Assembly (NCBI RefSeq): GCF_014218295.1
Contig: NZ_AP023287.1
Span: 4,836,001 to 4,900,000, forward strand
Direction of reading: 5' to 3'
Source of the DNA: Mycolicibacterium litorale
GTDB taxonomy: Bacteria > Actinomycetota > Actinomycetes > Mycobacteriales > Mycobacteriaceae
DNA: 64,000 bases
Shown here piece by piece: positions 1 to 64,000 of the stretch (position 1 is the first letter of the stretch; the number at the start of each line of letters is the position of its first letter). The position numbers and the translations under genes were made by a program. Below the pieces are notes generated by a model that saw only the letters and a program-made list of their open reading frames with translations, searched no databases and was not told the origin of the DNA.

Positions 1-17
1 ACTGTGCTAGCGTACCA

Positions 18-31
18 AGCAAGTGCTTGCT
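18..31. promoter_or_regulatory. KstR2 operator upstream of echA20
   Basis: The sequence AGCAAGTGCTTGCT fits the KstR2 consensus AnCAAGnnCTTGnT at every fixed position, and the palindrome extends to AAGCAAG-N2-CTTGCTT (17-32). It lies 25 bp before the echA20 start, where the TetR repressor KstR2 is expected to control the echA20-ipdABC operon. KstR2 itself is encoded at 7267-7884. The consensus is established for mycobacteria; binding here is inferred. Confidence 0.88.
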
Positions 32-56
32 TAGGTAGCCACCCCAGGAGCCGTCA

Positions 57-812
57 ATGACGATCACGTCCAAGACAGTGGAACCGGGCATCGTCTCGGT
101 CACCGTCGACTACCCGCCCGTCAACGCGATCCCCTCGCGCGGTTGGTTCGAACTCGGTGACGCCATCACCGCCGCCGGCCGCGACCGCAGCACCCACGTG
201 GTGATCCTGCGCGCCGAGGGCCGGGGCTTCAACGCCGGTGTCGACATCAAGGAGATGCAGAACACCGAGGGTTTCACCGCGCTCATCGACGCCAATCGCG
301 GCTGCTTCCACGCCTTCCGGGCGGTCTACGAGTGTGAGGTCCCCGTCGTCGCGGCGGTCAACGGCTTCTGCGTCGGCGGCGGCATCGGTCTGGTCGGCAA
401 CGCAGACGTGATCGTCGCCTCCGACGACGCCACGTTCGGGCTGCCCGAGGTCGAGCGCGGCGCGCTCGGTGCCGCGACTCATCTGTCGCGGCTGGTGCCC
501 CAGCACATGATGCGCCGACTGTTCTTCACCGCGGCGACCGTGGGCGCGGACACCCTGCACCACTTCGGTTCGGTGCACGAGGTGGTGCCGCGGGCCGATC
601 TCGACGAGGCCGCCCTGCGGGTGGCCCGTGACATCGCCGCCAAGGACACCCGGGTGATCCGCGCTGCGAAGGAGGCCCTCAACCTCATCGACGTCCAGCG
701 CGTCAACTCCAGTTACCGCATGGAGCAGGGTTTCACGTTCGAACTGAACCTCGCCGGGGTGTCCGACGAGCATCGCGACGCGTTCGCGGGGACGGACAAG
801 GGATCGAAATGA
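57..812 (+). CDS. echA20: EchA20, ring D-opening enoyl-CoA hydratase/hydrolase family enzyme of steroid catabolism
   Basis: A 251-residue crotonase-fold protein. The oxyanion-hole stretches NAGVDIKEM (near residue 62) and GGGIGLVGNAD (near 105) are visible, and length and placement match Rv3550. In the known pathway EchA20 hydrolyses the five-membered D ring of the bicyclic CoA ester (HIEC-CoA) to give the IpdAB substrate. It is the first gene of an operon behind a KstR2 operator; AGGAG at 46-50 precedes the ATG, and its stop overlaps the ipdA start by 4 nt (ATGA). Expression should rise when KstR2 binds HIP-CoA. Function is assigned from family and synteny. Confidence 0.9.
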   Translation: MTITSKTVEPGIVSVTVDYPPVNAIPSRGWFELGDAITAAGRDRSTHVVILRAEGRGFNAGVDIKEMQNTEGFTALIDANRGCFHAFRAVYECEVPVVAAVNGFCVGGGIGLVGNADVIVASDDATFGLPEVERGALGAATHLSRLVPQHMMRRLFFTAATVGADTLHHFGSVHEVVPRADLDEAALRVARDIAAKDTRVIRAAKEALNLIDVQRVNSSYRMEQGFTFELNLAGVSDEHRDAFAGTDKGSK

Positions 813-1696
813 GCGACAAGACAACCACACTCGACGAGGCAGTCGCGTCGATCGAGAGCGGGATGACCATCGGCATCGGCGGCTGGGGCTCACGCCGCAA
901 ACCCATGGCTTTCGTCCGGGCGCTGCTGCGCACCGACGTCACCGACCTCACCGTCGTCACCTACGGGGGACCCGATCTCGGGCTGCTGTGCTCGGCGAAC
1001 AAGGTCAAGCGGGTCTACTACGGGTTCGTCTCGCTGGATTCGCCCCCGTTCTACGACCCGTGGTTCGCCAAGGCGCGCACCAGCGGATCGATCGAGGCCC
1101 GGGAGATGGACGAAGGCATGCTGCGGTGCGGTCTGCAGGCCGCCGCACAACGACTTCCGTTCCTGCCGATCCGCGCCGGCCTCGGCAGCGACGTCCGCGC
1201 GTTCTGGGGTGACGAACTCAAGACCGTGCGCTCGCCCTACCCGACGGGCGACGGCTACGAGGAACTCATCGCGATGCCGGCGCTGAACCTCGACGTCGCG
1301 TGCGTGCACATGAACCTCGGTGACGCCCAGGGCAATGCGGCCTACACCGGCATCGACCCCTACTTCGACGACCTGTTCCTGATGTCGGCCCGGAGGCGGC
1401 TGTTGAGCGTCGAGCGGGTGGTGTCCACCGAGGAACTCGTCAAAGCCGTTCCGCCGCAGGCTCTGCTGGTCAACCGGATGATGGTCGACTCCGTCGTCGA
1501 AGCCCCCAACGGCGCCCACTTCACCACCGCGGAACCGGATTACCGCCGCGACGAGAAGTTCCAGCGGCACTACGCCGAGGCCGCCGGATCCGAGGAGTCC
1601 TGGGCCGAGTTCGTCAGCACGTACCTGTCGGGCAGCGAGGACGACTACCAGGCCGCCGTCCGCAGGTTCGCAGAACAGCAGGGAGCCGCGAAATGA
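809..1696 (+). CDS. ipdA: IpdA, alpha subunit of the ring C-cleaving COCHEA-CoA hydrolase
   Basis: A 295-residue protein of the CoA-transferase family I fold (the N-terminal GIGGWGSRRKP loop is typical of the alpha subunit). IpdAB resembles 3-oxoacid CoA-transferases but is established as a hydrolase that opens the last steroid ring, giving the linear MOODA-CoA. The gene is joined to echA20 and ipdB by 4-nt ATGA overlaps, which implies coupled translation and 1:1 subunit synthesis. The order echA20-ipdA-ipdB-ipdC equals Rv3550-Rv3553. No unusual feature was seen. Confidence 0.9.
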   Translation: MSDKTTTLDEAVASIESGMTIGIGGWGSRRKPMAFVRALLRTDVTDLTVVTYGGPDLGLLCSANKVKRVYYGFVSLDSPPFYDPWFAKARTSGSIEAREMDEGMLRCGLQAAAQRLPFLPIRAGLGSDVRAFWGDELKTVRSPYPTGDGYEELIAMPALNLDVACVHMNLGDAQGNAAYTGIDPYFDDLFLMSARRRLLSVERVVSTEELVKAVPPQALLVNRMMVDSVVEAPNGAHFTTAEPDYRRDEKFQRHYAEAAGSEESWAEFVSTYLSGSEDDYQAAVRRFAEQQGAAK

Positions 1697-2442
1697 CCGA
1701 TCCGACCCGTGCCGAGGTGTGCGCCGTCGCGTGCGCCGAACTGTTCCGCGACGCCGGTGAGATCATGGTCAGCCCGATGGCGAACATGGTGTCGATCGGC
1801 GCCCGCCTCGCGCGTCTGACGTTCTCCCCCGACATCCTGCTGACGGACGGGGAGGCCCGTCTGCTGGCGGACACTCCGGCGCTGGGTGGCACGGGCGCCA
1901 TCGAGGGGTGGATGCCGTTCGGCCGCGTCTTCGAGACGCTGACGTGGGGACGGCGCCACGTCGTCATGGGGGCCAATCAGATTGACCGCTACGGCAACCA
2001 GAACCTGTCGGCGTTCGGCCCGATCCAGCACCCGAAGCGGCAGATGTTCGGGGTGCGCGGCGCGCCGGGCAACACCATCAACCACGCCACCAGCTACTGG
2101 GTCGGTGGGCACAGCAAGCGCGTGTTCGGCGAATCCGTCGACATCGTGTCCGGGGTCGGGTGGGACAAGGTCGATCCTGACAACCCGGCGTACCGGTTCC
2201 TCGACGTGTTCCGCGTGGTGAGCAACCTGGGTGTCTTCGACTTCAACGGACCCGATCACCAGATGCGCGCGGTGTCGCTGCATCCCGGTGTGGACGCCGA
2301 CCAGGTCGCCGAGAACACCTCCTTCGAGGTGCACGGCCTGGACTCCGCGGAGACGACGCGGTTGCCGTCCGACGAGGAGCTGCACCTGATCCGCGAGGTC
2401 ATCGACCCGAAGTCACTGCGGGACAGGGAAATCCGGTCGTGA
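1693..2442 (+). CDS. ipdB: IpdB, beta subunit of the COCHEA-CoA hydrolase
   Basis: A 249-residue beta-type subunit of the CoA-transferase I fold. The segment from about residue 90 (GANQIDRYGNQNLSAFG) is the characteristic beta-subunit core. It should pair with IpdA to hydrolyse the ring C bond. Start and stop both overlap the neighbouring genes by 4 nt, so the gene sits tightly inside the KstR2-controlled operon. Family, length and position agree with Rv3552. Confidence 0.9.
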   Translation: MTDPTRAEVCAVACAELFRDAGEIMVSPMANMVSIGARLARLTFSPDILLTDGEARLLADTPALGGTGAIEGWMPFGRVFETLTWGRRHVVMGANQIDRYGNQNLSAFGPIQHPKRQMFGVRGAPGNTINHATSYWVGGHSKRVFGESVDIVSGVGWDKVDPDNPAYRFLDVFRVVSNLGVFDFNGPDHQMRAVSLHPGVDADQVAENTSFEVHGLDSAETTRLPSDEELHLIREVIDPKSLRDREIRS

Positions 2443-3509
2443 CGAGCCTGCGTACCCCGCTGACCGAACTGGTCGGGATCGAACATCCCGTCGTGCAGAC
2501 CGGAATGGGCTGGGTGGCCGGGGCGCGGTTGGTGTCGGCGACGTCCAATGCGGGCGGCCTGGGCATCCTGGCGTCGGCCACCATGACGCTCGAGGAGCTG
2601 CAGACGGCGGTGACGAAGGTCAAGGCCGCCACCGACAAACCGTTCGGCATCAACATCCGGGCCGACGCCGGCGACGCGAACGAACGCATCGACCTGCTGA
2701 TCCGCGAGGGCGTCAAGGTCGCCTCCTTCGCGCTGGCGCCGAAACCCGATCTGATCGCCCGGCTCAAGGAAGCCGGCGTGGTCGTCATCCCGTCGGTCGG
2801 GTTGGCCAAGCACGCCAAGAAGGTCGCCGGGTGGGGTGCCGATGCGGTGATCGTGCAGGGCGGTGAAGGCGGTGGCCACACCGGACCGATCGCGACGACG
2901 CTGCTGCTACCGTCGGTTCTCGACGCGGTCGCCGACACCGGGATGCCGGTGATCGCCGCAGGCGGCTTCTTCGACGGGCGCGGCCTGGCCGCGGCCCTGT
3001 CGTACGGTGCCGCCGGAGTCGCCATGGGCACCCGCTTCCTGTTGACGTCGGACTCGACGGTGCCCGACGCCGTCAAACAGCGCTATCTGCAGGCCGCACT
3101 CGACGGCACCGTCGTCTCGACCCGCGTCGACGGGATGCCGCACCGGGTGCTGCGCACGGGTCTGGTGGAAAAGCTCGAAAGCGGTTCGCCGGTGCGGGGT
3201 TTCGCCGCGGCGGTGGGCAACGCCCAGAAGTTCAAGAAGATGTCCGGCATGACCTGGCGGTCCATGGTCAAGGACGGTCTGGCCATGCGGCACGGCAAAG
3301 ACCTGACCTGGTCGCAGGTGCTGATGGCCGCCAACACCCCGATGCTGCTGAAGGCCGGCCTGGTCGAGGGCAACACCGAGGCCGGCGTGCTGGCGTCGGG
3401 GCAGGTGGCGGGCATCCTCGACGATCTGCCGTCATGCGCCGAACTGGTGCCGGCGATCGTCGCCGACGCCGTCACACACCTGAGGGAGGCGGCGGCACTC
3501 GTGCAGTGA
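2439..3509 (+). CDS. ipdC: IpdC, FMN-dependent nitronate monooxygenase-like oxidoreductase of HIP catabolism
   Basis: A 356-residue FMN TIM-barrel protein of the 2-nitropropane dioxygenase/enoyl reductase superfamily. The N-terminal GMGWVAGARLVSATSNAGG, the central VIVQGGEGGGHTG and the phosphate-binding IAAGGFFDGRGLAAAL are all visible. In C/D-ring degradation IpdC acts on a 5-hydroxy bicyclic CoA intermediate and prepares the ring double bond before EchA20 acts. The GTG start overlaps the ipdB stop. It is the last gene of the operon; a 56-bp gap precedes the unrelated satD-like gene. Assignment is strong for the gene, moderate for the exact reaction. Confidence 0.86.
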   Translation: MTSLRTPLTELVGIEHPVVQTGMGWVAGARLVSATSNAGGLGILASATMTLEELQTAVTKVKAATDKPFGINIRADAGDANERIDLLIREGVKVASFALAPKPDLIARLKEAGVVVIPSVGLAKHAKKVAGWGADAVIVQGGEGGGHTGPIATTLLLPSVLDAVADTGMPVIAAGGFFDGRGLAAALSYGAAGVAMGTRFLLTSDSTVPDAVKQRYLQAALDGTVVSTRVDGMPHRVLRTGLVEKLESGSPVRGFAAAVGNAQKFKKMSGMTWRSMVKDGLAMRHGKDLTWSQVLMAANTPMLLKAGLVEGNTEAGVLASGQVAGILDDLPSCAELVPAIVADAVTHLREAAALVQ

Positions 3510-3534
3510 CCCGCCTGGATGAAGCACTCTGCTG

Positions 3535-3549
3535 AATTCTCACGGAATT
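3535..3549. promoter_or_regulatory. Inverted repeat AATTC-N5-GAATT before the satD-like gene
   Basis: An AT-rich inverted repeat (AATTC at 3535, GAATT at 3545) lies 16 bp before the start of the SatD-like gene, in the only non-coding gap between ipdC and that gene. It may be part of a promoter or operator. No known regulator motif was recognised. Confidence 0.3.
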
Positions 3550-3565
3550 AAGCTAAGGTCTTCAT

Positions 3566-4198
3566 ATGGCGGATGTTAAGCCAGATCCTTCAACGACGGC
3601 TGCGGTCATCGGCGATGTCGTGGCGTCCCGCCGCGCGCCCGACCGGCGTGCCCTGCACCGGCACCTGCGTGCGGCCCTCGATGCCGCCGGGTTCGCGTTC
3701 ACGGTCGGCGACGAATTCCAGGGCAGCCATCCGAGCGTCGGCGCGGCGATCGACGCCGCACTGACCGTCCGCCTGGCCGTCGCGCCGGACATCGACATCC
3801 GCTTCGGCATCGGATGGGGAGCGGTCACGATCCTCGACGCCGAGACCGGCATCCAGGACGGGCCGGGTTGGTGGGCGGCGCGGGAAGCCATCGAGTGGAC
3901 CGCATCGGCGCAACGGCAACCGGGGCTCGCCGCGGTGCGCACCTCGTATCGCCGGGACGCCGACACCGCCGGACCGGATGTCGACGCCGTCAACGCCGCG
4001 CTGTTGTGTCGGGACCACCTGCTTGGATCACTCGATGACCGATCACTGCGGATCCTGAAGGGCCTGTTGAGCAACCACACCAAGAAGGACATCGCGGCCG
4101 CCGAACAGGTCAGCGCCTCGGCGGTGTCGCAGCGCGCCGGCCGCGACGGGCTGGACCTGCTCGTGCTGACCTCGAGCTACCTGCGCGGTGTCCGGTGA
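3566..4198 (+). CDS. SatD-family protein with a C-terminal HTH-like segment
   Basis: A 210-residue protein opening with AVIGDVVASRRAPDRRAL, the hallmark N-terminus of the SatD family. A helical stretch around residues 160-190 (SNHTKKDIAAAEQVSASAVSQRA) looks like a helix-turn-helix. The molecular function of SatD proteins is unknown; the family is named from a Streptococcus acid-tolerance locus. Its stop overlaps the start of a DUF3307-type membrane protein, a pairing seen in many bacteria. It interrupts the ipdC-fadA6 synteny known from M. tuberculosis. No KstR2 site precedes it, so it is probably outside the steroid regulon. Confidence 0.75.
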   Translation: MADVKPDPSTTAAVIGDVVASRRAPDRRALHRHLRAALDAAGFAFTVGDEFQGSHPSVGAAIDAALTVRLAVAPDIDIRFGIGWGAVTILDAETGIQDGPGWWAAREAIEWTASAQRQPGLAAVRTSYRRDADTAGPDVDAVNAALLCRDHLLGSLDDRSLRILKGLLSNHTKKDIAAAEQVSASAVSQRAGRDGLDLLVLTSSYLRGVR

Positions 4199-4944
4199 GT
4201 GCGCTGGCCGTCCTGCTGATCGCGGTCAGCCTGGCCGACATGTGCCGCCGGCTGACGCACCGGACTTGGCTGCCCGTCGCGGTGGTCCCGGCCACGGTGG
4301 TGGGCTGCGCCCTGCTCGCCGGGCTCTGGCATCGCGGCGACATCCCGCTGCTCGCGATCGGCGTCGCCGCCGGCATTGCCTGGGAGGTGCTCGGCGCACG
4401 CGCCGAACGCACCGGGCACCGCCCGTGGGCGCCGCTCCTGGTGCTGGGCGCGGCCGCCGCCACGCTGATCGTGCTGTCCGGGTGGGCGTCGGAGGTGACG
4501 GGGCTGATCGCCCGGTGGTCGGCGTGGACGCAGCTGCCCGGGGTGGGCACGCTCAGCGCCGACCGGCTGCTGATGGTGGTAGCCGTCATCCTGCTGCAGT
4601 CGGTCACCGGTAACCAGCTGGTGCGGCTGGTACTGGCGTCGGTCGGCGCGGTCAAACCCGCCGGGCAGCCGCAAGCCTCGGACCGGCTCAAGGGTGGGCG
4701 ATTACTCGGGCCGATGGAACGCCTGCTCATCCTGGGGCTCGGCGTGGCCGGTCAGTTGGCCGCCGCCACCGCCGTCGTCGCCGCCAAGAGCATCATCCGG
4801 TTCCCGGAGATCAACGCGCAGAAGGCGAAAGCCAATGGCAACGGGGACCTGGGGATCGGCATCGACGAGGTGACCGAGTACTTCCTGGTGGGCAGCTTCG
4901 CGAGCTGGATCATCGCGCTCGGTGGGCTGGCGCTGGCGCAATAA
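4195..4944 (+). CDS. DUF3307-type integral membrane protein paired with SatD
   Basis: A 249-residue membrane protein with about six hydrophobic segments. The C-terminal block PMERLLILGLG...AAKSIIRFPEI...VTEYFLVGSFASWIIAL is the conserved part of DUF3307 proteins. The GTG start overlaps the satD-like stop (GTGA), so the two are almost certainly co-translated and may work together at the membrane. No enzymatic motif is visible, and no function can be assigned. Confidence 0.72.
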   Translation: MSALAVLLIAVSLADMCRRLTHRTWLPVAVVPATVVGCALLAGLWHRGDIPLLAIGVAAGIAWEVLGARAERTGHRPWAPLLVLGAAAATLIVLSGWASEVTGLIARWSAWTQLPGVGTLSADRLLMVVAVILLQSVTGNQLVRLVLASVGAVKPAGQPQASDRLKGGRLLGPMERLLILGLGVAGQLAAATAVVAAKSIIRFPEINAQKAKANGNGDLGIGIDEVTEYFLVGSFASWIIALGGLALAQ

Positions 4945-4977
4945 CCGCAATCGCCCGTGGGCCGGCGATGGCGTTCC

Positions 4978-4983
4978 TACACT
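4978..4983 (+). promoter_or_regulatory. -10 element of a leaderless promoter (TACACT)
   Basis: TACACT ends exactly 7 nt before the ATG at 4990, placing it at -12 to -7 if transcription begins at the start codon. No Shine-Dalgarno sequence is present. This supports both the chosen start and a leaderless transcript. Confidence 0.65.
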
Positions 4984-4989
4984 CCCGGC

Positions 4990-6102
4990 ATGAAGACCAA
5001 CGCGGCGATTCTGTGGGAGTACGGGGGCGACTGGACGGTCGAGGAGGTCGACCTCGATCCCCCGGGTGACGGCGAGGTGCTGGTGTCGTGGGAGGCCACC
5101 GGCCTGTGCCACTCCGACGAACACGTCCGCACGGGCGACCTGCCCGGACCACTCCCCCTGATCGGCGGTCACGAGGGCGCCGGTGTGGTGCAGGAGGTGG
5201 GCCAGGGCGTCATCGGCCTGGCACCCGGTGACCACGTCGTCGCGTCGTTCCTGCCGGCATGCGGACGGTGCCGCTTCTGTTCGACCGGGCACCAGAACCT
5301 CTGCGACCTCGGGGCGATGATCATGACCGGCACCCAGCTCGACGGCAGCTACCGCCGTCGCGCCCGGGGCCAGGACGTCGGCGTGATGGCACTCGTCGGC
5401 ACCTTCTCGCAGTACGGCACCGTACCGGAGGCCTCGGTCGTCAAGATCGACGACGACCTGCCGTTGGCGCGGGCGTGCCTGCTCGGTTGCGGCGTCACCA
5501 CCGGGTGGGGTTCGGCCGTGAACACCGCCGACGTGCAGCCGGGTGACACCGTGGTCGTCGTCGGTCTGGGCGGGATCGGCAGCGGAGCCGTCCAGGGCGC
5601 CCGGCTGGCGGGCGCCGAGAAGATCATCGTCGTCGACCTGGTGGAGGCCAAGCGCGACAAGGCCTTCCAGTTCGGCGCCACGCACTTCGTGACGTCGATG
5701 GCCGAAGCCACCGCGTTGGTCGCCGACCTCACCCGCGGTGTGATGGCCGACTCGGCGATCCTGACGGTCGGGCTCCTCGAGGGGTCGATGATCGAGGACG
5801 CGCTCACCGTCATCCGCAAGGGCGGCGCGGTGGTGGCGACCGCGATCGCGTCGATGACCGACACCACCGCCAACCTCGGGCTGATGATGTTCACGCTCTT
5901 CCAGAAGCGCCTGCTGGGCAGCCTCTACGGCGAGGCGAACCCGCGCGCCGACATCCCCCGGCTGCTGTCGCTGTACCGCGAGGGCAAGCTACTGCTCGAC
6001 GAGACCGTCACCCACGAGTACAAACTCGCCGAGGTCAACGAGGGCTACGCCGACATGCGCGCGGGCCGCAACATCCGCGGCGTGATCCTGCACGATCATT
6101 GA
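4990..6102 (+). CDS. NDMA-dependent type zinc alcohol dehydrogenase
   Basis: A 370-residue medium-chain zinc dehydrogenase. The catalytic zinc site shows as GLCHSDEH and GGHEGAG, the structural zinc site as four cysteines in CGRCRFCSTGHQNLC, and the nucleotide fold as VVVVGLGGIGSGAVQGARLAGA. The sequence is typical of the mycobacterial NDMA-dependent alcohol dehydrogenases (AdhD-like). These carry a tightly bound nicotinamide cofactor and oxidise alcohols with a non-NAD electron acceptor. The upstream in-frame ATG at 4957 was rejected because the ATG at 4990 is preceded by an ideal leaderless -10 box. The gene is flanked by steroid genes, but no KstR2 site was found; the substrate is unknown. 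Confidence 0.82.
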   Translation: MKTNAAILWEYGGDWTVEEVDLDPPGDGEVLVSWEATGLCHSDEHVRTGDLPGPLPLIGGHEGAGVVQEVGQGVIGLAPGDHVVASFLPACGRCRFCSTGHQNLCDLGAMIMTGTQLDGSYRRRARGQDVGVMALVGTFSQYGTVPEASVVKIDDDLPLARACLLGCGVTTGWGSAVNTADVQPGDTVVVVGLGGIGSGAVQGARLAGAEKIIVVDLVEAKRDKAFQFGATHFVTSMAEATALVADLTRGVMADSAILTVGLLEGSMIEDALTVIRKGGAVVATAIASMTDTTANLGLMMFTLFQKRLLGSLYGEANPRADIPRLLSLYREGKLLLDETVTHEYKLAEVNEGYADMRAGRNIRGVILHDH

Positions 6103-6118
6103 ACTCCTCGCCCCGAGA

Positions 6119-7267
6119 TCAGAGGCGCTCGATGATCGTGACGTTCGCGGTGCCGCCGCCCTCGCACATCGTCTGCAACCCGTAGCGGCCGCCGGTGCGC
6201 TCGAGTTCGTTGAGCATCGTGGCGAACAGCTTGGCGCCCGTGGCGCCGAGCGGGTGTCCGAGCGCGATGGCGCCGCCGTTCGGGTTGACCTTCTCGGGGT
6301 CGGCCTTGGTCTCCTTGAGCCAGGCGATGACCACCGGCGCGAACGCCTCGTTGATCTCGACGACGTCGATGTCGTCGATCGACAGCCCGGTCTTGTCCAG
6401 CGCGTAGCGCGTCGCAGGGATCGGGCCGGTCAGCATGAACACCGGGTCGGCGCCGCGGGCGCTGATGTGGTGGATGCGCGCGCGGGGCGTGAGGCCGTGG
6501 GCCTTGACGGCCTGTTCGGAGGCCAGCAGCACCGCACTCGAACCGTCCGAGATCTGGCTAGCCACCGCGGCGGTCAGCCGACCGCCCTCGGCCAGCGGCT
6601 TCAGCGACGCCAGCTTCTCCAGCGTCGACTCACGCGGCCCCTCGTCGACACCGAAGTCACCCACCGGGATGATCTCGTTGTCGAAGTGGCCGCCGCGAAT
6701 CGCGCCGAAGGCCCGCTGGTGGCTGGTGTAGGCGAACTGCTCCATCTCCTCGCGGGAGATGTCCCACTTCTCCGCGATCAGCTCGGCGCCGCGGAACTGC
6801 GAGATCTCCTCGTCGCCGTAGCGGTGCCGCCAGTTCTCCGATTCGCCGGTTGGCGAGGTGAACCCGAACTCCTTGCCCACCACCATCGCCGAGGCGATCG
6901 GGATCTGGCTCATGTTCTGCATGCCGCCGGCCAGGATGATGTCGGCCGTACCGGACATGATCGCCTGTGCGCCGAAGGAGATCGCCTGCTGGCTCGACCC
7001 GCACTGCCGGTCGACGGTGACACCCGGCACCTCTTCGGGGTACCCGGCGGCCAGCCACGCGTTGCGGCCGATGTTGCCGGCCTGCCCGCCGAGCGCGTCC
7101 ACGCACCCGACGATGACGTCGTCGACGGCGCCGGGGTCCACGTCGACGCGGTCGAAGATGCCGCGGAAGGCGTGCACGCCCAGGTCGATCGGGTGCACGT
7201 GGGCCAGTGAACCGCCCCGCTTGCCGACGGGCGTCCGCACAGCGTCGATGACATACGCCTCGGGCAT
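6119..7267 (-). CDS. fadA6: FadA6, thiolase of steroid C/D-ring catabolism
   Basis: A 382-residue thiolase. The nucleophilic cysteine lies in VDRQCGSSQQAI (near residue 90); the C-terminal NGGAIALGHPLGATGA holds the catalytic histidine and CEGGGTAN the second catalytic cysteine. FadA6 is thought to cleave the beta-keto CoA ester formed after IpdAB opens the last ring, releasing acetyl-CoA. The start codon overlaps the kstR2 stop by 1 nt (TAATG), so it is the last gene of the fadE30-ipdF-kstR2-fadA6 operon driven from the operator at 9861-9874. Confidence 0.88.
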   Translation of the reverse strand: MPEAYVIDAVRTPVGKRGGSLAHVHPIDLGVHAFRGIFDRVDVDPGAVDDVIVGCVDALGGQAGNIGRNAWLAAGYPEEVPGVTVDRQCGSSQQAISFGAQAIMSGTADIILAGGMQNMSQIPIASAMVVGKEFGFTSPTGESENWRHRYGDEEISQFRGAELIAEKWDISREEMEQFAYTSHQRAFGAIRGGHFDNEIIPVGDFGVDEGPRESTLEKLASLKPLAEGGRLTAAVASQISDGSSAVLLASEQAVKAHGLTPRARIHHISARGADPVFMLTGPIPATRYALDKTGLSIDDIDVVEINEAFAPVVIAWLKETKADPEKVNPNGGAIALGHPLGATGAKLFATMLNELERTGGRYGLQTMCEGGGTANVTIIERL

Positions 7268-7884
7268 TATTCGTCTCCTTCAGAAGGGTTGGCGGTGATT
7301 CCGCCGAGGACTATGGACAGGTACTGCCTGCCGACCTCGTCGGCCGAGAGGGGTCCGCCCGGCTGATACCAGCGGACCGACACCCAGGTGGTGTCCCGGA
7401 TGAAGCGGTAGATCAGATCGACGTCGATGTCGGGCCGGAAGTAGCCCTCCGCGATGCCCTGGTTGAGGACCTCGATCCACATCTTGCGCTGTTCGCGGTT
7501 GCGCTCCTCGACGTAGGAGAAGCGCGGTTGCGACGAAAGCCGCTTGGCCTCGTCCTGGTAGATGACGACCTGTGCGTGCCGCGTGGCGATCGCCTCGAAC
7601 GACGCCATGAACAGGCCCTTGAGCCGTTCGAGCGGATTGGGTTCCGTCTCGACGATCTGGTGGTACCGCTCGAACAGCCAGTCGAGGAAACCGCGCAGCA
7701 GTTCGTCGATCATCTCCTCCTTCGAGGAGAAGTGGTGATAGAGGCTGCCCGACAGGATGCCCGCCGAGTCGGCGATGTCGCGCACCGTGGTGGCCCGCAG
7801 CCCGCGCTCGGCGAACATCGTCGCGGCGAGCTCGAGGAGCTCGTCGCGCCGGGTCGGCGGCTGGCTGGCTGCGGGGCTGCTCAT
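7267..7884 (-). CDS. kstR2: KstR2, TetR-family repressor of the HIP regulon
   Basis: A 205-residue TetR regulator. The N-terminal helix-turn-helix spans about residues 12-58 (ATTVRDIADSAGILSGSLYHHF), followed by an all-helical ligand domain. KstR2 is known to bind AnCAAGnnCTTGnT and to release it on binding HIP-CoA, the product of FadD3. Two such operators lie in this window. The ATG at 7884 was chosen because it forms an ATGA overlap with the ipdF stop; longer in-frame extensions run through ipdF. As the third gene of its own regulated operon, it is autoregulated. Confidence 0.9.
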   Translation of the reverse strand: MSSPAASQPPTRRDELLELAATMFAERGLRATTVRDIADSAGILSGSLYHHFSSKEEMIDELLRGFLDWLFERYHQIVETEPNPLERLKGLFMASFEAIATRHAQVVIYQDEAKRLSSQPRFSYVEERNREQRKMWIEVLNQGIAEGYFRPDIDVDLIYRFIRDTTWVSVRWYQPGGPLSADEVGRQYLSIVLGGITANPSEGDE

Positions 7885-8669
7885 GGGTGCTGGCTCGATA
7901 CGGAGATGACCTCGCCGGTCAGGTAGCTGGAGTAGTCGCTGGCGAGGAACGCAATGGTAGCCGCCACCTCCCACGGCTCGGCGGCGCGGCCGAACGCCTC
8001 GCCCTGCGAGAGCCGGTCGAGCAGGTCCGACGAGCTGACCTTCTCGAGGAACTTGTGGCGGGCGATGCTGGGCGAGACCGCGTTGATCCGCACCCCGTGC
8101 TCGACGGCCTCGATCGCGCTGCAGCGGGTCAGCGCCATCACGCCGGCCTTGGCCGCGGCGTAGTGCGCCTGCGAATGCTGGGCCCGCCAGCCCAGCACGC
8201 TGGCGTTGTTGACGATGACGCCGCCGTGGTCGGCCTCGCGGAAATAGCGCAGGGCGGCGCGGGTGGCCCGCATGACCGAGGTCAAGGTCACGTTGAGCAC
8301 GCGGTCCCATTCCTCGTCGGTCATGTCGACCACCGGCGTCTCGCCGCCGAGGCCGGCGTTGTTCACCAGCACGTCGAGCCGGCCCATGCGGGCGGTCGTC
8401 GAGGAGATCAGCGCGTCGACCTGCGCGGTGGACGTCACGTCGCAGACCACGCTCTCGACCCGGCCGAGGCCGAGTTCGGTGAGCTGGTCCCGGGTTTCGC
8501 CCAGCCGGCGTTCGTGGTGGTCGGAGATGACGACGTCGGCGCCCTCGTTGAGCGCCCGCCGCGCGACCGCCGAGCCGATGCCGGTGCCGGCCGCCGCGGT
8601 CACCACGACCACCTTGCCGGTCAGCAGGCCGTGGCCCTCGATCTCCTTCGGCGCTTCGCTCAGGCTCAT
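7881..8669 (-). CDS. ipdF: IpdF, short-chain dehydrogenase/reductase of HIP-CoA catabolism
   Basis: A 262-residue SDR. The N-terminal glycine loop reads TAAAGTGIGSAVARR, followed by NNAG near residue 100 and the active site S...YAAAK (HYAAAKAGV). IpdF is reported to reduce/oxidise the C5 oxygen of HIP-CoA derivatives during ring C/D breakdown, matching Rv3559c. The ATG at 8669 overlaps the fadE30 stop by 4 nt, and its own stop overlaps the kstR2 start. Confidence 0.86.
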   Translation of the reverse strand: MSLSEAPKEIEGHGLLTGKVVVVTAAAGTGIGSAVARRALNEGADVVISDHHERRLGETRDQLTELGLGRVESVVCDVTSTAQVDALISSTTARMGRLDVLVNNAGLGGETPVVDMTDEEWDRVLNVTLTSVMRATRAALRYFREADHGGVIVNNASVLGWRAQHSQAHYAAAKAGVMALTRCSAIEAVEHGVRINAVSPSIARHKFLEKVSSSDLLDRLSQGEAFGRAAEPWEVAATIAFLASDYSSYLTGEVISVSSQHP

Positions 8670-9844
8670 CCCTTTGGCTCCCTGGGTAGGCCGAGCACCC
8701 GCTCGGCGATGATGTTGCGCTGCACTTCGTTCGACCCGCCGTAGATGGTGTCGGCCCGGGAGAACAGGTACAGCCGCTGCCACTCGTCGAAGTCGCCGTC
8801 GGTCAGCGTCAACCCAGCCATCCCGGCGACATCCATCGCGAGCTCGCCGAGTTCGCGATGCCAGTTGGCCCACAACAGCTTCGACACGTTGTCTTTTCCC
8901 GGGGCGTCTTTCCCCGGGGCGGCCTGCCCCGTCCCTTCCACATCCATCGTCGCCAGCGCATACGACCGCATCGTCCGCAACCCGACCCACGAGCGGGTGA
9001 GCCGCTCACGGATCAGCGGATCGTCGGCGGCGCCGGTCTTCTTCGCCAGCTCGGCGACCCCGGACAGTTCGCGCGCGTACTCGATCTGCTGGCCGAGCGT
9101 GGACACCCCGCGCTCGAAGGTCAGCGTGCCCATCGCGACCCGCCACCCGTCCCCGGGTTCGCCGACGACCAGCGACGCATCGGTGCGGGCATCGTCGAAG
9201 AACACCTCGTTGAACTCGGAGTCGCCGGTCAGCTGGATGATCGGCCGGACGTCGACGCCGGGCTGGTCGAGCGGCACCAGCAGATACGACAGACCGGCGT
9301 GCCGCTTCGAGCCCTTCTCGGTGCGCGCGACGACGAAGCACCACTGCGCCCAGTGCGCCAGCGACGTCCACACCTTCTGGCCGTTGATCACCCACTGGTC
9401 GCCGTCGAGCACGGCGGTGGTGGCGACGTTCGCGAGGTCACTTCCGGCGCCCGGCTCCGAATACCCCTGACACCACAGCTCGGTGACGTCGACGATCTTG
9501 GGCAGGAACCGCTGCTGTTGTTCGGGGGTCCCGTAGGCGATCAGCGTCGGGCCGAGCAGTTCCTCACCGAAGTGGTTGACCTTCGCCGGCGCGTTGGCGA
9601 TCGCGTACTCCTCGTAGAACGCGACGCGGTGCGCGACCGACAGTCCGCGCCCGCCGTGTTCTTCCGGCCACCCCAGACACGTCAGACCGGCCGCGGCGAG
9701 ATGGCGGTTCCACGCCAACCGCTCCTCGAATGCCTCGTGTTCGCGGCCGGGCCCGCCCAGCCCCTTGAGCGCGGCGAATTCGCCGACCAGGTTGTCGGCG
9801 AGCCACTGCCGGACCTCGGCCCGGAACTCCTGGACCTCTATCAC
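8666..9844 (-). CDS. fadE30: FadE30, acyl-CoA dehydrogenase for the HIP-CoA propionate side chain
   Basis: A 392-residue acyl-CoA dehydrogenase with the FAD/substrate motifs WCQGYSEPGAGSDLAN and GQKVWTSLAHWA and the C-terminal YGGSNEVQRNIIAERVLGLPREP. It is thought to introduce the alpha-beta double bond in the propionyl side chain of HIP-CoA. The start is a GTG, 17 bp from the KstR2 operator shared with the divergent fadD3. It is the first gene of the fadE30-ipdF-kstR2-fadA6 operon, all joined by 1-4 nt overlaps. Confidence 0.88.
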   Translation of the reverse strand: MIEVQEFRAEVRQWLADNLVGEFAALKGLGGPGREHEAFEERLAWNRHLAAAGLTCLGWPEEHGGRGLSVAHRVAFYEEYAIANAPAKVNHFGEELLGPTLIAYGTPEQQQRFLPKIVDVTELWCQGYSEPGAGSDLANVATTAVLDGDQWVINGQKVWTSLAHWAQWCFVVARTEKGSKRHAGLSYLLVPLDQPGVDVRPIIQLTGDSEFNEVFFDDARTDASLVVGEPGDGWRVAMGTLTFERGVSTLGQQIEYARELSGVAELAKKTGAADDPLIRERLTRSWVGLRTMRSYALATMDVEGTGQAAPGKDAPGKDNVSKLLWANWHRELGELAMDVAGMAGLTLTDGDFDEWQRLYLFSRADTIYGGSNEVQRNIIAERVLGLPREPKG

Positions 9845-9860
9845 CCCTGTAGGCTAACCT

Positions 9861-9874
9861 ACCAAGCACTTGCT
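9861..9874. promoter_or_regulatory. KstR2 operator between fadE30 and fadD3
   Basis: ACCAAGCACTTGCT fits AnCAAGnnCTTGnT at all fixed positions. It sits in the 47-bp gap between the divergent starts of fadE30 (9844) and fadD3 (9892), so a single repressor dimer pair can silence both operons. The same arrangement is known from M. tuberculosis and M. smegmatis. Confidence 0.88.
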
Positions 9875-9891
9875 TTGTTAGAGGAGCATCG

Positions 9892-11412
9892 ATGACGACC
9901 GCCCCGAGGACGATCCCGGCCGTTCTCGACCGGACCGCCCAGCTGTACGGCGACCACGAGGCGGTGGTGACCGACGAACGTCGCCTCACGTACGCGCAGT
10001 TGCGCGACGACGTCCGTCGTGCCGCCGCGGCGATGATCGACCTCGGGATCAGCCCCGGCGACCGCGTCGCGATCTGGTCGCCCAACACCTGGCACTGGGT
10101 CGTCGCGTCTCTGGCCACGACCTACGCGGGCGGCGTGGTCGTCCCGCTCAACACCCGCTACACCGCCAGCGAGGCGAGCGACATCCTCGCCCGCACCGCG
10201 GCGCCGCTGCTGATCGCCGCCGGCGAGTTCCTCGGCGCGGACCGGACGGCCGACCTCGACCGCGCTGCGCTGCCTGCGCTGCGCCACATCGTGCGGGTGC
10301 CCGTCGACGCCGATGACGGTACGTGGGACGAATTCGTCTCGCGCGGAACAGATCTGGACGCAGCCGATGCGCGCGCCGCGGCGGTGCGGCCGGACGACGT
10401 GTCCGACATCCTGTTCACCTCGGGAACCACCGGCCGCAGCAAGGGCGTGCTGTGCGCACACCGTCAATCCCTGGACGCACCCGCGGCGTGGGCCGAATGC
10501 GGACAGCTCACCAGCGCCGACCGTTACCTGTGCATCAACCCGTTCTTCCACAACTTCGGCTACAAGGCCGGCATCCTGACCTGCCTGCAGACCGGTGCCA
10601 CGCTGATCCCCCAGCTCACCTTCGATCCGGAGAAGGCGATGGCCGCGGTCGCCGAACAGGGCATCACGGTGTTGCCCGGGCCGCCGACGATCTACCAGAG
10701 CATCCTCGATCACCCGAGACGCGCCGACTACGACCTCGGTTCGCTGCGGTTCGCGGTGACCGGCGCCGCCGTCGTCCCCGTCGTGCTGATCGAACGCATG
10801 CAATCCGAACTCGACATCGACATCGTGCTCACCGCTTACGGGCTGACCGAGGCCAGCGGGTTCGGCACGATGTGCCGCGCCGACGACGACGCGGTGACCG
10901 TCGCGACGACCTGCGGGCGGCCGATCGCCGACTTCGAACTGCGCATCGGGGATTCGGGTGAGGTGCTGTTGCGCGGACCGAATGTGATGCTCGGCTACCT
11001 CGACGACCCCGAGGCCACCGCCGCGGCGATCGACGCCGACGGCTGGCTGCACACCGGCGACGTGGGCACCGTCGACGAGCGCGGCAACCTGCGGATCACC
11101 GACCGGCTCAAGGACATGTACATCTGCGGCGGGTTCAACGTCTATCCCGCCGAGATCGAGCAGGTGCTGGCCCGGCTCGAGGGGGTCGCCGAATCGGCCG
11201 TCATCGGTGTGCCCGACGAACGGCTCGGCGAGGTCGGCAAGGCGTTCGTCGTCGCGAAACCGGGCGCGCAGCTCGACGAGCAGGCCGTGATCGCCTACGC
11301 GCGCGAACATCTCGCGAACTTCAAGACGCCCCGGTCGGTGGAGTTCCTCGACGCGCTGCCCCGTAACCCGGGCGGCAAGGTCGTCAAACCGCTCCTGAGG
11401 AAGAGAGCCTGA
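9892..11412 (+). CDS. fadD3: FadD3, HIP-CoA synthetase
   Basis: A 506-residue adenylate-forming acyl-CoA ligase. The ATP-binding loop is FTSGTTGRSKGV (near residue 175), followed by YGLTEASG, the TGD of WLHTGDVG and the hinge DRLKDMYICGGFNVYPAE, with a C-terminal lysine in NPGGKVVK. FadD3 activates the propionate of HIP (the product of A/B-ring degradation and side-chain loss) to HIP-CoA, which also serves as the KstR2 inducer. GAGGAG at 9881 precedes the ATG. It is the first gene of the fadD3-fadE31-fadE32-fadE33 operon. Confidence 0.92.
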   Translation: MTTAPRTIPAVLDRTAQLYGDHEAVVTDERRLTYAQLRDDVRRAAAAMIDLGISPGDRVAIWSPNTWHWVVASLATTYAGGVVVPLNTRYTASEASDILARTAAPLLIAAGEFLGADRTADLDRAALPALRHIVRVPVDADDGTWDEFVSRGTDLDAADARAAAVRPDDVSDILFTSGTTGRSKGVLCAHRQSLDAPAAWAECGQLTSADRYLCINPFFHNFGYKAGILTCLQTGATLIPQLTFDPEKAMAAVAEQGITVLPGPPTIYQSILDHPRRADYDLGSLRFAVTGAAVVPVVLIERMQSELDIDIVLTAYGLTEASGFGTMCRADDDAVTVATTCGRPIADFELRIGDSGEVLLRGPNVMLGYLDDPEATAAAIDADGWLHTGDVGTVDERGNLRITDRLKDMYICGGFNVYPAEIEQVLARLEGVAESAVIGVPDERLGEVGKAFVVAKPGAQLDEQAVIAYAREHLANFKTPRSVEFLDALPRNPGGKVVKPLLRKRA

Positions 11413-12555
11413 ATGGATCTGACGTTCGACGACGCATCGGAGGCGTTCCGCGCCGAGGTGCGCGAGTTCCTGACCGCGCACCGCGACGACTTTCCGACGA
11501 AGTCCTACGACTGCGCCGAGGGATTCGAACAGCACCGGCGCTGGGACAAGGTGCTTTTCGAAGCGGGCCTGTCGGTGATCAGCTGGCCGCAGCGCTACGG
11601 CGGCCGCGACGCGACGCTGCTGCAGTGGATCGTGTTCGAGGAGGAGTACTTCCGCGCCGGAGCGCCCGGACGCGCGAGCGCCAACGGCACCTCGATGCTG
11701 GCGCCGACGCTGTTCGCGCACGGCACCGAAGAGCAACTCGACCGGGTGCTGCCGAAGATGGCCAGCGGTGAGGAGATCTGGGCCCAGGCCTGGTCGGAGC
11801 CGGAGTCGGGCAGCGACCTGGCGTCGCTGCGCTCGACGGCGACCCGCACCGACGGCGGCTGGCTCCTCAACGGTCAGAAGATCTGGAGTTCACGGGCCGT
11901 GTTCGGGGACCGGGCGTTCGGGCTTTTCCGCTCCGACCCGCAGGCCCAGCGGCACAAGGGCCTGACGTATGTGATGTTCGACCTGAAGGCCGACGGGGTG
12001 ACCGTCCGCCCGATCGCCCAGCTCGGGGGCGACACCGGATTCGGGGAGATCTTCCTCGACGACGTGTTCGTGCCCGACGCCGACGTCATCGGCGAGGTCA
12101 ACGACGGCTGGCGGGCGGCGATGAGCACGTCGAGCAACGAGCGCGGGATGTCGCTGCGCAGCCCGGCGCGGTTCCTCGCCCCCGCCGAACGTCTGGTGGC
12201 CGAATGGAAGAAGGACCGCAACCCGGCGTACGCCGAACGGGTGGCCGACGCCTGGATCAAGGCGCAGGCGTACCGGCTGCACACGTTCGGCACCGTCACC
12301 CGGGTGGCGGGCGGCGGTGAACTCGGCGCGGAATCATCGGTGACGAAGGTGTTCTGGTCCGACCTCGATGTCGCGTTACACCAGACAGCGCTGGACCTGC
12401 GCGGCGCGGACGCCGAGCTGGCTGATTCGTGGACCGACGGCCTGCTGTTCGCCCTCGGCGGCCCGATCTACGCCGGCACCAACGAGATCCAGCGCAACAT
12501 CATCGCCGAACGGCTGCTGGGCCTGCCGCGCGAGCCGAAAGGTCAGGCGAAGTGA
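11413..12555 (+). CDS. fadE31: FadE31, acyl-CoA dehydrogenase subunit
   Basis: A 380-residue full-length acyl-CoA dehydrogenase with AWSEPESGSDLASL, GQKIWSSRAVFGD and the C-terminal YAGTNEIQRNIIAERLLGLPREP. In mycobacteria FadE31 is believed to assemble with FadE32 or FadE33 into alpha2-beta2 enzymes for late C/D-ring beta-oxidation. Its ATG directly follows the fadD3 TGA with no gap. The substrate is inferred from operon context. Confidence 0.87.
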   Translation: MDLTFDDASEAFRAEVREFLTAHRDDFPTKSYDCAEGFEQHRRWDKVLFEAGLSVISWPQRYGGRDATLLQWIVFEEEYFRAGAPGRASANGTSMLAPTLFAHGTEEQLDRVLPKMASGEEIWAQAWSEPESGSDLASLRSTATRTDGGWLLNGQKIWSSRAVFGDRAFGLFRSDPQAQRHKGLTYVMFDLKADGVTVRPIAQLGGDTGFGEIFLDDVFVPDADVIGEVNDGWRAAMSTSSNERGMSLRSPARFLAPAERLVAEWKKDRNPAYAERVADAWIKAQAYRLHTFGTVTRVAGGGELGAESSVTKVFWSDLDVALHQTALDLRGADAELADSWTDGLLFALGGPIYAGTNEIQRNIIAERLLGLPREPKGQAK

Positions 12556-13505
12556 ACTTCGAACTCGACGATCAGCAGCGGGATTTCGCCGCGAGCATCG
12601 ACGCCGCGCTGTCCGCGGCCGATGTGCCCGGTGCGGTGCGGGCGTGGATCGAGGGCGACACCGCGCCCGGCCGCAAGGTGTGGGCGACGCTCGCCGACCT
12701 GGGCGTGACAGCCCTGATGGTCGCCGAGGAGCACGACGGCATCGACGCCACGCCGGTCGACCTGGTGGTCGCCGCCGAACGACTGGGCCGCTGGTGCGTA
12801 CCGGGTCCCGTGGTGGAATCGATTGCGGTGGCGCCTGTTCTGCTGCGCGGTGACGAGCGCAGCGCCGCGTTGGCCGCCGGTGAGCTCGTCGTGACCGTCG
12901 CCCTGCCGCCGCTCGTACCGCGCGCACTGGACGCCGAGACCTCGGGCCTGGTCCTGCTCGCGCAGGACGGGGCCGTCAGCGAGGCGACTGCCGGTGCGGA
13001 GCACGAGTCCGTCGATCCCAGCCGAAAGCTGTTCGCCGTCAACGTCTCTGGCGAGGCACGAGACGCCGAGGTGGACCTGGCCTTCGAGTTCGGGGTGCTG
13101 GCGACGGCAGCGCAGCTCGTCGGTGCGGCACAGGCGATGCTCGACCAGTCGGTGGAGTACGCCAAGCAGCGTCACCAGTTCGGCCGCGCGATCGGTTCCT
13201 ACCAGGCGATCAAACACAAACTGGCCGACGTGCACATCGCGGTCGAGTTGGCGCGCCCGCTGGTGTACGGGGCGGCGCTTTCGGTGGGTGACCGCTCCCC
13301 CGACACCGCGCGCGATGTCAGCGCCGCGAAGGTCGCCGCATCCGAGGCCGCGTTGCTGGCGGCCCGCTCTGCGCTGCAGACGCACGGCGCGATCGGCTTC
13401 ACCCACGAGCACGACCTGTCCCTGTGGCTGCTGCGGGTGCAGGCCCTGCGCTCGGCGTGGGGGGATCCCACGTGGCACCGCGCCCGGGTTCTGGAGGCCT
13501 TCTGA
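12552..13505 (+). CDS. fadE32: FadE32, short acyl-CoA dehydrogenase-like subunit
   Basis: A 317-residue protein, shorter than a standard acyl-CoA dehydrogenase. It keeps the C-terminal helical domain (YAKQRHQFGRAIGSYQAIKHKLAD; QTHGAIGFTHEHDL) but has a reduced middle region, typical of the partner subunit in heteromeric mycobacterial FadE enzymes. The GTG at 12552 overlaps the fadE31 stop (GTGA) and fits an N-terminus of NFELDDQQRDFAASID. The adjacent gene fadE33 is of the same short type. Confidence 0.85.
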   Translation: MNFELDDQQRDFAASIDAALSAADVPGAVRAWIEGDTAPGRKVWATLADLGVTALMVAEEHDGIDATPVDLVVAAERLGRWCVPGPVVESIAVAPVLLRGDERSAALAAGELVVTVALPPLVPRALDAETSGLVLLAQDGAVSEATAGAEHESVDPSRKLFAVNVSGEARDAEVDLAFEFGVLATAAQLVGAAQAMLDQSVEYAKQRHQFGRAIGSYQAIKHKLADVHIAVELARPLVYGAALSVGDRSPDTARDVSAAKVAASEAALLAARSALQTHGAIGFTHEHDLSLWLLRVQALRSAWGDPTWHRARVLEAF

Positions 13506-14446
13506 TGAGCGAAGAACGCGAGCTGCTGCGCGAGACGGTGGCGGCGCTGGTCGACAAGCACGCCTCGCCTGCGGCGGTGCGCGAGGCGATGACCTCCGAA
13601 CGCGGCTACGACGAGACGCTGTGGCGGCTGCTGTGTGAACAGGTCGGCGCGGCCGCGCTGGTGGTCCCCGAGGACCTCGGCGGTGCCGGCGGTGAACTCG
13701 CCGACGCCGCGGTGGTGCTGCAGGAACTCGGCCGGAACCTGGTGCCGACCCCGCTTCTCGGCACGACGCTCGCCGAGCTGGCGCTGCTCGCGGCCGACGA
13801 ACCGGACGCCGAGGCGCTCGAAGGACTGGCCGAGGGAGCACAGATCGGAGCGGTCGCGTTCGACCCCGGCTACGTCGTCAACGGTGACATCGCCGACGTG
13901 GTGATCGGGGTGGCCGACGGCCGGCTCACGCGATGGACGTCGTTCGAATCCCATCGGCTGGAGGCGATGGATCTGACCCGCCGGCTGGCGCGGGTGGAAG
14001 GGGGCGACACCGTCGAGATCGGAGCCGATCCCGGCTTGGCCGACACCGCGGCGCTGCTCATGGCGGCCGAGCAGATCGGCGCAGCCACCCGCTGTCTCGA
14101 GCTGACCGTCGAATACACCAAGGACCGTGTGCAGTTCGGTCGTCCGATCGGCAGCTTCCAGGCACTCAAGCACCGGATGGCGGACCTGTACGTGAAGGTG
14201 CAGTCGGCGAAGGCCGTCGTCGACGAGGCGATCGCCGACCCGTCCGCGACGTCGGCGGCACTGGCCCGGTTCTCGGCGAGTGAGGCGTTCACCGCGGTGG
14301 CGGCAGAGGCGGTACAGATGCACGGCGGTATCGCGATCACCTGGGAAAGTGACATCCAGCTGTACTTCAAGCGGGCGCACGGCAGCGCGCAGCTGTTCGG
14401 GCCGCCCCGCGAGCAGCTGCGCCGGCTCGAGCCGCAGGTGCTCTAG
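13505..14446 (+). CDS. fadE33: FadE33, short acyl-CoA dehydrogenase-like subunit
   Basis: A 313-residue partner-type acyl-CoA dehydrogenase with a C-terminal domain YTKDRVQFGRPIGSFQALKHRMAD and MHGGIAITWESDIQLYFKRAHG. The ATG shares one base with the fadE32 TGA (TGATG). Together with FadE31 and FadE32 it should build the dehydrogenases acting after ring opening. Which subunit carries the catalytic base cannot be decided by reading alone. Confidence 0.85.
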   Translation: MSEERELLRETVAALVDKHASPAAVREAMTSERGYDETLWRLLCEQVGAAALVVPEDLGGAGGELADAAVVLQELGRNLVPTPLLGTTLAELALLAADEPDAEALEGLAEGAQIGAVAFDPGYVVNGDIADVVIGVADGRLTRWTSFESHRLEAMDLTRRLARVEGGDTVEIGADPGLADTAALLMAAEQIGAATRCLELTVEYTKDRVQFGRPIGSFQALKHRMADLYVKVQSAKAVVDEAIADPSATSAALARFSASEAFTAVAAEAVQMHGGIAITWESDIQLYFKRAHGSAQLFGPPREQLRRLEPQVL

Positions 14447-14456
14447 CCTCGAGTCC

Positions 14457-15644
14457 GTGAGCGGAGTGCACGCGAGGAGCCCAGAGCACCGGGACGTGGC
14501 GCTGCGCGCCGGCATTCCACCGTTCTACGTGATGGACGTGTGGCTGGCGGCCGCCGAGCGCCAGCGCACCCACGGCGACCTGGTCAACCTGTCCGCCGGC
14601 CAGCCGAGCGCCGGGGCGCCGACGGCCGTCCGCGACGCCGCCGTCGCCGCACTGCACGGCAACCAGCTGGGCTACACCGTCGCACTGGGTATCCCGGAAC
14701 TGCGCGCGGCGATCGCGGCGCGGTACGCCGACCAGTTCGGCCTGTCGGTCGGGCTCGACGACGTCATCCTCACCACCGGGTCATCCGGCGGCTTCCTGTT
14801 GACGTTCCTCGCCTGCTTCGACGTCGGCGACCGGGTGGCGATCGCCAGCCCCGGCTATCCCTGCTACCGCAACATCCTGACCGCACTGGGCTGCGAGGTG
14901 GTCGAGCTGCCCTGCGGTGCGGACACCCGGTTCCAGCCGACCGCGGCCATGCTCGCCGATCTCGACCCGCCGGTGCAGGGCGTGATCGTGGCGAGCCCCG
15001 CCAACCCGACCGGCACCGTGATCCCGCCCGAAGAGCTGGCGGCGATCGCCGGGTGGTGCGAGGCGAACGACGTCCGGCTGATCAGCGACGAGGTGTACCA
15101 CGGCCTGGTCTACGAGGGCGCGCCCGCGACCAGCTGCGCATGGCAGACGTCGCGAAAAGCGGTGGTGGTCAACAGCTTTTCGAAGTACTTCGCGATGACC
15201 GGGTGGCGGCTGGGCTGGCTGCTCGTCCCGTCCGAACTGCGTCGTGCCGTGGACCGCCTGACCGGCAACTTCACGATCTGTCCGCCCGCGCTGGCCCAGC
15301 ACGCCGCGGTGGCGGCGTTCACCCCGGAGTCGATCGCCGAGGCCGACGGTCTGCTGGCGCACTACGGCGACAACCGCCGGCTGCTGCTCGACGGGTTACG
15401 TGGCCTGGGGATCGACCGGCTGGCTCCGACGGACGGGGCTTTCTACGTGTACGCCGACGTCTCGCACCTGACCGGCGACTCACTGTCGTTCTGCTCGAAG
15501 CTGCTGGCCGACACCGGGGTCGCGATCGCGCCGGGCATCGATTTCGACACCGTGCACGGCGGCTCGTTCGTCCGCCTGTCGTTCGCCGGACCGACGGCCG
15601 ACATCACCGAGGCGCTCAGCCGGATCGGAGCCTGGCTGCGCTGA
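14457..15644 (+). CDS. aspB: AspB-like PLP-dependent aminotransferase
   Basis: A 395-residue class I/II aminotransferase; the PLP lysine lies in NSFSKYFAMTGWRLGW and the N/P pocket shows as ASPANPTG and SDEVYHGL. It matches Rv3565, annotated aspB, but the amino donor and acceptor are not established. The GTG at 14457 is preceded by TAGCCT (14444-14449), a plausible leaderless -10 box, so it may be transcribed independently of the fadE operon 10 bp upstream. Confidence 0.82.
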   Translation: MSGVHARSPEHRDVALRAGIPPFYVMDVWLAAAERQRTHGDLVNLSAGQPSAGAPTAVRDAAVAALHGNQLGYTVALGIPELRAAIAARYADQFGLSVGLDDVILTTGSSGGFLLTFLACFDVGDRVAIASPGYPCYRNILTALGCEVVELPCGADTRFQPTAAMLADLDPPVQGVIVASPANPTGTVIPPEELAAIAGWCEANDVRLISDEVYHGLVYEGAPATSCAWQTSRKAVVVNSFSKYFAMTGWRLGWLLVPSELRRAVDRLTGNFTICPPALAQHAAVAAFTPESIAEADGLLAHYGDNRRLLLDGLRGLGIDRLAPTDGAFYVYADVSHLTGDSLSFCSKLLADTGVAIAPGIDFDTVHGGSFVRLSFAGPTADITEALSRIGAWLR

Positions 15645-15662
15645 CGTGTCGGTGGGTGGAGC

Positions 15663-15668
15663 TACAGT
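15663..15668 (+). promoter_or_regulatory. -10 element of a leaderless promoter (TACAGT)
   Basis: TACAGT occupies -12 to -7 relative to the ATG at 15675, and there is no Shine-Dalgarno sequence. It supports a leaderless transcript for the DUF222/HNH gene. Confidence 0.6.
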
Positions 15669-15674
15669 CGAAGC

Positions 15675-16955
15675 ATGTTCGAAAGTGTGTTCGATGTCGA
15701 TCCCGGCGCGGGTGAGGCGGAGCTGCGCGCGCAGGTCGAACGGCTGGAGCGGTTGAAGTCGGCGGCCGCCGCGGCGCAGGCCCGGGCGACCGCGGCCTGG
15801 GCGGCGAAACGATCGGCCGCCGAGACCGCCGCCGGTGTGCCGCAGAAGAAGCGGGGACGGGGCCTGACCGCGGAGATCGCCCTCGCGCGCCGCGACGCCC
15901 CGGTGTGCGGCAACACTCATCTCGGCCTGGCACGGGCACTGGTGCACGAGATGCCGCACACGCTCGCAGCCCTGGAGTGCGGGGCCCTCTCCGAGTGGCG
16001 GGCCACGTTGATCGTGCGCGAATCGGCGTGCCTGAGCGTGGAGCACCGCCGAGAACTCGACGCCGAAATGTGTGCCGACGTCTCGAAACTCGACGGCTGG
16101 GGCAACGCCCGGATCGAAGCCGAAGCCAAGAAGATCGCCGCGCGCCTGGATGCCGCGGCGGTGGTGGACCGGTCGGCCAAGGCCGCCGAGGATCGGACGG
16201 TGACCATTCGGCCGGCACCGGACTGCATGGCCTACGTGACCGCACTGCTGCCGGTCGCGCAGGGGGTCGGCGTGTACGCAGCGCTGAAGCGCAAGGCAGA
16301 CACCACGTTCGACGAGCGGTCGCGCGGCCAGATCATGGCCGACACGCTGGTCGAGCGGGTCACGGGACGGCCGGCCGAACAGCCGGTGTCGGTGTCGCTG
16401 AACCTGGTACTCGCCGACACCACACTGGTCGGAGACGACGAGACGCCGGGCTGGTGCGGAGGGTACGGCCCCGTCCCGGCCGCCGTGGTGCGCGCACTGG
16501 TCAGCGACGCCGTCGCCGACGACACGGCCAAGGCCACCCTGCGCCGTCTCTATCGGCACCCGAGCAGCGGGCAGTTGGTGGCGATGGAATCGAAGGCCCG
16601 CACCTTCCCGAAAGGGTTGGCGGCCTTCATCGACATCCGCGACCGCACCTGCCGGACGCCCTACTGCAACGCCCCGATCCGTCACCACGACCACGCCGAA
16701 CCGCACCACCGGGGCGGGCGGACGAGCGCGCGCAACGGGTTGGGCGAGTGCGAAGCCTGCAACTACGCCAAGGAAGCCCCGGGCTGGACAGTCACCACCG
16801 GCGACGACGACGGTGAGCACCGCGCCGAGTTCCGGACTCCGACGGGCGCGACCTATCGGTCGACCGCACCGCCGCTACCCGGACCGCCGATCTACTCCAG
16901 GAGCGTCGTCGAGGGCGGCCTCAGCATCGACGTCGTCAGGTTCGACGCTGCCTGA
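15675..16955 (+). CDS. DUF222 protein with C-terminal HNH nuclease domain (13E12/REP13E12-like family)
   Basis: A 426-residue protein with an N-terminal helical DUF222 region rich in Ala, Glu and Arg. The C-terminal HNH motif runs from about residue 315 (RDRTCRTPYCNAPIRHHDH...NGLGECEACNYAKEAPGW); it contains zinc-type cysteine pairs and the catalytic histidines HHDHAEPHH. Such proteins are multicopy in mycobacteria and often linked to repeats or mobile sequences; their role is unclear. The gene is absent from the M. tuberculosis backbone here. Its 3' end overlaps the convergent acetoacetyl-CoA synthetase gene by 20 bp. It appears intact. Confidence 0.8.
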   Translation: MFESVFDVDPGAGEAELRAQVERLERLKSAAAAAQARATAAWAAKRSAAETAAGVPQKKRGRGLTAEIALARRDAPVCGNTHLGLARALVHEMPHTLAALECGALSEWRATLIVRESACLSVEHRRELDAEMCADVSKLDGWGNARIEAEAKKIAARLDAAAVVDRSAKAAEDRTVTIRPAPDCMAYVTALLPVAQGVGVYAALKRKADTTFDERSRGQIMADTLVERVTGRPAEQPVSVSLNLVLADTTLVGDDETPGWCGGYGPVPAAVVRALVSDAVADDTAKATLRRLYRHPSSGQLVAMESKARTFPKGLAAFIDIRDRTCRTPYCNAPIRHHDHAEPHHRGGRTSARNGLGECEACNYAKEAPGWTVTTGDDDGEHRAEFRTPTGATYRSTAPPLPGPPIYSRSVVEGGLSIDVVRFDAA

Positions 16956-18867
16956 CGTACCAGTCCAGCAGCGCCGGATCGTCGACGGCGGTAGGCTCGA
17001 CCACGCGTGCCGGGTCACCACCCTGCAGCAGCTTTTTGATCGGCACCTCGAGCTTCTTGCCGGTGCGGGTGTGCGGGATTCCGGGGGCGAGCACGATGTC
17101 GTCGGGGACGTGCCGCGGCGACACCTCGGTGCGGATGGTCGCGCAGATCCGGTCCTTGAGGTCGTCGGTGAGTTCGGCGCCGTCGGTGAGCGTCACGAAC
17201 AGCGGCATCCAGTAGCCGCCGTCGGGCTGCTCCGCGCCGATCACCAGCGCCTCGGCGACCTCCGGCATCCGCTCGACGGCCTGGTAAATGTCGGCGCTGC
17301 CCATGCGGATGCCGTGCCGGTTGAGCGTCGAATCCGAGCGCCCGTGCACGATGACGCTGCCGCGGTCGGTGATCGTGATCCAGTCGCCGTGTCGCCACAC
17401 GCCAGGGAACATCTCGAAATAGGCGCCGCGGTAACGGCTTCCGTCCGGGTCGTTCCAGAACTTCACCGGCATCGACGGCAGCGGTTTGGTGACGACCAGT
17501 TCGCCGACCTCACCGCGCACCGGCTGACCCGTGGAGTCCCACGCCTCGAGCGCGACACCGAGGTAGGGCGCCGACAGCTCACCCGGCCACACCGGGACCG
17601 TCCGCACACCGCCGATGAACGCCGACACCACATCGGTGCCACCGCTGATCGACGCCACGTGCACGCCCACGTTGTCGCGCAACCACAGTGCCGAGGCGGG
17701 CGGCAGCGACGACCCGGTGATGCCGACCGTGCGCAGCGCGGAGAGGTCGTGTTCCTCGCGGGGTACGGCCCCTGCCTTGGCGCACGCCAGCACATACCCG
17801 GGACTGGTGCCGAGCACCGTCGCGCGTACCTCGGCGGAGATTCGCCACAGCGTGTCGGGCGAAGGGTACGTCGGGCTGCCGTCGTAGCAGACGATGGTCG
17901 CCCCGACCAGCAGACCGGCGACCTGGAAATTCCACATCATCCAGCTCGGGCTGGTGAACCAGAAGAACGTGTCGTCAGGGCCGATGTCGGATTGCAGCGC
18001 AACGGCTTTGAGGTGCTCGACCACCACACCGCCGTGCCCGTGCACGATGCCCTTGGGCAGCCCCGTGGTGCCGGAGGAGTACAGCACCCACAGCGGGTGG
18101 TCGAAGTCGACGGGCACCGGCTGCAGTGTCCCGCCGTCGGTGGTCACCGTCGCCCAGTCCAGCCAGTCGTCACCGGGCGGCCGCGCCCCGATCCGCGACA
18201 CCAGCACGGCGGCGCGCACCGTCGGCAGTCCGTCGCGCAGCGCGGCGACGTCGGCGGTCTTGTCGTGCGTCTTACCGCCGAAGCGGTAGCCGTCGGCGGC
18301 GATCAGTACCGCGGGTTCCAGCTGGCCGAGCCGGTCGAGGGCGGCCTTGGCGGTGTAGTCCTGGCCGCAGGCGCTCCAGATCGCCCCGATGCTGGCGGTG
18401 GCGAGGAACGCGATGACGGCTTCCGGCACGTTGGGCAGATAGCCCGCGACGCGATCGCCGGGCCCGACGCCCATCGACCGCAGTGTGCGCGCGAAACCGG
18501 CTGCGCGCGAGAGCATGTCCTGCCACGAAAGCTCGGTGACGTCACCGCCCTCGGCGACGTAGAGGATGGCGGGCCGGTCGGTGCGGGCGTGCCTCAGGAT
18601 CTGGTCGGCGTAGTTCAGTTGCGTGCCGGGAAACCAGCGCGCCCCGGGCATCGCCTCGCCGACGAGCACCTCGGCGGGCGCAGCGCCGAGATCGAAGTAC
18701 TCCCACAGTGCGCCCCAGAAACCCGGGAGGTCGTCGACCGACCACTGCCACAGCGCGTGATAGTCGGACACGTCGGCGCCGGTGCGCTTCTGCACGAAGC
18801 GGGCGAAGTCGGTGACCCTGGCGCCGGCGATGTCGTCGTCGGTGGGTACCCACTGCGGTTCGCTCAC
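16936..18867 (-). CDS. Acetoacetyl-CoA synthetase (acetoacetate-CoA ligase)
   Basis: A 643-residue adenylate-forming ligase of acetoacetyl-CoA synthetase length. It opens with ADYHALWQWSVDD-type residues (SDYHALWQWSVDDLPGFW) and has the ATP loop VLYSSGTTGLPKGIVHGHGG, plus WRHGDWITITDRGS and HTRTGKKLEVPIKKLL with the catalytic lysine near the C-terminus. It should activate acetoacetate to acetoacetyl-CoA in the cytosol. The GTG at 18867 overlaps the stop of the 3-hydroxybutyrate dehydrogenase gene (GTGA), so the two are co-translated. With the next two genes it forms a ketone-body utilisation operon. Confidence 0.86.
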   Translation of the reverse strand: MSEPQWVPTDDDIAGARVTDFARFVQKRTGADVSDYHALWQWSVDDLPGFWGALWEYFDLGAAPAEVLVGEAMPGARWFPGTQLNYADQILRHARTDRPAILYVAEGGDVTELSWQDMLSRAAGFARTLRSMGVGPGDRVAGYLPNVPEAVIAFLATASIGAIWSACGQDYTAKAALDRLGQLEPAVLIAADGYRFGGKTHDKTADVAALRDGLPTVRAAVLVSRIGARPPGDDWLDWATVTTDGGTLQPVPVDFDHPLWVLYSSGTTGLPKGIVHGHGGVVVEHLKAVALQSDIGPDDTFFWFTSPSWMMWNFQVAGLLVGATIVCYDGSPTYPSPDTLWRISAEVRATVLGTSPGYVLACAKAGAVPREEHDLSALRTVGITGSSLPPASALWLRDNVGVHVASISGGTDVVSAFIGGVRTVPVWPGELSAPYLGVALEAWDSTGQPVRGEVGELVVTKPLPSMPVKFWNDPDGSRYRGAYFEMFPGVWRHGDWITITDRGSVIVHGRSDSTLNRHGIRMGSADIYQAVERMPEVAEALVIGAEQPDGGYWMPLFVTLTDGAELTDDLKDRICATIRTEVSPRHVPDDIVLAPGIPHTRTGKKLEVPIKKLLQGGDPARVVEPTAVDDPALLDWYVRQRRT

Positions 18868-19610
18868 CGGGCGCTCCATCCACCGTCCATCGTGTAGGCC
18901 GCACCCGTCACCATGCCGGACTGCGGTGAGGCCAGCCACCCCACCAGCGAGGCCACTTCGGCCGGTTCGACGAGCCTCTTGATGGCGCTCTCCTTCAGCA
19001 GGATCTCGGTCACCACGTCATCTTCACCGATGCCGTGCACCTTGGCCTGATCGGCTATCTGTTTGGTGACCAGCGGTGTCCGCACGTAGCCGGGGTTCAC
19101 GCAGTTGCTGGTGACCTGATGCGGTCCGCCTTCGAGCGCGGTCACCTTCGACAGCCCCTCGAGCGCGTGCTTGGCGGTGACGTAACCGACCTTGTACTCC
19201 GAGGCGCGCAGCCCGTGCACGGACGAGATGTTGATGACCCGCCCGAACTCCCGGGCGTACATGTAGGGCAACGCCGCGCGGATGAGCAGGAACGGCGCCT
19301 CGACCATCAGGGTCATCAGCATCCGGAAGTTCTCCGGCGCGAAGTCGACGATCGGGTCGATGCGCTGCACACCGGCGTTGTTGACCAGGATGTCGGCCTC
19401 CAGTGCCAGATCCTCCAGCGCCGACACCTCCAGCAGGTCGACCACCCAGGCGCGGCCACCGATGTCGTCGGCCAGCGCCGTCGCGGCGGCTTCGTCGCGG
19501 TCGGCGACCGTGACCGTGGCGCCACGGGCGGCGAGTTCTCGGGCGCAGGCCTCACCGATTCCGCTGGCACCGCCTGTCACCAGCGCGGTGCGTCCGGCGA
19601 GATCGCTCAT
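18864..19610 (-). CDS. 3-hydroxybutyrate dehydrogenase (SDR family)
   Basis: A 248-residue SDR with LVTGGASGIGEACARELAARGA, NNAGVQ, the active-site S...YVTAK (YKVGYVTAKHALEG) and a C-terminal TGAAYTMDGGWSAR. The stretch NCVNPGYVRTPLV...KVHGIGEDDVV...LLKESAIKRLVEPAEVA is characteristic of D-3-hydroxybutyrate dehydrogenases. It oxidises 3-hydroxybutyrate to acetoacetate, which the next gene product activates. Its start overlaps the stop of the transporter gene and its stop overlaps the synthetase start, both by 4 nt. Confidence 0.85.
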   Translation of the reverse strand: MSDLAGRTALVTGGASGIGEACARELAARGATVTVADRDEAAATALADDIGGRAWVVDLLEVSALEDLALEADILVNNAGVQRIDPIVDFAPENFRMLMTLMVEAPFLLIRAALPYMYAREFGRVINISSVHGLRASEYKVGYVTAKHALEGLSKVTALEGGPHQVTSNCVNPGYVRTPLVTKQIADQAKVHGIGEDDVVTEILLKESAIKRLVEPAEVASLVGWLASPQSGMVTGAAYTMDGGWSAR

Positions 19611-20998
19611 GCACCACCGGCTTTCGCCGCTTCCACCCGGGCCAGATCCTCACGGTCGGCGACGTCGAGGTCGGCCAGGTCGATGCCCTTCGTCTCGCGG
19701 GTGAACAGCGCCGCGACCAACGTGATCACCGCGGCGCCGGCCAGGTAGAGCGAGATCGGCACCGACGAGTCGAACCACTCCAGCAGCTTCACCGCGATGA
19801 GCGGCGCCAGCGAACCGGCCACGATCGAGGTGACCTGATAGCCCAGCGACACACCGGAATAGCGCATCCGGGTGGGGAACATCTCGGCCATGATCGCCGG
19901 CTGCGGCGAGTACATCAACGCGTGGATGAGCAGGCCGATGACGATGGCGCCCATGATGACCAGGTACTGGCCGCTGTTCATCATCGGGAAACCGAAGAAG
20001 CCCCATGTGCCCGCGAGGACGGTCCCCACGATGTAGACGGGGCGCCGTCCGACCCGGTCGGACAACCGGCCCACCAGGGGGATGACCGCGAAGTGCACCG
20101 CGTGCGCGGCGAGCAGCCACCACAGGATGTCGCTGGTGTCGGCGCCGACCTGGACCTTCAGGTACGTGATGGAGAACGTGACCACCAGGTAGTACATGAT
20201 GTTCTCGGCGAAGCGCAGACCCATCGCGGTGAACACGCCCCGCGGATAGCGCTTGAGCACCTCGACCACACCGTAGGAAGTCGACTTGGCCCGCTCGACC
20301 TCCTGCTGCGCGGCCACGAAGATCGGTGCGTCGGTGACCTTGGTGCGGATGTAGTAGCCGATCAGCACGACGACCGCCGACAACCAGAACGCCACGCGCC
20401 AGCCCCACGACAGGAACGCCGACTCGGGCAGTCTCGCGGTGAGCACGAGCAGCACCACAGTGGCGAGCATGTTGCCGACCGGCACACCGGCCTGCGGCCA
20501 GCTCGCCCAGAAGCCGCGTTCGCGGTTCGGGCTGTGCTCGGCCACCAGCAGGACGGCACCGCCCCACTCCCCGCCGACGGCGAAACCCTGGATGAACCGC
20601 AGCGCCACCAGCAGCGCGGGCGCCCAGTACCCGATCTGCCCGTACGTGGGCAGGCAGCCCATCAGGAACGTGGCCGCGCCGACCAGGATGAGGCTGAACT
20701 GCAGGAGCTTCTTACGACCGTGCTTGTCGCCGAAGTGACCGAACACCACACCGCCCAGCGGGCGTGCGACGAAGCCGACGGCGTAGGTGGCGAAGGCCAG
20801 GAAGATGGCGTTGAGCTCACTGGTGGTCTCCGAGAAGAACACCTTGGAGAACACCAGCGTGGCGGCCGTGCCGTAGAGGAAGAACTCGTACCACTCGACG
20901 ACGGTGCCGGCCATGGAGGCCACGACGACGCGTTTGAGTCCGGTCGAGATGGTGCCCGGCGGGCTGGAGTCGGGTTGGGTCGGGATCGGGGCGCTCAT
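19607..20998 (-). CDS. MHS-family MFS transporter, probably for 3-hydroxybutyrate/acetoacetate
   Basis: A 463-residue, 12-helix MFS protein. The N-terminal VVEWYEFFLYGTAATLVF is the signature of metabolite:H+ symporters, with the loop GHFGDKHGRKKLL between helices 2 and 3 and FIQGFAVGGEWGGAVLL further on. The ATG at 20998 was preferred over 21010 because GGAG sits 6 nt before it. It is the first gene of the operon with 3-hydroxybutyrate dehydrogenase and acetoacetyl-CoA synthetase; the substrate is inferred from that context. Confidence 0.78.
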   Translation of the reverse strand: MSAPIPTQPDSSPPGTISTGLKRVVVASMAGTVVEWYEFFLYGTAATLVFSKVFFSETTSELNAIFLAFATYAVGFVARPLGGVVFGHFGDKHGRKKLLQFSLILVGAATFLMGCLPTYGQIGYWAPALLVALRFIQGFAVGGEWGGAVLLVAEHSPNRERGFWASWPQAGVPVGNMLATVVLLVLTARLPESAFLSWGWRVAFWLSAVVVLIGYYIRTKVTDAPIFVAAQQEVERAKSTSYGVVEVLKRYPRGVFTAMGLRFAENIMYYLVVTFSITYLKVQVGADTSDILWWLLAAHAVHFAVIPLVGRLSDRVGRRPVYIVGTVLAGTWGFFGFPMMNSGQYLVIMGAIVIGLLIHALMYSPQPAIMAEMFPTRMRYSGVSLGYQVTSIVAGSLAPLIAVKLLEWFDSSVPISLYLAGAAVITLVAALFTRETKGIDLADLDVADREDLARVEAAKAGGA

Positions 20999-21054
20999 CG
21001 CTGGCTCCATTCATGGCGGTGGACATAGCGGTCGCCGGGGTGTGACCGGACACA

Positions 21055-21074
21055 CATGAGTGTGAGTATTCATG
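21055..21074. promoter_or_regulatory. Candidate LysR-type binding site CATGA-N10-TCATG
   Basis: An interrupted 5-bp palindrome lies in the gap between the divergent transporter and LysR genes (20999-21131). The position suits autoregulated control of the ketone-body operon by the LysR protein. The motif itself is not one I know, so this is inference. Confidence 0.35.
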
Positions 21075-21131
21075 CAGGTTTCCGTGGCGGCAATGGCCAA
21101 GTACGCACCCATCATCTGCAAAACTGCACAC

Positions 21132-22052
21132 ATGACCGCCATGTCGGGGCGCCGACCCAGCGCCGACGATCTCCTCGTGCTGCTCGCGGTGGGTCGCTCC
21201 GGCCGCTACACCACCGCGGCCGACGAACTGGGTCTCAACCACACGACGATCTCGCGGCGCATCGCCGCGCTGGAACAGTCACTGGGCGGCCGGCTCGTGG
21301 CCCGCGTGGCCGGCGGGTGGGAACTGACCGACCTCGGTCGCGAGGCGCTCGCCGCCGCCGAGGCCGTCGAATCGGCGGTGCGCTCGCTGAGCGTCGACCC
21401 GGCCGGGCGTCGAGCCCTGGAGGGCGTGGTGCGGATATCAGCCACCGACGGGTTCAGCGCCTACATCATCCCGCCGGCGGCCGCGCGTGTGCAGCGCGAC
21501 CACCCAGGTGTGGCGGTCGAGATCGTCGCCACGACCCGCCGGGCATCGCAGCAGCGGTCCGGTCTCGACATCGAGGTGGTGGTCGGCGAACCCCAGGTGC
21601 ACCGCGCCGAGGCGATCCGGCTGGGCGACTACTGCCTCGGCCTCTACGGTGCGCGCGACTATCTCGCCGAGCACGGCGCACCGACGAGCGTCGGCGAGCT
21701 TGCCCGCTATCCGCTGGTGTACTTCATCGACTCGATGCTGCAGGTCGACGATCTCGATTCGGCGACGGGTTTCGCGCCGGCCATGCGGGAGTCGGTGACG
21801 TCGACCAACGTGTTCGTCCACGTCGAGGCGACCCGTGCCGGGGCAGGTCTGGGCCTGCTGCCCTGCTTCATGGCCGACCGGCACCCCGACCTGGTCCGGG
21901 TGCTGCCGCGGTCGGTGTCGGTGCGGCTGACGTACTGGCTGGTCACGCGTGCCGAGACGCTACGCCGACCCGAGGTCGCCGCCGTGGTGGACGCGATCCG
22001 CGACCGGGTGCGCGATCAGCGGGACGTTCTGTTGGGCGTGCCTACTTCTTGA
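21132..22052 (+). CDS. LysR-family regulator divergent to the ketone-body operon
   Basis: A 306-residue LysR-type protein. The N-terminal winged helix shows as DDLLVLLAVGRSGRYTTAADELGLNHTTISRRIAALEQ split over residues 10-45, followed by a two-lobed effector domain (RISATDGFSAYIIPPAA). It faces away from the transporter gene and probably senses 3-hydroxybutyrate or acetoacetate. In-frame ATGs exist at 21072, 21132 and 21141; the first would add an atypical 20-residue leader. Its last 11 bp overlap the convergent CsbD-like gene. Confidence 0.75.
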   Translation: MTAMSGRRPSADDLLVLLAVGRSGRYTTAADELGLNHTTISRRIAALEQSLGGRLVARVAGGWELTDLGREALAAAEAVESAVRSLSVDPAGRRALEGVVRISATDGFSAYIIPPAAARVQRDHPGVAVEIVATTRRASQQRSGLDIEVVVGEPQVHRAEAIRLGDYCLGLYGARDYLAEHGAPTSVGELARYPLVYFIDSMLQVDDLDSATGFAPAMRESVTSTNVFVHVEATRAGAGLGLLPCFMADRHPDLVRVLPRSVSVRLTYWLVTRAETLRRPEVAAVVDAIRDRVRDQRDVLLGVPTS

Positions 22053-22215
22053 AGGCGTCTTTCACCTTCTCGCCGGCGTCCTTGAGGCTGGACTTCGACT
22101 GGTCGGCCTTGCCCTCGTTGGTCGTGCTCTCGTCGCCCGTGGCCTTGCCCAGCGCCTCCTTGGCCTTTCCACCGAGGTCCTGGATCTTGTTGTTCGCTTT
22201 GTCGGTTCCGCTCAC
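22042..22215 (-). CDS. CsbD-family small stress protein
   Basis: A 57-residue, Lys/Asp/Glu-rich, hydrophilic protein opening SGTDKANNKIQDLGGKAKE and closing with KDAGEKVKDAFKK. The N-K-x-G/L-G-K-x-K-E-A-x-G pattern is typical of CsbD-like general-stress proteins; their molecular function is unknown. The start is GTG at 22215, preceded by AGGAG 8 nt away. The gene is convergent to the LysR gene and overlaps its end by 11 bp. Confidence 0.78.
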   Translation of the reverse strand: MSGTDKANNKIQDLGGKAKEALGKATGDESTTNEGKADQSKSSLKDAGEKVKDAFKK

Positions 22216-22308
22216 GATGCGTACTCCTCGGATTCGCAGCCGACCGGAATGGCCGGTGCACTGTGGGCATACCCGGTCTGCGGCGACCCCGAAACTGCCG
22301 ACCGGCTG

Positions 22309-23175
22309 TCAGTTGTCCCGCAGATGCGGATCGAGCATGTCCCACCACGCCCGCGACATCCGGTCGAACTCGCCCTCGCACGAGTCGGCCCGGTCCTCGG
22401 GCACCAGGCCGTCATCGACGATGAACGCGTTGCCCTGCGGATCGGCGCCGTAGATCCAGCACTGGAAGTTGTACATCCGCGCCAGGTCGTATTCGTGGAC
22501 GTCCCAGAACGGGAAGTCCTGCGCCGCTCCCCCGTCCTGTTCGCTGTTGGCCTCGAACATCCGGGCGTACGCGACCGCGGCGGCGACGTCGGCGGGATCG
22601 ATCGTGCCGCCCGCATCCGGTTCCAGGAGCAACACCGCGGCCAGCTGGTCGGCGACGTCCTCTTCGCGTCCGGTGAAGGGCAGATCGTAGAGGTCGAGGG
22701 TGGCGTGGCCGAGCTCGTGATAGAAGGTGGCCCGCTCCGCCCCGAGGGTGGCGGCGAGCGGATCGGCGTCGCCGGCCTGTTCGAACGTGGTCTGGCTGAG
22801 GTCGGCGTCCTCGTAGCAGATCGTCACGGTCCGCTCATCCGAGCTCCAGAACGCGTTCGCCTCATCGCACTGGGCGCCGATCAGGCGGACGTCCTCGGGC
22901 AGGACGAACGAGTCGTTCACATCGGCCGCCAGCGCCTCCAGCAGTTTGCTTTCGGTGAGGATCCTGCGGCCGTTGACCGCCTCCGGCGTGGTGGCGTCCT
23001 CGTAGACGACGGTCATCTCACCGGACGGTTCCGCCGCGGACTCCGCCTGGGGCGCCGCCTCGGCACTCGGCGACGGGGCGACTTCGGTTGCCCCGTCCCG
23101 GTTTTGGGAGCATCCCGCGGCGAACAGGAGTGCGCATGCTGCGGCGGAGAGCCGGACGACGGTCGAGTTCTGCAC
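22309..23175 (-). CDS. DUF4344-type putative metallopeptidase lipoprotein
   Basis: A 288-residue secreted protein. The GTG at 23175 gives a signal peptide VRLSAAACALLFAAGC with a lipobox (FAAGC), followed by an Ala/Pro/Glu linker. The zinc-protease motif FYHELGHA lies in the middle, and EEDVADQ about 20 residues later supplies a likely third ligand, as in DUF4344 proteins. It should be anchored on the outer face of the membrane; the substrate is unknown. It sits where nat lies downstream of hsaB in M. tuberculosis and could be cotranscribed with hsaB (20-bp gap). Confidence 0.72.
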   Translation of the reverse strand: MQNSTVVRLSAAACALLFAAGCSQNRDGATEVAPSPSAEAAPQAESAAEPSGEMTVVYEDATTPEAVNGRRILTESKLLEALAADVNDSFVLPEDVRLIGAQCDEANAFWSSDERTVTICYEDADLSQTTFEQAGDADPLAATLGAERATFYHELGHATLDLYDLPFTGREEDVADQLAAVLLLEPDAGGTIDPADVAAAVAYARMFEANSEQDGGAAQDFPFWDVHEYDLARMYNFQCWIYGADPQGNAFIVDDGLVPEDRADSCEGEFDRMSRAWWDMLDPHLRDN

Positions 23176-23195
23176 GCCCGTCAATATGTCATGAA

Positions 23196-23780
23196 CTACA
23201 GCCAGGTGTCCGCCGTTGTGGCCGTGAGGAACGCCTCGAGGTCGTCGCGCCACTGGGCGGGCGAGTTCTTGTCGGGTTCGATACCGGTGTACTCGCCGCG
23301 GTAGAACAGCAGCGGTCGCGGCTTCTTCTTCGGCACGTCCGACAGCGAGTGCACCGCGCCGAACACCACCAGGTGGTCACCGCCGTCGTGCACAGAGTGC
23401 ACGGTGCAGTCGATGTGCGCCAGTGTGCCGTCGATGACCGGCGAGCCGAGCCGAGACGGCGACCAGTCGATGCCGGCGAACTTGTCGGGCTCACGTGAGC
23501 CGAAGCGCGCCGAGACGTCCTTCTGCTTCTCGTGCAAGACGTTCACACAGAACCGGCCGCTGGCCTCGATGGCCTTCCAGGACCGGGAGACCTTCGTCGG
23601 ACAGAACAGCACGAGAGGTGGTTCGAGTGACAGCGCCGCGAAGGACTGACAGGCGAACCCGACCGGAGCGCCGTCGTGCACCGTGGTGATCACGGTGATG
23701 CCCGTGCAGAACTGTCCGAGCACATTGCGGAACGTACGCGGATCGATCACCGGGCCTGCGGCGTCACCCTCGGAAGCCAT
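23196..23780 (-). CDS. hsaB: HsaB, flavin reductase component of the 3-HSA hydroxylase
   Basis: A 194-residue flavin reductase-domain protein (FRNVLGQFCTGITVITT...GFACQSFAALSLEPPLVLFCP). HsaB supplies reduced flavin to the oxygenase HsaA, which hydroxylates 3-HSA to the catechol 3,4-DHSA in A/B-ring degradation. The ATG at 23780 is 5 nt from the hsaC stop. The order hsaA-hsaD-hsaC-hsaB equals Rv3570c-Rv3567c, within the KstR regulon. Confidence 0.9.
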   Translation of the reverse strand: MASEGDAAGPVIDPRTFRNVLGQFCTGITVITTVHDGAPVGFACQSFAALSLEPPLVLFCPTKVSRSWKAIEASGRFCVNVLHEKQKDVSARFGSREPDKFAGIDWSPSRLGSPVIDGTLAHIDCTVHSVHDGGDHLVVFGAVHSLSDVPKKKPRPLLFYRGEYTGIEPDKNSPAQWRDDLEAFLTATTADTWL

Positions 23781-23785
23781 CGGTC

Positions 23786-25596
<1,811 letters not shown>

Positions 25597-26781
25597 TCAG
25601 ACCATCGTGTCCTGCGGCGGGAGCCCGAAGGCGTCGTTGCCGAAGATCAGGTAGGCGCGCTCCGGTTCGTTGGCGGCGTGCACGCGTCCCGCGTGCGCAT
25701 CGCGCCAGAACCGCTGCAGCGGCGCGTCGAGCTGGAGCGCGGTGGCGCCGGACGCCTCGAACAGCGAGTCGATCGAGGAGATCGCCCTGGCGGTGGCCCG
25801 CACCTGGTCGCGCCGAGCCCTGGCGCGCAGCTCGAACGGAATCTCCTTGTCTGCCTTCAGCAGTGCGTATTCGTCGGCGACATTGCCGATCAGCTGACGC
25901 CAGCCGGCGTCGATGTCGCTGGCCGCCTCGGCGATGCGGATCTTGGCGAACGGATCGTCCTTGGACTTTTCACCGGCGAACGCCGCGCGTACCCGCTTGC
26001 CCTGATGCTCGACATGGGCTTCGTACGCGCCGTATGCCATCCCCATGATGGGCGCGGTGATGGTGGTCGGATGCATTGTGCCCCAGGGCATCTTGTACAC
26101 CGGCGCGGTGTTGTTCTCCAGCCCGCCGGCGGTGCGGTCGTTCATGGCCTTATACGAGAGGAAACGGTGCCGGGGAACGAAAACATCCTTGACGACGACG
26201 GTGTTGCTGCCCGTGCCCTTGAGCCCCACCACGTTCCACACGTCGTCGATGCGGTACTCGCTACGGGGGATGAGGAAGCTGCCGAAGTCGACGGGCTTGC
26301 CGTCCTTGATCACCGGGCCACCGAGGAAAGCCCAGGTGGCGTGGTCACAACCCGACGACCACTGCCACGCGCCACTGACCAGGTAGCCCCCGTCGACCAC
26401 GGTGCCCGCGCCCATCGGTGCGTATGACGACGAGACCCGCACCGACGGGTCCTCACCCCAGACCTCGTCCTGGGCTTTCTGATCGAACAGCGCCAAGTGC
26501 CAGTTGTGGACACCGATGATCGACGCGACCCACCCGGTGGATCCGCACGCGCTGCCCAGGCGGCGCACCGCCTCGTAGAACAGCGTGGGATCGCACTGCA
26601 GCCCGCCCCACTGCTGCGGCTGCAGGAGTTTGAAGAACCCGACCTCGTCGAGATCCTTCACGGTCTCCTCGGGCAGGCGGCGCAGTTCCTCGGCCTCCGG
26701 CGCACGCTTGCGCACGGTGGGCAACAGATCGTCGATGCCGCTGAGGACCGCCTGCGCGTCGCGCTGTTCAATGGACGTCAC
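25597..26781 (-). CDS. hsaA: HsaA, flavin-dependent 3-HSA monooxygenase
   Basis: A 394-residue class D flavin monooxygenase with an acyl-CoA dehydrogenase fold (FYEAVRRLGSACGSTGWVASIIGVH; SGAWQWSSGCDHATWAFLGG). With reduced flavin from HsaB it ortho-hydroxylates 3-HSA. The start is GTG at 26781 with GGAGG 7 nt upstream. It is the first gene of hsaADCB; a KstR operator lies 47-60 bp upstream and TAATCT beside it could be the -10 element. Confidence 0.92.
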   Translation of the reverse strand: MTSIEQRDAQAVLSGIDDLLPTVRKRAPEAEELRRLPEETVKDLDEVGFFKLLQPQQWGGLQCDPTLFYEAVRRLGSACGSTGWVASIIGVHNWHLALFDQKAQDEVWGEDPSVRVSSSYAPMGAGTVVDGGYLVSGAWQWSSGCDHATWAFLGGPVIKDGKPVDFGSFLIPRSEYRIDDVWNVVGLKGTGSNTVVVKDVFVPRHRFLSYKAMNDRTAGGLENNTAPVYKMPWGTMHPTTITAPIMGMAYGAYEAHVEHQGKRVRAAFAGEKSKDDPFAKIRIAEAASDIDAGWRQLIGNVADEYALLKADKEIPFELRARARRDQVRATARAISSIDSLFEASGATALQLDAPLQRFWRDAHAGRVHAANEPERAYLIFGNDAFGLPPQDTMV

Positions 26782-26827
26782 TTGCCTGCCTCCAAGATGC
26801 GGGACTGAAACCGGGCTGTAGAAAGAT

Positions 26828-26841
26828 TAGAACACGTTACG
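26828..26841. promoter_or_regulatory. KstR operator upstream of hsaA
   Basis: TAGAACACGTTACG matches the KstR consensus TnnAACnnGTTnnA except for the last base. The AACACGTT core is intact and lies 47 bp from the hsaA start, in the divergent hsaA-kshB region. Confidence 0.8.
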
Positions 26842-26895
26842 ATTTGTGTCGAGCAGCCTAGCGCTGCAGCAGCTGGACCTGCGGAAGCTCATTTC

Positions 26896-26909
26896 TGTAA
26901 CCTGTTCTA
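26896..26909. promoter_or_regulatory. KstR operator upstream of kshB
   Basis: TGTAACCTGTTCTA fits TnnAACnnGTTnnA at all fixed positions and lies 26 bp before the kshB start. It is the second KstR site in this 154-bp divergent region, so hsaA and kshB may be repressed separately. Confidence 0.82.
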
Positions 26910-26935
26910 GTTATGACGGAAAGGGCGGTCGAGAC

Positions 26936-28003
26936 GTGACGGACGAGCCACTGGGTAGCCACGTGCTCGAACTGGAGGTGGCCGACGTCGTCGAGGAGAC
27001 GGCCGACGCCCGCTCTCTGGTCTTCAAGGTCCCCGACGGCGGTGACGTCCCCGCCGAGCGGTTGCGCTACTCGCCCGGTCAGTTCCTCACCCTGCGCGTG
27101 CCCAGCGAGCGCACCGGATCCGTCGCGCGCTGCTACTCGCTGTGCAGTTCGCCGTTCACCGACGACCCGCTGACCGTCACCGTCAAACGCACCGCCGACG
27201 GATACGCCTCGAACTGGCTCTGCGACAACGCCCATCCCGGCATGAAGATGCACGTGCTGGCGCCGTCCGGCACCTTCGTACCGACGTCGCTCGACACCGA
27301 CTTCCTGCTGCTGGCCGCGGGCAGCGGCATCACCCCGATGCTCGCGATCCTGAAATCGGCGCTCGCCGAGGGCAGCGGAAAAGTGGTGCTGGTGTACGCC
27401 AACCGCGACGAGGCAGGAGTCATCTTCGCCGGCACACTGCGCGAGCTCAGCGCCAAGTACTCCGACCGGCTCACCGTCGTGCACTGGCTCGAATCCGTCC
27501 AGGGCCTGCCCACCGCGACCGCGCTCGCCAATCTCGCCGCGCCCTACACCGGCCACGACGCCTACATCTGCGGACCGGGACCGTTCATGGCCGCCGCCGA
27601 GGAGGCGCTGACCAGCGCGGGCACCGCGCCGGACAAGATCCACATCGAGGTTTTCAAATCGCTGGAGTCCGACCCGTTCGCACGCGTTGTCATTGCGGCC
27701 GATGAGTCAGACGACAGCGACGAGGGCCCGGCGACCGCGGTGGTGACCCTCGACGGCGAAACCCACGAGGTCCGCTGGCCGCGCAACGTCAAATTGCTCG
27801 ACGTCCTGTTGGACAAGGGCCTCGACGCACCGTTCTCCTGCCGCGAGGGTCACTGCGGCGCCTGCGCGGTGCTCAAGAAGAGCGGGGACGTCGAGATGGA
27901 GATCAACGACGTGCTCGAACAGTCGGACCTCGACGAAGGCCTCATCCTGGGCTGTCAGGCGGTGCCGCGCTCGGATTCGGTCGAAGTCACCTACGACGAG
28001 TAG
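26936..28003 (+). CDS. kshB: KshB, reductase component of 3-ketosteroid 9-alpha-hydroxylase
   Basis: A 355-residue class IA oxygenase reductase. The N-terminal FAD domain contains RCYSLCSSP, the NAD part has AAGSGITPMLAILKS and CGPGPFM, and the C-terminal plant-type [2Fe-2S] ferredoxin has CREGHCGACAVLKK and a later LGCQA. It passes electrons to the KshA oxygenase (not in this window), starting ring B opening. The GTG at 26936 was chosen; it matches the usual KshB length, and the 30-residue upstream extension runs across the KstR operator. Confidence 0.9.
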   Translation: MTDEPLGSHVLELEVADVVEETADARSLVFKVPDGGDVPAERLRYSPGQFLTLRVPSERTGSVARCYSLCSSPFTDDPLTVTVKRTADGYASNWLCDNAHPGMKMHVLAPSGTFVPTSLDTDFLLLAAGSGITPMLAILKSALAEGSGKVVLVYANRDEAGVIFAGTLRELSAKYSDRLTVVHWLESVQGLPTATALANLAAPYTGHDAYICGPGPFMAAAEEALTSAGTAPDKIHIEVFKSLESDPFARVVIAADESDDSDEGPATAVVTLDGETHEVRWPRNVKLLDVLLDKGLDAPFSCREGHCGACAVLKKSGDVEMEINDVLEQSDLDEGLILGCQAVPRSDSVEVTYDE

Positions 28004-28024
28004 CGAAGGGCTAACTTCAACACG

Positions 28025-28597
28025 ATGAACCGGCTCGCAGCAGTAGGTGCGGCGGCATTGCTGACGGCACTTGTCCCCCAGCCCGCGACGGCCGTGGCCG
28101 CGGCGAACTCGGCGGTGTCCTCGATCGCCGTCGACCCGGCCACGACGATCGAGATGCACGTCAACGCCGACTGCGTGGGCAACAGATGCTCGTTCGACAC
28201 CACCGCCAACCTGTTGACCCCGGGCGGACCGACCGGCTTCCCCGGCGACGCATGGTCGCGCCAGACCATCACCCTGCGCAGCAACGACCGCAACGTGTGG
28301 CAGGAAGCCGAGTACAGCGCCCCGTCGGGCACGCCACGGGAAGTCAAGGGCGCCAACCACAACAACGTCCTGTCCAAGATGTACAAGTCGCTGCGCGACG
28401 TCGAGATCTCGGTGACGTCGTTCGGTGGCGGGCCGATCGAGCGTTACCGCGTCGACGGCAGCTCGATGCCCACCGAGTGGACCACCGGCCAGCCCGCGAC
28501 CAGGGCGGCGTTCATCGTCTGCAGCCACATCCAGGTGGTCTACGGCGGGGTGAACCTGACCACACCGGACGCCTGCGCGCAGACCACCTTCGGCTGA
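28025..28597 (+). CDS. Secreted protein of unknown function (Rv3572-like)
   Basis: A 190-residue protein with a cleavable signal peptide (AAVGAAALLTALVPQPATA, AxA-type site near residue 23). No enzyme motif was recognised. It lies between kshB and fadE34 in the same place as Rv3572 of M. tuberculosis. TAACTT at 28012-28017, 7 nt before the ATG, suggests a leaderless transcript. Its stop codon abuts the convergent fadE34 stop with no gap. Function unknown. Confidence 0.7.
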   Translation: MNRLAAVGAAALLTALVPQPATAVAAANSAVSSIAVDPATTIEMHVNADCVGNRCSFDTTANLLTPGGPTGFPGDAWSRQTITLRSNDRNVWQEAEYSAPSGTPREVKGANHNNVLSKMYKSLRDVEISVTSFGGGPIERYRVDGSSMPTEWTTGQPATRAAFIVCSHIQVVYGGVNLTTPDACAQTTFG

Positions 28598-30724
28598 CTA
28601 CCGGGGCAGTCCCAGCAGGCGTTCCCCGGCCAGCGTCAGCAGGATCTGCTCGGTGCCGCCCGCGATGGTCAGGCACCGCGTGTTGAGGAAGTCGTGGACC
28701 TGCTGGTTGGCCACCGCACCGGCGCCGTCGGAGAGATCCATCCGGAACTCCGCCAGACCCTGCCGGTAGCGCACGCCGATCAGCTTGCGGGCGCTCGACT
28801 CCGCGCCGGGATCCTGTCCGCCGACGGCCTTCTGCGCGATCCGCTGATCCAGCAGTGAGCCCACCTGTGCGGTCAGGATCAGGTGGCCGAGCCGGTCCCG
28901 ATCGGCCGGGTCCAGCCCGCGTTCGGCCACCGTGCGCAGCAGTTCCTCCATCGGATTGCCCAGCGCGGTCCCGCCCGCCATCGCCACCCGCTCGTTGGCC
29001 AGTGTGGTGCGGGCCAGCCGCCACCCGTCGTTGACCTGCCCGACCACCATCTCGTCGGGGACGAAGACGTCGTCGAAGAAGACCTCGTTGAACAGTTCGT
29101 CACCGGTGATCTCGCGCAGCGGGCGGATCACGATGCCCGGCGAGGTCATGTCGATGAGGAAGTACGTGATGCCCTTGTGCTTGGGCGCGTCCGGATCCGT
29201 ACGTGCCAGGCAGACACCCCAGTGCGCCTTGTGCGCGGCCGACGTCCACACTTTCTGCCCCGTCAGCCGCCAACCGCCGTCGGCACGAACGGCTTTCGTG
29301 CGCAACGCGGCCAGGTCCGATCCGGCGCCCGGCTCGCTGAACAGCTGGCACCAGAACAGCTCACCGCGCAGGGTCGCGGGAACGAATCGCTCGATCTGCT
29401 CGGGGCTGCCGTGCTCGAGGATCGTGGGGGCGGCCCACCAGCCGATGACGAGGTCCGGCCGGGACACGCCTGCCTCGGCCAGCTCCTGGTCGATCAGCAG
29501 CTGTTCGGCCGCCGACGCCGCGCGGCCGAACGGTTTCGGCCAGTGCGGGGCGAGCAGACCGGCCTCGGCGAGTGCGGCCTGACGTTGTTCGTCGGGCAGC
29601 GCCGCCACCTCGGCCACCGCCGCGCTGATCTCGGGCCGCAGATGGTCGACCGAGTCGAGGTCGATGCGCAGTTCGCGGCGCACCCCCTGCTCGGTCAGGT
29701 CGGCGATACGGCGCAACCACCGCGACCGCCCACCGAGGAACTGTGAGATGCCGTACGCACGGCGCAGATACAGGTGGGCGTCGTGCTCCCAGGTGATGCC
29801 GATACCGCCGAGCACCTGGATACAGTCCTTGGCGTTCGCCTTGGCCGCGTCGATACCGGCGGCCGCGGCGACCGCCGCGGCGATGCTCAGCTGCCGCTCG
29901 TCACCGTCGGTCACCGCGCGCGCCGCATCCGCCGACGTCACCGACACCTGTTCGGCACGCAGCAGCATCTCGGCGCACATGTGCTTGATGGCCTGGAAGC
30001 TGCCGATCGGCTTGCCGAACTGCTCGCGGACCTTCGCGTACTCCGTGGCGGTGACCAGCTGCCAGCGCGCCAGACCGGCCGCCTCGGCCGCCAGCAGCGT
30101 CGCCGCCAGATCGGCCAGCCGCGCCGCGGTGACGTCGAGCGTCGTGACCGGTGCGCCGTCGAGCGTCACCCGGGCCAGCGGCCGCGAGAAATCCGTCGCG
30201 GTCAGCGGTTCCACCGTCACCCCGTCGGCGCTCGCGTCGACGAGCACGACCGTGTCCCCGGCCGGGAGCAACAGCAGCCCGGACGGTTCGGCGCCGAGCA
30301 CGTACGGCGCGACGCCGGAGGCGGTGCCGCCGTCGACGGTGAGCTCCGCGGTGAGCGTGACCCCGGCGGTGCATTCACCGGATGCGAGCGCCTCCAGCAG
30401 CCCCTCGTCGGTGACGACGAGAGTGGCCAGCGCCGTGGTGGCGACGGGCCCGGGCACCATGGCCGCGGCCGCCTCGTCGACCATCGCGCACAGGTCCTCG
30501 ACGGTGCCGCCCGCCCCGCCCTGCTCCTCGGGGATCGCGACCCCGAAGATGCCCAGCTGCGCCAGGCCCGCGTACGCGCGCCGCCAGGCGTCGGCGTCAC
30601 CCTGCTCCACCTCGCGCGCCGCCTCCACCGCCCGCGACGCGGCGGCCCAGTCGCGCACCATTTCGCGGGCAGCAAACTGCTCGTCGGTGCCGGGGCCGGA
30701 CCCCGACAGCACTGACTGGGTCAT
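28598..30724 (-). CDS. fadE34: FadE34 (ChsE3), fused double acyl-CoA dehydrogenase of cholesterol side-chain oxidation
   Basis: A 708-residue protein made of two acyl-CoA dehydrogenase modules in tandem. The first half carries YAKVREQFGKPIGSFQAIKHM and GGIGITWEHDAHLYLRRAYG; the second carries FSEPGAGSDLAALRT, GQKVWTSAAHKAHWG and the C-terminal TIAGGTEQILLTLAGERLLGLPR. The double-length form is normal for FadE34, which oxidises a C5 side-chain steroid CoA thioester. It is divergent from kstR with a perfect KstR operator 44 bp upstream. Confidence 0.9.
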   Translation of the reverse strand: MTQSVLSGSGPGTDEQFAAREMVRDWAAASRAVEAAREVEQGDADAWRRAYAGLAQLGIFGVAIPEEQGGAGGTVEDLCAMVDEAAAAMVPGPVATTALATLVVTDEGLLEALASGECTAGVTLTAELTVDGGTASGVAPYVLGAEPSGLLLLPAGDTVVLVDASADGVTVEPLTATDFSRPLARVTLDGAPVTTLDVTAARLADLAATLLAAEAAGLARWQLVTATEYAKVREQFGKPIGSFQAIKHMCAEMLLRAEQVSVTSADAARAVTDGDERQLSIAAAVAAAAGIDAAKANAKDCIQVLGGIGITWEHDAHLYLRRAYGISQFLGGRSRWLRRIADLTEQGVRRELRIDLDSVDHLRPEISAAVAEVAALPDEQRQAALAEAGLLAPHWPKPFGRAASAAEQLLIDQELAEAGVSRPDLVIGWWAAPTILEHGSPEQIERFVPATLRGELFWCQLFSEPGAGSDLAALRTKAVRADGGWRLTGQKVWTSAAHKAHWGVCLARTDPDAPKHKGITYFLIDMTSPGIVIRPLREITGDELFNEVFFDDVFVPDEMVVGQVNDGWRLARTTLANERVAMAGGTALGNPMEELLRTVAERGLDPADRDRLGHLILTAQVGSLLDQRIAQKAVGGQDPGAESSARKLIGVRYRQGLAEFRMDLSDGAGAVANQQVHDFLNTRCLTIAGGTEQILLTLAGERLLGLPR

Positions 30725-30767
30725 TTCCGCACTCCTCGCGTTGGGTGAGAAGGCTCATACTCCCCAC

Positions 30768-30781
30768 TAGAACGTGTTCTA
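30768..30781. promoter_or_regulatory. Perfect KstR operator between fadE34 and kstR
   Basis: TAGAACGTGTTCTA fits TnnAACnnGTTnnA fully and is a palindrome apart from its two centre bases. It lies between the divergent fadE34 and kstR starts, allowing repression of the side-chain gene and KstR autoregulation. The rest of the gap to kstR (30782-31019) holds a run of seven G at about 30890 and no further recognised site. Confidence 0.9.
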
Positions 30782-31019
30782 ATGGTGCCAGCGTTCGACC
30801 GTCAAGTCGACTGGCATCGCAGCAGGACACGTCGGTGCGGCACCGGTGCTGGGGTGAGAAAACGGAGTCCGACATGCGTATCGTTTTTGGGGGGGTACGC
30901 ACGATGAAGGAGCGTCATACGGCATGTCCGAGGCCTCGATGCCAGCACACACCAGTCCGTCGTCGGGTTCCGACTCGCGCTCGCGCGAGACGGGCTCGGG
31001 CTCGCGCCCACGTGAGGTG

Positions 31020-31631
31020 ATGAACGTGGCGGTGCTCGCCGAATCCGAACTCGGCTCCGAAGCCCAGCGTGAACGGCGCAAGCGCATCCTCGATGCCACG
31101 CTGGCCATCGCCTCCAAGGGCGGGTACGAGGCCGTGCAGATGCGCGCGGTGGCCGAACGGGCCGACGTCGCCGTCGGCACCCTGTACCGGTATTTCCCGT
31201 CCAAGGTGCACCTGCTGGTGTCGGCGCTGGGCCGCGAATTCGAGCGGATCGACGCCAAGACCGATCGCGCCGCCCTCGCCGGCGGCACCCCGTATCAGCG
31301 GCTCAACTTCATGGTCGGCAAGCTGAACCGGGCGATGCAGCGCAACCCCCTGCTGACCGAGGCGATGACCCGGGCGTTCGTGTTCGCCGACGCGTCGGCA
31401 GCCGGTGAGGTTGATCACGTCGGCAAGTTGATGGACTCGATGTTCGCCCGCGCGATGAGCGATGGCGAGCCCACCGAGGACCAGTACCACATCGCCCGCG
31501 TCATCTCCGATGTCTGGCTGTCGAACCTGCTGGCGTGGCTGACCCGCCGGGCCTCGGCCACCGACGTGAGCAAACGGCTCGATCTGGCCGTGCGGCTGCT
31601 CATCGGCGACGGGGACCGCCCTAAGATCTGA
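31020..31631 (+). CDS. kstR: KstR, TetR-family master repressor of cholesterol catabolism
   Basis: A TetR regulator of about 203 residues. The core LAESELGSEAQRERRKRILD and the helix-turn-helix AVAERADVAVGTLYRYFPSK are those of KstR. It represses the upper cholesterol regulon (hsa, ksh, fadE34 here) and is released by a steroid CoA thioester. Start choice is uncertain: an in-frame ATG at 30924 would add a Ser/Gly/Arg-rich 32-residue tail, while ATG 31020 or GTG 31026 gives the expected length; GAGG precedes the last at good spacing. Confidence 0.9.
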   Translation: MNVAVLAESELGSEAQRERRKRILDATLAIASKGGYEAVQMRAVAERADVAVGTLYRYFPSKVHLLVSALGREFERIDAKTDRAALAGGTPYQRLNFMVGKLNRAMQRNPLLTEAMTRAFVFADASAAGEVDHVGKLMDSMFARAMSDGEPTEDQYHIARVISDVWLSNLLAWLTRRASATDVSKRLDLAVRLLIGDGDRPKI

Positions 31632-31634
31632 CGT

Positions 31635-32405
31635 GTGGCCGACGGCTTACCGACAGATCTGCGTGAGGCGCTCGACCGCGCCGCACACCTGCCCCGCCTC
31701 CTGATCGCCTGTGACTACGACGGCACGCTCGCGCCGATCGTGTCCAACCCCGCCGACGCCCGGCCGCTGCCGGCCTCGGCCGCCGCGCTGGAAGAGCTGG
31801 CCGAGCTGCCCGCGACCACCGTCTCGCTGATCTCCGGCAGGGCCCTGGCCGTGCTGCGGGCACTGTCCGGCGTGTCGGACCGGGTGCACCTGGTCGGCAG
31901 CCACGGCTCGGAGTTCGACACCGGGTTCGTCTCGCCGGTCGACGCGCGGGCCAAGGCGCTGCTCGAAGAGATCGAACGGACGCTCGACGGCATCGCCGCC
32001 GAATATCCCGGAGCGACAGTCGAATTGAAACCGGCCAGCGTCGCGCTGCACGTGCGCAACGCCTCCCCCGCCGACGGCGACGCGGCGATGCGCCGGGCGA
32101 ACGAGGCGGCGGCACAGTGGGATGCGCAGGTCACCGACGGCAAGGCCGTCAAGGAGTTCGCCGTCATCCACACCGACAAGGGACAGGCCGTCGACATCCT
32201 GCGCGATCAGCACGACGCCTCGGCGGTGGTGTTCCTCGGCGACGACGTCACCGACGAGAAGGCGTTCCGCCGCATGCGCGACGGCGACATCGGCGTCAAG
32301 GTCGGGCCCGGCGACACCGCCGCCGCCTACCGAGTGGACGAACCGCAGGACGTGGCCGAGGCGCTGCAGTACCTGGTGGCGGCGCGGCGTCGTGCTCGGT
32401 CCTGA
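31635..32405 (+). CDS. Trehalose-6-phosphate phosphatase-like HAD phosphatase (OtsB type)
   Basis: A 256-residue HAD-superfamily protein with the nucleophile motif CDYDGTLAP (near residue 26), SLISGR, and the acidic motif FLGDDVTDEKAF. These are trehalose-phosphatase signatures. It should release trehalose from trehalose-6-phosphate in the cytosol; whether it is the main OtsB or a paralogue cannot be told here. The GTG start follows the kstR stop by 3 nt; TAAGAT at 31622-31627 could make it leaderless. Confidence 0.8.
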   Translation: MADGLPTDLREALDRAAHLPRLLIACDYDGTLAPIVSNPADARPLPASAAALEELAELPATTVSLISGRALAVLRALSGVSDRVHLVGSHGSEFDTGFVSPVDARAKALLEEIERTLDGIAAEYPGATVELKPASVALHVRNASPADGDAAMRRANEAAAQWDAQVTDGKAVKEFAVIHTDKGQAVDILRDQHDASAVVFLGDDVTDEKAFRRMRDGDIGVKVGPGDTAAAYRVDEPQDVAEALQYLVAARRRARS

Positions 32406-33324
32406 CGACCTCGCCGCCCGTACCGCCCGTGCCGTCACCGCCGCGACGGCGGCCGGCCGCGGCCTCGGCCTGCGCGTCGACGAACCCCGGGTGCTCTACG
32501 ACGTCTTCTCCGTGATCGTCCACCTGGCGCCCTCCCCCGTGGTGGTGCGTGTTCCGACGGTGCTGCCCGGTTCGGTGCGGTCGTCCCCGGAGCGCCAGAT
32601 TGCGCAGCAGCGCGCCGAACTCGCGGTCGCGGGCTGGCTGGCCGACCACGGACACCCCGTCGTCCCGCCCAGCCCCCTTGTGCCACGCGAACCCGTTGTG
32701 CGCGAAGGCTTCTCGATGACGATGTGGCAGTACGTCGATGCGGTGAACGACACCGAGCCGGACTGGTCACGGCGGTGCGCCTCCACTGCGCGGCTGCACG
32801 CCGCGCTGCGTGACTACGACGGCGACGGCCTGGGCTTCCTCACCCAGTTCGAGACCTACATCCCCGGGGCACTCCGTGAGCTCGAGCGCCACCCGGACCT
32901 GCTCGGCGCGGCCGATGTGGACCGGGCACAACGGGAGTGGGCCGACATCGCACCGGTGCTGACGTCGCGGGCGGCCTTCGAGGCCGCCTTCCCCGCCGCC
33001 GACATCCAGCCCATCCACGGCGATGCGCCGTTCCACAACGTGATCGTCACCGCCGCCGGTGAGTACTGGTCGGATTTCGAACTGGTCACGCTCGGCGCGG
33101 TCGAATCGGATCTGGCCCTCGTCGGGCCCGAGGGCCGTGCCGCCTACGACGCCGCAGCCGCCGACATCGGTGGCCGCCCCCTCGACGACGGGGTGCTCGC
33201 GGTCATGGAATCGGCGGCCCTGCTCGCGTCGGTGGCCTGCCTGGCGATGGCGCCGCAACTGCCCATGCTGGTCGACGCGCTGGCACCGACGGTCGAACAA
33301 TGGCGCTCGCGCGCGGCGCGCTGA
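32392..33324 (+). CDS. Aminoglycoside phosphotransferase-fold kinase, substrate unknown
   Basis: A 310-residue APH-fold protein. The catalytic loop IHGDAPFHNVIV (Brenner motif, near residue 200) and the metal-binding SDFELVTLG are present. The likely GTG start overlaps the otsB-like gene by 14 nt, so the two are probably cotranscribed. Homologous folds phosphorylate sugars, amino alcohols or antibiotics; the trehalose-phosphatase neighbour hints at a sugar substrate, which is speculation. Confidence 0.68.
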   Translation: MLGPDDLAARTARAVTAATAAGRGLGLRVDEPRVLYDVFSVIVHLAPSPVVVRVPTVLPGSVRSSPERQIAQQRAELAVAGWLADHGHPVVPPSPLVPREPVVREGFSMTMWQYVDAVNDTEPDWSRRCASTARLHAALRDYDGDGLGFLTQFETYIPGALRELERHPDLLGAADVDRAQREWADIAPVLTSRAAFEAAFPAADIQPIHGDAPFHNVIVTAAGEYWSDFELVTLGAVESDLALVGPEGRAAYDAAAADIGGRPLDDGVLAVMESAALLASVACLAMAPQLPMLVDALAPTVEQWRSRAAR

Positions 33325-33327
33325 CAG

Positions 33328-34428
33328 TCAGGCCGGTGCGCCCGCGGTGCGGCCGCGCACCAGTTCGGTGTCGAGCACCTCGATGACCGGCAACCCGTCG
33401 CGGGGCGGCTCGTGCAGCAGTTTGCCTGCGCGGCGGCCCTTTTCGATGCTGGGCTGGACGACGGTCGTGAGCCCGCGGCGCAGTGCGTCGGGGATCCCGT
33501 CGAAACCCGTGACCGTCATCTGCCCCGGCACGTAGATCCCGCGCGAGCGCAGATAGTCCATCGCCGACAGCGCCAGGACGTCGGCGGTGCACATCAGCGC
33601 GGTCAGGCGCGGATTGGCGGCCAACGCCACCTCGGCGGCCGCGCCACCGGAGGTCGGGAGGTGCTCGTAGGTCTCGACGACCGTCACCGCGCGCCGGTCG
33701 AGACCGGCCGCATCCACCGCGTCGTAGACGCCCGCGATGCGCTCGCGCTGGACGTGGAAGTGCGGTGTGCGCAGCCGGTCCGGCTCGGCGACGGTGGGGC
33801 GCCGGCTGCCGTCGGGCCGCTCGAGACCGAGCCGCATCGTCAGCAACCCGATCTCTCGGTGGCCAAGACCGAGAACGTATTCGGCGATCCGGCGCATCGC
33901 CGCCCGGTCGTCGATGCACACCCGCGATGTGCCGGGCACATCCTTGGGCTGGTCGACGACCACCAGCGGCAGATGCCGTTGTTGCACGACCGGCAGATAC
34001 GGATCGTCGTCGCTGGCGGAGTAGACGACGAAACCGTCGACGCCCGCGGCGAGGACCGAAGCTGAACCCTCTTCGACGCTGCGGTTGGGGCCGACCGCCA
34101 CCAGCAGCAGCCCCTGCCCGGCCTCCTCACACGACTCGGCAAGGCCGGCAACGAAATCCAGTGCCGCCGGATCGCTGAAGGAGTAGTTCAGCGGTTCGGT
34201 GATCACCAGGCCGACCGCCCCCGCCCGCCTGGTGCGCAGCGACCGCGCCACCGGATCGGGCCCGGGATAGCCGAGCCGCTTGGCGGCGGTGAAGATCCGC
34301 TCACGCAGTTCGGCCGACAACTGGTCGGGCCGGTTGTACGCATTCGAGATGGTGGTGCGGCTGACCTTGAGTTCGGCCGCGAGCGAGGCCAGGGTCGCGT
34401 GCCGACGCGGCTCCGGACTCCGTGACAT
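33328..34428 (-). CDS. LacI-family transcriptional regulator (Rv3575c-like)
   Basis: A 366-residue LacI/GalR regulator. The N-terminal HTH and hinge are ATLASLAAELKVSRTTISNA and LRERIFTAAKRLGYPGPDP; the periplasmic-binding-like effector domain ends with the usual MTVTGFDGIPDALRRGLTTV. It is convergent with the APH-fold gene (gap 3 bp) and matches Rv3575c by position. The target and effector are unknown. Confidence 0.8.
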   Translation of the reverse strand: MSRSPEPRRHATLASLAAELKVSRTTISNAYNRPDQLSAELRERIFTAAKRLGYPGPDPVARSLRTRRAGAVGLVITEPLNYSFSDPAALDFVAGLAESCEEAGQGLLLVAVGPNRSVEEGSASVLAAGVDGFVVYSASDDDPYLPVVQQRHLPLVVVDQPKDVPGTSRVCIDDRAAMRRIAEYVLGLGHREIGLLTMRLGLERPDGSRRPTVAEPDRLRTPHFHVQRERIAGVYDAVDAAGLDRRAVTVVETYEHLPTSGGAAAEVALAANPRLTALMCTADVLALSAMDYLRSRGIYVPGQMTVTGFDGIPDALRRGLTTVVQPSIEKGRRAGKLLHEPPRDGLPVIEVLDTELVRGRTAGAPA

Positions 34429-34458
34429 GCTGTGTGACGTTAGCCGATGAGGCCCGCC

Positions 34459-35325
34459 TCACGTCACCAGCACGCGGTCCGCCGACGACCTCAGTCCCCG
34501 TTCGACCGCCCACACCACCGCCCACACAGCGCAGGCGATCGTGACGATGATGAAGCTGGGCGGGGCGTTGAACATCGCCGACAGCGCGAGCCCGGCCCAC
34601 ACCGCCACGAGGTTGATCGCCGTCGACAACGCGATGGCCGCCGCGGGCCGCGCGGTGAGCATGATGGCGGCCGCGGCGGGTGTCACCACCAACGCGAACA
34701 GCAGCAGTGTGCCGACCGCCTGCACGGCCATCGTCACCGCGAGGCCGAGCAGCACCATGAACACCACCGAAAGGGCCCGCACCGGCACACCCTTCGCGTC
34801 GGCCACCTGGGCGTTGACCGAACTGAACAGCAGCGGACGGTAGATGACGCCGACCCCCACCGCCAGCACGCCCAGCAGCACCGCGAACGACACGATCTGT
34901 TCGCGGGTGATCGCCAGGAGGTTGCCGAACAGGACGTTCGTCATCGTGCTGGAACTACGGGTGGCCAGGGAGTTGAACAACAGCCCCAGTCCGGTCGCCA
35001 TCGCCAGCACCGTGCCGGTGGCCACCTCCCGGTCGGCCGCGCGCCGGCCCAGCGCCCCGATCACCAGCGCACCGCCGATGCAGAAGGCCCCGAGACCCAA
35101 CGCCACCGGCAGTCCGAGCAGGGCCGCACCCGTCGCACCCGGTAACCCGATGTGGGCGAGCGCGTGCGCGGCGAACGACGTGTTGCGCACGACGACGAAG
35201 TAGCCGATCAGTCCCGCGGCCAGCGCCACGATGGTGCCGCCCACCAACGCGTTGCGCATGAAGGCCGACGCCAGGATCTGCCACCAGTTCTCCTGGTAGC
35301 CCAGCGCCACCACGGTCGTGGTCAT
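34459..35325 (-). CDS. znuB: ZnuB-type metal ABC transporter permease
   Basis: A 288-residue ABC-3 family permease with about eight membrane helices; FMRNALVGGTIVALAAGLIGYFVV and HIGLPGATGAALLG are typical of zinc/manganese importers. Its start overlaps the ATPase stop by 4 nt. It is the last gene of a substrate-binding protein/ATPase/permease operon. Zinc is the probable substrate because of the Zur-type box at the operon promoter. Confidence 0.82.
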   Translation of the reverse strand: MTTTVVALGYQENWWQILASAFMRNALVGGTIVALAAGLIGYFVVVRNTSFAAHALAHIGLPGATGAALLGLPVALGLGAFCIGGALVIGALGRRAADREVATGTVLAMATGLGLLFNSLATRSSSTMTNVLFGNLLAITREQIVSFAVLLGVLAVGVGVIYRPLLFSSVNAQVADAKGVPVRALSVVFMVLLGLAVTMAVQAVGTLLLFALVVTPAAAAIMLTARPAAAIALSTAINLVAVWAGLALSAMFNAPPSFIIVTIACAVWAVVWAVERGLRSSADRVLVT

Positions 35326-36095
35326 GAGCTCCTCCGCACGTACAGGTCACCCTGCGGGGTGTGCACCACCTCGACCGCGGCGCCGTACAAATGGGTGAGC
35401 AGCTTCTCGTCGACCACCCCGTCGAGCGAGTCGTAATGCGGGTGGCCGTCGAGAAGGTAGATCGCGCCGGTGAGGATCGGCAGCAGCGGGTTGAGGTCGT
35501 GGGCGACCACGAGCACCGTGACACCGAACTCGGCGTTGACCGTCTTCACCAGCCCGACGAGCTCATGCTGGCTGCGCATGTCGAGTGCGGCCAGCGGTTC
35601 GTCGAGGATCAGCATCCTCGGACGCCCGACCAGCGCCTCGGCGAGGGCGACGCGTTGGCGCTGCCCGCCGGACAACTGCGAGAGGCGCCGGTCGGCGAAG
35701 CTCGTCGCGTCCACGGCGGCCAGCACCGTGTCGACGCGGGCGCGGTCCTCGCGCGACGCGAGACCCAGACCCCACCGGTGCCCGTTGAGGCCCAGCATGA
35801 CCGCATCCCTGGCGCGGACCGCTTCACCGGCGTTGGAGCCGTAATTCTGCGGCACGTAACCGATCTGGCCGTTGAGCGCACCCGGTGGCCTGCCGAACAC
35901 CTCGACCCGCCCGGACGCGGGTTCGAGGAGGCCGAGCACCACCTGCAGCAGCGTGGTCTTCCCCGCGCCGTTGCTGCCGATGACCGCGACGACACCACCG
36001 GCGGGCACGTCGAAGTCGGCCTGCGACCAGATCGTGCGGCGGCCCCGGACGACGCTGACGCCGCGGAACGTCAGCGCCGGCTCAGCCGCCGACAC
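35322..36095 (-). CDS. znuC: ZnuC-type metal ABC transporter ATPase
   Basis: A 257-residue ATPase with Walker A GSNGAGKTT, the Q-loop in YVPQNYGS, signature [15 protein letters not shown], Walker B MLILDEPLAALD and the switch His in VVAHDLN. It energises metal import with the permease and the lipoprotein next to it. The GTG at 36095 overlaps the end of the binding-protein gene by 14 nt. A longer in-frame extension to 36281 has no ATPase homology and lies inside that gene. Confidence 0.84.
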   Translation of the reverse strand: MSAAEPALTFRGVSVVRGRRTIWSQADFDVPAGGVVAVIGSNGAGKTTLLQVVLGLLEPASGRVEVFGRPPGALNGQIGYVPQNYGSNAGEAVRARDAVMLGLNGHRWGLGLASREDRARVDTVLAAVDATSFADRRLSQLSGGQRQRVALAEALVGRPRMLILDEPLAALDMRSQHELVGLVKTVNAEFGVTVLVVAHDLNPLLPILTGAIYLLDGHPHYDSLDGVVDEKLLTHLYGAAVEVVHTPQGDLYVRRSS

Positions 36096-37029
36096 CGAGG
36101 GCCTCGCCCAGCGCGGAGAGTTGGCCGATCTGCCAGCTCTCGAACGAGTCGGCGCCGGGCGGCATGGATTCGGTGACCTCGACGACGGGCACCCCGGCCT
36201 GTTCGGCGGCGGCCCGGATCTGTTGCGGCACGGAACCTTCGGTCTGCACGTTGTAGATGAGGACGTCGACGCCGCGATCACCCAGCAGCCGCAGGAACGC
36301 GTCCAGGTCGGCGGGCGACGGATCGCTCTCGTGCGCGGCGGCGGCCCGGTACCCCTCCGGCGTGCGGTTCACCAATCCCACGGCGGCGGCCATGTCGTCG
36401 AAGACGCCCTCAGTGGCGGCGTAGGTCCTGCCGGCGGCGGTGGCGCGCAATGAGCCGACGACCTGGTGGTAGGGCGCGAGGGAGTCGCCGAACTCGGCCT
36501 GCCGTTCGGCGAAGTAGTCCTGCGCTTCCGGTGCCAGCTTGCCGAGTTCGGTGGTGACCGCATCGGCGACGGCCGTCACTGCGGCGGGGTCGTACCAGAC
36601 GTGCGGGTTCTCCTCGCCGTGGGCGCCCGCCCCGCCGCCGCTCAGTTGAACCGCGTCGATCACCGGTGCGTCCGGCGCCGATCCTTCGGCCAGTTTCGTC
36701 GCCCACTCGTCGTAGTGACCGCCGTTGACGACGATGAGCTGCGCGTTCTCGAACAGCGCCGCATCCTTGGGGGCGGGTTCGAAATCGTGCGGGTCGACCG
36801 ACGAGCCGGCCACCACGGTGTCGACGGTGGCGCACTGGCCCGCGAGCTGGGACACGATGTCGCCCCACTGGTCGACGCTCACCACCACCGACAGCGGCTG
36901 GGTGGGGCAGTCACCACCGGGCTGGGCGGTCGAAGACTCCTGGTCCTGGCCCGAGCATGCGACCGCGGCGAACGGAATGACCGTGGCCGCGAGGCCGGCC
37001 GCCAGGACACGTCGGGGATGCAGATTCAC
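36082..37029 (-). CDS. znuA: ZnuA-type zinc-binding lipoprotein of the ABC importer
   Basis: A 315-residue cluster A-I (TroA-like) solute-binding protein. It has a signal peptide with lipobox AVAC (Cys near residue 25). Metal ligands are suggested by SVDPHDFEP, EENPHVWYDP and a later acidic residue, and a short His-containing loop (GAHGEE) lies beside the second site, as in zinc-specific ZnuA proteins. The start is GTG, with TATCAT exactly at -12 to -7, so the transcript is probably leaderless; that -10 box lies inside the Zur-type palindrome. Confidence 0.84.
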   Translation of the reverse strand: MNLHPRRVLAAGLAATVIPFAAVACSGQDQESSTAQPGGDCPTQPLSVVVSVDQWGDIVSQLAGQCATVDTVVAGSSVDPHDFEPAPKDAALFENAQLIVVNGGHYDEWATKLAEGSAPDAPVIDAVQLSGGGAGAHGEENPHVWYDPAAVTAVADAVTTELGKLAPEAQDYFAERQAEFGDSLAPYHQVVGSLRATAAGRTYAATEGVFDDMAAAVGLVNRTPEGYRAAAAHESDPSPADLDAFLRLLGDRGVDVLIYNVQTEGSVPQQIRAAAEQAGVPVVEVTESMPPGADSFESWQIGQLSALGEALGVGG

Positions 37030-37035
37030 CGATTA

Positions 37036-37041
37036 ATGATA
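37036..37041 (-). promoter_or_regulatory. -10 element TATCAT of the znuA promoter
   Basis: Read on the minus strand, TATCAT spans -12 to -7 relative to the GTG at 37029, the placement expected for a leaderless transcript. It overlaps the Zur-type palindrome at 37037-37051, so a bound repressor would block RNA polymerase. Confidence 0.6.
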
Positions 37042-37051
37042 ACGGTTTGCA
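37037..37051. promoter_or_regulatory. Zur-type 7-1-7 palindrome at the znuABC promoter
   Basis: TGATAAC-G-GTTTGCA (minus strand TGCAAAC-C-GTTATCA) is an imperfect 7-1-7 palindrome, with outer AATG/CATT bases extending it to 19 bp (37035-37053). The shape is that of Fur/Zur family boxes. It is weaker than the three boxes further along, but its overlap with the -10 element supports a role in zinc repression. Confidence 0.65.
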
Positions 37052-37074
37052 TTTCCAGATGCGATTCGGCCGGT

Positions 37075-37911
37075 TCAGGCGCCGGTGGCCACCGGACGCG
37101 ACGGATCCGCACACCACTGCGACCACGATCCGGGGAACAGCGCCGCCTCGACGCCCGCGGCGCGCAGCGCGGCGACCAGGACGGCGGCGGTGACGCCCGA
37201 ACCGCAGTACGCGCCCACCGGCCCCGGCGAGGGTCCGAGCGACGCGGTCAGATCGGCGGCGGAGCGGAAGGTCCCGTCAGCGGTCAGCACCCCGGTGCTG
37301 GGCGCGTTCTCGGCGCCGGGGATGTGGCCGGCCACCGGATCGACCGGCTCGCTCTCCCCGCGGAACCGTTCGGGCGCCCTCGCGTCGAGCAGCCGTCCGC
37401 CGAAATGTGCGGCGTCGTCGGCGGTGAGCGTCGGCAGTGCGCCGCGGTACAGATCGCGGTGCGTGAGGTGCACATCGCCCGGCGCCGCCGTGACCGGACC
37501 GCTCTCGAGTGCACCGCCCGCCCTCACCCAGGCGGCGAGTCCGCCGTCGAGGATGCGGACGCCGTCCACCCCCGCTGCCGTCAGCACCCACCATGCCCGT
37601 GCCGACCCGGCGCGATTCCAGTCGTCGTAGACCACGGTGAGCACACCGTCGCGCATCCCCCACCGGCGCGCCGAGGCCTCGAGGGCCGCGCCGGAAGGCA
37701 GCGGATGCCGGCCGCGGCCGGTGACCGTGTGGTCGGTCAGCTCGTCCTCGAGCGACACGTACACCGCGCCGGGCACATGGCCGCGCGCGTGGGCCTCGCG
37801 TCCGTCGGGCCGGGCCAGCTCCCAGCGGACGTCGAGCACGGTGACCGGGCGACCCGCGGCGAGGTGCTCGGCCAGCTGCGCCGCGGTGATCAGGACGTCG
37901 GCACGTGTCAC
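37075..37911 (-). CDS. Tandem-rhodanese sulfurtransferase, 3-mercaptopyruvate type
   Basis: A 278-residue protein with two rhodanese domains; the active cysteine loop of the second is CGSGVTA, the form found in 3-mercaptopyruvate sulfurtransferases (thiosulfate enzymes have CRKGV/T). It moves sulfane sulfur from 3-mercaptopyruvate to thiophilic acceptors in the cytosol. It is divergent from bluB and sits behind the znuA promoter region without sharing the Zur box. Its metabolic link is not evident from the neighbours. Confidence 0.82.
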   Translation of the reverse strand: MTRADVLITAAQLAEHLAAGRPVTVLDVRWELARPDGREAHARGHVPGAVYVSLEDELTDHTVTGRGRHPLPSGAALEASARRWGMRDGVLTVVYDDWNRAGSARAWWVLTAAGVDGVRILDGGLAAWVRAGGALESGPVTAAPGDVHLTHRDLYRGALPTLTADDAAHFGGRLLDARAPERFRGESEPVDPVAGHIPGAENAPSTGVLTADGTFRSAADLTASLGPSPGPVGAYCGSGVTAAVLVAALRAAGVEAALFPGSWSQWCADPSRPVATGA

Positions 37912-37943
37912 GTCTCGATGGTCGCATCCCTACCCTGTGGGGT

Positions 37944-38585
37944 GTGACCGACCACGCGTTCACCGACGCCGAACGCCACGCCGTCTACCGGGCCATCGCC
38001 GAACGCCGCGACATGCGACGCTTCGTCGCCGGGGAGAAGGTCTCCGACGACGTCCTCGGCCGTCTCCTGGCCGCCGCGCACGCCGCTCCCAACGTCGGGC
38101 TCATGCAGCCGTGGCGGTTCATCCGCATCACCGACCCGGCCGTGCGGCGCGACATCCATGCCCTGGTCGACGAGGAACGCCACCGCACGGGTGCGGCGCT
38201 CGGCCCGCGGGGCGCAGAGTTCCTCGCCCTCAAGGTCGAGGGCATCCTCGACTGTGCCGAACTGCTCGTGGTGGCGCTGCGCGACGGACGCGAACAGCAC
38301 GTGTTCGGCCGGCGCACCCTGCCGCACATGGACCTGGCCTCGGTGTCGTGCGCGATCGAGAACATGTGGCTGGCGGCCCGCGCCGAAGGACTCGGCATGG
38401 GATGGGTGTCGATCTTCGACCCGGACAAGCTGGCCGACCTGTTGGGCATGCCGGACGGCGCGGACCCTGTCGCGGTGCTCTGCCTCGGCCCCGTCGCGGA
38501 GTTCCCCGACCGTCCCGCGCTCGAACTCGACGACTGGGCGTACGCCCGCCCGCTGGACGAGTTCGTCACCGAGAACTCTTGGTAG
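37944..38585 (+). CDS. bluB: BluB, 5,6-dimethylbenzimidazole synthase
   Basis: A 213-residue flavodestructase of the nitroreductase fold. RRDMRRF, APNVGLMQPWRFIRI and GRRTLPHMDLASVSCAIENMW (the last read in two parts) are diagnostic of BluB. It breaks down reduced FMN with oxygen to make the lower ligand of vitamin B12. The GTG at 37944 is preceded by TACCCT (37931-37936), a leaderless -10 box. It lies between the two zinc-transport clusters, and its 3' end faces the aztD stop 10 bp away. Confidence 0.88.
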   Translation: MTDHAFTDAERHAVYRAIAERRDMRRFVAGEKVSDDVLGRLLAAAHAAPNVGLMQPWRFIRITDPAVRRDIHALVDEERHRTGAALGPRGAEFLALKVEGILDCAELLVVALRDGREQHVFGRRTLPHMDLASVSCAIENMWLAARAEGLGMGWVSIFDPDKLADLLGMPDGADPVAVLCLGPVAEFPDRPALELDDWAYARPLDEFVTENSW

Positions 38586-38595
38586 ACAAGACGAC

Positions 38596-39765
38596 TCAGT
38601 GGTCGTGGCCGACGGCGCCGCTGAGCTCGTTCGGCGGCTGCTCCAGCGTCGCCGACGCGGTGACCGTGCCTGCCCCCAGGTCCACGAGGTGGATCTGCCG
38701 TGTCGCCGGATCGGTGACGTAGACCGCCTCCTCCCTGGTGAACACCGTCGGACGCGGCTCCTGCCAGTCGTCGGGTTCGGTCCACTGCCCGGTCACCGGA
38801 ATCGCTTTCACCGGCCCACCCGTCACCGGGTCGAAGACGTGCAGGCTGCCGTCGGTGCCGAGGATCAGCGCCTCGGCCTGCGGCCCCCGCGCCAGTGAAC
38901 GGAACGAGTAACTGACCGAAGGCGGCAGCGCGACGATCCTCATCTGGTTCGTCGTGGTGTCGATCAGCGCGAACTGCCCGGGGCGTTCCAGCTCGGCGTC
39001 CGGATCGACCTTCATGTCGCCGAGCGCGACCGGAGAGTCCTCATGGCCCTTGACCGTTCCGATCCGCCCGTACGGCGTCGGACTGGCGATCTTGGTGAAC
39101 GCGCCGTCGGCGTAGACGAGGGCACCGTTCTCGCACCCGAATACGACGGTCTCGTCGGCGGCCACCGTCTCCCCGTGGATGCCGGGGCAGTCGGCACTGC
39201 GCGCGATCTCCCGGTCGCCGTCGAGTGCCACCGCACCTGTGCGGTTGTCGGGGTCACCGAGGCTGTGCACCAGCGTGCCGTCGGCGAGGATGACGGCCAC
39301 GCCGTGGTGCGGCTCCGGCGTGGCGACGTTTCGCACCTGCGGCAGCCCGTCGCCCAACTGGTGCGGATCGAACGCGGTGATCTCCCCTGACCCGTCGGCG
39401 AACAGGACGGTGTTCTCGCCATGGGGCACGACGTGCCCGGGGTCGGAGGCGGTGAAGGTGTCGTCGGTCAGCCGGGCGTTCGCGGCGTCGAGCACCCGGA
39501 ACCCGTCCGCGGTCGTCACGAGCACGTGGGCGTCGTCCCCGGCCGGGTTGACGCGCAGGAACCCGTCGAGCGGGATGTCCTGTCGTACCTCGAGACTGGT
39601 GCCGTCGAGCACGTAGAGGCCGCCGTCGTAGGTCGCCACCAGCGGCTCGGCGACGGGTCGGTCCGGTGTCTCGGGCGCGGGTGCTGCGCCGTCCGAACAC
39701 GCGGCCAGCGCGGCGACGGTGACGGTGGCGGCGCCGACGCGAAACATCCACGGGGAATTGGGCAT
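38596..39765 (-). CDS. aztD: AztD-like zinc metallochaperone lipoprotein
   Basis: A 389-residue secreted beta-propeller protein with signal peptide and lipobox (VAALAAC). Repeated blades of the form DGTLVHSL/DPHQLGDG and histidine patches (GHVVPHGEN, PEPHHGV, terminal GHDH) fit AztD, the periplasmic chaperone that loads zinc onto AztC. The ATG at 39765 has AAAGGAG 5 nt before it. It follows aztC by 36 bp in the aztB-aztC-aztD operon. Confidence 0.78.
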   Translation of the reverse strand: MPNSPWMFRVGAATVTVAALAACSDGAAPAPETPDRPVAEPLVATYDGGLYVLDGTSLEVRQDIPLDGFLRVNPAGDDAHVLVTTADGFRVLDAANARLTDDTFTASDPGHVVPHGENTVLFADGSGEITAFDPHQLGDGLPQVRNVATPEPHHGVAVILADGTLVHSLGDPDNRTGAVALDGDREIARSADCPGIHGETVAADETVVFGCENGALVYADGAFTKIASPTPYGRIGTVKGHEDSPVALGDMKVDPDAELERPGQFALIDTTTNQMRIVALPPSVSYSFRSLARGPQAEALILGTDGSLHVFDPVTGGPVKAIPVTGQWTEPDDWQEPRPTVFTREEAVYVTDPATRQIHLVDLGAGTVTASATLEQPPNELSGAVGHDH

Positions 39766-39801
39766 GTTGCTCCTTTCGAGCATTCACGGGGTGGCCGGCG
39801 G

Positions 39802-40707
39802 TCAGCGCAGGCCGTTGACGATGGCGACGGTGTTGGCGCGCATCATGTCGAGGTAGGTGGCGCCCGGTGTGCCGGGCGGGCCGAGGGATTCGCTGTAGAG
39901 GGCAACGATCCGCACCCGGATCCCGGACTGTTCGGCGAGGACCCGCGCCAGCCGTTCCGGTTGCGAGGAGTCGACGAAGATCGCGGGCACCCCGGCCGAT
40001 TCGATGGCGGTCACCAGCGACTGCAGATCCGATGAGCTGGGCGCGGCCAGCGTGGTGCCGCTGGGTACGACGGCGCCGACGACCTCGAGGCCGAACCGGT
40101 CGGCGAGGTAGCCGAGCACGTGGTGGTTGGTGACCAGTTTCCTTCGGCCGGGCGGGATCTCGCCGAACTGCAGCGACATCGACGCATCGAGGGCCCGCAG
40201 CTGTTCGCGGTACCGTTCGGCGTTGCGCGCGACCGCCGCGGAATCGATGCCCTCGACCTCGCTGTTGACGGTCCGCTCGATGACGTCGACGGCGGTGATC
40301 ATGCGGCGGGGGTCGGTCCAGAAGTGCGGGTCGGGTGCGCCCGCGTCGTCGCCTCCGGTGTAGCGGATGGGGTCGACGTGGTCGCCGACGGCCACCGTCG
40401 GCACCCCGTCGTGCGCGGCCGTCTGCACATGTCGCTCCACGCCCTCCTCGAGGCCCAGACCGTTGGAGACGATCAGGCTCGCGGTGGACAGCGCGGCCGC
40501 CTCCTGCGCCGACAGCGCGAACGAGTGCGGGTCGGCGTTCGGTTTCATCAGCACCCGCACCGGCGCGGCGTCGCCGACCACATTGCGTACGACGTCTCCG
40601 ACGATGTTGGTGGTGACGATGATCTCGGGAGTGGAACGCGCTGTGCTGCAGGCGGTCAGCACCGCGATGACGAGTGCGAGGAGCCCGGCCAGGCACCGCC
40701 GGTTCAT
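39802..40707 (-). CDS. aztC: AztC-like zinc-binding lipoprotein of an ABC importer
   Basis: A 301-residue cluster A-I binding protein with a lipobox (VLTAC). The expected ligand positions are DPHSF, DPHFWTDP, TNHHVLGYL and a C-terminal acidic residue (YSESLG). It delivers zinc to AztB/AztA. The start overlaps the aztB-fusion stop by 4 nt. It is only distantly similar to the ZnuA-type protein at 36082, so the two importers come from different subfamilies. Confidence 0.8.
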   Translation of the reverse strand: MNRRCLAGLLALVIAVLTACSTARSTPEIIVTTNIVGDVVRNVVGDAAPVRVLMKPNADPHSFALSAQEAAALSTASLIVSNGLGLEEGVERHVQTAAHDGVPTVAVGDHVDPIRYTGGDDAGAPDPHFWTDPRRMITAVDVIERTVNSEVEGIDSAAVARNAERYREQLRALDASMSLQFGEIPPGRRKLVTNHHVLGYLADRFGLEVVGAVVPSGTTLAAPSSSDLQSLVTAIESAGVPAIFVDSSQPERLARVLAEQSGIRVRIVALYSESLGPPGTPGATYLDMMRANTVAIVNGLR

Positions 40708-42683
40708 CGGCCCGCCTCCACCATCAGTCCCGGCGCCACCTGGGTGCGCAGGGTCCTGGCGACGCGCAGTCCGTCGGCGTAGTCGATCTCGTAGACCTCG
40801 TGCGCGGCGGCGTTGTTCACATACGCGCGGTCGGAGTCGATCTCGATGACGGGGTCGGGGCCGTCGGTGCCGATGTCGCCGAGCAACGGGATGCGTGCGG
40901 TCTCGGCGCCGGTGGCGGCATCCACCGCGGCCAGCGTGCCGTCGCGGTGCAGGACGAGCACCGTGCCGTCACCGGCGGTGTTGACCGCCACGGCGTCCGA
41001 CGCCGGGATCGCCGTCCACGACCGCTGCCTGCTGTCGAGCACCCACACGTGTCCGCCCCCGATTCCGGCGAAGACGTCGGAGCGGTCGCGGTGGTTCATC
41101 GTGGTCGGCCGCGGCGCGGGTGCGTCCGGCGGGACAGGGATGGGTGTGGCGGTCACGTCACCGTCGCCGCCGGTCACGCGTATCGCGCCTGCGGCGCACC
41201 CGAAGACGGCCGCCCGCCGGGTGGCCATGGCCCAGGTGGCGTCGCGGCATTCGGCGCCGACCTCCGCTGTGGTGTCGCCACCGGCGGCGCGTACCGCTCC
41301 CGTCCGGTCGACGGTGACGATGCGGCCGCCGAGCGGCACCGCCGCAGCGACTTCGTCCCGGATCACGACCGGGCCGGGCTCCACCACCCGCTCGCCGAGA
41401 CGCTCGCGGTCCAAGACGTCGACTGCACCGCCGGTGGCCTCGACCGCCACGGCCGAGTTGTTCGCGGTGACCGAAACCGCGGGGCTGTCGAGGGTTCCGG
41501 CGACCGCCGGGTCGGTGGCGAAGTAGTGGTAGTGGTCGCCGTGGTCGAAGGTCCAGGCGCCGGCGTCCACGATCGTCGTGCGCCCACCGGTGCTCAGGTA
41601 CGCGAACCGGCCGTCGCCGGTGACGCCCTCCACGGGGCCGAATTCGCCTACCGGCAGTTCCGATTCCTCCACGGCGTCGTACACGGCGGTCGCACCCGAC
41701 GCCGGATCGATCAGCACGAGGCGGGTGAGTGGGCCGTCGAGTTCACGGGCCCCGGCGACCACCACCTCGTCGCCCTCGGGTTCGGCGGGCGGGGCGGCGG
41801 CGCCTGCGCATCCCGTCACCAGGCACACCGATGCCCACACCGCGGCCATCGGCCGGACCGTCGCGACGAGGCGCTTGACGGCCGTGGCCGCGAAGAACAT
41901 CAGCACCGCGACGCCCGCGATCGTCGCGCCGCCCGCCGTGTCGGCGTGCCAGGAGATCAGCAGGCCGATATAGACGGCGGCCGACCCGATCACGGCGGCG
42001 AGCGTCATCACCCGCGGTATGGACCGCGCCAGAAGCAGCGCCGTCGCCGGCGGGGCGATGAGCAGGGCGAGCACCAGCAGCGTGCCGACCACGTGGAACG
42101 ACGCGACCATCGCGACCGCGACGAGCACCGTCAGCGCCGGAACCGCGACACCGGGCCGCAGTCCGAGTGTGGCCGCCTTGCGCGGATCGAACGTGGCGGC
42201 CACGAACGCGCGGTGACCGACCACCACCGCCGCGGCGGTCGCGGCCAGCGCCGCACTCAGGGTGACGAGGTCGGCGGTGCGGACCGCCAGGACGTCACCG
42301 AACAGGAAGCCGGTGAGGTCGACCGCGAAACTCTCCGAGCGCGAGACGATCACGACTCCCAGCGCGAGCATGCCGACCAGCAGCAACCCGATGCTCGTAT
42401 CCGACGAGAGCCTCGACGAGCGGGACACCGCGGCCACGCCGATCGCCATCGCCACCGCCGCAATAAACCCGCCGACGAGGACGTTGGCACCGAGCAGGGC
42501 GGCGAGCGCGACGCCGGGCAGCATGCCGTGTGCCATCGCGTCGCCGAGAAACACGCTGCCGCGCAACAGCACCCAGCAGCCGACGGGTGCGCACAGGCAG
42601 GCGGCGATGACGCCGGCCGCCAGCGCCCGTACGACGACGTCCGCCTCGAACGGTGCGGTGAGCCAGGAGGTCATGCCGTACAC
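40704..42683 (-). CDS. aztB: AztB zinc permease fused to a C-terminal AztD-like propeller domain
   Basis: A 659-residue open frame. Residues 1-275 are an ABC-3 permease (LLRGSVFLGDAMAHGMLPGVA; HVVGTLLVLALLIAPPA) of normal family length. From residue 279 the frame continues with MAAVWASVCLVTGCAGA, which looks like a lipoprotein signal peptide with lipobox VTGC (Cys292), followed by about 365 residues of AztD-like beta-propeller with the metal-motif DHGDHYHYF. Either the protein is a true fusion, with the propeller outside the membrane, or a second lipoprotein is also made from the ATG at 41849. The GTG start is 12 bp from the divergent aztA start. Confidence 0.8.
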   Translation of the reverse strand: MYGMTSWLTAPFEADVVVRALAAGVIAACLCAPVGCWVLLRGSVFLGDAMAHGMLPGVALAALLGANVLVGGFIAAVAMAIGVAAVSRSSRLSSDTSIGLLLVGMLALGVVIVSRSESFAVDLTGFLFGDVLAVRTADLVTLSAALAATAAAVVVGHRAFVAATFDPRKAATLGLRPGVAVPALTVLVAVAMVASFHVVGTLLVLALLIAPPATALLLARSIPRVMTLAAVIGSAAVYIGLLISWHADTAGGATIAGVAVLMFFAATAVKRLVATVRPMAAVWASVCLVTGCAGAAAPPAEPEGDEVVVAGARELDGPLTRLVLIDPASGATAVYDAVEESELPVGEFGPVEGVTGDGRFAYLSTGGRTTIVDAGAWTFDHGDHYHYFATDPAVAGTLDSPAVSVTANNSAVAVEATGGAVDVLDRERLGERVVEPGPVVIRDEVAAAVPLGGRIVTVDRTGAVRAAGGDTTAEVGAECRDATWAMATRRAAVFGCAAGAIRVTGGDGDVTATPIPVPPDAPAPRPTTMNHRDRSDVFAGIGGGHVWVLDSRQRSWTAIPASDAVAVNTAGDGTVLVLHRDGTLAAVDAATGAETARIPLLGDIGTDGPDPVIEIDSDRAYVNNAAAHEVYEIDYADGLRVARTLRTQVAPGLMVEAGR

Positions 42684-42694
42684 TTCTAGCAGTA

Positions 42695-43354
42695 ATGAAA
42701 ATCATTTTCAACAGACCGGCACCGCCGGCCGCGCCGCAGACGCCCGTCGAGGTGCGCGGGGTCGACTTCGGTTATCCGTCGAACCGGGTCTTCCGCGGCC
42801 TCGACGTGTCGATCGCGCGTGGTGCGCTGACCGCGGTGACCGGATCCAACGGCTCGGGGAAGTCCACGCTGCTCGGCCTGCTCGCCGGCGTCCTGCGCCC
42901 GGAGCGCGGGACCGTCCGCACGGACACCTCCGATATCGCACTCGCGGTGCAGCGCAGCCACGTCACCGACACGTTCCCGATCACCACGGCGGAGGCGGTG
43001 ATGATGGGCCGATGGCGCCGCCTCCGGCTGCTGCGGCGCCCGACGGACGCCGACCATGCGGTGGTCGACCGCTGGCTCGCCGAGTTCGGGCTGACGGGGG
43101 TCCGGCATCGCAGCCTCGGCGAACTGTCCGGAGGCCAGCGCCAGCGGGTCCTGCTCGCCCAGGCCTTCGCCCAGCAGGCGCCGCTGCTGCTCCTCGACGA
43201 GCCGACCACCGGGCTGGACGCGGTGACCTGCGCACAGGTCGTCGCTCACCTGCGCCGCTTCGCCCGATCAGGGACGACGGTGGTCGCCGCCACCCACGAC
43301 GCCGCGGTGGTCGACGCCGCGGATCACCGACTCGACCTGGACGGACCGGGCTGA
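42695..43354 (+). CDS. aztA: AztA-like zinc ABC transporter ATPase
   Basis: A 219-residue ATPase with Walker [10 protein letters not shown], signature [15 protein letters not shown], Walker [13 protein letters not shown] and switch AATHD. It should power AztB. It is divergent from aztBCD with an 11-bp gap. The Zur-type palindrome overlaps its own first codons (MKIIFN is encoded by the box), and TACACT at 42679 may be the -10 element with a leader of only a few nucleotides. Confidence 0.82.
42696..42710. promoter_or_regulatory. Perfect Zur-type 7-1-7 box at the aztA/aztB divergent promoter
   Basis: TGAAAAT-C-ATTTTCA is a perfect 7-1-7 palindrome, as expected for mycobacterial Zur. It begins at the second base of the aztA start codon and lies 13 bp from the aztB start, so it can control both directions. 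Confidence 0.85.
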
Positions 43355-43370
43355 CACTAGGCTGGGCGAC

Positions 43371-44135
43371 GTGCCGGAATCATCCGTCGACCTCAACGCG
43401 GACCTCGGTGAGGGATTCGGGGTGTGGACGCTGGGCGACGACGACGCCATGCTCGAGATCGTCACTTCGGCCAACGTGGCGTGTGGCTTCCACGCCGGCG
43501 ACCCCGCCGGGCTGGCCCGCGTCTGCCGGGCGGCCGCCGCCCGCGGGGTGCGCATCGGCGCCCAGGTCAGCTACCGCGATCTCGCCGGCTTCGGCCGACG
43601 GTTCATCGACGCCACACCCGAGGATCTGACCGCCGACGTGATGTACCAGATCGGCGCACTCTCGGCCCTTGCCGCCGCCGCGGGTACCGCCGTCTCCTAT
43701 GTGAAACCCCATGGGGCGCTGTACAACACGATCGTCACCCACCGCGATCAGGCGCGCGCGGTGGCGGCCGCGGTGCACGCGGTCGATCCCCGGCTGCCCG
43801 TTCTCGGACTCGCCGGCTCGGCGTTCTTCGAGGAGGCCCGCGAGCTGGGCCTGACCACGGTCGCCGAGGCCTTCGCCGACCGGGCGTACCGGCCCGACGG
43901 CCAACTGGTGTCGCGGCGGGAACCCGGCGCGGTGCTGCACGATGTCGACGAGATCGCCGACCGCGTCATCTCGATGGTGACCGAGGGCCACGTCACCGCG
44001 ATCGACGGTTCCACCGTCGAGATCACGGTGCATTCCGTGTGCGTGCACGGGGATTCGCCCGGAGCGGTGCGGATCGCCACCGCCGTGCGGGACCGGTTGA
44101 CCGCCGGGGGCGTCACCCTCGCCCCGTTCAGCTAG
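43371..44135 (+). CDS. pxpA: PxpA, 5-oxoprolinase subunit A (LamB/YcsF family)
   Basis: A 254-residue LamB/YcsF protein with [10 protein letters not shown] at the N-terminus, CGFHAGDP and KPHGALYN. PxpA forms ATP-dependent 5-oxoprolinase with PxpB and PxpC, converting pyroglutamate to glutamate; no pxpBC are in this window, so partners must lie elsewhere. The GTG start has TAGGCT 7 nt upstream (leaderless). Its end overlaps the convergent ArsR gene by 8 bp. Confidence 0.85.
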
Positions 44136-44451
44136 CGTCAGCCTGACGGTTCGCGCTGCGCACGACGCTGTCGAGCAACCCGGGGAGTGCGATGTCGACC
44201 TCCTCGCGCCGGAGCCGCTGATGGGTCAGGCCGTCGAGCACCAATCGCTCTGTGACACCGGCCTCCCGCAGGATCTTGAAATGGTGGGTGGCCGTCGACT
44301 TGTTGATGCCGTCGTAGAGCGCACCGCACTGCAGCGCTGCGCCCGCGTTGTACAACCGCCGGACGACCTCGAGGCGGACCGGGTCCTGCAGTGCCGCCAG
44401 CACCTGCTGCAGCGGCGCCACCGGAGCGGCGGTCACCGTGTCGTCCGCCAT
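44128..44451 (-). CDS. ArsR/HTH_20-type winged-helix regulator
   Basis: A 107-residue regulator with the winged helix [20 protein letters not shown] and [23 protein letters not shown]. There are no clear metal-ligand cysteines in the recognition helix, so it may sense an organic compound. The ATG at 44451 was chosen because the extension to 44526 runs into the operator. It faces the MFS gene at 44546 across two copies of a 16-bp operator-like motif. Confidence 0.78.
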
Positions 44452-44474
44452 GAGAGTGTCCTTCACCACGCAAG

Positions 44475-44490
44475 TTTGATGATCGTCAAA
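44475..44490. promoter_or_regulatory. Operator copy 1, TTTGATGATCGTCAAA
   Basis: A 16-bp inverted repeat (TTTGA-N6-TCAAA) lies 24 bp from the start of the ArsR-type gene. A near copy sits 37 bp away. The arrangement suggests autoregulation and control of the divergent MFS gene. Confidence 0.7.
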
Positions 44491-44511
44491 CCCAGCGTAC
44501 GCTCGATTGGG

Positions 44512-44527
44512 TTCGATGTCCGTCAAA
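44512..44527. promoter_or_regulatory. Operator copy 2, TTCGATGTCCGTCAAA
   Basis: A second copy of the TTTGA-N6-TCAAA motif with three mismatches to copy 1, ending 18 bp before the MFS start. A 37-bp offset places the two copies roughly on the same helix face relative to separate promoters. Confidence 0.6.
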
Positions 44528-44545
44528 CCTACCCGGGGGTGACCG

Positions 44546-45742
44546 ATGGTGTCAGTCGACCGTTCACTCGAGACGCAGCGGTGGGCCTACCCCATGCTGC
44601 TCGTGCTGAGCGGCGTGGCGCTCGGGGTCTCCGGAGTCCCCGCACCGCTGTACGGCCTCTACGAGTCGAACTGGCATCTGTCACCACTGGCGACCACGAT
44701 CATCTTCGCGGTGTACGCCGTCGCCGCACTCGGCGCCGTTCTGGTGTCCGGCCGGATCTCCGACGTCGTCGGCCGCAAACCGGTCCTCATCGTCGCGCTG
44801 GTGGCGCTGGTCGTCGGCCTCGGCGTGTTCCTGGTCGCCGACACCATGGCGACCCTGCTACTGGCCCGGGCCATCCACGGCGCCGCGGTGGGTTCGATCG
44901 TCGTCGCGGGCGCCGCCGCGCTGCTCGACCTGCGACCGCACCACGGCGTGCGGACCGGCCAACTGAGCGGCGTGAGCTTCAACATCGGCATGACCGTCGC
45001 GATCCTCGGGTCCGCGCTGCTGGCGCAGTACGCACCGCATCCGCTGCGCACACCGTACGCGGTCGTCGCGGTGCTGTGCCTGATCGTCGGCGTCGGACTG
45101 CTGGCGCTGCGCGAACCGCACACCGAGCGCACCCGGGGCCGCATCCGCATCGCGAGACCGGCTGTGCCGCAGGCGATCCGACGGGATTTCTGGTTCTCCG
45201 CGCTGGGCGCGATGGCGTCCTGGTCGGTGCTGGGCGTGCTGCTGTCGCTGTACCCGTCGCTGGCGGCGCGCCAGACCCACATCGACAACCTGGTGTTCGG
45301 TGGCGCCGTGGTGGGCACCACGGCGTTCGCCGCCGCGCTCGCCCAACTGGCGGCCACCCGGGTGCCCGCCCGCCACGCCGCCGTCATCGGCGACGTCGGC
45401 ATGGCGGTCGCCCTGCTCGTCACGATCCCGGTGCTGCTGACCCACCAGTGGCAGCTGGTGTTCGTCGCCGCGGCGCTGCTCGGCGCGACGTTCGGGCTGG
45501 GCTTCGGCGGGTCGCTGCGCCACCTGTCGGAGGTGGTGCCGGCCGGCAGGCGCGGGGAGACGATGTCGGCGTTTTACCTGCTGGCCTACACGGCCATGGC
45601 GGTGCCCACCCTGGCCGCCGGCTGGGCCGCGACCCGCTGGAATCTCACCGTGGTGTTTCCGTGGTTCGCCGGCGCGGTGGCGCTGGCCTGCCTCGGTGCG
45701 GCGGTCGCGGGGATCCGCAGCAGCCGGGCCGCAGCGGCCTAG
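44546..45742 (+). CDS. MFS efflux-type transporter
   Basis: A 398-residue, 12-helix MFS protein with LVSGRISDVVGRKPVLI between helices 2 and 3. A basic loop (RTRGRIRIARPAVPQAIRR) separates the two six-helix halves. It is probably a drug or metabolite exporter, by its divergent pairing with an ArsR-type regulator. The ATG at 44546 follows a GGGGG stretch. The stop lies at the start of a tandem 12-bp repeat. Confidence 0.74.
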   Translation: MVSVDRSLETQRWAYPMLLVLSGVALGVSGVPAPLYGLYESNWHLSPLATTIIFAVYAVAALGAVLVSGRISDVVGRKPVLIVALVALVVGLGVFLVADTMATLLLARAIHGAAVGSIVVAGAAALLDLRPHHGVRTGQLSGVSFNIGMTVAILGSALLAQYAPHPLRTPYAVVAVLCLIVGVGLLALREPHTERTRGRIRIARPAVPQAIRRDFWFSALGAMASWSVLGVLLSLYPSLAARQTHIDNLVFGGAVVGTTAFAAALAQLAATRVPARHAAVIGDVGMAVALLVTIPVLLTHQWQLVFVAAALLGATFGLGFGGSLRHLSEVVPAGRRGETMSAFYLLAYTAMAVPTLAAGWAATRWNLTVVFPWFAGAVALACLGAAVAGIRSSRAAAA

Positions 45743-45763
45743 GTGGCGGCGTAGGTGGCGGCG
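45740..45763. repeat. Two tandem copies of a 12-bp repeat (TAGGTGGCGGCG)
   Basis: TAGGTGGCGGCG occurs at 45740-45751 and 45752-45763, followed by TAGCGCCTAC, which can pair with GTAGG of the second copy. It lies between the convergent ends of the MFS gene and the alternative ribosomal protein operon, and could be a degenerate terminator or a remnant of the lost rpsR2 region. Confidence 0.5.
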
Positions 45764-45803
45764 TAGCGCCTACCGTTTCGGCGCCCTTCTCTGTGCCATC
45801 ACC

Positions 45804-46028
45804 TCACCAACTCGCTTTCCGGACCCCGGGCAGCTCGCCCCGGTGCGCCAGCTCCCGCATGCGCACGAGACAGCCCGAACTTGCGCAGGTGGCCGCGCGG
45901 CCGGCCGCCGACGGAATCGCGGTTGCGCAACCGCACCGCACTCGAGTCGCGCGGAAGACGTTGCAGCGCAGCACCGGCGATGCGCGTTCCGGGCGATCTT
46001 AACCGGCGTTCCTCGCCTTCGTCGCCAT
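45804..46028 (-). pseudogene. rpsN2: Broken alternative ribosomal protein S14 gene (rpsN2 remnant)
   Basis: Directly after rpmG (TGATG overlap) an ATG opens MATKARNAG and then a TAA. In the next frame VKIARN resembles the S14 N-terminus (KIAKN). After a deletion of roughly 45 codons, a different frame reads [18 protein letters not shown] and [15 protein letters not shown], unmistakable S14. A one-base loss then shifts the frame again, and [20 protein letters not shown] plus stop follows. S14 is normally about 100 residues; no frame here can give a working product. Only the C-terminal half is recognisable. The ATG at 45799 (9 codons, MAQRRAPKR) may be the start of a lost S18 gene. Confidence 0.85.
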
Positions 46029-46192
46029 CAGCGTTCCTCCCGGAAGTCGACGTGGCGGCGCACGACGGGGTCGTACTTCTTGAGGACCAGGCGGTCCGGA
46101 TCGTTGCGCCGGTTCTTCCGGGTGACGTAGACGTAGCCGGTTCCCGCGGTCGACCTGAGCTTCACGATCGGCCGGATCTCATTGCGGGCCAT
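46028..46192 (-). CDS. rpmG: Zinc-independent (C-minus) ribosomal protein L33
   Basis: A 54-residue L33: [20 protein letters not shown], then [20 protein letters not shown]. It contains no cysteine, so it lacks the two zinc-binding CxxC pairs of the standard L33. Such C-minus versions replace their zinc-containing paralogues during zinc starvation under Zur control. The ATG overlaps the rpmB stop by one base. Too short for many gene finders, but clearly intact. Confidence 0.92.
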
Positions 46193-46428
46193 CAGATCGA
46201 GCCGCCTCGGCGGCGAATGCGGGCCACGACGGCGTCGATGCCGTCGCGATCGATCACCTTGATGCCCTTGGCGCTGACCCGCAGCGTCACCCGCCGTCCT
46301 TCGGACGGCACGTAATAGGTCTTGCGCTGGATGTTGGGATCCCAGCGCCGTCGCGTCCGACGGTGCGAATGCGACACCCGATTGCCGAAGCCCGGTGCGC
46401 GGCCGGTGACCTGACAGTGCGCGGACAT
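46192..46428 (-). CDS. rpmB: Alternative (Zur-regulated) ribosomal protein L28
   Basis: A 78-residue L28: [20 protein letters not shown] at the start, then [21 protein letters not shown] and a C-terminus with [19 protein letters not shown]. Only one cysteine is present, so a zinc knuckle cannot form. It closely resembles RpmB2 of mycobacteria. The ATG at 46428 has GGGAGG 6 nt upstream; the longer in-frame start at 46470 lies within the Zur box. It is the first gene of the operon rpmB-rpmG-(rpsN2 remnant). Confidence 0.92.
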
Positions 46429-46451
46429 GGCGATCCTCCCGATCGTGTTAA

Positions 46452-46466
46452 TGAAAACGATTTTCG
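46452..46466. promoter_or_regulatory. Zur-type box upstream of rpmB
   Basis: TGAAAAC-G-ATTTTCG is a 7-1-7 palindrome with two mismatched pairs, 24 bp before the rpmB start. The match to the perfect box at 42696 is close (TGAAAA-N3-TTTTC). Confidence 0.82.
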
Positions 46467-46507
46467 ACAACGTCGGCTCGGGACTGTACCGTAGGGCCGC
46501 GAGTTAT

Positions 46508-46522
46508 TGAAAACGATTCTCA
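46508..46522. promoter_or_regulatory. Zur-type box upstream of the MRF-like gene
   Basis: TGAAAAC-G-ATTCTCA is a 7-1-7 palindrome 15 bp before the start of the CobW/MRF-like gene. With the box at 46452 it gives the divergent pair one operator for each direction, 56 bp apart. Confidence 0.82.
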
Positions 46523-46536
46523 ACAGTGGAGGTGTG

Positions 46537-47748
46537 ATGCGGACACCGGTGATCGTCGTTGCCGGCCAAGGACAGTCGAACGCGGTGTGCGACGTGCTGA
46601 TGGCCACACCGGGCACTGTGGTGGTGAGCCACCGCTTCGACGGGCAGGTGGTGATCCGCACCGTCGCCACGCACCGCCACGAGCGGGTGCTCGTCTCGGA
46701 ATGGCCGTTGGAGCTCGCGAAAGGCTGCGTCGGCTGCACCACGCGAGGCGACCTGTTGGTGCTGCTGCGCCGGCTGCACCGGCGTGAGGACGTCACCCGC
46801 ATCGTCGTGCTGCTCGCGCCATGGCTGGAGCCGGAGCCCGTGTGCTGGTCGATCGACAACGTCTCGGTCCATGTGGGCCCCGGATACATCGACGGGCCGG
46901 CCGGCCGCGACGTGTCGATCGAGGCGGTGGTGACGACCGTGGACACGAGAGTCTGGCTGGCCCAGGCCCTCGGCGACGACGACCTCGACGCCACCCGCAC
47001 GGTCGCCCAGGTGGTCGTCGGCCAGGCCGAGTTCGCCGACGTCGTGGTACTCACCGAACCGGACCGCAGGACCCTGGCCGTACTTCGCCGGCTCGCGCCC
47101 CGCGCGCGGATCACCGTCGGCACCGACCAACTCGCCACGGCCGTGGCCAACCTCGACCCCGATGCGCGCCGTGGCCGCGCGCACAACCCGCATGATGCGC
47201 TGCTGGCGGGCGAACCGCCGTTGCGTCCCGACGGCGACGTGGCCCTCGTCGAGTTCACCGCGCGCCGGCCGTTTCATCCCCTCCGCCTCCACCAGGCGAT
47301 CGACGATCTGCTCGACGGCGTGGTGCGCCTGCGCGGGCGGGCCTGGCTGGCGAGCCAGCCCGATGCGGTGGTGTGGATGGAATCGGCGGGCGGCGGGCTG
47401 CACGTCGGCCACGCCGGCGACTGGCTCGCAGCGATGGGGCCGCACCGACGGGCCTACGCCGCGCCGGAGCGCGTCGCGCTCGCCGCGGGGCACTGGGACG
47501 AGCGCTTCGGCGACCGTCACATCGCCCTCACCGTGTTGGTGTGCGGAGCCGACCCGGAAACCGTGCGGCGCGTGCTGGCCCGCGCGCTGCTCACCGACGA
47601 CGAGTTGAGCCGGCCGCAGGCGTGGCCGGGTCTCGAGGACCCGTTCGGCGACTGGCACGAGGACCCCTGCGCCGCACTCGACGAGACGGCGCAGGCACGT
47701 TCGTCCGATCGCCGTCGAGGGCCCGCCGAAGGGTCGGGCCTAGAGTAA
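46537..47748 (+). CDS. mrf: MRF-like CobW-family protein (recruiter of ribosome hibernation factor, Rv0106-like)
   Basis: A 403-residue COG0523/CobW-type protein: N-terminal GTPase-like domain, KGCVGCTTRGDLLVLL in place of the CXCC metal motif, and a C-terminal CobW domain ending FGDRHIALTVLVCGAD and DPFGDWHEDPC. The P-loop region (IVVAGQGQSNAV) lacks the usual GKT, so nucleotide hydrolysis is doubtful. Mycobacterial MRF recruits the hibernation factor MPY to zinc-poor ribosomes carrying C-minus proteins; its place beside rpmB/rpmG fits. GGAGG sits 4 nt before the ATG. Confidence 0.8.
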   Translation: MRTPVIVVAGQGQSNAVCDVLMATPGTVVVSHRFDGQVVIRTVATHRHERVLVSEWPLELAKGCVGCTTRGDLLVLLRRLHRREDVTRIVVLLAPWLEPEPVCWSIDNVSVHVGPGYIDGPAGRDVSIEAVVTTVDTRVWLAQALGDDDLDATRTVAQVVVGQAEFADVVVLTEPDRRTLAVLRRLAPRARITVGTDQLATAVANLDPDARRGRAHNPHDALLAGEPPLRPDGDVALVEFTARRPFHPLRLHQAIDDLLDGVVRLRGRAWLASQPDAVVWMESAGGGLHVGHAGDWLAAMGPHRRAYAAPERVALAAGHWDERFGDRHIALTVLVCGADPETVRRVLARALLTDDELSRPQAWPGLEDPFGDWHEDPCAALDETAQARSSDRRRGPAEGSGLE

Positions 47749-47753
47749 GGCGC

Positions 47754-48674
47754 ATGCGCGTACGACCCGGACGGCCCGATCTCCGGGATCACGCCCAGTG
47801 GTTCGACACACCCGCCGCCACACCGGAATCCCCCCTCACGGTCACGTGGGCCGGCGTCACCACACTGCTGATCGACGACGGGTCCTCCGCGGTGATGACC
47901 GACGGCTTCTTCTCCCGCCCCGGTCTGCTGTCGGTCGCGCTTCGCCGCATCGCCCCCTCGCCGCCCCGCGTCGAGGGCTGCCTGTCGCGCCTGCGCATCG
48001 ACCGCCTCGATGCGGTGCTGCCGGTGCACACCCACTTCGACCACGCGCTCGACTCGGCACTGGTGGCCGAACGCACGGGCGCCGTCCTCGTCGGCGGAAA
48101 CTCGGCGGCACGACTCGGCCGCGGCCACGGGCTGCCCGAGAACCGCATCAGCGCAGTCCGATCCAGGGACACCGTCGGCTTCGGGGCCTACGACCTGACC
48201 CTCGTCGAATCCGGCCACTGCCCGCCCGACCGCTTCCCCGGCGTCATCGAGCGGCCCCTGGCACCGCCCGTCAGGGCGTCGGCATATCGCTGCGGCGAAG
48301 CATGGTCGGTGCTCGTGCGCCACCGGCCGACGGCGCGCAGTCTGCTGATCGTGGGAAGCGCCGGCTTCGTGCCGGGGGCACTGCGCGGCACCCGTGCCGA
48401 CGTGGTCTATCTCGGAGTCGGTCAGCTCGGACGGCAACCGGAACGCTATCTGCGCGACTACTGGGCCGAGACCGTCCGCCCGGTCGGCGCCCGCCGGGTG
48501 GTGCTGATCCACTGGGACGACTTCTTCCGGCCGCTGCACCGACCGCTGCGTGCCCTGCCCTACGCCGCCGACGACCTCGACCACTCCATACGGGTGTTGG
48601 CCGCGCTTGCCGACGAGGACCGCGTCGCGCTGCACCTGCCCGTGCTCTGGCAGCGCGACGACCCCTGGCGCTGA
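47754..48674 (+). CDS. MBL-fold metallohydrolase (Rv3577-like)
   Basis: A 306-residue metallo-beta-lactamase-fold protein with the metal motif PVHTHFDHALDS (HxHxDH, near residue 88) and a later HWDDFFRPL. The substrate is unknown. It follows the MRF gene by 5 bp; TAGAGT and AAGG precede the ATG, so either a leaderless start or a weak SD is possible. The position matches Rv3577 upstream of the ArsB-like gene. Long parallel open frames in other registers over this stretch were discarded. Confidence 0.78.
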   Translation: MRVRPGRPDLRDHAQWFDTPAATPESPLTVTWAGVTTLLIDDGSSAVMTDGFFSRPGLLSVALRRIAPSPPRVEGCLSRLRIDRLDAVLPVHTHFDHALDSALVAERTGAVLVGGNSAARLGRGHGLPENRISAVRSRDTVGFGAYDLTLVESGHCPPDRFPGVIERPLAPPVRASAYRCGEAWSVLVRHRPTARSLLIVGSAGFVPGALRGTRADVVYLGVGQLGRQPERYLRDYWAETVRPVGARRVVLIHWDDFFRPLHRPLRALPYAADDLDHSIRVLAALADEDRVALHLPVLWQRDDPWR

Positions 48675-48686
48675 CGGGGTCCATCG

Positions 48687-49925
48687 GTGTTCCTCGCGTT
48701 GCTGCTGCTTGCCGCCGTCCTGACCTTCGCGCTCGTGCGGCCGCGCGGGTGGCCCGAGGCGGTCGTCGCCGTCCCCGCCGCCGGGCTGTTGATCGCCACC
48801 GGGACCATCTCCGTCGACGACGCCGCGGCCGAGGTGGCGCGGCTGGCGCCGGTGGTCGGGTTCCTCGCCGCGGTCCTGGTGCTGGCGCAACTGTGCGACG
48901 ACGCCGGGCTGTTCCACGCGGCCGGCGTGTGGATGGCGCGCTCGGGTGCGGGCGATCCCCGCCGGCTACTGGCGGTCGTGTTCGTGATCGCCACCGGCAC
49001 CACCGCGATCCTCAGCCTCGACGCGACGGTCGTCCTGCTCACCCCGGTCGTGCTGGCCACCTGCCGCACGCTGTCCATCCCGGCCGGCCCGCACGCGTAC
49101 GCCACCGCGCACCTGTCCAACAGCGCGTCGCTGCTGCTGCCGGTGTCGAACCTGACCAACCTGCTGGCGTTCACCGCCGCCGGGCTGTCGTTCATGCATT
49201 TCGCCGCGCTGATGACGCTGCCGTGGCTGGCCGCGATCCTGGTCGAGTACCTCGTGCTGCGGGCGCTGTTCACCCGCGATCTGGCCGTCGCGCCGCGCCG
49301 CGACGAACCGCTGCCCGACGTCGAGATGCCGATGTTCGTGCTCGCCGTGCTCGCCATGACGCTGGCCGGTTTCGCGGTGACCTCACTGTTCGACGTGGCG
49401 CCGGCCTGGGCGGCGCTCGCGGGTGCGGTGGTGCTCGCCGTGCGGGGGCTGCGCCAGGGCCGCAGCACGGTCCGCGGCATCGTGCGGTCGGCCAACGTGC
49501 CGTTCCTCGCGTTCGTGCTGTGTCTCGGAGTGGTCGTCGAGGCGGTGATGAGCCAGGGCCTCGACGTCGCGATGCACGCGGTGATCCCCGACGGCGCCGG
49601 GTTCCTCGCACTGCTCGGCATCGCCGCCGTCGCGGCGGTGCTGTCCAACCTCGTCAACAACCTGCCCGCGGTGCTGGTCCTGCTGCCGCTGGTGACGGTC
49701 GCCGGGCCCGCGGCGGTGCTGGCGGTGCTGATCGGTGTCAACGTGGGCCCGAACCTCACCTACGTCGGCTCACTGGCGAACCTGTTGTGGCGCAACGTAG
49801 TTAACCGCGCCGACGTGTCGACCGGGGTCCTGAGGTTCACCGCTGTGGGGTTGTGCACGGTGCCGCTCACGTTGATCGCGGCGGTGTCGGGCCTGTGGGT
49901 GGGACTCCGGGTGATCGGGGTGTGA
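48687..49925 (+). CDS. ArsB/CitM-type membrane transporter (Rv3578, ArsB2-like)
   Basis: A 412-residue polytopic protein of the ion transporter superfamily with about eleven helices. LSLDATVVLLTPVVLATC and SNLVNNLPAVLVLLPLV are paired re-entrant-type motifs typical of ArsB/NhaD proteins. It may export arsenite or another anion; no arsenic regulator or arsC is near, so the substrate stays open. The start is GTG at 48687, 12 bp after the MBL gene. Confidence 0.77.
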   Translation: MFLALLLLAAVLTFALVRPRGWPEAVVAVPAAGLLIATGTISVDDAAAEVARLAPVVGFLAAVLVLAQLCDDAGLFHAAGVWMARSGAGDPRRLLAVVFVIATGTTAILSLDATVVLLTPVVLATCRTLSIPAGPHAYATAHLSNSASLLLPVSNLTNLLAFTAAGLSFMHFAALMTLPWLAAILVEYLVLRALFTRDLAVAPRRDEPLPDVEMPMFVLAVLAMTLAGFAVTSLFDVAPAWAALAGAVVLAVRGLRQGRSTVRGIVRSANVPFLAFVLCLGVVVEAVMSQGLDVAMHAVIPDGAGFLALLGIAAVAAVLSNLVNNLPAVLVLLPLVTVAGPAAVLAVLIGVNVGPNLTYVGSLANLLWRNVVNRADVSTGVLRFTAVGLCTVPLTLIAAVSGLWVGLRVIGV

Positions 49926-49926
49926 C

Positions 49927-50871
49927 TCAGCCGCGTCGCTGACGGGCGATCTCGGCCAGCACCACACCCGCGGCCACCGACGCGTTGAGCGATTCGGTGG
50001 GACCCGCCATCGGGATCGACACCACGGCATCGCAGTGCTCACGGACGAGCCGCGACAGACCCTTGCCCTCCGAGCCCACGACCACGACCATCGGCCCTGC
50101 GCCGTCCAGTTCGTCGAGCGTGGTGTCCCCGCCGGCGTCCAGGCCGACCACCTGCAGACCCGCATCGCCCCAACTCTTCAGCGTGCGGTTGAGGTTCGTC
50201 GCGCGGGCCACCGGCAGCCGGGCCGCGGCGCCCGCGCTCGTGCGCCACGCGACCGCCGTCACCGACGCCGAGCGGCGCTGCGGGATCAGCACGCCGTGCC
50301 CCCCGAACGCCGCCACCGAACGCACGATCGCGCCGAGGTTGCGCGGATCGGAGATGTTGTCGAGCGCGACCAGCAGCGCGGGCGCGCCGTCGGCCTTCGC
50401 CGTCGCGAGCAGGTCGTCGGGGTGGGCGTAGTCGTACGGCGGCACCTGCAGCGCCAGGCCCTGGTGCAGCGCGTTGGCGCTCATCCGGTCGAGGTCAGGA
50501 CGCGGCACCTCCAGGATGGGAATCCCGGTGTCGCCGGCGATCTGGACCGCCTCGGTGACGCGCTCGTCGGCGTCGGTGCCCATCGCCACGTACAGCGCCG
50601 TGGCCGGCACCCCGGCGCGCAGGCACTCCACCACCGGGTTGCGGCCGAGGACCAGTTCGGTCTCGTCGGTCTTGCGCGCCGGCCGGCGCTGCTGTTGTTT
50701 GGCCGCCTTGGCCGCCCGCTTGGCGGCGGGGTGGTTGGGCCGCAGGTGCGCCGGCGGTGTCGCGCCGCGGCCTTCGAGCCCGCGGCGCCGCACGCCGCCG
50801 GAGCCGACGGTCGGGCCCTTCTTGGTGCCGGCCTTGCGCACCGCGCCACGGCGTTTCGAGTTACCCGCCAT
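49927..50871 (-). CDS. rlmB: 23S rRNA (guanosine-2'-O)-methyltransferase RlmB (SpoU family)
   Basis: A 314-residue SPOUT methyltransferase. A Lys/Arg-rich tail of about 75 residues precedes the substrate-binding domain ([16 protein letters not shown]). The catalytic domain has motif 1 [14 protein letters not shown], motif 2 [13 protein letters not shown] and motif 3 [17 protein letters not shown]. It methylates the 23S rRNA loop; the symbol is by family. Its start lies 2 bp after the cysS stop. Upstream in-frame extension through cysS was ignored. Confidence 0.88.
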
Positions 50872-50873
50872 CG

Positions 50874-52331
50874 TCAGGCATCCTTGCTGTCGCCGTCGAG
50901 CAGCGACCATTGCGGACCGTCGGCGGTGTCGGTCACTTCGATGCCGGCTTCCTTGAGCCGGTCGCGGATCTGATCGGCCGTCGCCCAGTCCCTGCGGCTG
51001 CGGGCCTCGGCGCGACCCTCGAGCGCCCACCGCACCAGCACGTCGACCGCGGCCAGCGCCGCCGACGTCTCGTCGCGCGACTCCCACCGCTCGTCGAGCG
51101 GATCGCAGCCCAGGATGCCCATCATCGCGCGGATGGAGCGGGCCTGCGTCATCGCGGTCTCGTGATCGCCGGAGTCGAGCGCCCGGTTGCCGATCGCGCG
51201 GGCGGCGTGCACTTCGGCCAGCGCGATCGGCACCGCCAGATCGTCGTCGAGCGCGGCGGCGAACTTCTCGGTCCACTCGCCGGGCACCACGGTGCCCACC
51301 CGCGTGCGGACACGGTGCAGGAAGTCCTCGATCCCGGTGTAGGCCTTGACCGCATCCTGCAGCGCGGTCTCGGAGAACTCCAGCATCGACCGGTAGTGCG
51401 CACTGCCGAGGTAGTACCGCAGTTCGGCGGCCCGAACCCGTTGCAGCACAGCGGGAATGGACAGCACATTGCCGAGCGACTTGCTCATCTTCTCGCCGCC
51501 CATGGTCACCCAGCCGTTGTGCAGCCAGAAGCGGGCGAAACCGTCGCCGGCAGCCTCGGCCTGGGCGATCTCGTTCTCGTGGTGGGGGAACACCAGGTCC
51601 ATGCCGCCGGCGTGGATGTCGAACTCGGCACCGAGGTACGCCTCGCACATCGCGACGCACTCGGTGTGCCATCCGGGCCGGCCGCGGCCCCAGGGGGTGG
51701 GCCACGACGGTTCCCCCGGTTTGGCGCCCTTCCACAGCGTGAAGTCGCGCTGGTCGCGTTTGCCGGTCGCCACACCCTCGCCCTGGTGGACGTCGTCGAT
51801 GCGGTGGCCGGAGAGCTTGCCGTAGTCGGGCAGCGTCGAGACGTCGAAGTAGACGTCGCCGTTGCCTTCTTGATCGGCAGCGTAGGCGTGTCCGCGTTCG
51901 ATCAACCGCTCGATCAGTTCGACCATCTGGGTGATGTGGCCGGTCGCCCGCGGTTCGGCCGATGGCGGCAGCACGCCCAGCGCGTCATAGGCGGCGCTGA
52001 ACGCGCGCTCGTAGGTGGCGGCCCACTCCCACCACGGCCGGCCGGCGTCGGCGGCCTTGGTGAGGATCTTGTCGTCGATGTCGGTGACGTTGCGGATGAA
52101 CGCCACGTCGAAACCCTTGGCGGTCAGCCAGCGCCGCAGCACGTCGAACGCCACGCCGCTGCGGACGTGGCCGATGTGCGGAAGACCCTGGACGGTCGCC
52201 CCGCAGAGGTAGATGGAGACGTGGCCGGCGCGCAACGGCACGAAATCGCGCACGGCACCCGCCATGGTGTCGTAGAGCCTCAGGCCCGTCGGCGACGTCG
52301 CCGACCGGCCCGCTTCTGCGCGATCGGTCAC
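50874..52331 (-). CDS. cysS: Cysteinyl-tRNA synthetase
   Basis: A 485-residue class I synthetase with the HIGH variant [15 protein letters not shown] in [11 protein letters not shown], and zinc ligands including LCGATVQG and [13 protein letters not shown]. It charges tRNA-Cys in the cytosol. It lies in the carD-ispD-ispF-cysS-rlmB gene string that is conserved across mycobacteria. Confidence 0.95.
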
Positions 52332-52342
52332 GACGGGCCAGC

Positions 52343-52837
52343 TTACCGGCCTATATGCCGTTCACCGTCATCGACCACGAGAGCGGTGGCGATCGCCGCC
52401 ACACCTTCACCGCGACCGGTCAGCCCGAGCCCGTCCGTCGTCGTCGCCGAAACCGACACCGGGGCCCCGATCAGACCGGACAGCAGCGCCTGCGCTTCGG
52501 CGCGCCGCGGACCGACCTTCGGCCGGTTGCCGATCACCTGCACGGCGGCATTGCCCACCCGCAGACCCGCCTCCTGCAACAGTCCGCGGACGTGACGGAG
52601 CATGTCCGCGCCGCTGACGCCCTCCCACTCGGGCCGGCCGGTGCCGAAGACCTCACCGAGATCGCCGAGCCCCGCCGCCGACAGCAGCGCGTCGCAGAGC
52701 GCGTGTGCCGCGACGTCGCCGTCGGAATGTCCGGCACAGCCGTCGGCGCCCTCGAACAGCAGCCCCAGCAGCCAGCAGGGTCGTCCTGCTTCGATGGGGT
52801 GGACGTCGGTGCCCAGACCCACCCGCGGCAGCGTCAT
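52343..52837 (-). CDS. ispF: 2-C-methyl-D-erythritol 2,4-cyclodiphosphate synthase
   Basis: A 164-residue trimeric MEP-pathway enzyme with the metal motif GTDVHP and [17 protein letters not shown]. It makes MEcPP for isoprenoid synthesis. The ATG at 52837 is 7 nt from the ispD stop, so the two consecutive steps are cotranscribed. Confidence 0.94.
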
Positions 52838-52844
52838 CGGGCGG

Positions 52845-53510
52845 TCACCGCGCACCGGCGAGGATGGCCTCGGCGAGCACGAGGTCGAGCGGGGTGGTGA
52901 TCTTGAAGGCCAGTGGGTCGCCGTCGACGACCTGGACCTGTCCGCCGGCCTGTTCGACCATCGACGCATCGTCGGTGAAGCCGCCCTCACCCGCGCGCGC
53001 ATAGGCCCGGCGCAGCACGTCGATGTGGAACCCCTGCGGGGTCTGGACCGCGCGCAGTCCGGCCCGCTCGGGGGTGCCGAGCACGGCCCCGTTGGCGTCG
53101 ACGGCCTTGATGGTGTCGGCGACCGGGAGCGCGGGAACGACCGCGCTGTGCCCGGCTTCGAGCGCCCGCACCACGCGGACCACCAGCGAGGGCGGGGTGA
53201 GGGCGCGCGCGGCGTCGTGGACGAGGACGAAATCGGCGTCGCCGACGGCGGACAGTGCCAGACTCACCGATTCGGTACGGTCGGCGCCGCCGGTCACGAT
53301 CACGGCGTCACCGCCGAAGACGAGTTTCGCCTCGTCGCTGCGGCTCGGCGGGACGGCGACGACGATGCTGTCGACGACGCCGGATTCCCGCAGCCCGGCG
53401 ATCGCACGTTCGAGCATCGGCCGCCCGGCGAGATTCACGAACGCCTTCGGCGCTCCGGCCGCGAGCCGTTGACCGGATCCCGCGGCCGGAACGACGGCCA
53501 CTGTGGTCAT
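52845..53510 (-). CDS. ispD: 2-C-methyl-D-erythritol 4-phosphate cytidylyltransferase
   Basis: A 221-residue nucleotidyltransferase with the CTP-binding loop [28 protein letters not shown] and the C-terminal [16 protein letters not shown]. It forms CDP-ME in the MEP pathway. The gene is 6 bp downstream of the carD stop, the order found in other mycobacteria. Confidence 0.94.
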
Positions 53511-53516
53511 CGCGCG

Positions 53517-54327
<811 letters not shown>

Positions 54328-54900
54328 GTGAACCGCATCCATCCGCGCGCTTCTGCCGTCACCTCCGGGCTGGCGGCCTGCGGGCTCGCCGTCGCCCTCA
54401 CCGCCTGCGGAGCCGGGCAGATCTCCCAGACCGCCACCCAGGCCCCCGCCGTCAACGGCGTGAACGCCGGAGTCGGCGACATCGCACTGCGCAACGTGCA
54501 CCTGCGGGCCCCCCAGACCTCCGACTACGTCCGCCCCGGCAGCGAGGCCGAACTGCTGTTCGTCGCCGCCAACGAGTCGGCCGACCAGCCCGACCGGCTG
54601 GTGTCGATCCGCTCCGACGTCGGTTCGGCGCCGGTGCAGGGAGACACCACGATCGCTCCCGGCGGGGTGCTGGTCGCCGGTGAGCCCGACGGCCAGACGG
54701 CCGCGCTGGAGAGCGCCGAACCGGCCGAAGCCCTGACCGTCGACGTCACGCTGTCCAAGCCCATCACCAACGGGCTCACCTACCCGTTCACCTTCACGTT
54801 CCAGCGCAGCGGCGAGGTGACGGTCCAGGTGCCGATCTCGGCAGGCGAGGAACCGCGCCGCGACGACTCCGGCGGCGGCTCGCACTCCGGCGGGCACTGA
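54328..54900 (+). CDS. lpqE: LpqE-like conserved lipoprotein
   Basis: A 190-residue lipoprotein with signal peptide and lipobox LTAC (Cys near 27). The mature part is a single beta-sandwich-like domain ([12 protein letters not shown]...[20 protein letters not shown]) with a Gly/Ser/His tail (GGGSHSGGH). Its function is not established. AGGAGG 5 nt upstream supports the GTG start. Position upstream of radA equals Rv3584. Confidence 0.84.
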
Positions 54901-54951
54901 CCGCCGCACCGACACGTCGGCCCGCGGGCCCGTTCTGTCGGGACCGACCGA

Positions 54952-54957
54952 TACGGT
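54952..54957 (+). promoter_or_regulatory. -10 element of a leaderless radA promoter (TACGGT)
   Basis: TACGGT occupies -12 to -7 relative to the GTG at 54964, with no Shine-Dalgarno sequence; it supports a leaderless radA transcript. Confidence 0.6.
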
Positions 54958-54963
54958 CGTCGC

Positions 54964-56355
54964 GTGGCCAAGGCACGTTCTCAATACCGCTGTTCGGAGT
55001 GCCGGCACCTCACCGCCAAATGGGTGGGCCGCTGCCCGGATTGCGGCACCTGGGGCACCGTCGAGGAAGTCGCGGTGGTCGCCTCGATCGCGGGTTCGCC
55101 CGCCCGGCGCGCGGTCGCACCCAACTCCCCCGCGGTGCCGATCAGCAGTATCGACCCGGGCCGCACGAGACACGACGCGACCGGGATCGGCGAACTCGAC
55201 CGGGTGCTCGGCGGCGGGCTGGTACCCGGATCCGTGACGCTGCTCGCCGGTGATCCCGGCGTCGGCAAGTCCACCCTGCTGCTCGAGGTCGCCCACCGCT
55301 GGGCCGCCTCCGGTCGGCGCGCGCTGTACCTGACCGGGGAGGAGTCCGCGGGCCAAGTCCGGTTACGCGCCGAGCGCACCGGCTGCGCCCATGACGAGCT
55401 GTACCTCGCCGCGGAGTCCGATCTACCGACCGCGCTCGGCCACATCGACGCGGTGGGTCCCAGCCTCGTCGTCGTGGACTCGGTGCAGACGATGTCCACC
55501 TCGGAGGCCGACGGCGTCACGGGCGGCGTCACCCAGGTCAGGGCGGTCACCACCGCGCTGACCCAGTACGCCAAGGGCGCGGCGGGGCCGGGCGGGATCG
55601 CGATGGTGCTCGTCGGTCACGTCACCAAGGACGGGGCGATCGCCGGGCCGCGCTCGCTGGAACATCTCGTCGACGTGGTGCTGCACTTCGAGGGCGACCG
55701 CGCCTCGACGCTGCGGATGGTGCGCGGTGTGAAGAACCGGTTCGGCGCCGCCGACGAGGTCGGCTGTTTCCAGTTGCACGACAGCGGGATCGAGGGTGTG
55801 GCCGATCCGTCCGGCCTGTTCCGCGACCAGCGCGACACTCCGGTGGCCGGGACCGCGGTCACCGTCACCCTCGACGGGAAACGACCGCTCATCGGTGAGG
55901 TGCAGGCGCTGGTGGGCCAGCCCACCGGACCGCATCCCCGCCGTGCCGTCAGCGGCATCGACTCGGCCCGCGCCGCGATGATCGCGGCGGTCCTCGACAA
56001 GCACACCAGACTGCAGGTGGGCCCCTGCGACATCTACCTGTCGACGGTCGGCGGGATGAGGCTGACCGATCCGTCGTCGGATCTCGCGGTCGCCCTCGCG
56101 ATGGCCTCGGCGCGTCAGGAGCGGGCGATGCCGGCCAACTCGGTGGTGATCGGCGAGCTGGGGCTGGCGGGCGATCTGCGCCGCGTGACCGGGATGGACC
56201 GCCGCCTGGCGGAAGCCGCGCGGCTCGGGTTCACCACCGCGGTGGTGCCGCCTGGGACGACGACGGTGCCGCCCGGCTTGCGGCTGCTTCCGGCTCAGAA
56301 CATCTCGGCGGCGTTGCAGGTGCTGTACCGCATCGCGGACAATGGCGGCCGATGA
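54964..56355 (+). CDS. radA: RadA, DNA repair/recombination ATPase
   Basis: A 463-residue protein: N-terminal C4 zinc finger (C10, C13, C24, C27), RecA-like core with Walker [10 protein letters not shown] near residue 96, the RadA-specific KNRFG motif, and a C-terminal Lon-like domain. It assists branch migration in recombination. Its TGA overlaps an ATG (ATGA at 56352-56355) that opens the first of five repeated micro-ORFs leading to disA. Confidence 0.95.
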
Positions 56356-56507
56356 GCGCTTGCGCGAAGAGCAGGAAGCAGCGATGAGCGCTTGCGCGAA
56401 GAGCAAAAAGCAGCGATGAGCGCTTGCGCGAAGAGCAAAAAGCAGCGATGAGCGCTTGCGCGAAGAGCAAAAAGCAGCGATGAGCGCTTGCGCGAAGAGC
56501 AGGCAGC
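56351..56507 (+). repeat. 32-bp tandem repeat, five copies, forming overlapping micro-ORFs between radA and disA
   Basis: Copies start at 56351, 56383, 56415, 56447 and 56479; copies 2-4 are identical, copy 1 differs at two bases and copy 5 is shortened to 29 bp. Each copy holds an ATG and encodes [11 protein letters not shown] (R for the first K of the pair in copy 1), with its TGA overlapping the ATG of the next copy (ATGA). The last micro-ORF runs on to 56533, past the disA start. The design resembles MIRU elements of M. tuberculosis, which also overlap flanking stop and start codons. Confidence 0.9.
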
Positions 56508-56523
56508 GCGCCCGGGAGGAACA

Positions 56524-57639
56524 ATGGCCGTGAAGACCGCCAGGACGGGCAGCAATGTCGTCCAGCTGGCCCGTCCGACGCTGCGGGAGACACTCGGCCG
56601 GTTGGCACCGGGGACACCGCTGCGCGACGGGCTGGAGCGCATCCTGCGCGGCCGGACCGGCGCGCTGATCGTGCTCGGGTACGACGACAGCGTCGAGACG
56701 ATCTGCGACGGCGGATTCGAACTCGACGTGCGCTACGCCCCTACCCGACTGCGCGAGCTGTCGAAGATGGACGGTGCGGTGGTGCTGTCCAGTGACGGCA
56801 CCCGCATCCTGCGCGCCAACGTCCAGCTCGTTCCGGATCCGTCCATCCCGACCGACGAATCCGGCACCCGGCACCGCTCCGCCGAGCGCACCGCGATCCA
56901 GACCGGTTATCCGGTGATCTCGGTCAGCCACTCGATGAGCATCGTGACCGTGTACGTGGCCGGTGAGCGGCACGTGGTTCCCGACACCCCGACGATCCTG
57001 TCGCGCGCCAACCAGACGATCGCCACGCTCGAGCGCTACAAGTCCCGCCTCGACGAGGTGAGCCGGCAGCTGTCGACCGCGGAGATCGAGGACTTCGTGA
57101 CGCTGCGGGACGTGATGACCGTGGTGCAGCGGCTGGAGATGGTGCGGCGGATCAGCCTGGAAATCGATGCCGACGTGGTCGAACTCGGCACCGACGGACG
57201 CCAGCTCAAGCTGCAGCTCGAAGAACTCGTCGGCGACAACGACAACGCCCGCGAGCTGATCGTGCGCGACTATCACGCCAACCCCGACCCGCCGACCCCC
57301 GCACAGGTCAGCGCGACGCTCGAGGAACTGGACTCGCTGTCGGACAACGAGCTACTCGACTTCACCACGCTGGCAAGGGTCTTCGGCTATCCGTCCACGC
57401 TCGAGGCGCAGGATTCGGCGATGAGCTCGCGCGGCTACCGGGCCATGGCAGGCATACCGCGGCTGCAGTTCGCCCACGTCGACCTGCTGGTGCGCAACTT
57501 CGGTTCGCTGCAGGGTCTGCTCGCCGCCAGCGCCGACGACCTGCAGTCGGTCGAGGGCATCGGTTCGATGTGGGCGCGCCACATCAGGGAAGGTCTGTCC
57601 CTGCTGGCCGAGTCGACGATCGCCGACCGGCTGGCCTGA
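56524..57639 (+). CDS. disA: DisA, diadenylate cyclase (c-di-AMP synthase)
   Basis: A 371-residue protein with an N-terminal DAC domain ([14 protein letters not shown] near residue 80; [11 protein letters not shown] near 115), a helical spine and a C-terminal helix-hairpin-helix DNA-binding domain ([15 protein letters not shown]). It makes c-di-AMP from two ATP and senses DNA structure; RadA is known to interact with and inhibit DisA. GGGAGG is 3 nt before the ATG at 56524. An in-frame ATG at 56488 inside the repeat was rejected. Confidence 0.95.
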
Positions 57640-57641
57640 AC

Positions 57642-58418
57642 TCAGCCGACGCCGGGGCCGGGAGGCTGGGCGCCGGGCGCGCCGGGGGCAGGCGCCTGAC
57701 CGGGCGGTGCGGACGGAGCGAGGATGAACGGCACCGGTGACGACCGCAGGTTGCCCAGCTGCACGATCAGGTTGTAGGTGCCGGCGCCGATCGGCTGACG
57801 CGGCAGCGGGCACTGCGGCGCCGAACCCATCCCGGTCCAGGTGACCTCCGTGGTGACCTGCTCGCCCGGGGCGAACGTCTTGACCAGCGTCTCGTTGGAC
57901 GGCGCGCAGTCGAGGTTCGACCACAGCCTGGTGTTGTCCAGCGAGTAGACATAGGCGGCGAGGACGGCGGCGCCGACATCGCGCTTGCAGGCCACCAGGC
58001 CGATGTTGGTGACGACCATCGTGAACTTCGGCTGGTCGCCGACGACGTACTCGGGCTGGCTGGTGATGCCCTTGACGGCGAGCGTGGAATCCGGGCAGTC
58101 GTCGCCCTCCTGCAGCACCGGCGGGGGTGTGACGGCGGCGGTGGGCGTGGGGGTCGGCGGCGGCGCCTGCTGGGGCGGCGGCACGATCGGGGTCTTGACC
58201 TCGGGGTTCTCCCCCGGCAGCGGCGTCGGCGCGGCCTCGGCGGGGGCCGCCGACTGCTGGTCGGCGTTCTTCGTCTCCGCGCCGGAACCGCCCGACACCA
58301 CCATCACCACGATTGCGGCGACGATCCCGATGATGACCACCGCGATGCCCAGCGCCAGCGCCCGGCGTCGCCAATAGATCTGCGTGGGCAGGGGGCCTTG
58401 CGGTTCGAGATCCAGCAC
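57642..58418 (-). CDS. Conserved membrane-anchored protein (Rv3587c-like)
   Basis: A 258-residue protein: short cytoplasmic N-terminus, one helix (LALGIAVVIIGIVAAIVVMV), a long Pro/Thr/Ala linker, an extracellular beta-rich domain with paired cysteines (GDDCPD, ACKRDV, LDCAPS, PQCPLP) and a Pro/Gly/Ala tail. Function unknown. It is convergent to disA with a 2-bp gap, as in M. tuberculosis. Confidence 0.8.
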   Translation of the reverse strand: MLDLEPQGPLPTQIYWRRRALALGIAVVIIGIVAAIVVMVVSGGSGAETKNADQQSAAPAEAAPTPLPGENPEVKTPIVPPPQQAPPPTPTPTAAVTPPPVLQEGDDCPDSTLAVKGITSQPEYVVGDQPKFTMVVTNIGLVACKRDVGAAVLAAYVYSLDNTRLWSNLDCAPSNETLVKTFAPGEQVTTEVTWTGMGSAPQCPLPRQPIGAGTYNLIVQLGNLRSSPVPFILAPSAPPGQAPAPGAPGAQPPGPGVG

Positions 58419-58490
58419 ACGACCAAGGTAAGGCCTGGTCAGGCTCAGTTGTCCGAGGCGACTCGGCGTGTCGCCGGGCAGCGCCGAGTG

Positions 58491-59111
58491 TCAGGCCTCG
58501 CCGATGTCGCCCAGGTGGTCGCGCAGCTGGATCTGACCGTCGGCGAGGTGGTAGGTCACCCCGGCGATGGCGAGGGTGCCCGCGGCGATCCGCTCGGCGA
58601 TCGTGCCGGAACGCTCCTGCAGCTGCACCGCGGTCTCGTTGACGTGGCGAGCCTCGAATTCGTCGACGCGGCTGAGGCCTTCGCGTCGGCCCCGAAGGAT
58701 CGACGGGGTGACCCGCTCCACCACGTCGCGCACCCATCCGGACGGCACCACGCCGTCGTCGAGCGCGGACAGCGTCGCCTTGACGGCACCGCAGCTGTCG
58801 TGGCCGAGCACCACGATCAGCGGCACGTCGAGCACCGCGACGGCGAACTCGATCGAACCGAGCACCGCGGAGTCGATGACGTGGCCGGCCGTACGGACCA
58901 CGAACATGTCGCCGAGCCCCTGGTCGAAGATGATCTCGGCGGCGACCCGGCTGTCGGCGCAGCCGAACACCACCGCGGTCGGGTGCTGACCCTCGGCGAG
59001 GCTCGCGCGGTACTCGATGCTCTGACTGGGATGTTCGGGCGTACCCGCGACGAAGCGCTCGTTACCCTCCTTGAGTGCCTTCCACGCGGTCACCGGGCTG
59101 GTATTCGGCAT
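58491..59111 (-). CDS. canB: Beta-class carbonic anhydrase
   Basis: A 206-residue beta-carbonic anhydrase with zinc ligands in FGCADSR and GHDSCGAV and the conserved RTAGHV. It interconverts CO2 and bicarbonate in the cytosol. The ATG at 59111 was chosen for the length of the family (about 207); it is divergent from mutY with a 29-bp gap. Confidence 0.92.
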   Translation of the reverse strand: MPNTSPVTAWKALKEGNERFVAGTPEHPSQSIEYRASLAEGQHPTAVVFGCADSRVAAEIIFDQGLGDMFVVRTAGHVIDSAVLGSIEFAVAVLDVPLIVVLGHDSCGAVKATLSALDDGVVPSGWVRDVVERVTPSILRGRREGLSRVDEFEARHVNETAVQLQERSGTIAERIAAGTLAIAGVTYHLADGQIQLRDHLGDIGEA

Positions 59112-59140
59112 GGCGAATATTGTGCCTGAGTGGTTGAGAG

Positions 59141-60007
59141 ATGATCGATCCGGCCGTCCTGTTGGCGTGGTACGAACGCGAACAGCGTGATCTTCCGTGG
59201 CGCCGACCCGGCGTGACACCGTGGCAGATCCTGGTCAGCGAGTTCATGCTGCAGCAGACCCCGGTGGCCCGCGTCGAGCCGGTCTGGCTCAGCTGGATCG
59301 CGCGCTGGCCGACCCCGTCGGCGACGGCGGCGGCCAGTGCCGCCGACGTGCTGCGCGCGTGGGGCAAACTCGGATACCCGCGTCGCGCCAAGCGGTTGCA
59401 CGAGTGCGCGACGGTGATCGCGGCCGAGCACGGCGATCGGGTGCCCTCCGACGTCGACGTGCTGCTCACCCTGCCCGGGATCGGGGTGTACACCGCACGA
59501 GCGGTCGCCTGTTTCGCCTACGGACAGCGGGTTCCGGTGGTGGACACGAACGTCCGCAGGGTCGTGGCCCGCGCGGTGCACGGCCGCGCCGACAGCCCCG
59601 CCAGCAGTCGCGACCTCGCCGACGTCGAGGCGCTGCTGCCGGAAGGCGCTGACGCGCCGCGGTTCTCGGTTGCGCTGATGGAACTGGGGGCGACGGTGTG
59701 CACGGCCCGCACGCCGCGCTGCGGCCTGTGCCCGCTCACCGCGTGTACGTGGCGCTCGCTCGGATATCCGGCGGCGACGACCCCGGCCCGGCGGGTGCAG
59801 CGGTATGCCGGCACCGACCGTCAGGTTCGCGGCAGGCTGCTCGATGTGCTGCGCGGAAGTGAGTCCCCCGTCACACGTGCCCAACTCGACACCGCTTGGC
59901 TGACCGACCCCGCGCAACGGGACCGGGCACTCGATTCGCTGCTGGTAGACGGTCTGGTCGAGCAGACCGACGACGGCCGCTTCGCACTCGCCGGTGAAGC
60001 GCGGTGA
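59141..60007 (+). CDS. mutY: MutY, A/G-specific adenine DNA glycosylase
   Basis: A 288-residue HhH-GPD glycosylase: catalytic Glu in SEFMLQQTPV, helix-hairpin-helix LPGIGVYTA, catalytic Asp in VVDTNVRRV and a [4Fe-4S] cluster motif C-x6-C-x2-C-x4-C from about residue 187 (CTARTPRCGLCPLTAC). The C-terminal 8-oxoG-recognition NUDIX-like domain is short, as is usual in mycobacteria. It removes A opposite 8-oxoG. Confidence 0.92.
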   Translation: MIDPAVLLAWYEREQRDLPWRRPGVTPWQILVSEFMLQQTPVARVEPVWLSWIARWPTPSATAAASAADVLRAWGKLGYPRRAKRLHECATVIAAEHGDRVPSDVDVLLTLPGIGVYTARAVACFAYGQRVPVVDTNVRRVVARAVHGRADSPASSRDLADVEALLPEGADAPRFSVALMELGATVCTARTPRCGLCPLTACTWRSLGYPAATTPARRVQRYAGTDRQVRGRLLDVLRGSESPVTRAQLDTAWLTDPAQRDRALDSLLVDGLVEQTDDGRFALAGEAR

Positions 60008-60055
60008 ACGCTGCCGTACCAACACGGTCGGCCTCCAGGCCACCTGTCAGCGGGA

Positions 60056-60061
60056 TACCGT
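60056..60061 (+). promoter_or_regulatory. -10 element of a leaderless promoter (TACCGT)
   Basis: TACCGT lies exactly at -12 to -7 before the ATG at 60068; no Shine-Dalgarno is present. It supports the start of the GAF-GGDEF-EAL gene. Confidence 0.6.
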
Positions 60062-60067
60062 GAGCAC

Positions 60068-61930
60068 ATGACCCGCAGCCTCGATCAGGTCGTGACCGCG
60101 GCGGCGGCGGAGCTGATGGCCGCCACCGCGACCAACGTGACCGACAGCTGCACCCGGGTACTCGCCGACCTCGTCGACCACCTCGGCGTCGACTTCAGCT
60201 TCCTGCGGCACAACGACCACGCCATCAAGGCCACCAAGCTCGTGGCCGAATGGCCCATCCGCGACTACATCCCGGACCCCGATCCGATCGGCGTGATCTA
60301 TTTCTCCGAGGCCGACCCCGTCTTCCGGCAGGCGGAGTACCTCAAGACGCCGTTGATCCTGCGGCCGCAGCCGGACAACGACGACTACCAACGCCGCATC
60401 GAGGAGGGCCGTGGCCTGCCGTCGGTGTCGATGGCGTGCGTGCCCCTGCTGTCCGGCAACATCACCTCCGGCATCCTCGGCTTCATCAAGGCGGGCGACC
60501 GCGAATGGACGCCGGAGGAGCAGAACGCGCTGCAGGCGATCGCAACGTTGTTCGCGCAGTTGCAAGCCCGCATCGCCGCCGAAGAGCAGCTGCAGTACCT
60601 CGCCGAGCATGACGACCTGTCCGGCCTGCTCAACCGTCGGGCGCTGATGTCGCATCTCGATCACCGGCTCGCCGACGGCCAGCCGGGTCCGGTGGCGGTG
60701 CTCTTCCTCGACCTCGACCGGCTCAAGACCGTCAACGACTACCTGGGCCACAGCGCGGGCGACCAGTTCATCAAGATGTTCGCCGAGCGGTTGAAGGCCG
60801 GCACGGAGAAGCCGGCGGTGATCGCGCGGGTCGGCGGCGACGAGTTCGTGGTGGTGCCCGACGAGCCGATGGACGTCGCCAGCGTCGAGAGTTTCGCCCG
60901 CCGCCTGCAGGTGTGGCTGCAACGGCGAGTGGTGATCGACGGCGAGATGCTCGCCCGCACAGTCAGTATCGGTGTGGCGGTCGGTGCGCCCGGCCACGAC
61001 ACCACATCGGACCTTTTGCGCCGCGCCGATCAGGCGGCCCTGTCGGCGAAGAGCACCGGGGGCAGCAAGACCGCGGTGTTCACCACGGAGATGGCCTCAC
61101 AGCACGCCATCCGCAACGACATCGAGCTGCACCTCGAGGGCGTCATCGACGAAGCCAGCGGCGCGCTGGTGCTGCACTATCTGCCCGAGGTCGACATGCG
61201 CACCGGAAAGGTGCTCGGCACAGAGGCATTGGTCCGCTGGCGGCACCCGACGCGCGGCTTGCTCCTGCCCGAGTCGTTCATCGGGGTGGCCGAATCCATC
61301 AACCTGGCAGGCAAGCTCGGCCGGCTGGTGTTGCGCACGGCGTGTGCGGACTTCGCCCGCTGGCGGTCTCGCGGTACCGCCACCGATGCCATCCTGCGGG
61401 TCAACGTCTCGCCCGTGCAGTTGGTCTCGGACGGTTTCGCGGCGACGGTCGCAGGGACACTCGACGAATTCGGGCTGGACGGTTCGGCCGTCTGCCTGGA
61501 GATCACCGAATCCGTCGTCGTCCAGGACATCGAGGCGACCCGTCACACGCTGACCGCGCTCAAGGATGTCGGCGTGCGCATCGCGATCGACGACTTCGGC
61601 ACGGGCTACAGCGTTCTCACCCATCTCAAGTCGCTTCCCGTGGACACCGTGAAGATCGACAAGGGGTTCGTCCGCGACCTCGGCGAGAGCCCCGGCGATC
61701 TCGCGATCGTGCGGGCCATCCTGGCGCTCGCGGGCGCGTTCGAACTCGAGGTGGTCGCCGAGGGCGTGGAGACCGTGGCCGCGGCCAAGACGCTGCTCGA
61801 ACTGGGCTGCCCCCGCGCACAGGGCTTCATGCTGTCGCGTCCGGTCGACGCCGCGGCGATGGAGGCGTTGTTCCGCGACGGGCACATCACCATCGATTCG
61901 CTGCGCGACACCTCGGCGGGCGGACAGTGA
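60068..61930 (+). CDS. GAF-GGDEF-EAL protein, c-di-GMP synthase/phosphodiesterase (DcpA-type architecture)
   Basis: A 620-residue soluble protein. GAF domain about 1-170; GGDEF domain with LFLDLDRLKTVNDYLGH and RVGGDEFVVV (intact GGDEF near 256); EAL domain with GTEALVRWRHP, LEITESVV, IAIDDFGTGYS, KIDKGFV and VAEGVET. Both active sites look complete, so it may make and degrade c-di-GMP, like the M. smegmatis enzyme DcpA of the same length and domain order. It is absent at this place in M. tuberculosis. The neighbour disA makes the other cyclic dinucleotide. Confidence 0.9.
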   Translation: MTRSLDQVVTAAAAELMAATATNVTDSCTRVLADLVDHLGVDFSFLRHNDHAIKATKLVAEWPIRDYIPDPDPIGVIYFSEADPVFRQAEYLKTPLILRPQPDNDDYQRRIEEGRGLPSVSMACVPLLSGNITSGILGFIKAGDREWTPEEQNALQAIATLFAQLQARIAAEEQLQYLAEHDDLSGLLNRRALMSHLDHRLADGQPGPVAVLFLDLDRLKTVNDYLGHSAGDQFIKMFAERLKAGTEKPAVIARVGGDEFVVVPDEPMDVASVESFARRLQVWLQRRVVIDGEMLARTVSIGVAVGAPGHDTTSDLLRRADQAALSAKSTGGSKTAVFTTEMASQHAIRNDIELHLEGVIDEASGALVLHYLPEVDMRTGKVLGTEALVRWRHPTRGLLLPESFIGVAESINLAGKLGRLVLRTACADFARWRSRGTATDAILRVNVSPVQLVSDGFAATVAGTLDEFGLDGSAVCLEITESVVVQDIEATRHTLTALKDVGVRIAIDDFGTGYSVLTHLKSLPVDTVKIDKGFVRDLGESPGDLAIVRAILALAGAFELEVVAEGVETVAAAKTLLELGCPRAQGFMLSRPVDAAAMEALFRDGHITIDSLRDTSAGGQ

Positions 61931-61963
61931 CGATCCCCGGGGCGCCGCGCGCCGGGTGAGCGG

Positions 61964-62944
61964 TCAGGCGCTCTGTTCGGCCGGGCGGTCGGCGCAGCAG
62001 AAGCGCCTGCGGTAATCGGTCGGGGTCACGCCGATGATGCGGCGGAAGTGGTGGCGCAGCAGCGTGGCCGTGCCGAAACCGGACCGTTCGGCGATGCGGT
62101 CGATGTCGAGGTCGCTCTCCTCGAGCATCCGGCGTGCGTCGAGCACCCGCTGGTCGGTCACCCACTGCATCGGCGTGGTGCCCGTCTCCTCGACGAAACG
62201 GCGCGCGAAGGTCCGGGCCGACATGTTGGCCCGGCGGGCCAGCGTGCTCACGGTGTGCGGTTTGTCGAGGTTGGCCACGATCCAATCCAGATGCGGGGCA
62301 AAGCGTTCCGAGCACCTGACCGGGATCGGCTGTTCGATGTACTGGCGCTGGCCGCCGTCGCGCTGCGGAGGCACAACCATCCGGCGGGCGATCTTGTTGG
62401 TGACCTCGCTGCCGAGTTCACGACGCACCAAATGCAGGCAGGCGTCGATACCGGCCGCGGTGCCCGCGCTGGTGATCAGGTTGCCGTCGTCGACGAACAG
62501 CACGTTGCGGTCGACGCGCGCGGTCGGATAGGTCCGGGCCAACAGGTCGGCGTACATCCAGTGGGTCGTACACGGCCGGCCGTCGAGCAGACCCGCGGCA
62601 CCGACCACGAACGCGCCTGAGCACACCGTCAGGATGATCGAGCCGGCGTCGGCGGCGGCGCGCAGCACCTCCAGCGCCTCGGGCGGATAGCCGTTCCTGC
62701 CCGACGCGATCGCCGGGACCGCCACCAGATCGGCGCCGATGAGGTCGCCGAAGTCGTGCTGGGGAGTCAGGTGCGCGCCGATGGTGGTGCGCACGGGTTC
62801 GCCGGCCACCGGTCCGCAGACCTTGAAGTCGAAATTGGGCACGCCGTCCGACGAACGGTCGATGCCGAAGACCTCGCAGATGACGCCGAACTCGAAAACC
62901 GCTAGACCGTCGAGCACCAGTGTCGATACGCTTTTCAACGCCAT
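61964..62944 (-). CDS. GlxA-family regulator (DJ-1/PfpI-like domain plus AraC HTH)
   Basis: A 326-residue protein: N-terminal DJ-1/PfpI-like domain with TVCSGAFVVGAAGLLDG around the nucleophile-elbow cysteine, and C-terminal AraC double HTH (HTVSTLARRANMSARTFARRF; DIDRIAERSGFGTATLLRHHF). Such regulators often sense amines or amino-acid derivatives. The target is unknown. It is divergent from the small membrane protein gene at 63016. Confidence 0.82.
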   Translation of the reverse strand: MALKSVSTLVLDGLAVFEFGVICEVFGIDRSSDGVPNFDFKVCGPVAGEPVRTTIGAHLTPQHDFGDLIGADLVAVPAIASGRNGYPPEALEVLRAAADAGSIILTVCSGAFVVGAAGLLDGRPCTTHWMYADLLARTYPTARVDRNVLFVDDGNLITSAGTAAGIDACLHLVRRELGSEVTNKIARRMVVPPQRDGGQRQYIEQPIPVRCSERFAPHLDWIVANLDKPHTVSTLARRANMSARTFARRFVEETGTTPMQWVTDQRVLDARRMLEESDLDIDRIAERSGFGTATLLRHHFRRIIGVTPTDYRRRFCCADRPAEQSA

Positions 62945-63015
62945 GGCAGCATATTAGCGCAAGATGTCAGTGCTGCCACTGTTGGCGGAATGTGGTTCGT
63001 CGAAAGATATCTGCC

Positions 63016-63279
63016 ATGAGTACAACATTGATCTCCCTCATCGTGATCAGCCCGTTCGCGTTGGGTGCGGTCCTCATCTGGGCCGCACACCGCTCCGGAA
63101 TCCTGCGCTGGAACGTCGACCAGTTCCGGGTGTGGGCACCCATGGCGGGTCGCTTCGACAGCCGGGGCGACGAGGACCGCGACTCCTACCGGATCCAGCA
63201 CGACCTCGACGCGATCCGGACCCGCTTCGAGGAGCATCCGTCCTGGCCGGGTTCAGGCGCGGTGGGTGAGCGTCGCTAG
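63016..63279 (+). CDS. Small single-span membrane protein of unknown function
   Basis: An 87-residue protein with one N-terminal membrane helix (LISLIVISPFALGAVLIWAAHR) and a charged C-terminal part with a conserved-looking FRVWAPMAGRF and RDSYRIQHDLDAIRTRFE. No family was recognised. The ATG at 63016 directly precedes the helix; longer in-frame extension is improbable. The 3' end overlaps the convergent hydrolase gene by 27 bp. Confidence 0.66.
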   Translation: MSTTLISLIVISPFALGAVLIWAAHRSGILRWNVDQFRVWAPMAGRFDSRGDEDRDSYRIQHDLDAIRTRFEEHPSWPGSGAVGERR

Positions 63280-64000
63280 GAACGCCTCGACCGCGTCGCG
63301 GTACACCCGTGGCTGTTCGTCGTGGATCAGGTGACCGGCGTCGGGAACCCGCAGATAGGTTGTGCGGTAACCGGTTTCGGCCATCCGACGCATCTGCCCC
63401 GGCGGCGTGACCGAATTGCCCGCCTCCAGCAGCAGCGCTGGCGCCCGCAACTCCTGCCACTGCTGCCAGTAGTCGCGTCTCCCCCACTCGGCGGCGATGT
63501 CGATCCAGTGGCGGCGCCGCCCGTGCAGCCGCCAGCCGGTGGCGGTGCGGTCGAACGCCTCGAGGAAATAACGGCCCGCGACCGGACCGAATTCGGCCAG
63601 CACCTGTTGTTCGGTCTCGAATTCGACCGGCAGTGCGTGCAGCCACGGCTCCCACGGTCCAGTGGTGCGGCCACGGAAGTCCGGCGCCATGTCCTCCACC
63701 ACCACCGCGGTCACCAGATCCGGTCGGTGCGCGGCCAGGCACCACGCGTGCAACCCGCCCATCGAATGCCCGATCAGCGTGACCGGGCGCCCCAGCGCGG
63801 TGACCGCATTGGCCAGTTCGGCGACGAAGTGCTCGGTGCTGATCGGATGTGGGTGGACGACGTCGCGGCCGCGATGCCAGGGCGCGTCGTAGGTGTACAC
63901 CGACCCGAGACCGGTGAGCCACGGCAGCTGACGCCCCCACGTGCTGCCGCGCCCCATCAGACCGTGCACCAGCACCAGGGGCGCGCCGTCACCGCCCCGC
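63253..64000 (-). CDS. Alpha/beta hydrolase (Rv3591c-like), 5' end outside the window
   Basis: At least 248 residues; the reading frame continues through the window edge (RGGDGAPLVLVHGLMGRGS is in frame), so the start is missing. The oxyanion motif HGLMGRG, nucleophile elbow GHSMGG and final catalytic His in DAGHLIHDE are visible. The substrate is unknown. Rv3591c occupies the same position after mutY. Confidence 0.8.
   Translation of the reverse strand, partial: RGGDGAPLVLVHGLMGRGSTWGRQLPWLTGLGSVYTYDAPWHRGRDVVHPHPISTEHFVAELANAVTALGRPVTLIGHSMGGLHAWCLAAHRPDLVTAVVVEDMAPDFRGRTTGPWEPWLHALPVEFETEQQVLAEFGPVAGRYFLEAFDRTATGWRLHGRRRHWIDIAAEWGRRDYWQQWQELRAPALLLEAGNSVTPPGQMRRMAETGYRTTYLRVPDAGHLIHDEQPRVYRDAVEAFLATLTHRA

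What the first reader, a model, noticed from the sequence alone, without database searches (positions are those of the whole stretch)
56351..56533. Tandem 32-bp repeat builds a chain of start/stop-coupled micro-ORFs from radA to disA
The radA stop, four micro-ORF junctions and the run into the disA start all overlap (ATGA, or out-of-frame overlap at the end). Every copy encodes the same 11-residue basic peptide MSACAKS(K/R)KQR. A ribosome finishing radA could pass along the chain by termination-reinitiation, so copy number might tune DisA and hence c-di-AMP. MIRU elements share the overlap logic but have longer units; this 32-bp type may be a distinct family.
Basis: partly seen in the sequence, partly recalled or inferred. 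Interest (0 to 1): 0.72.

Follow-up and report, generated by a model that had tools for sequence, protein, structure and literature searches.

The report
Mobile 32-base start-stop relay repeat
A 32-base repeat is scattered through mycobacterial genomes, mostly at junctions between neighbouring genes, where its copies typically carry overlapping stop and start signals, so that it likely hands ribosomes on to the next gene and would thereby be able to insert and multiply without breaking the operon.

Summary
The array is real: five 32-nt copies between radA and disA, with ATGA overlaps at radA's stop and at four micro-ORF junctions; the fifth micro-ORF is longer and overlaps disA's start out of frame. 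It is not special to disA. The 22-nt core matches 51 times at 26 places in this genome (0 reversed), and at 18 places the TGA of a same-direction upstream gene overlaps it. The 20-nt core is in 135 of 198 genomes of the genus and in other families of the order. In this genome and close relatives, three compared junctions hold 0 to 5 copies; at two, the empty site is a plain ATGA overlap. In 40 of 41 testable arrays (of 57), stop-to-start hand-overs end at the downstream start (control 7%); 33-nt units form one long micro-ORF. Best reading: a short interspersed element with MIRU logic that likely preserves coupling by termination-reinitiation (untested). Tuning of DisA is unsupported: 2 of 80 orthologous junctions carry a copy and disA has its own Shine-Dalgarno. 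A T-A/C-G covariation hints at a folded core. The core strings were in no paper searched.

The parts
54964..56355 (+). radA; its TGA (56353-56355) lies inside the first repeat core
   Evidence: ORF and sequence; 80 orthologous radA-disA loci
56351..56501 (+). tandem array, five copies of the GATGAGCGCTTGCGCGAAGAGC core at 32-nt spacing, last copy diverging after the core
   Evidence: TRF; core positions
56352..56387 (+). micro-ORF 1, [15 protein letters not shown] at both ends
56384..56419 (+). micro-ORF 2, [11 protein letters not shown]
56416..56451 (+). micro-ORF 3, [11 protein letters not shown]
56448..56483 (+). micro-ORF 4, [11 protein letters not shown]
56480..56533 (+). micro-ORF 5, [17 protein letters not shown], overlaps the disA start by 10 nt out of frame
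56351..56370 (+). 20-nt core of copy 1 (GAYGA-GCGC-TY-GCGC-GARGA); further cores at 56383-56402, 56415-56434, 56447-56466, 56479-56498
   Evidence: Y3-R18 covariation
56514..56519 (+). GGGAGG, Shine-Dalgarno-like site of disA
   Evidence: sequence; it lies in the 13 nt before disA that correspond to the 13-nt spacer of the empty site in L048
56524..57639 (+). disA (diadenylate cyclase)

Best explanation
The array is five tandem copies of a 30-33-nt interspersed repeat that mostly sits at same-direction gene junctions with the upstream gene's TGA overlapping its first copy, and it likely works as a translation relay that would let the element insert and multiply in operons while preserving coupling. 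Shown: the copies are dispersed; orthologous junctions in close relatives are empty or hold other copy numbers; at two of three junctions the empty site is a GATGA stop/start overlap and filled sites repeat GATGA at nearly every copy border; from the upstream stop, start codons overlapping each stop lead to the assigned downstream start in nearly every testable array. Inferred: ribosomes ending the upstream gene reinitiate at the overlapping ATG, read one short ORF per 32-nt copy (or one long ORF through 33-nt copies), and reinitiate at the downstream gene; copies spread by an unknown route and change number by slippage or recombination; selection removes insertions that break the relay. At radA-disA the array is then likely a lineage-specific passenger that would at most modestly change disA translation.
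For: Dispersal: 51 core matches in G000 at 26 places, 0 control. By codon-composition calls, 19 of 26 arrays have a clear sense upstream gene, and in 18 of those the stop is a TGA overlapping GAYGA; in 20 arrays of relatives (picked for likeness to a three-copy array) 19. Empty/filled sites: L044 junction, a GATGA overlap in G423 and G424, one 32-nt copy in G425, G426 and G427, three in G000; pyrR-pyrB junction, 0 in G423, 1 in G425 and G426, 2 in G427, 3 in G424, 5 in G000; radA-disA, 0 in L048, L049 and L051, 1 in L050 and L052, 5 here. Relay: 40 of 41 testable arrays (57 listed) end at the downstream start, 30 with exact NTGA overlap, against 7.0% and 2.8% when 1-2 nt are inserted in the last linker. 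By type: 22 of 22 arrays of 32-nt units, 5 of 6 of 33-nt units, 2 of 2 mixed, 11 of 11 single copies; three of these are from one other family. Of four composites of a further family traced from the first core, three lead to a long downstream ORF and one runs off its contig. The review PMC12548453 (passages read) describes the same logic for MIRUs.
Against: No translation data. 16 of 57 listed arrays could not be tested: upstream flank unclear 4, upstream antisense 4, downstream unclear 2, downstream antisense 3, stop elsewhere 1, no start codon found 2. Six further arrays of G123 were looked at: one testable (relay intact), five not. In L033 the micro-ORF is in frame with the downstream gene rather than ending there. 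The downstream start is my own assignment (first ATG/GTG of the GC3-rich frame). Linkers do not pair with anti-Shine-Dalgarno better than shuffled ones (mean -6.0 against -5.6 kcal/mol, sd 2.7), so a built-in ribosome site is not shown. disA has its own GGGAGG. At radA-disA the right-hand end lacks ATGA: the one-copy relative L052 differs from the empty L049 by 30 nt after TGA. Some copies are antisense or intergenic (L001, L039, L040; the canB 3' copy in L048, L049, L050, L106, L088). No mobilising enzyme was identified.
Confidence: 0.72

Rival explanations
1. The conserved unit is a folded nucleic acid, not the micro-ORF: the 20-nt core forms a small hairpin GA-Y-GA-GCG(CUYG)CGC-GA-R-GA in RNA or single-stranded DNA that an unknown factor recognises for reinitiation, protection or copying; the stop/start overlap is secondary.
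For: In one search (positions 3, 10, 11 and 18 left free) the 69 Mycobacterium arrays that I tabulated have T3-A18 in 53, C3-G18 in 13, and 3 others, which also have off-family loops. Positions 10-11 are TT or TC in 83 of the 92 arrays tabulated. Pairing 3 with 18 puts G.A/A.G pairs on both sides, as in tandem sheared G.A motifs, and the loop is of CUYG type (both motifs recalled; one search was only a listing). The same core is shared by elements of different length in other families.
Against: The array does not fold better than shuffles (z -0.63); the two classes may simply be two subfamilies; in the few GAC copies read (L036, L037, L040) the preceding base makes GTGA and the 3' tract can be GAGGAG, an alternative reason for the link; C-A, T-C and T-G combinations exist; the stem was fixed by the pattern, so it is untested; no A-T or G-C at 3-18 in the 92 arrays. 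The looser pattern also gave 3 reversed-control matches in 15 genomes.
Confidence: 0.25
2. The element is a purely passive selfish repeat: micro-ORFs are not translated in any useful way, downstream genes start from their own ribosome sites, and the intact relay is only the footprint of insertion into ATGA plus tandem duplication.
For: An insertion that duplicates GATGA keeps the overlap automatically; disA has its own Shine-Dalgarno; linkers are not enriched for anti-Shine-Dalgarno pairing; copy number is evolutionarily loose.
Against: Duplication alone does not force each linker to keep frame: unit lengths 32 and 33 both occur and the last linker varies from 7 to 34 nt, yet 40 of 41 testable arrays end at the downstream start.
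Confidence: 0.2
3. One reading: copy number at radA-disA is a rheostat for DisA and c-di-AMP.
For: Five copies here against 0-1 in near relatives; PMC2734929 (abstract and passages) reports that longer tandem repeats upstream of fpg1 go with higher mRNA in a mycobacterium, so repeat length can matter.
Against: 2 of 80 orthologous loci have any copy; the same family sits at 25 other places in this genome; disA keeps its own Shine-Dalgarno.
Confidence: 0.07
4. REP-like element moved by a Y1 (RAYT/IS200) transposase.
For: Small, nearly palindromic interspersed repeat.
Against: Y1_Tnp (PF01797): none in G000, G123, G027, G099; present in 3 of 6 high-copy and 2 of 6 zero-copy Mycobacterium genomes.
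Confidence: 0.03

Closest known systems
MIRU (mycobacterial interspersed repetitive units; Supply et al. 1997, not seen itself, only as cited in PMC12548453, PMC2734929 and PMC4128351)
   Same: Dispersed and tandem in mycobacterial genomes; ORF inside the element coupled to its neighbour with -4 (ATGA) overlap; insertion at start codons; copy number varies.
   Different: Unit of 30-33 nt instead of the 40-100 bp stated in PMC2734929; a 20-nt core shared across several families of the order; 33-nt arrays form one long micro-ORF; no MIRU sequence was available to compare.
Translational coupling by overlapping ATGA/GTGA genes (review PMC12548453, passages)
   Same: Same overlap geometry, exact in 30 of 41 testable arrays.
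   Different: Here the overlap is carried by a repeated, dispersed element.
REP/BIME elements with RAYT transposases (recalled)
   Same: Short, nearly palindromic core, many copies between genes.
   Different: Mostly inside operons in sense with stop/start overlaps; no matching Y1 transposase.

Membership tests
MIRU | repeat unit of 40-100 bp (PMC2734929) | tested here: not met
   30, 32 and 33 nt, rarely 31, in Mycobacterium; only composites of another family are longer, 75-98 nt with one of 121
MIRU | internal ORF coupled to its neighbour with -4 nt overlap (PMC12548453) | tested here: met
   30 of 41 testable arrays have exact NTGA, 40 of 41 end within 12 nt of the assigned start; geometry only, translation not tested
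MIRU | inserted at start codons / stop-start overlaps | tested here: met
   empty GATGA overlaps at two of three junctions; at radA-disA the empty site has GATGA as radA's stop but not at disA's start
MIRU | sequence homology to the described MIRU consensus | not testable with these tools
REP/RAYT | associated Y1 transposase | tested here: not met
   absent from G000 and from three of six high-copy genomes
Rfam RNA families | match to a covariance model | tested here: not met
   no match up to E 1 in 56000-57000

The most novel reading that the evidence does not exclude
A folded 20-nt module, GAYGA-GCGC-UY-GCGC-GARGA, is an order-wide mobile 'stop-start cassette': alone it makes 30-33-nt elements in Mycobacterium and other families, joined to a second module it makes 75-98-nt MIRU-sized elements, and an unidentified trans factor reads its hairpin for ribosome hand-over or for copying; MIRUs may be one derived branch of this wider class.
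Probability: 0.25. Interest if true: 0.78.

Novelty: new variant of a known kind. Interest (0 to 1): 0.6.

Why it matters
It shows by empty/filled comparison how a very short repeat can colonise operon junctions while keeping their stop/start overlaps, offers many natural junctions with 0 to 27 copies for testing termination-reinitiation in actinobacteria, and warns that such an array upstream of an interesting gene (here disA) may be a passenger. If the core fold is real it points to an unknown factor shared across families.

Tried and rejected
Peptide selection: rejected, because the common core changes alter amino acids and the linkers vary. Promoter inside the array: no sigma-70-like site in 56200-56600 and no TANNNT on the + strand in 56300-56560. 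Terminator or global RNA structure: none. Rfam: no match. Plasmids: no blastn match at E 1e-3. Y1 transposase link: not seen. My first probe pattern had wrong letters and found nothing. M. tuberculosis MIRU comparison: the marker primer hit no held genome; passages of PMC4213456, PMC2639699 (section 10) and PMC2734929 (section 16) gave no consensus. Literature strings of the core: 0 papers; a mixed search gave 0. The script stopped with an error part-way through the other-family set; of the 11 rows printed there, one has a clear sense upstream gene (L163, stop overlapping GAYGA), six are unclear and four antisense, and the composites are therefore not in the relay count. The relay count (41 of 42) counted one array twice (L207 = L208) and was redone without it and broken down by type.

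Full report
What is there. Between radA and disA lie five copies of a 32-nt unit (TRF 56350-56501, 98% matches). radA's TGA and the start of the first micro-ORF share ATGA; four further ATGA joints follow; the last micro-ORF is 17 codons long and overlaps disA's ATG (56524) out of frame. disA has GGGAGG at 56514-56519. Neighbouring genes (lpqE-like, radA, disA, carbonic anhydrase, mutY) are named from recalled mycobacterial gene order and the ORFs.

It is a genome-wide family. The core GATGAGCGCTTGCGCGAAGAGC has 16 exact and 51 near matches (up to 3 mismatches) in the genome and none for the reversed control. They form 26 arrays of 1-6 copies. I judged flanking genes by stop-free, GC3-rich frames: 19 of 26 arrays have a clear sense gene upstream, and in 18 of these the stop is a TGA overlapping GAYGA; 21 have a sense gene downstream. 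Three have an antisense upstream call, four are unclear. In 20 arrays of relatives, brought in because they resemble a three-copy array and so a biased sample, 19 have the upstream stop there. In six arrays of the copy-rich genome G123 only three had a clear sense upstream gene, two of them with the stop there.

Distribution. GAYGAGCGCTYGCGCGARGA is in 135 of 198 genomes of the genus, up to 111 matches in one, controls 0. In the order it is in 47 of 249 genomes, 15 of 68 genera; the 13 genomes of other genera of the same family in that draw have none. Outside the order 3 of 268 genomes of the class have a single match each. Among 20 stretches fetched from other families, two families show 30-32-nt units, and a third shows composites with cores 75-98 nt apart (one 121) in which most have a second module between cores. 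Of four composites traced from the first core, three (L158, L166, L168) lead by overlapping starts to a long downstream ORF and L169 runs off its contig end.

Empty and filled sites. (a) L044 junction: G423 and G424 have a plain stop/start overlap, CCCGATGAGCAAGGC; G425, G426 and G427 have one 32-nt copy, G000 three; the filled forms repeat GATGA at each copy border except the right end of the G427 copy, which reads CGTTGA and gave no start codon in the relay test. (b) pyrR-pyrB (L035; genes named by recall from the protein sequence): G423 empty with an ATGA overlap, G425 and G426 one copy, G427 two, G424 three plus a partial one, G000 five at mixed 32/33-nt spacing. The more distant G434 is empty at both junctions, with ATGA and GTGA overlaps by eye. 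(c) radA-disA: L048 and L049 have GGCCGATGA plus 13 nt then ATG; L052 differs from L049 by 30 nt inserted after TGA; L050 has one copy; L051 has none in a different junction; 78 of the 80 best loci have none (the call that fetched them kept 80 of at least 555). So copies come, go and multiply on the scale of close species, and at two of three junctions the target was the overlap itself.

The relay. I followed start codons overlapping or next to each stop from the upstream gene onward. Of 57 listed arrays (26 of G000, 26 of relatives, 5 of other families) 41 were testable, which required clear sense genes on both sides, the upstream stop at GAYGA and a start codon; 40 end within 12 nt of the assigned downstream start and 30 have exact NTGA. 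Inserting 1-2 nt in the last linker leaves 7.0% and 2.8%. By type: 32-nt arrays 22 of 22, 33-nt arrays 5 of 6, mixed 2 of 2, single copies 11 of 11; no 30-nt array was testable; the G123 arrays add one testable, intact, of six. Some of these arrays are orthologous (for example L179 and L180 with L044), so they are not all independent. Copies of 32 nt give separate 11-codon ORFs; copies of 33 nt add whole codons to one long ORF that still ends at the downstream start. The exception, L033, runs in frame into the downstream gene. Arrays reach 25-27 copies (G013:C2, G123:C86, and at least 26 listed at G123:C109). That ribosomes actually make these hand-overs is inference. Linkers are not better anti-Shine-Dalgarno partners than shuffled ones.

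Is the core folded? With positions 3, 10, 11 and 18 left free (3 reversed-control matches in 15 genomes), I tabulated the 92 arrays that the cut listing showed for 8 of 15 genomes: T3-A18 in 76, C3-G18 in 13, three others. In the 66 Mycobacterium arrays of the two main types the link is complete (Fisher p 5e-14, which overstates it because copies are related). Position 3 pairs with 18 about the same centre as GCGC/GCGC, with G.A/A.G on both sides, and the loop is mostly C-T-Y-G. Against: C-A, T-G and T-C forms exist elsewhere, two subfamilies would look the same, and the folding energy is ordinary. I treat it as a lead.

Known or new. A 2025 review (PMC12548453, passages read) says MIRUs insert at start codons so that an internal ORF is coupled with -4 spacing. 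PMC2734929 (passages and one section) gives 40-100 bp for MIRUs and reports that repeat length upstream of fpg1 goes with mRNA level; PMC4128351 (passages) notes MIRUs in 5' UTRs. The present element works like a MIRU, is shorter, and could not be compared in sequence, so I do not file it as one. No paper in the held library contains the core strings that I searched; most subscription papers are not held.

Meaning for disA. 2 of 80 orthologous loci carry a copy and disA keeps its own ribosome site; the array is best seen as a likely passenger here. PMC3900455 (passages) states that disA lies in an operon with radA in a mycobacterium.

Noticed in passing
L048 4447-4466 (also L049, L050, L106, L088): A core copy in antisense orientation just 3' of the carbonic anhydrase gene in relatives; the window lacks it at the same place.
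   Followed up: partly
G123:C86:3055-3932, G123:C109:192963-193807, G013:C2:92874-93661: Giant arrays: 27 units of 33 nt, at least 26 listed units of 33 nt, and 25 units of 32 nt; 33-nt units keep one reading frame through the array.
   Followed up: partly
L158-L170, L175 (unnamed other family of the order): MIRU-sized composites with cores 75-98 nt apart, most made of the same 20-nt core plus a second GAGCGAG-rich module.
   Followed up: partly
L033 (G000:C1:631100-634300): A two-copy 33-nt array whose micro-ORF is in frame with the downstream gene, so it could add an N-terminal extension.
   Followed up: no
L040 (G000:C1:1338500-1341900): Six 33-nt GAC/GAG-type copies with GTGA instead of ATGA borders at a place with no sense gene called upstream.
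   Followed up: no
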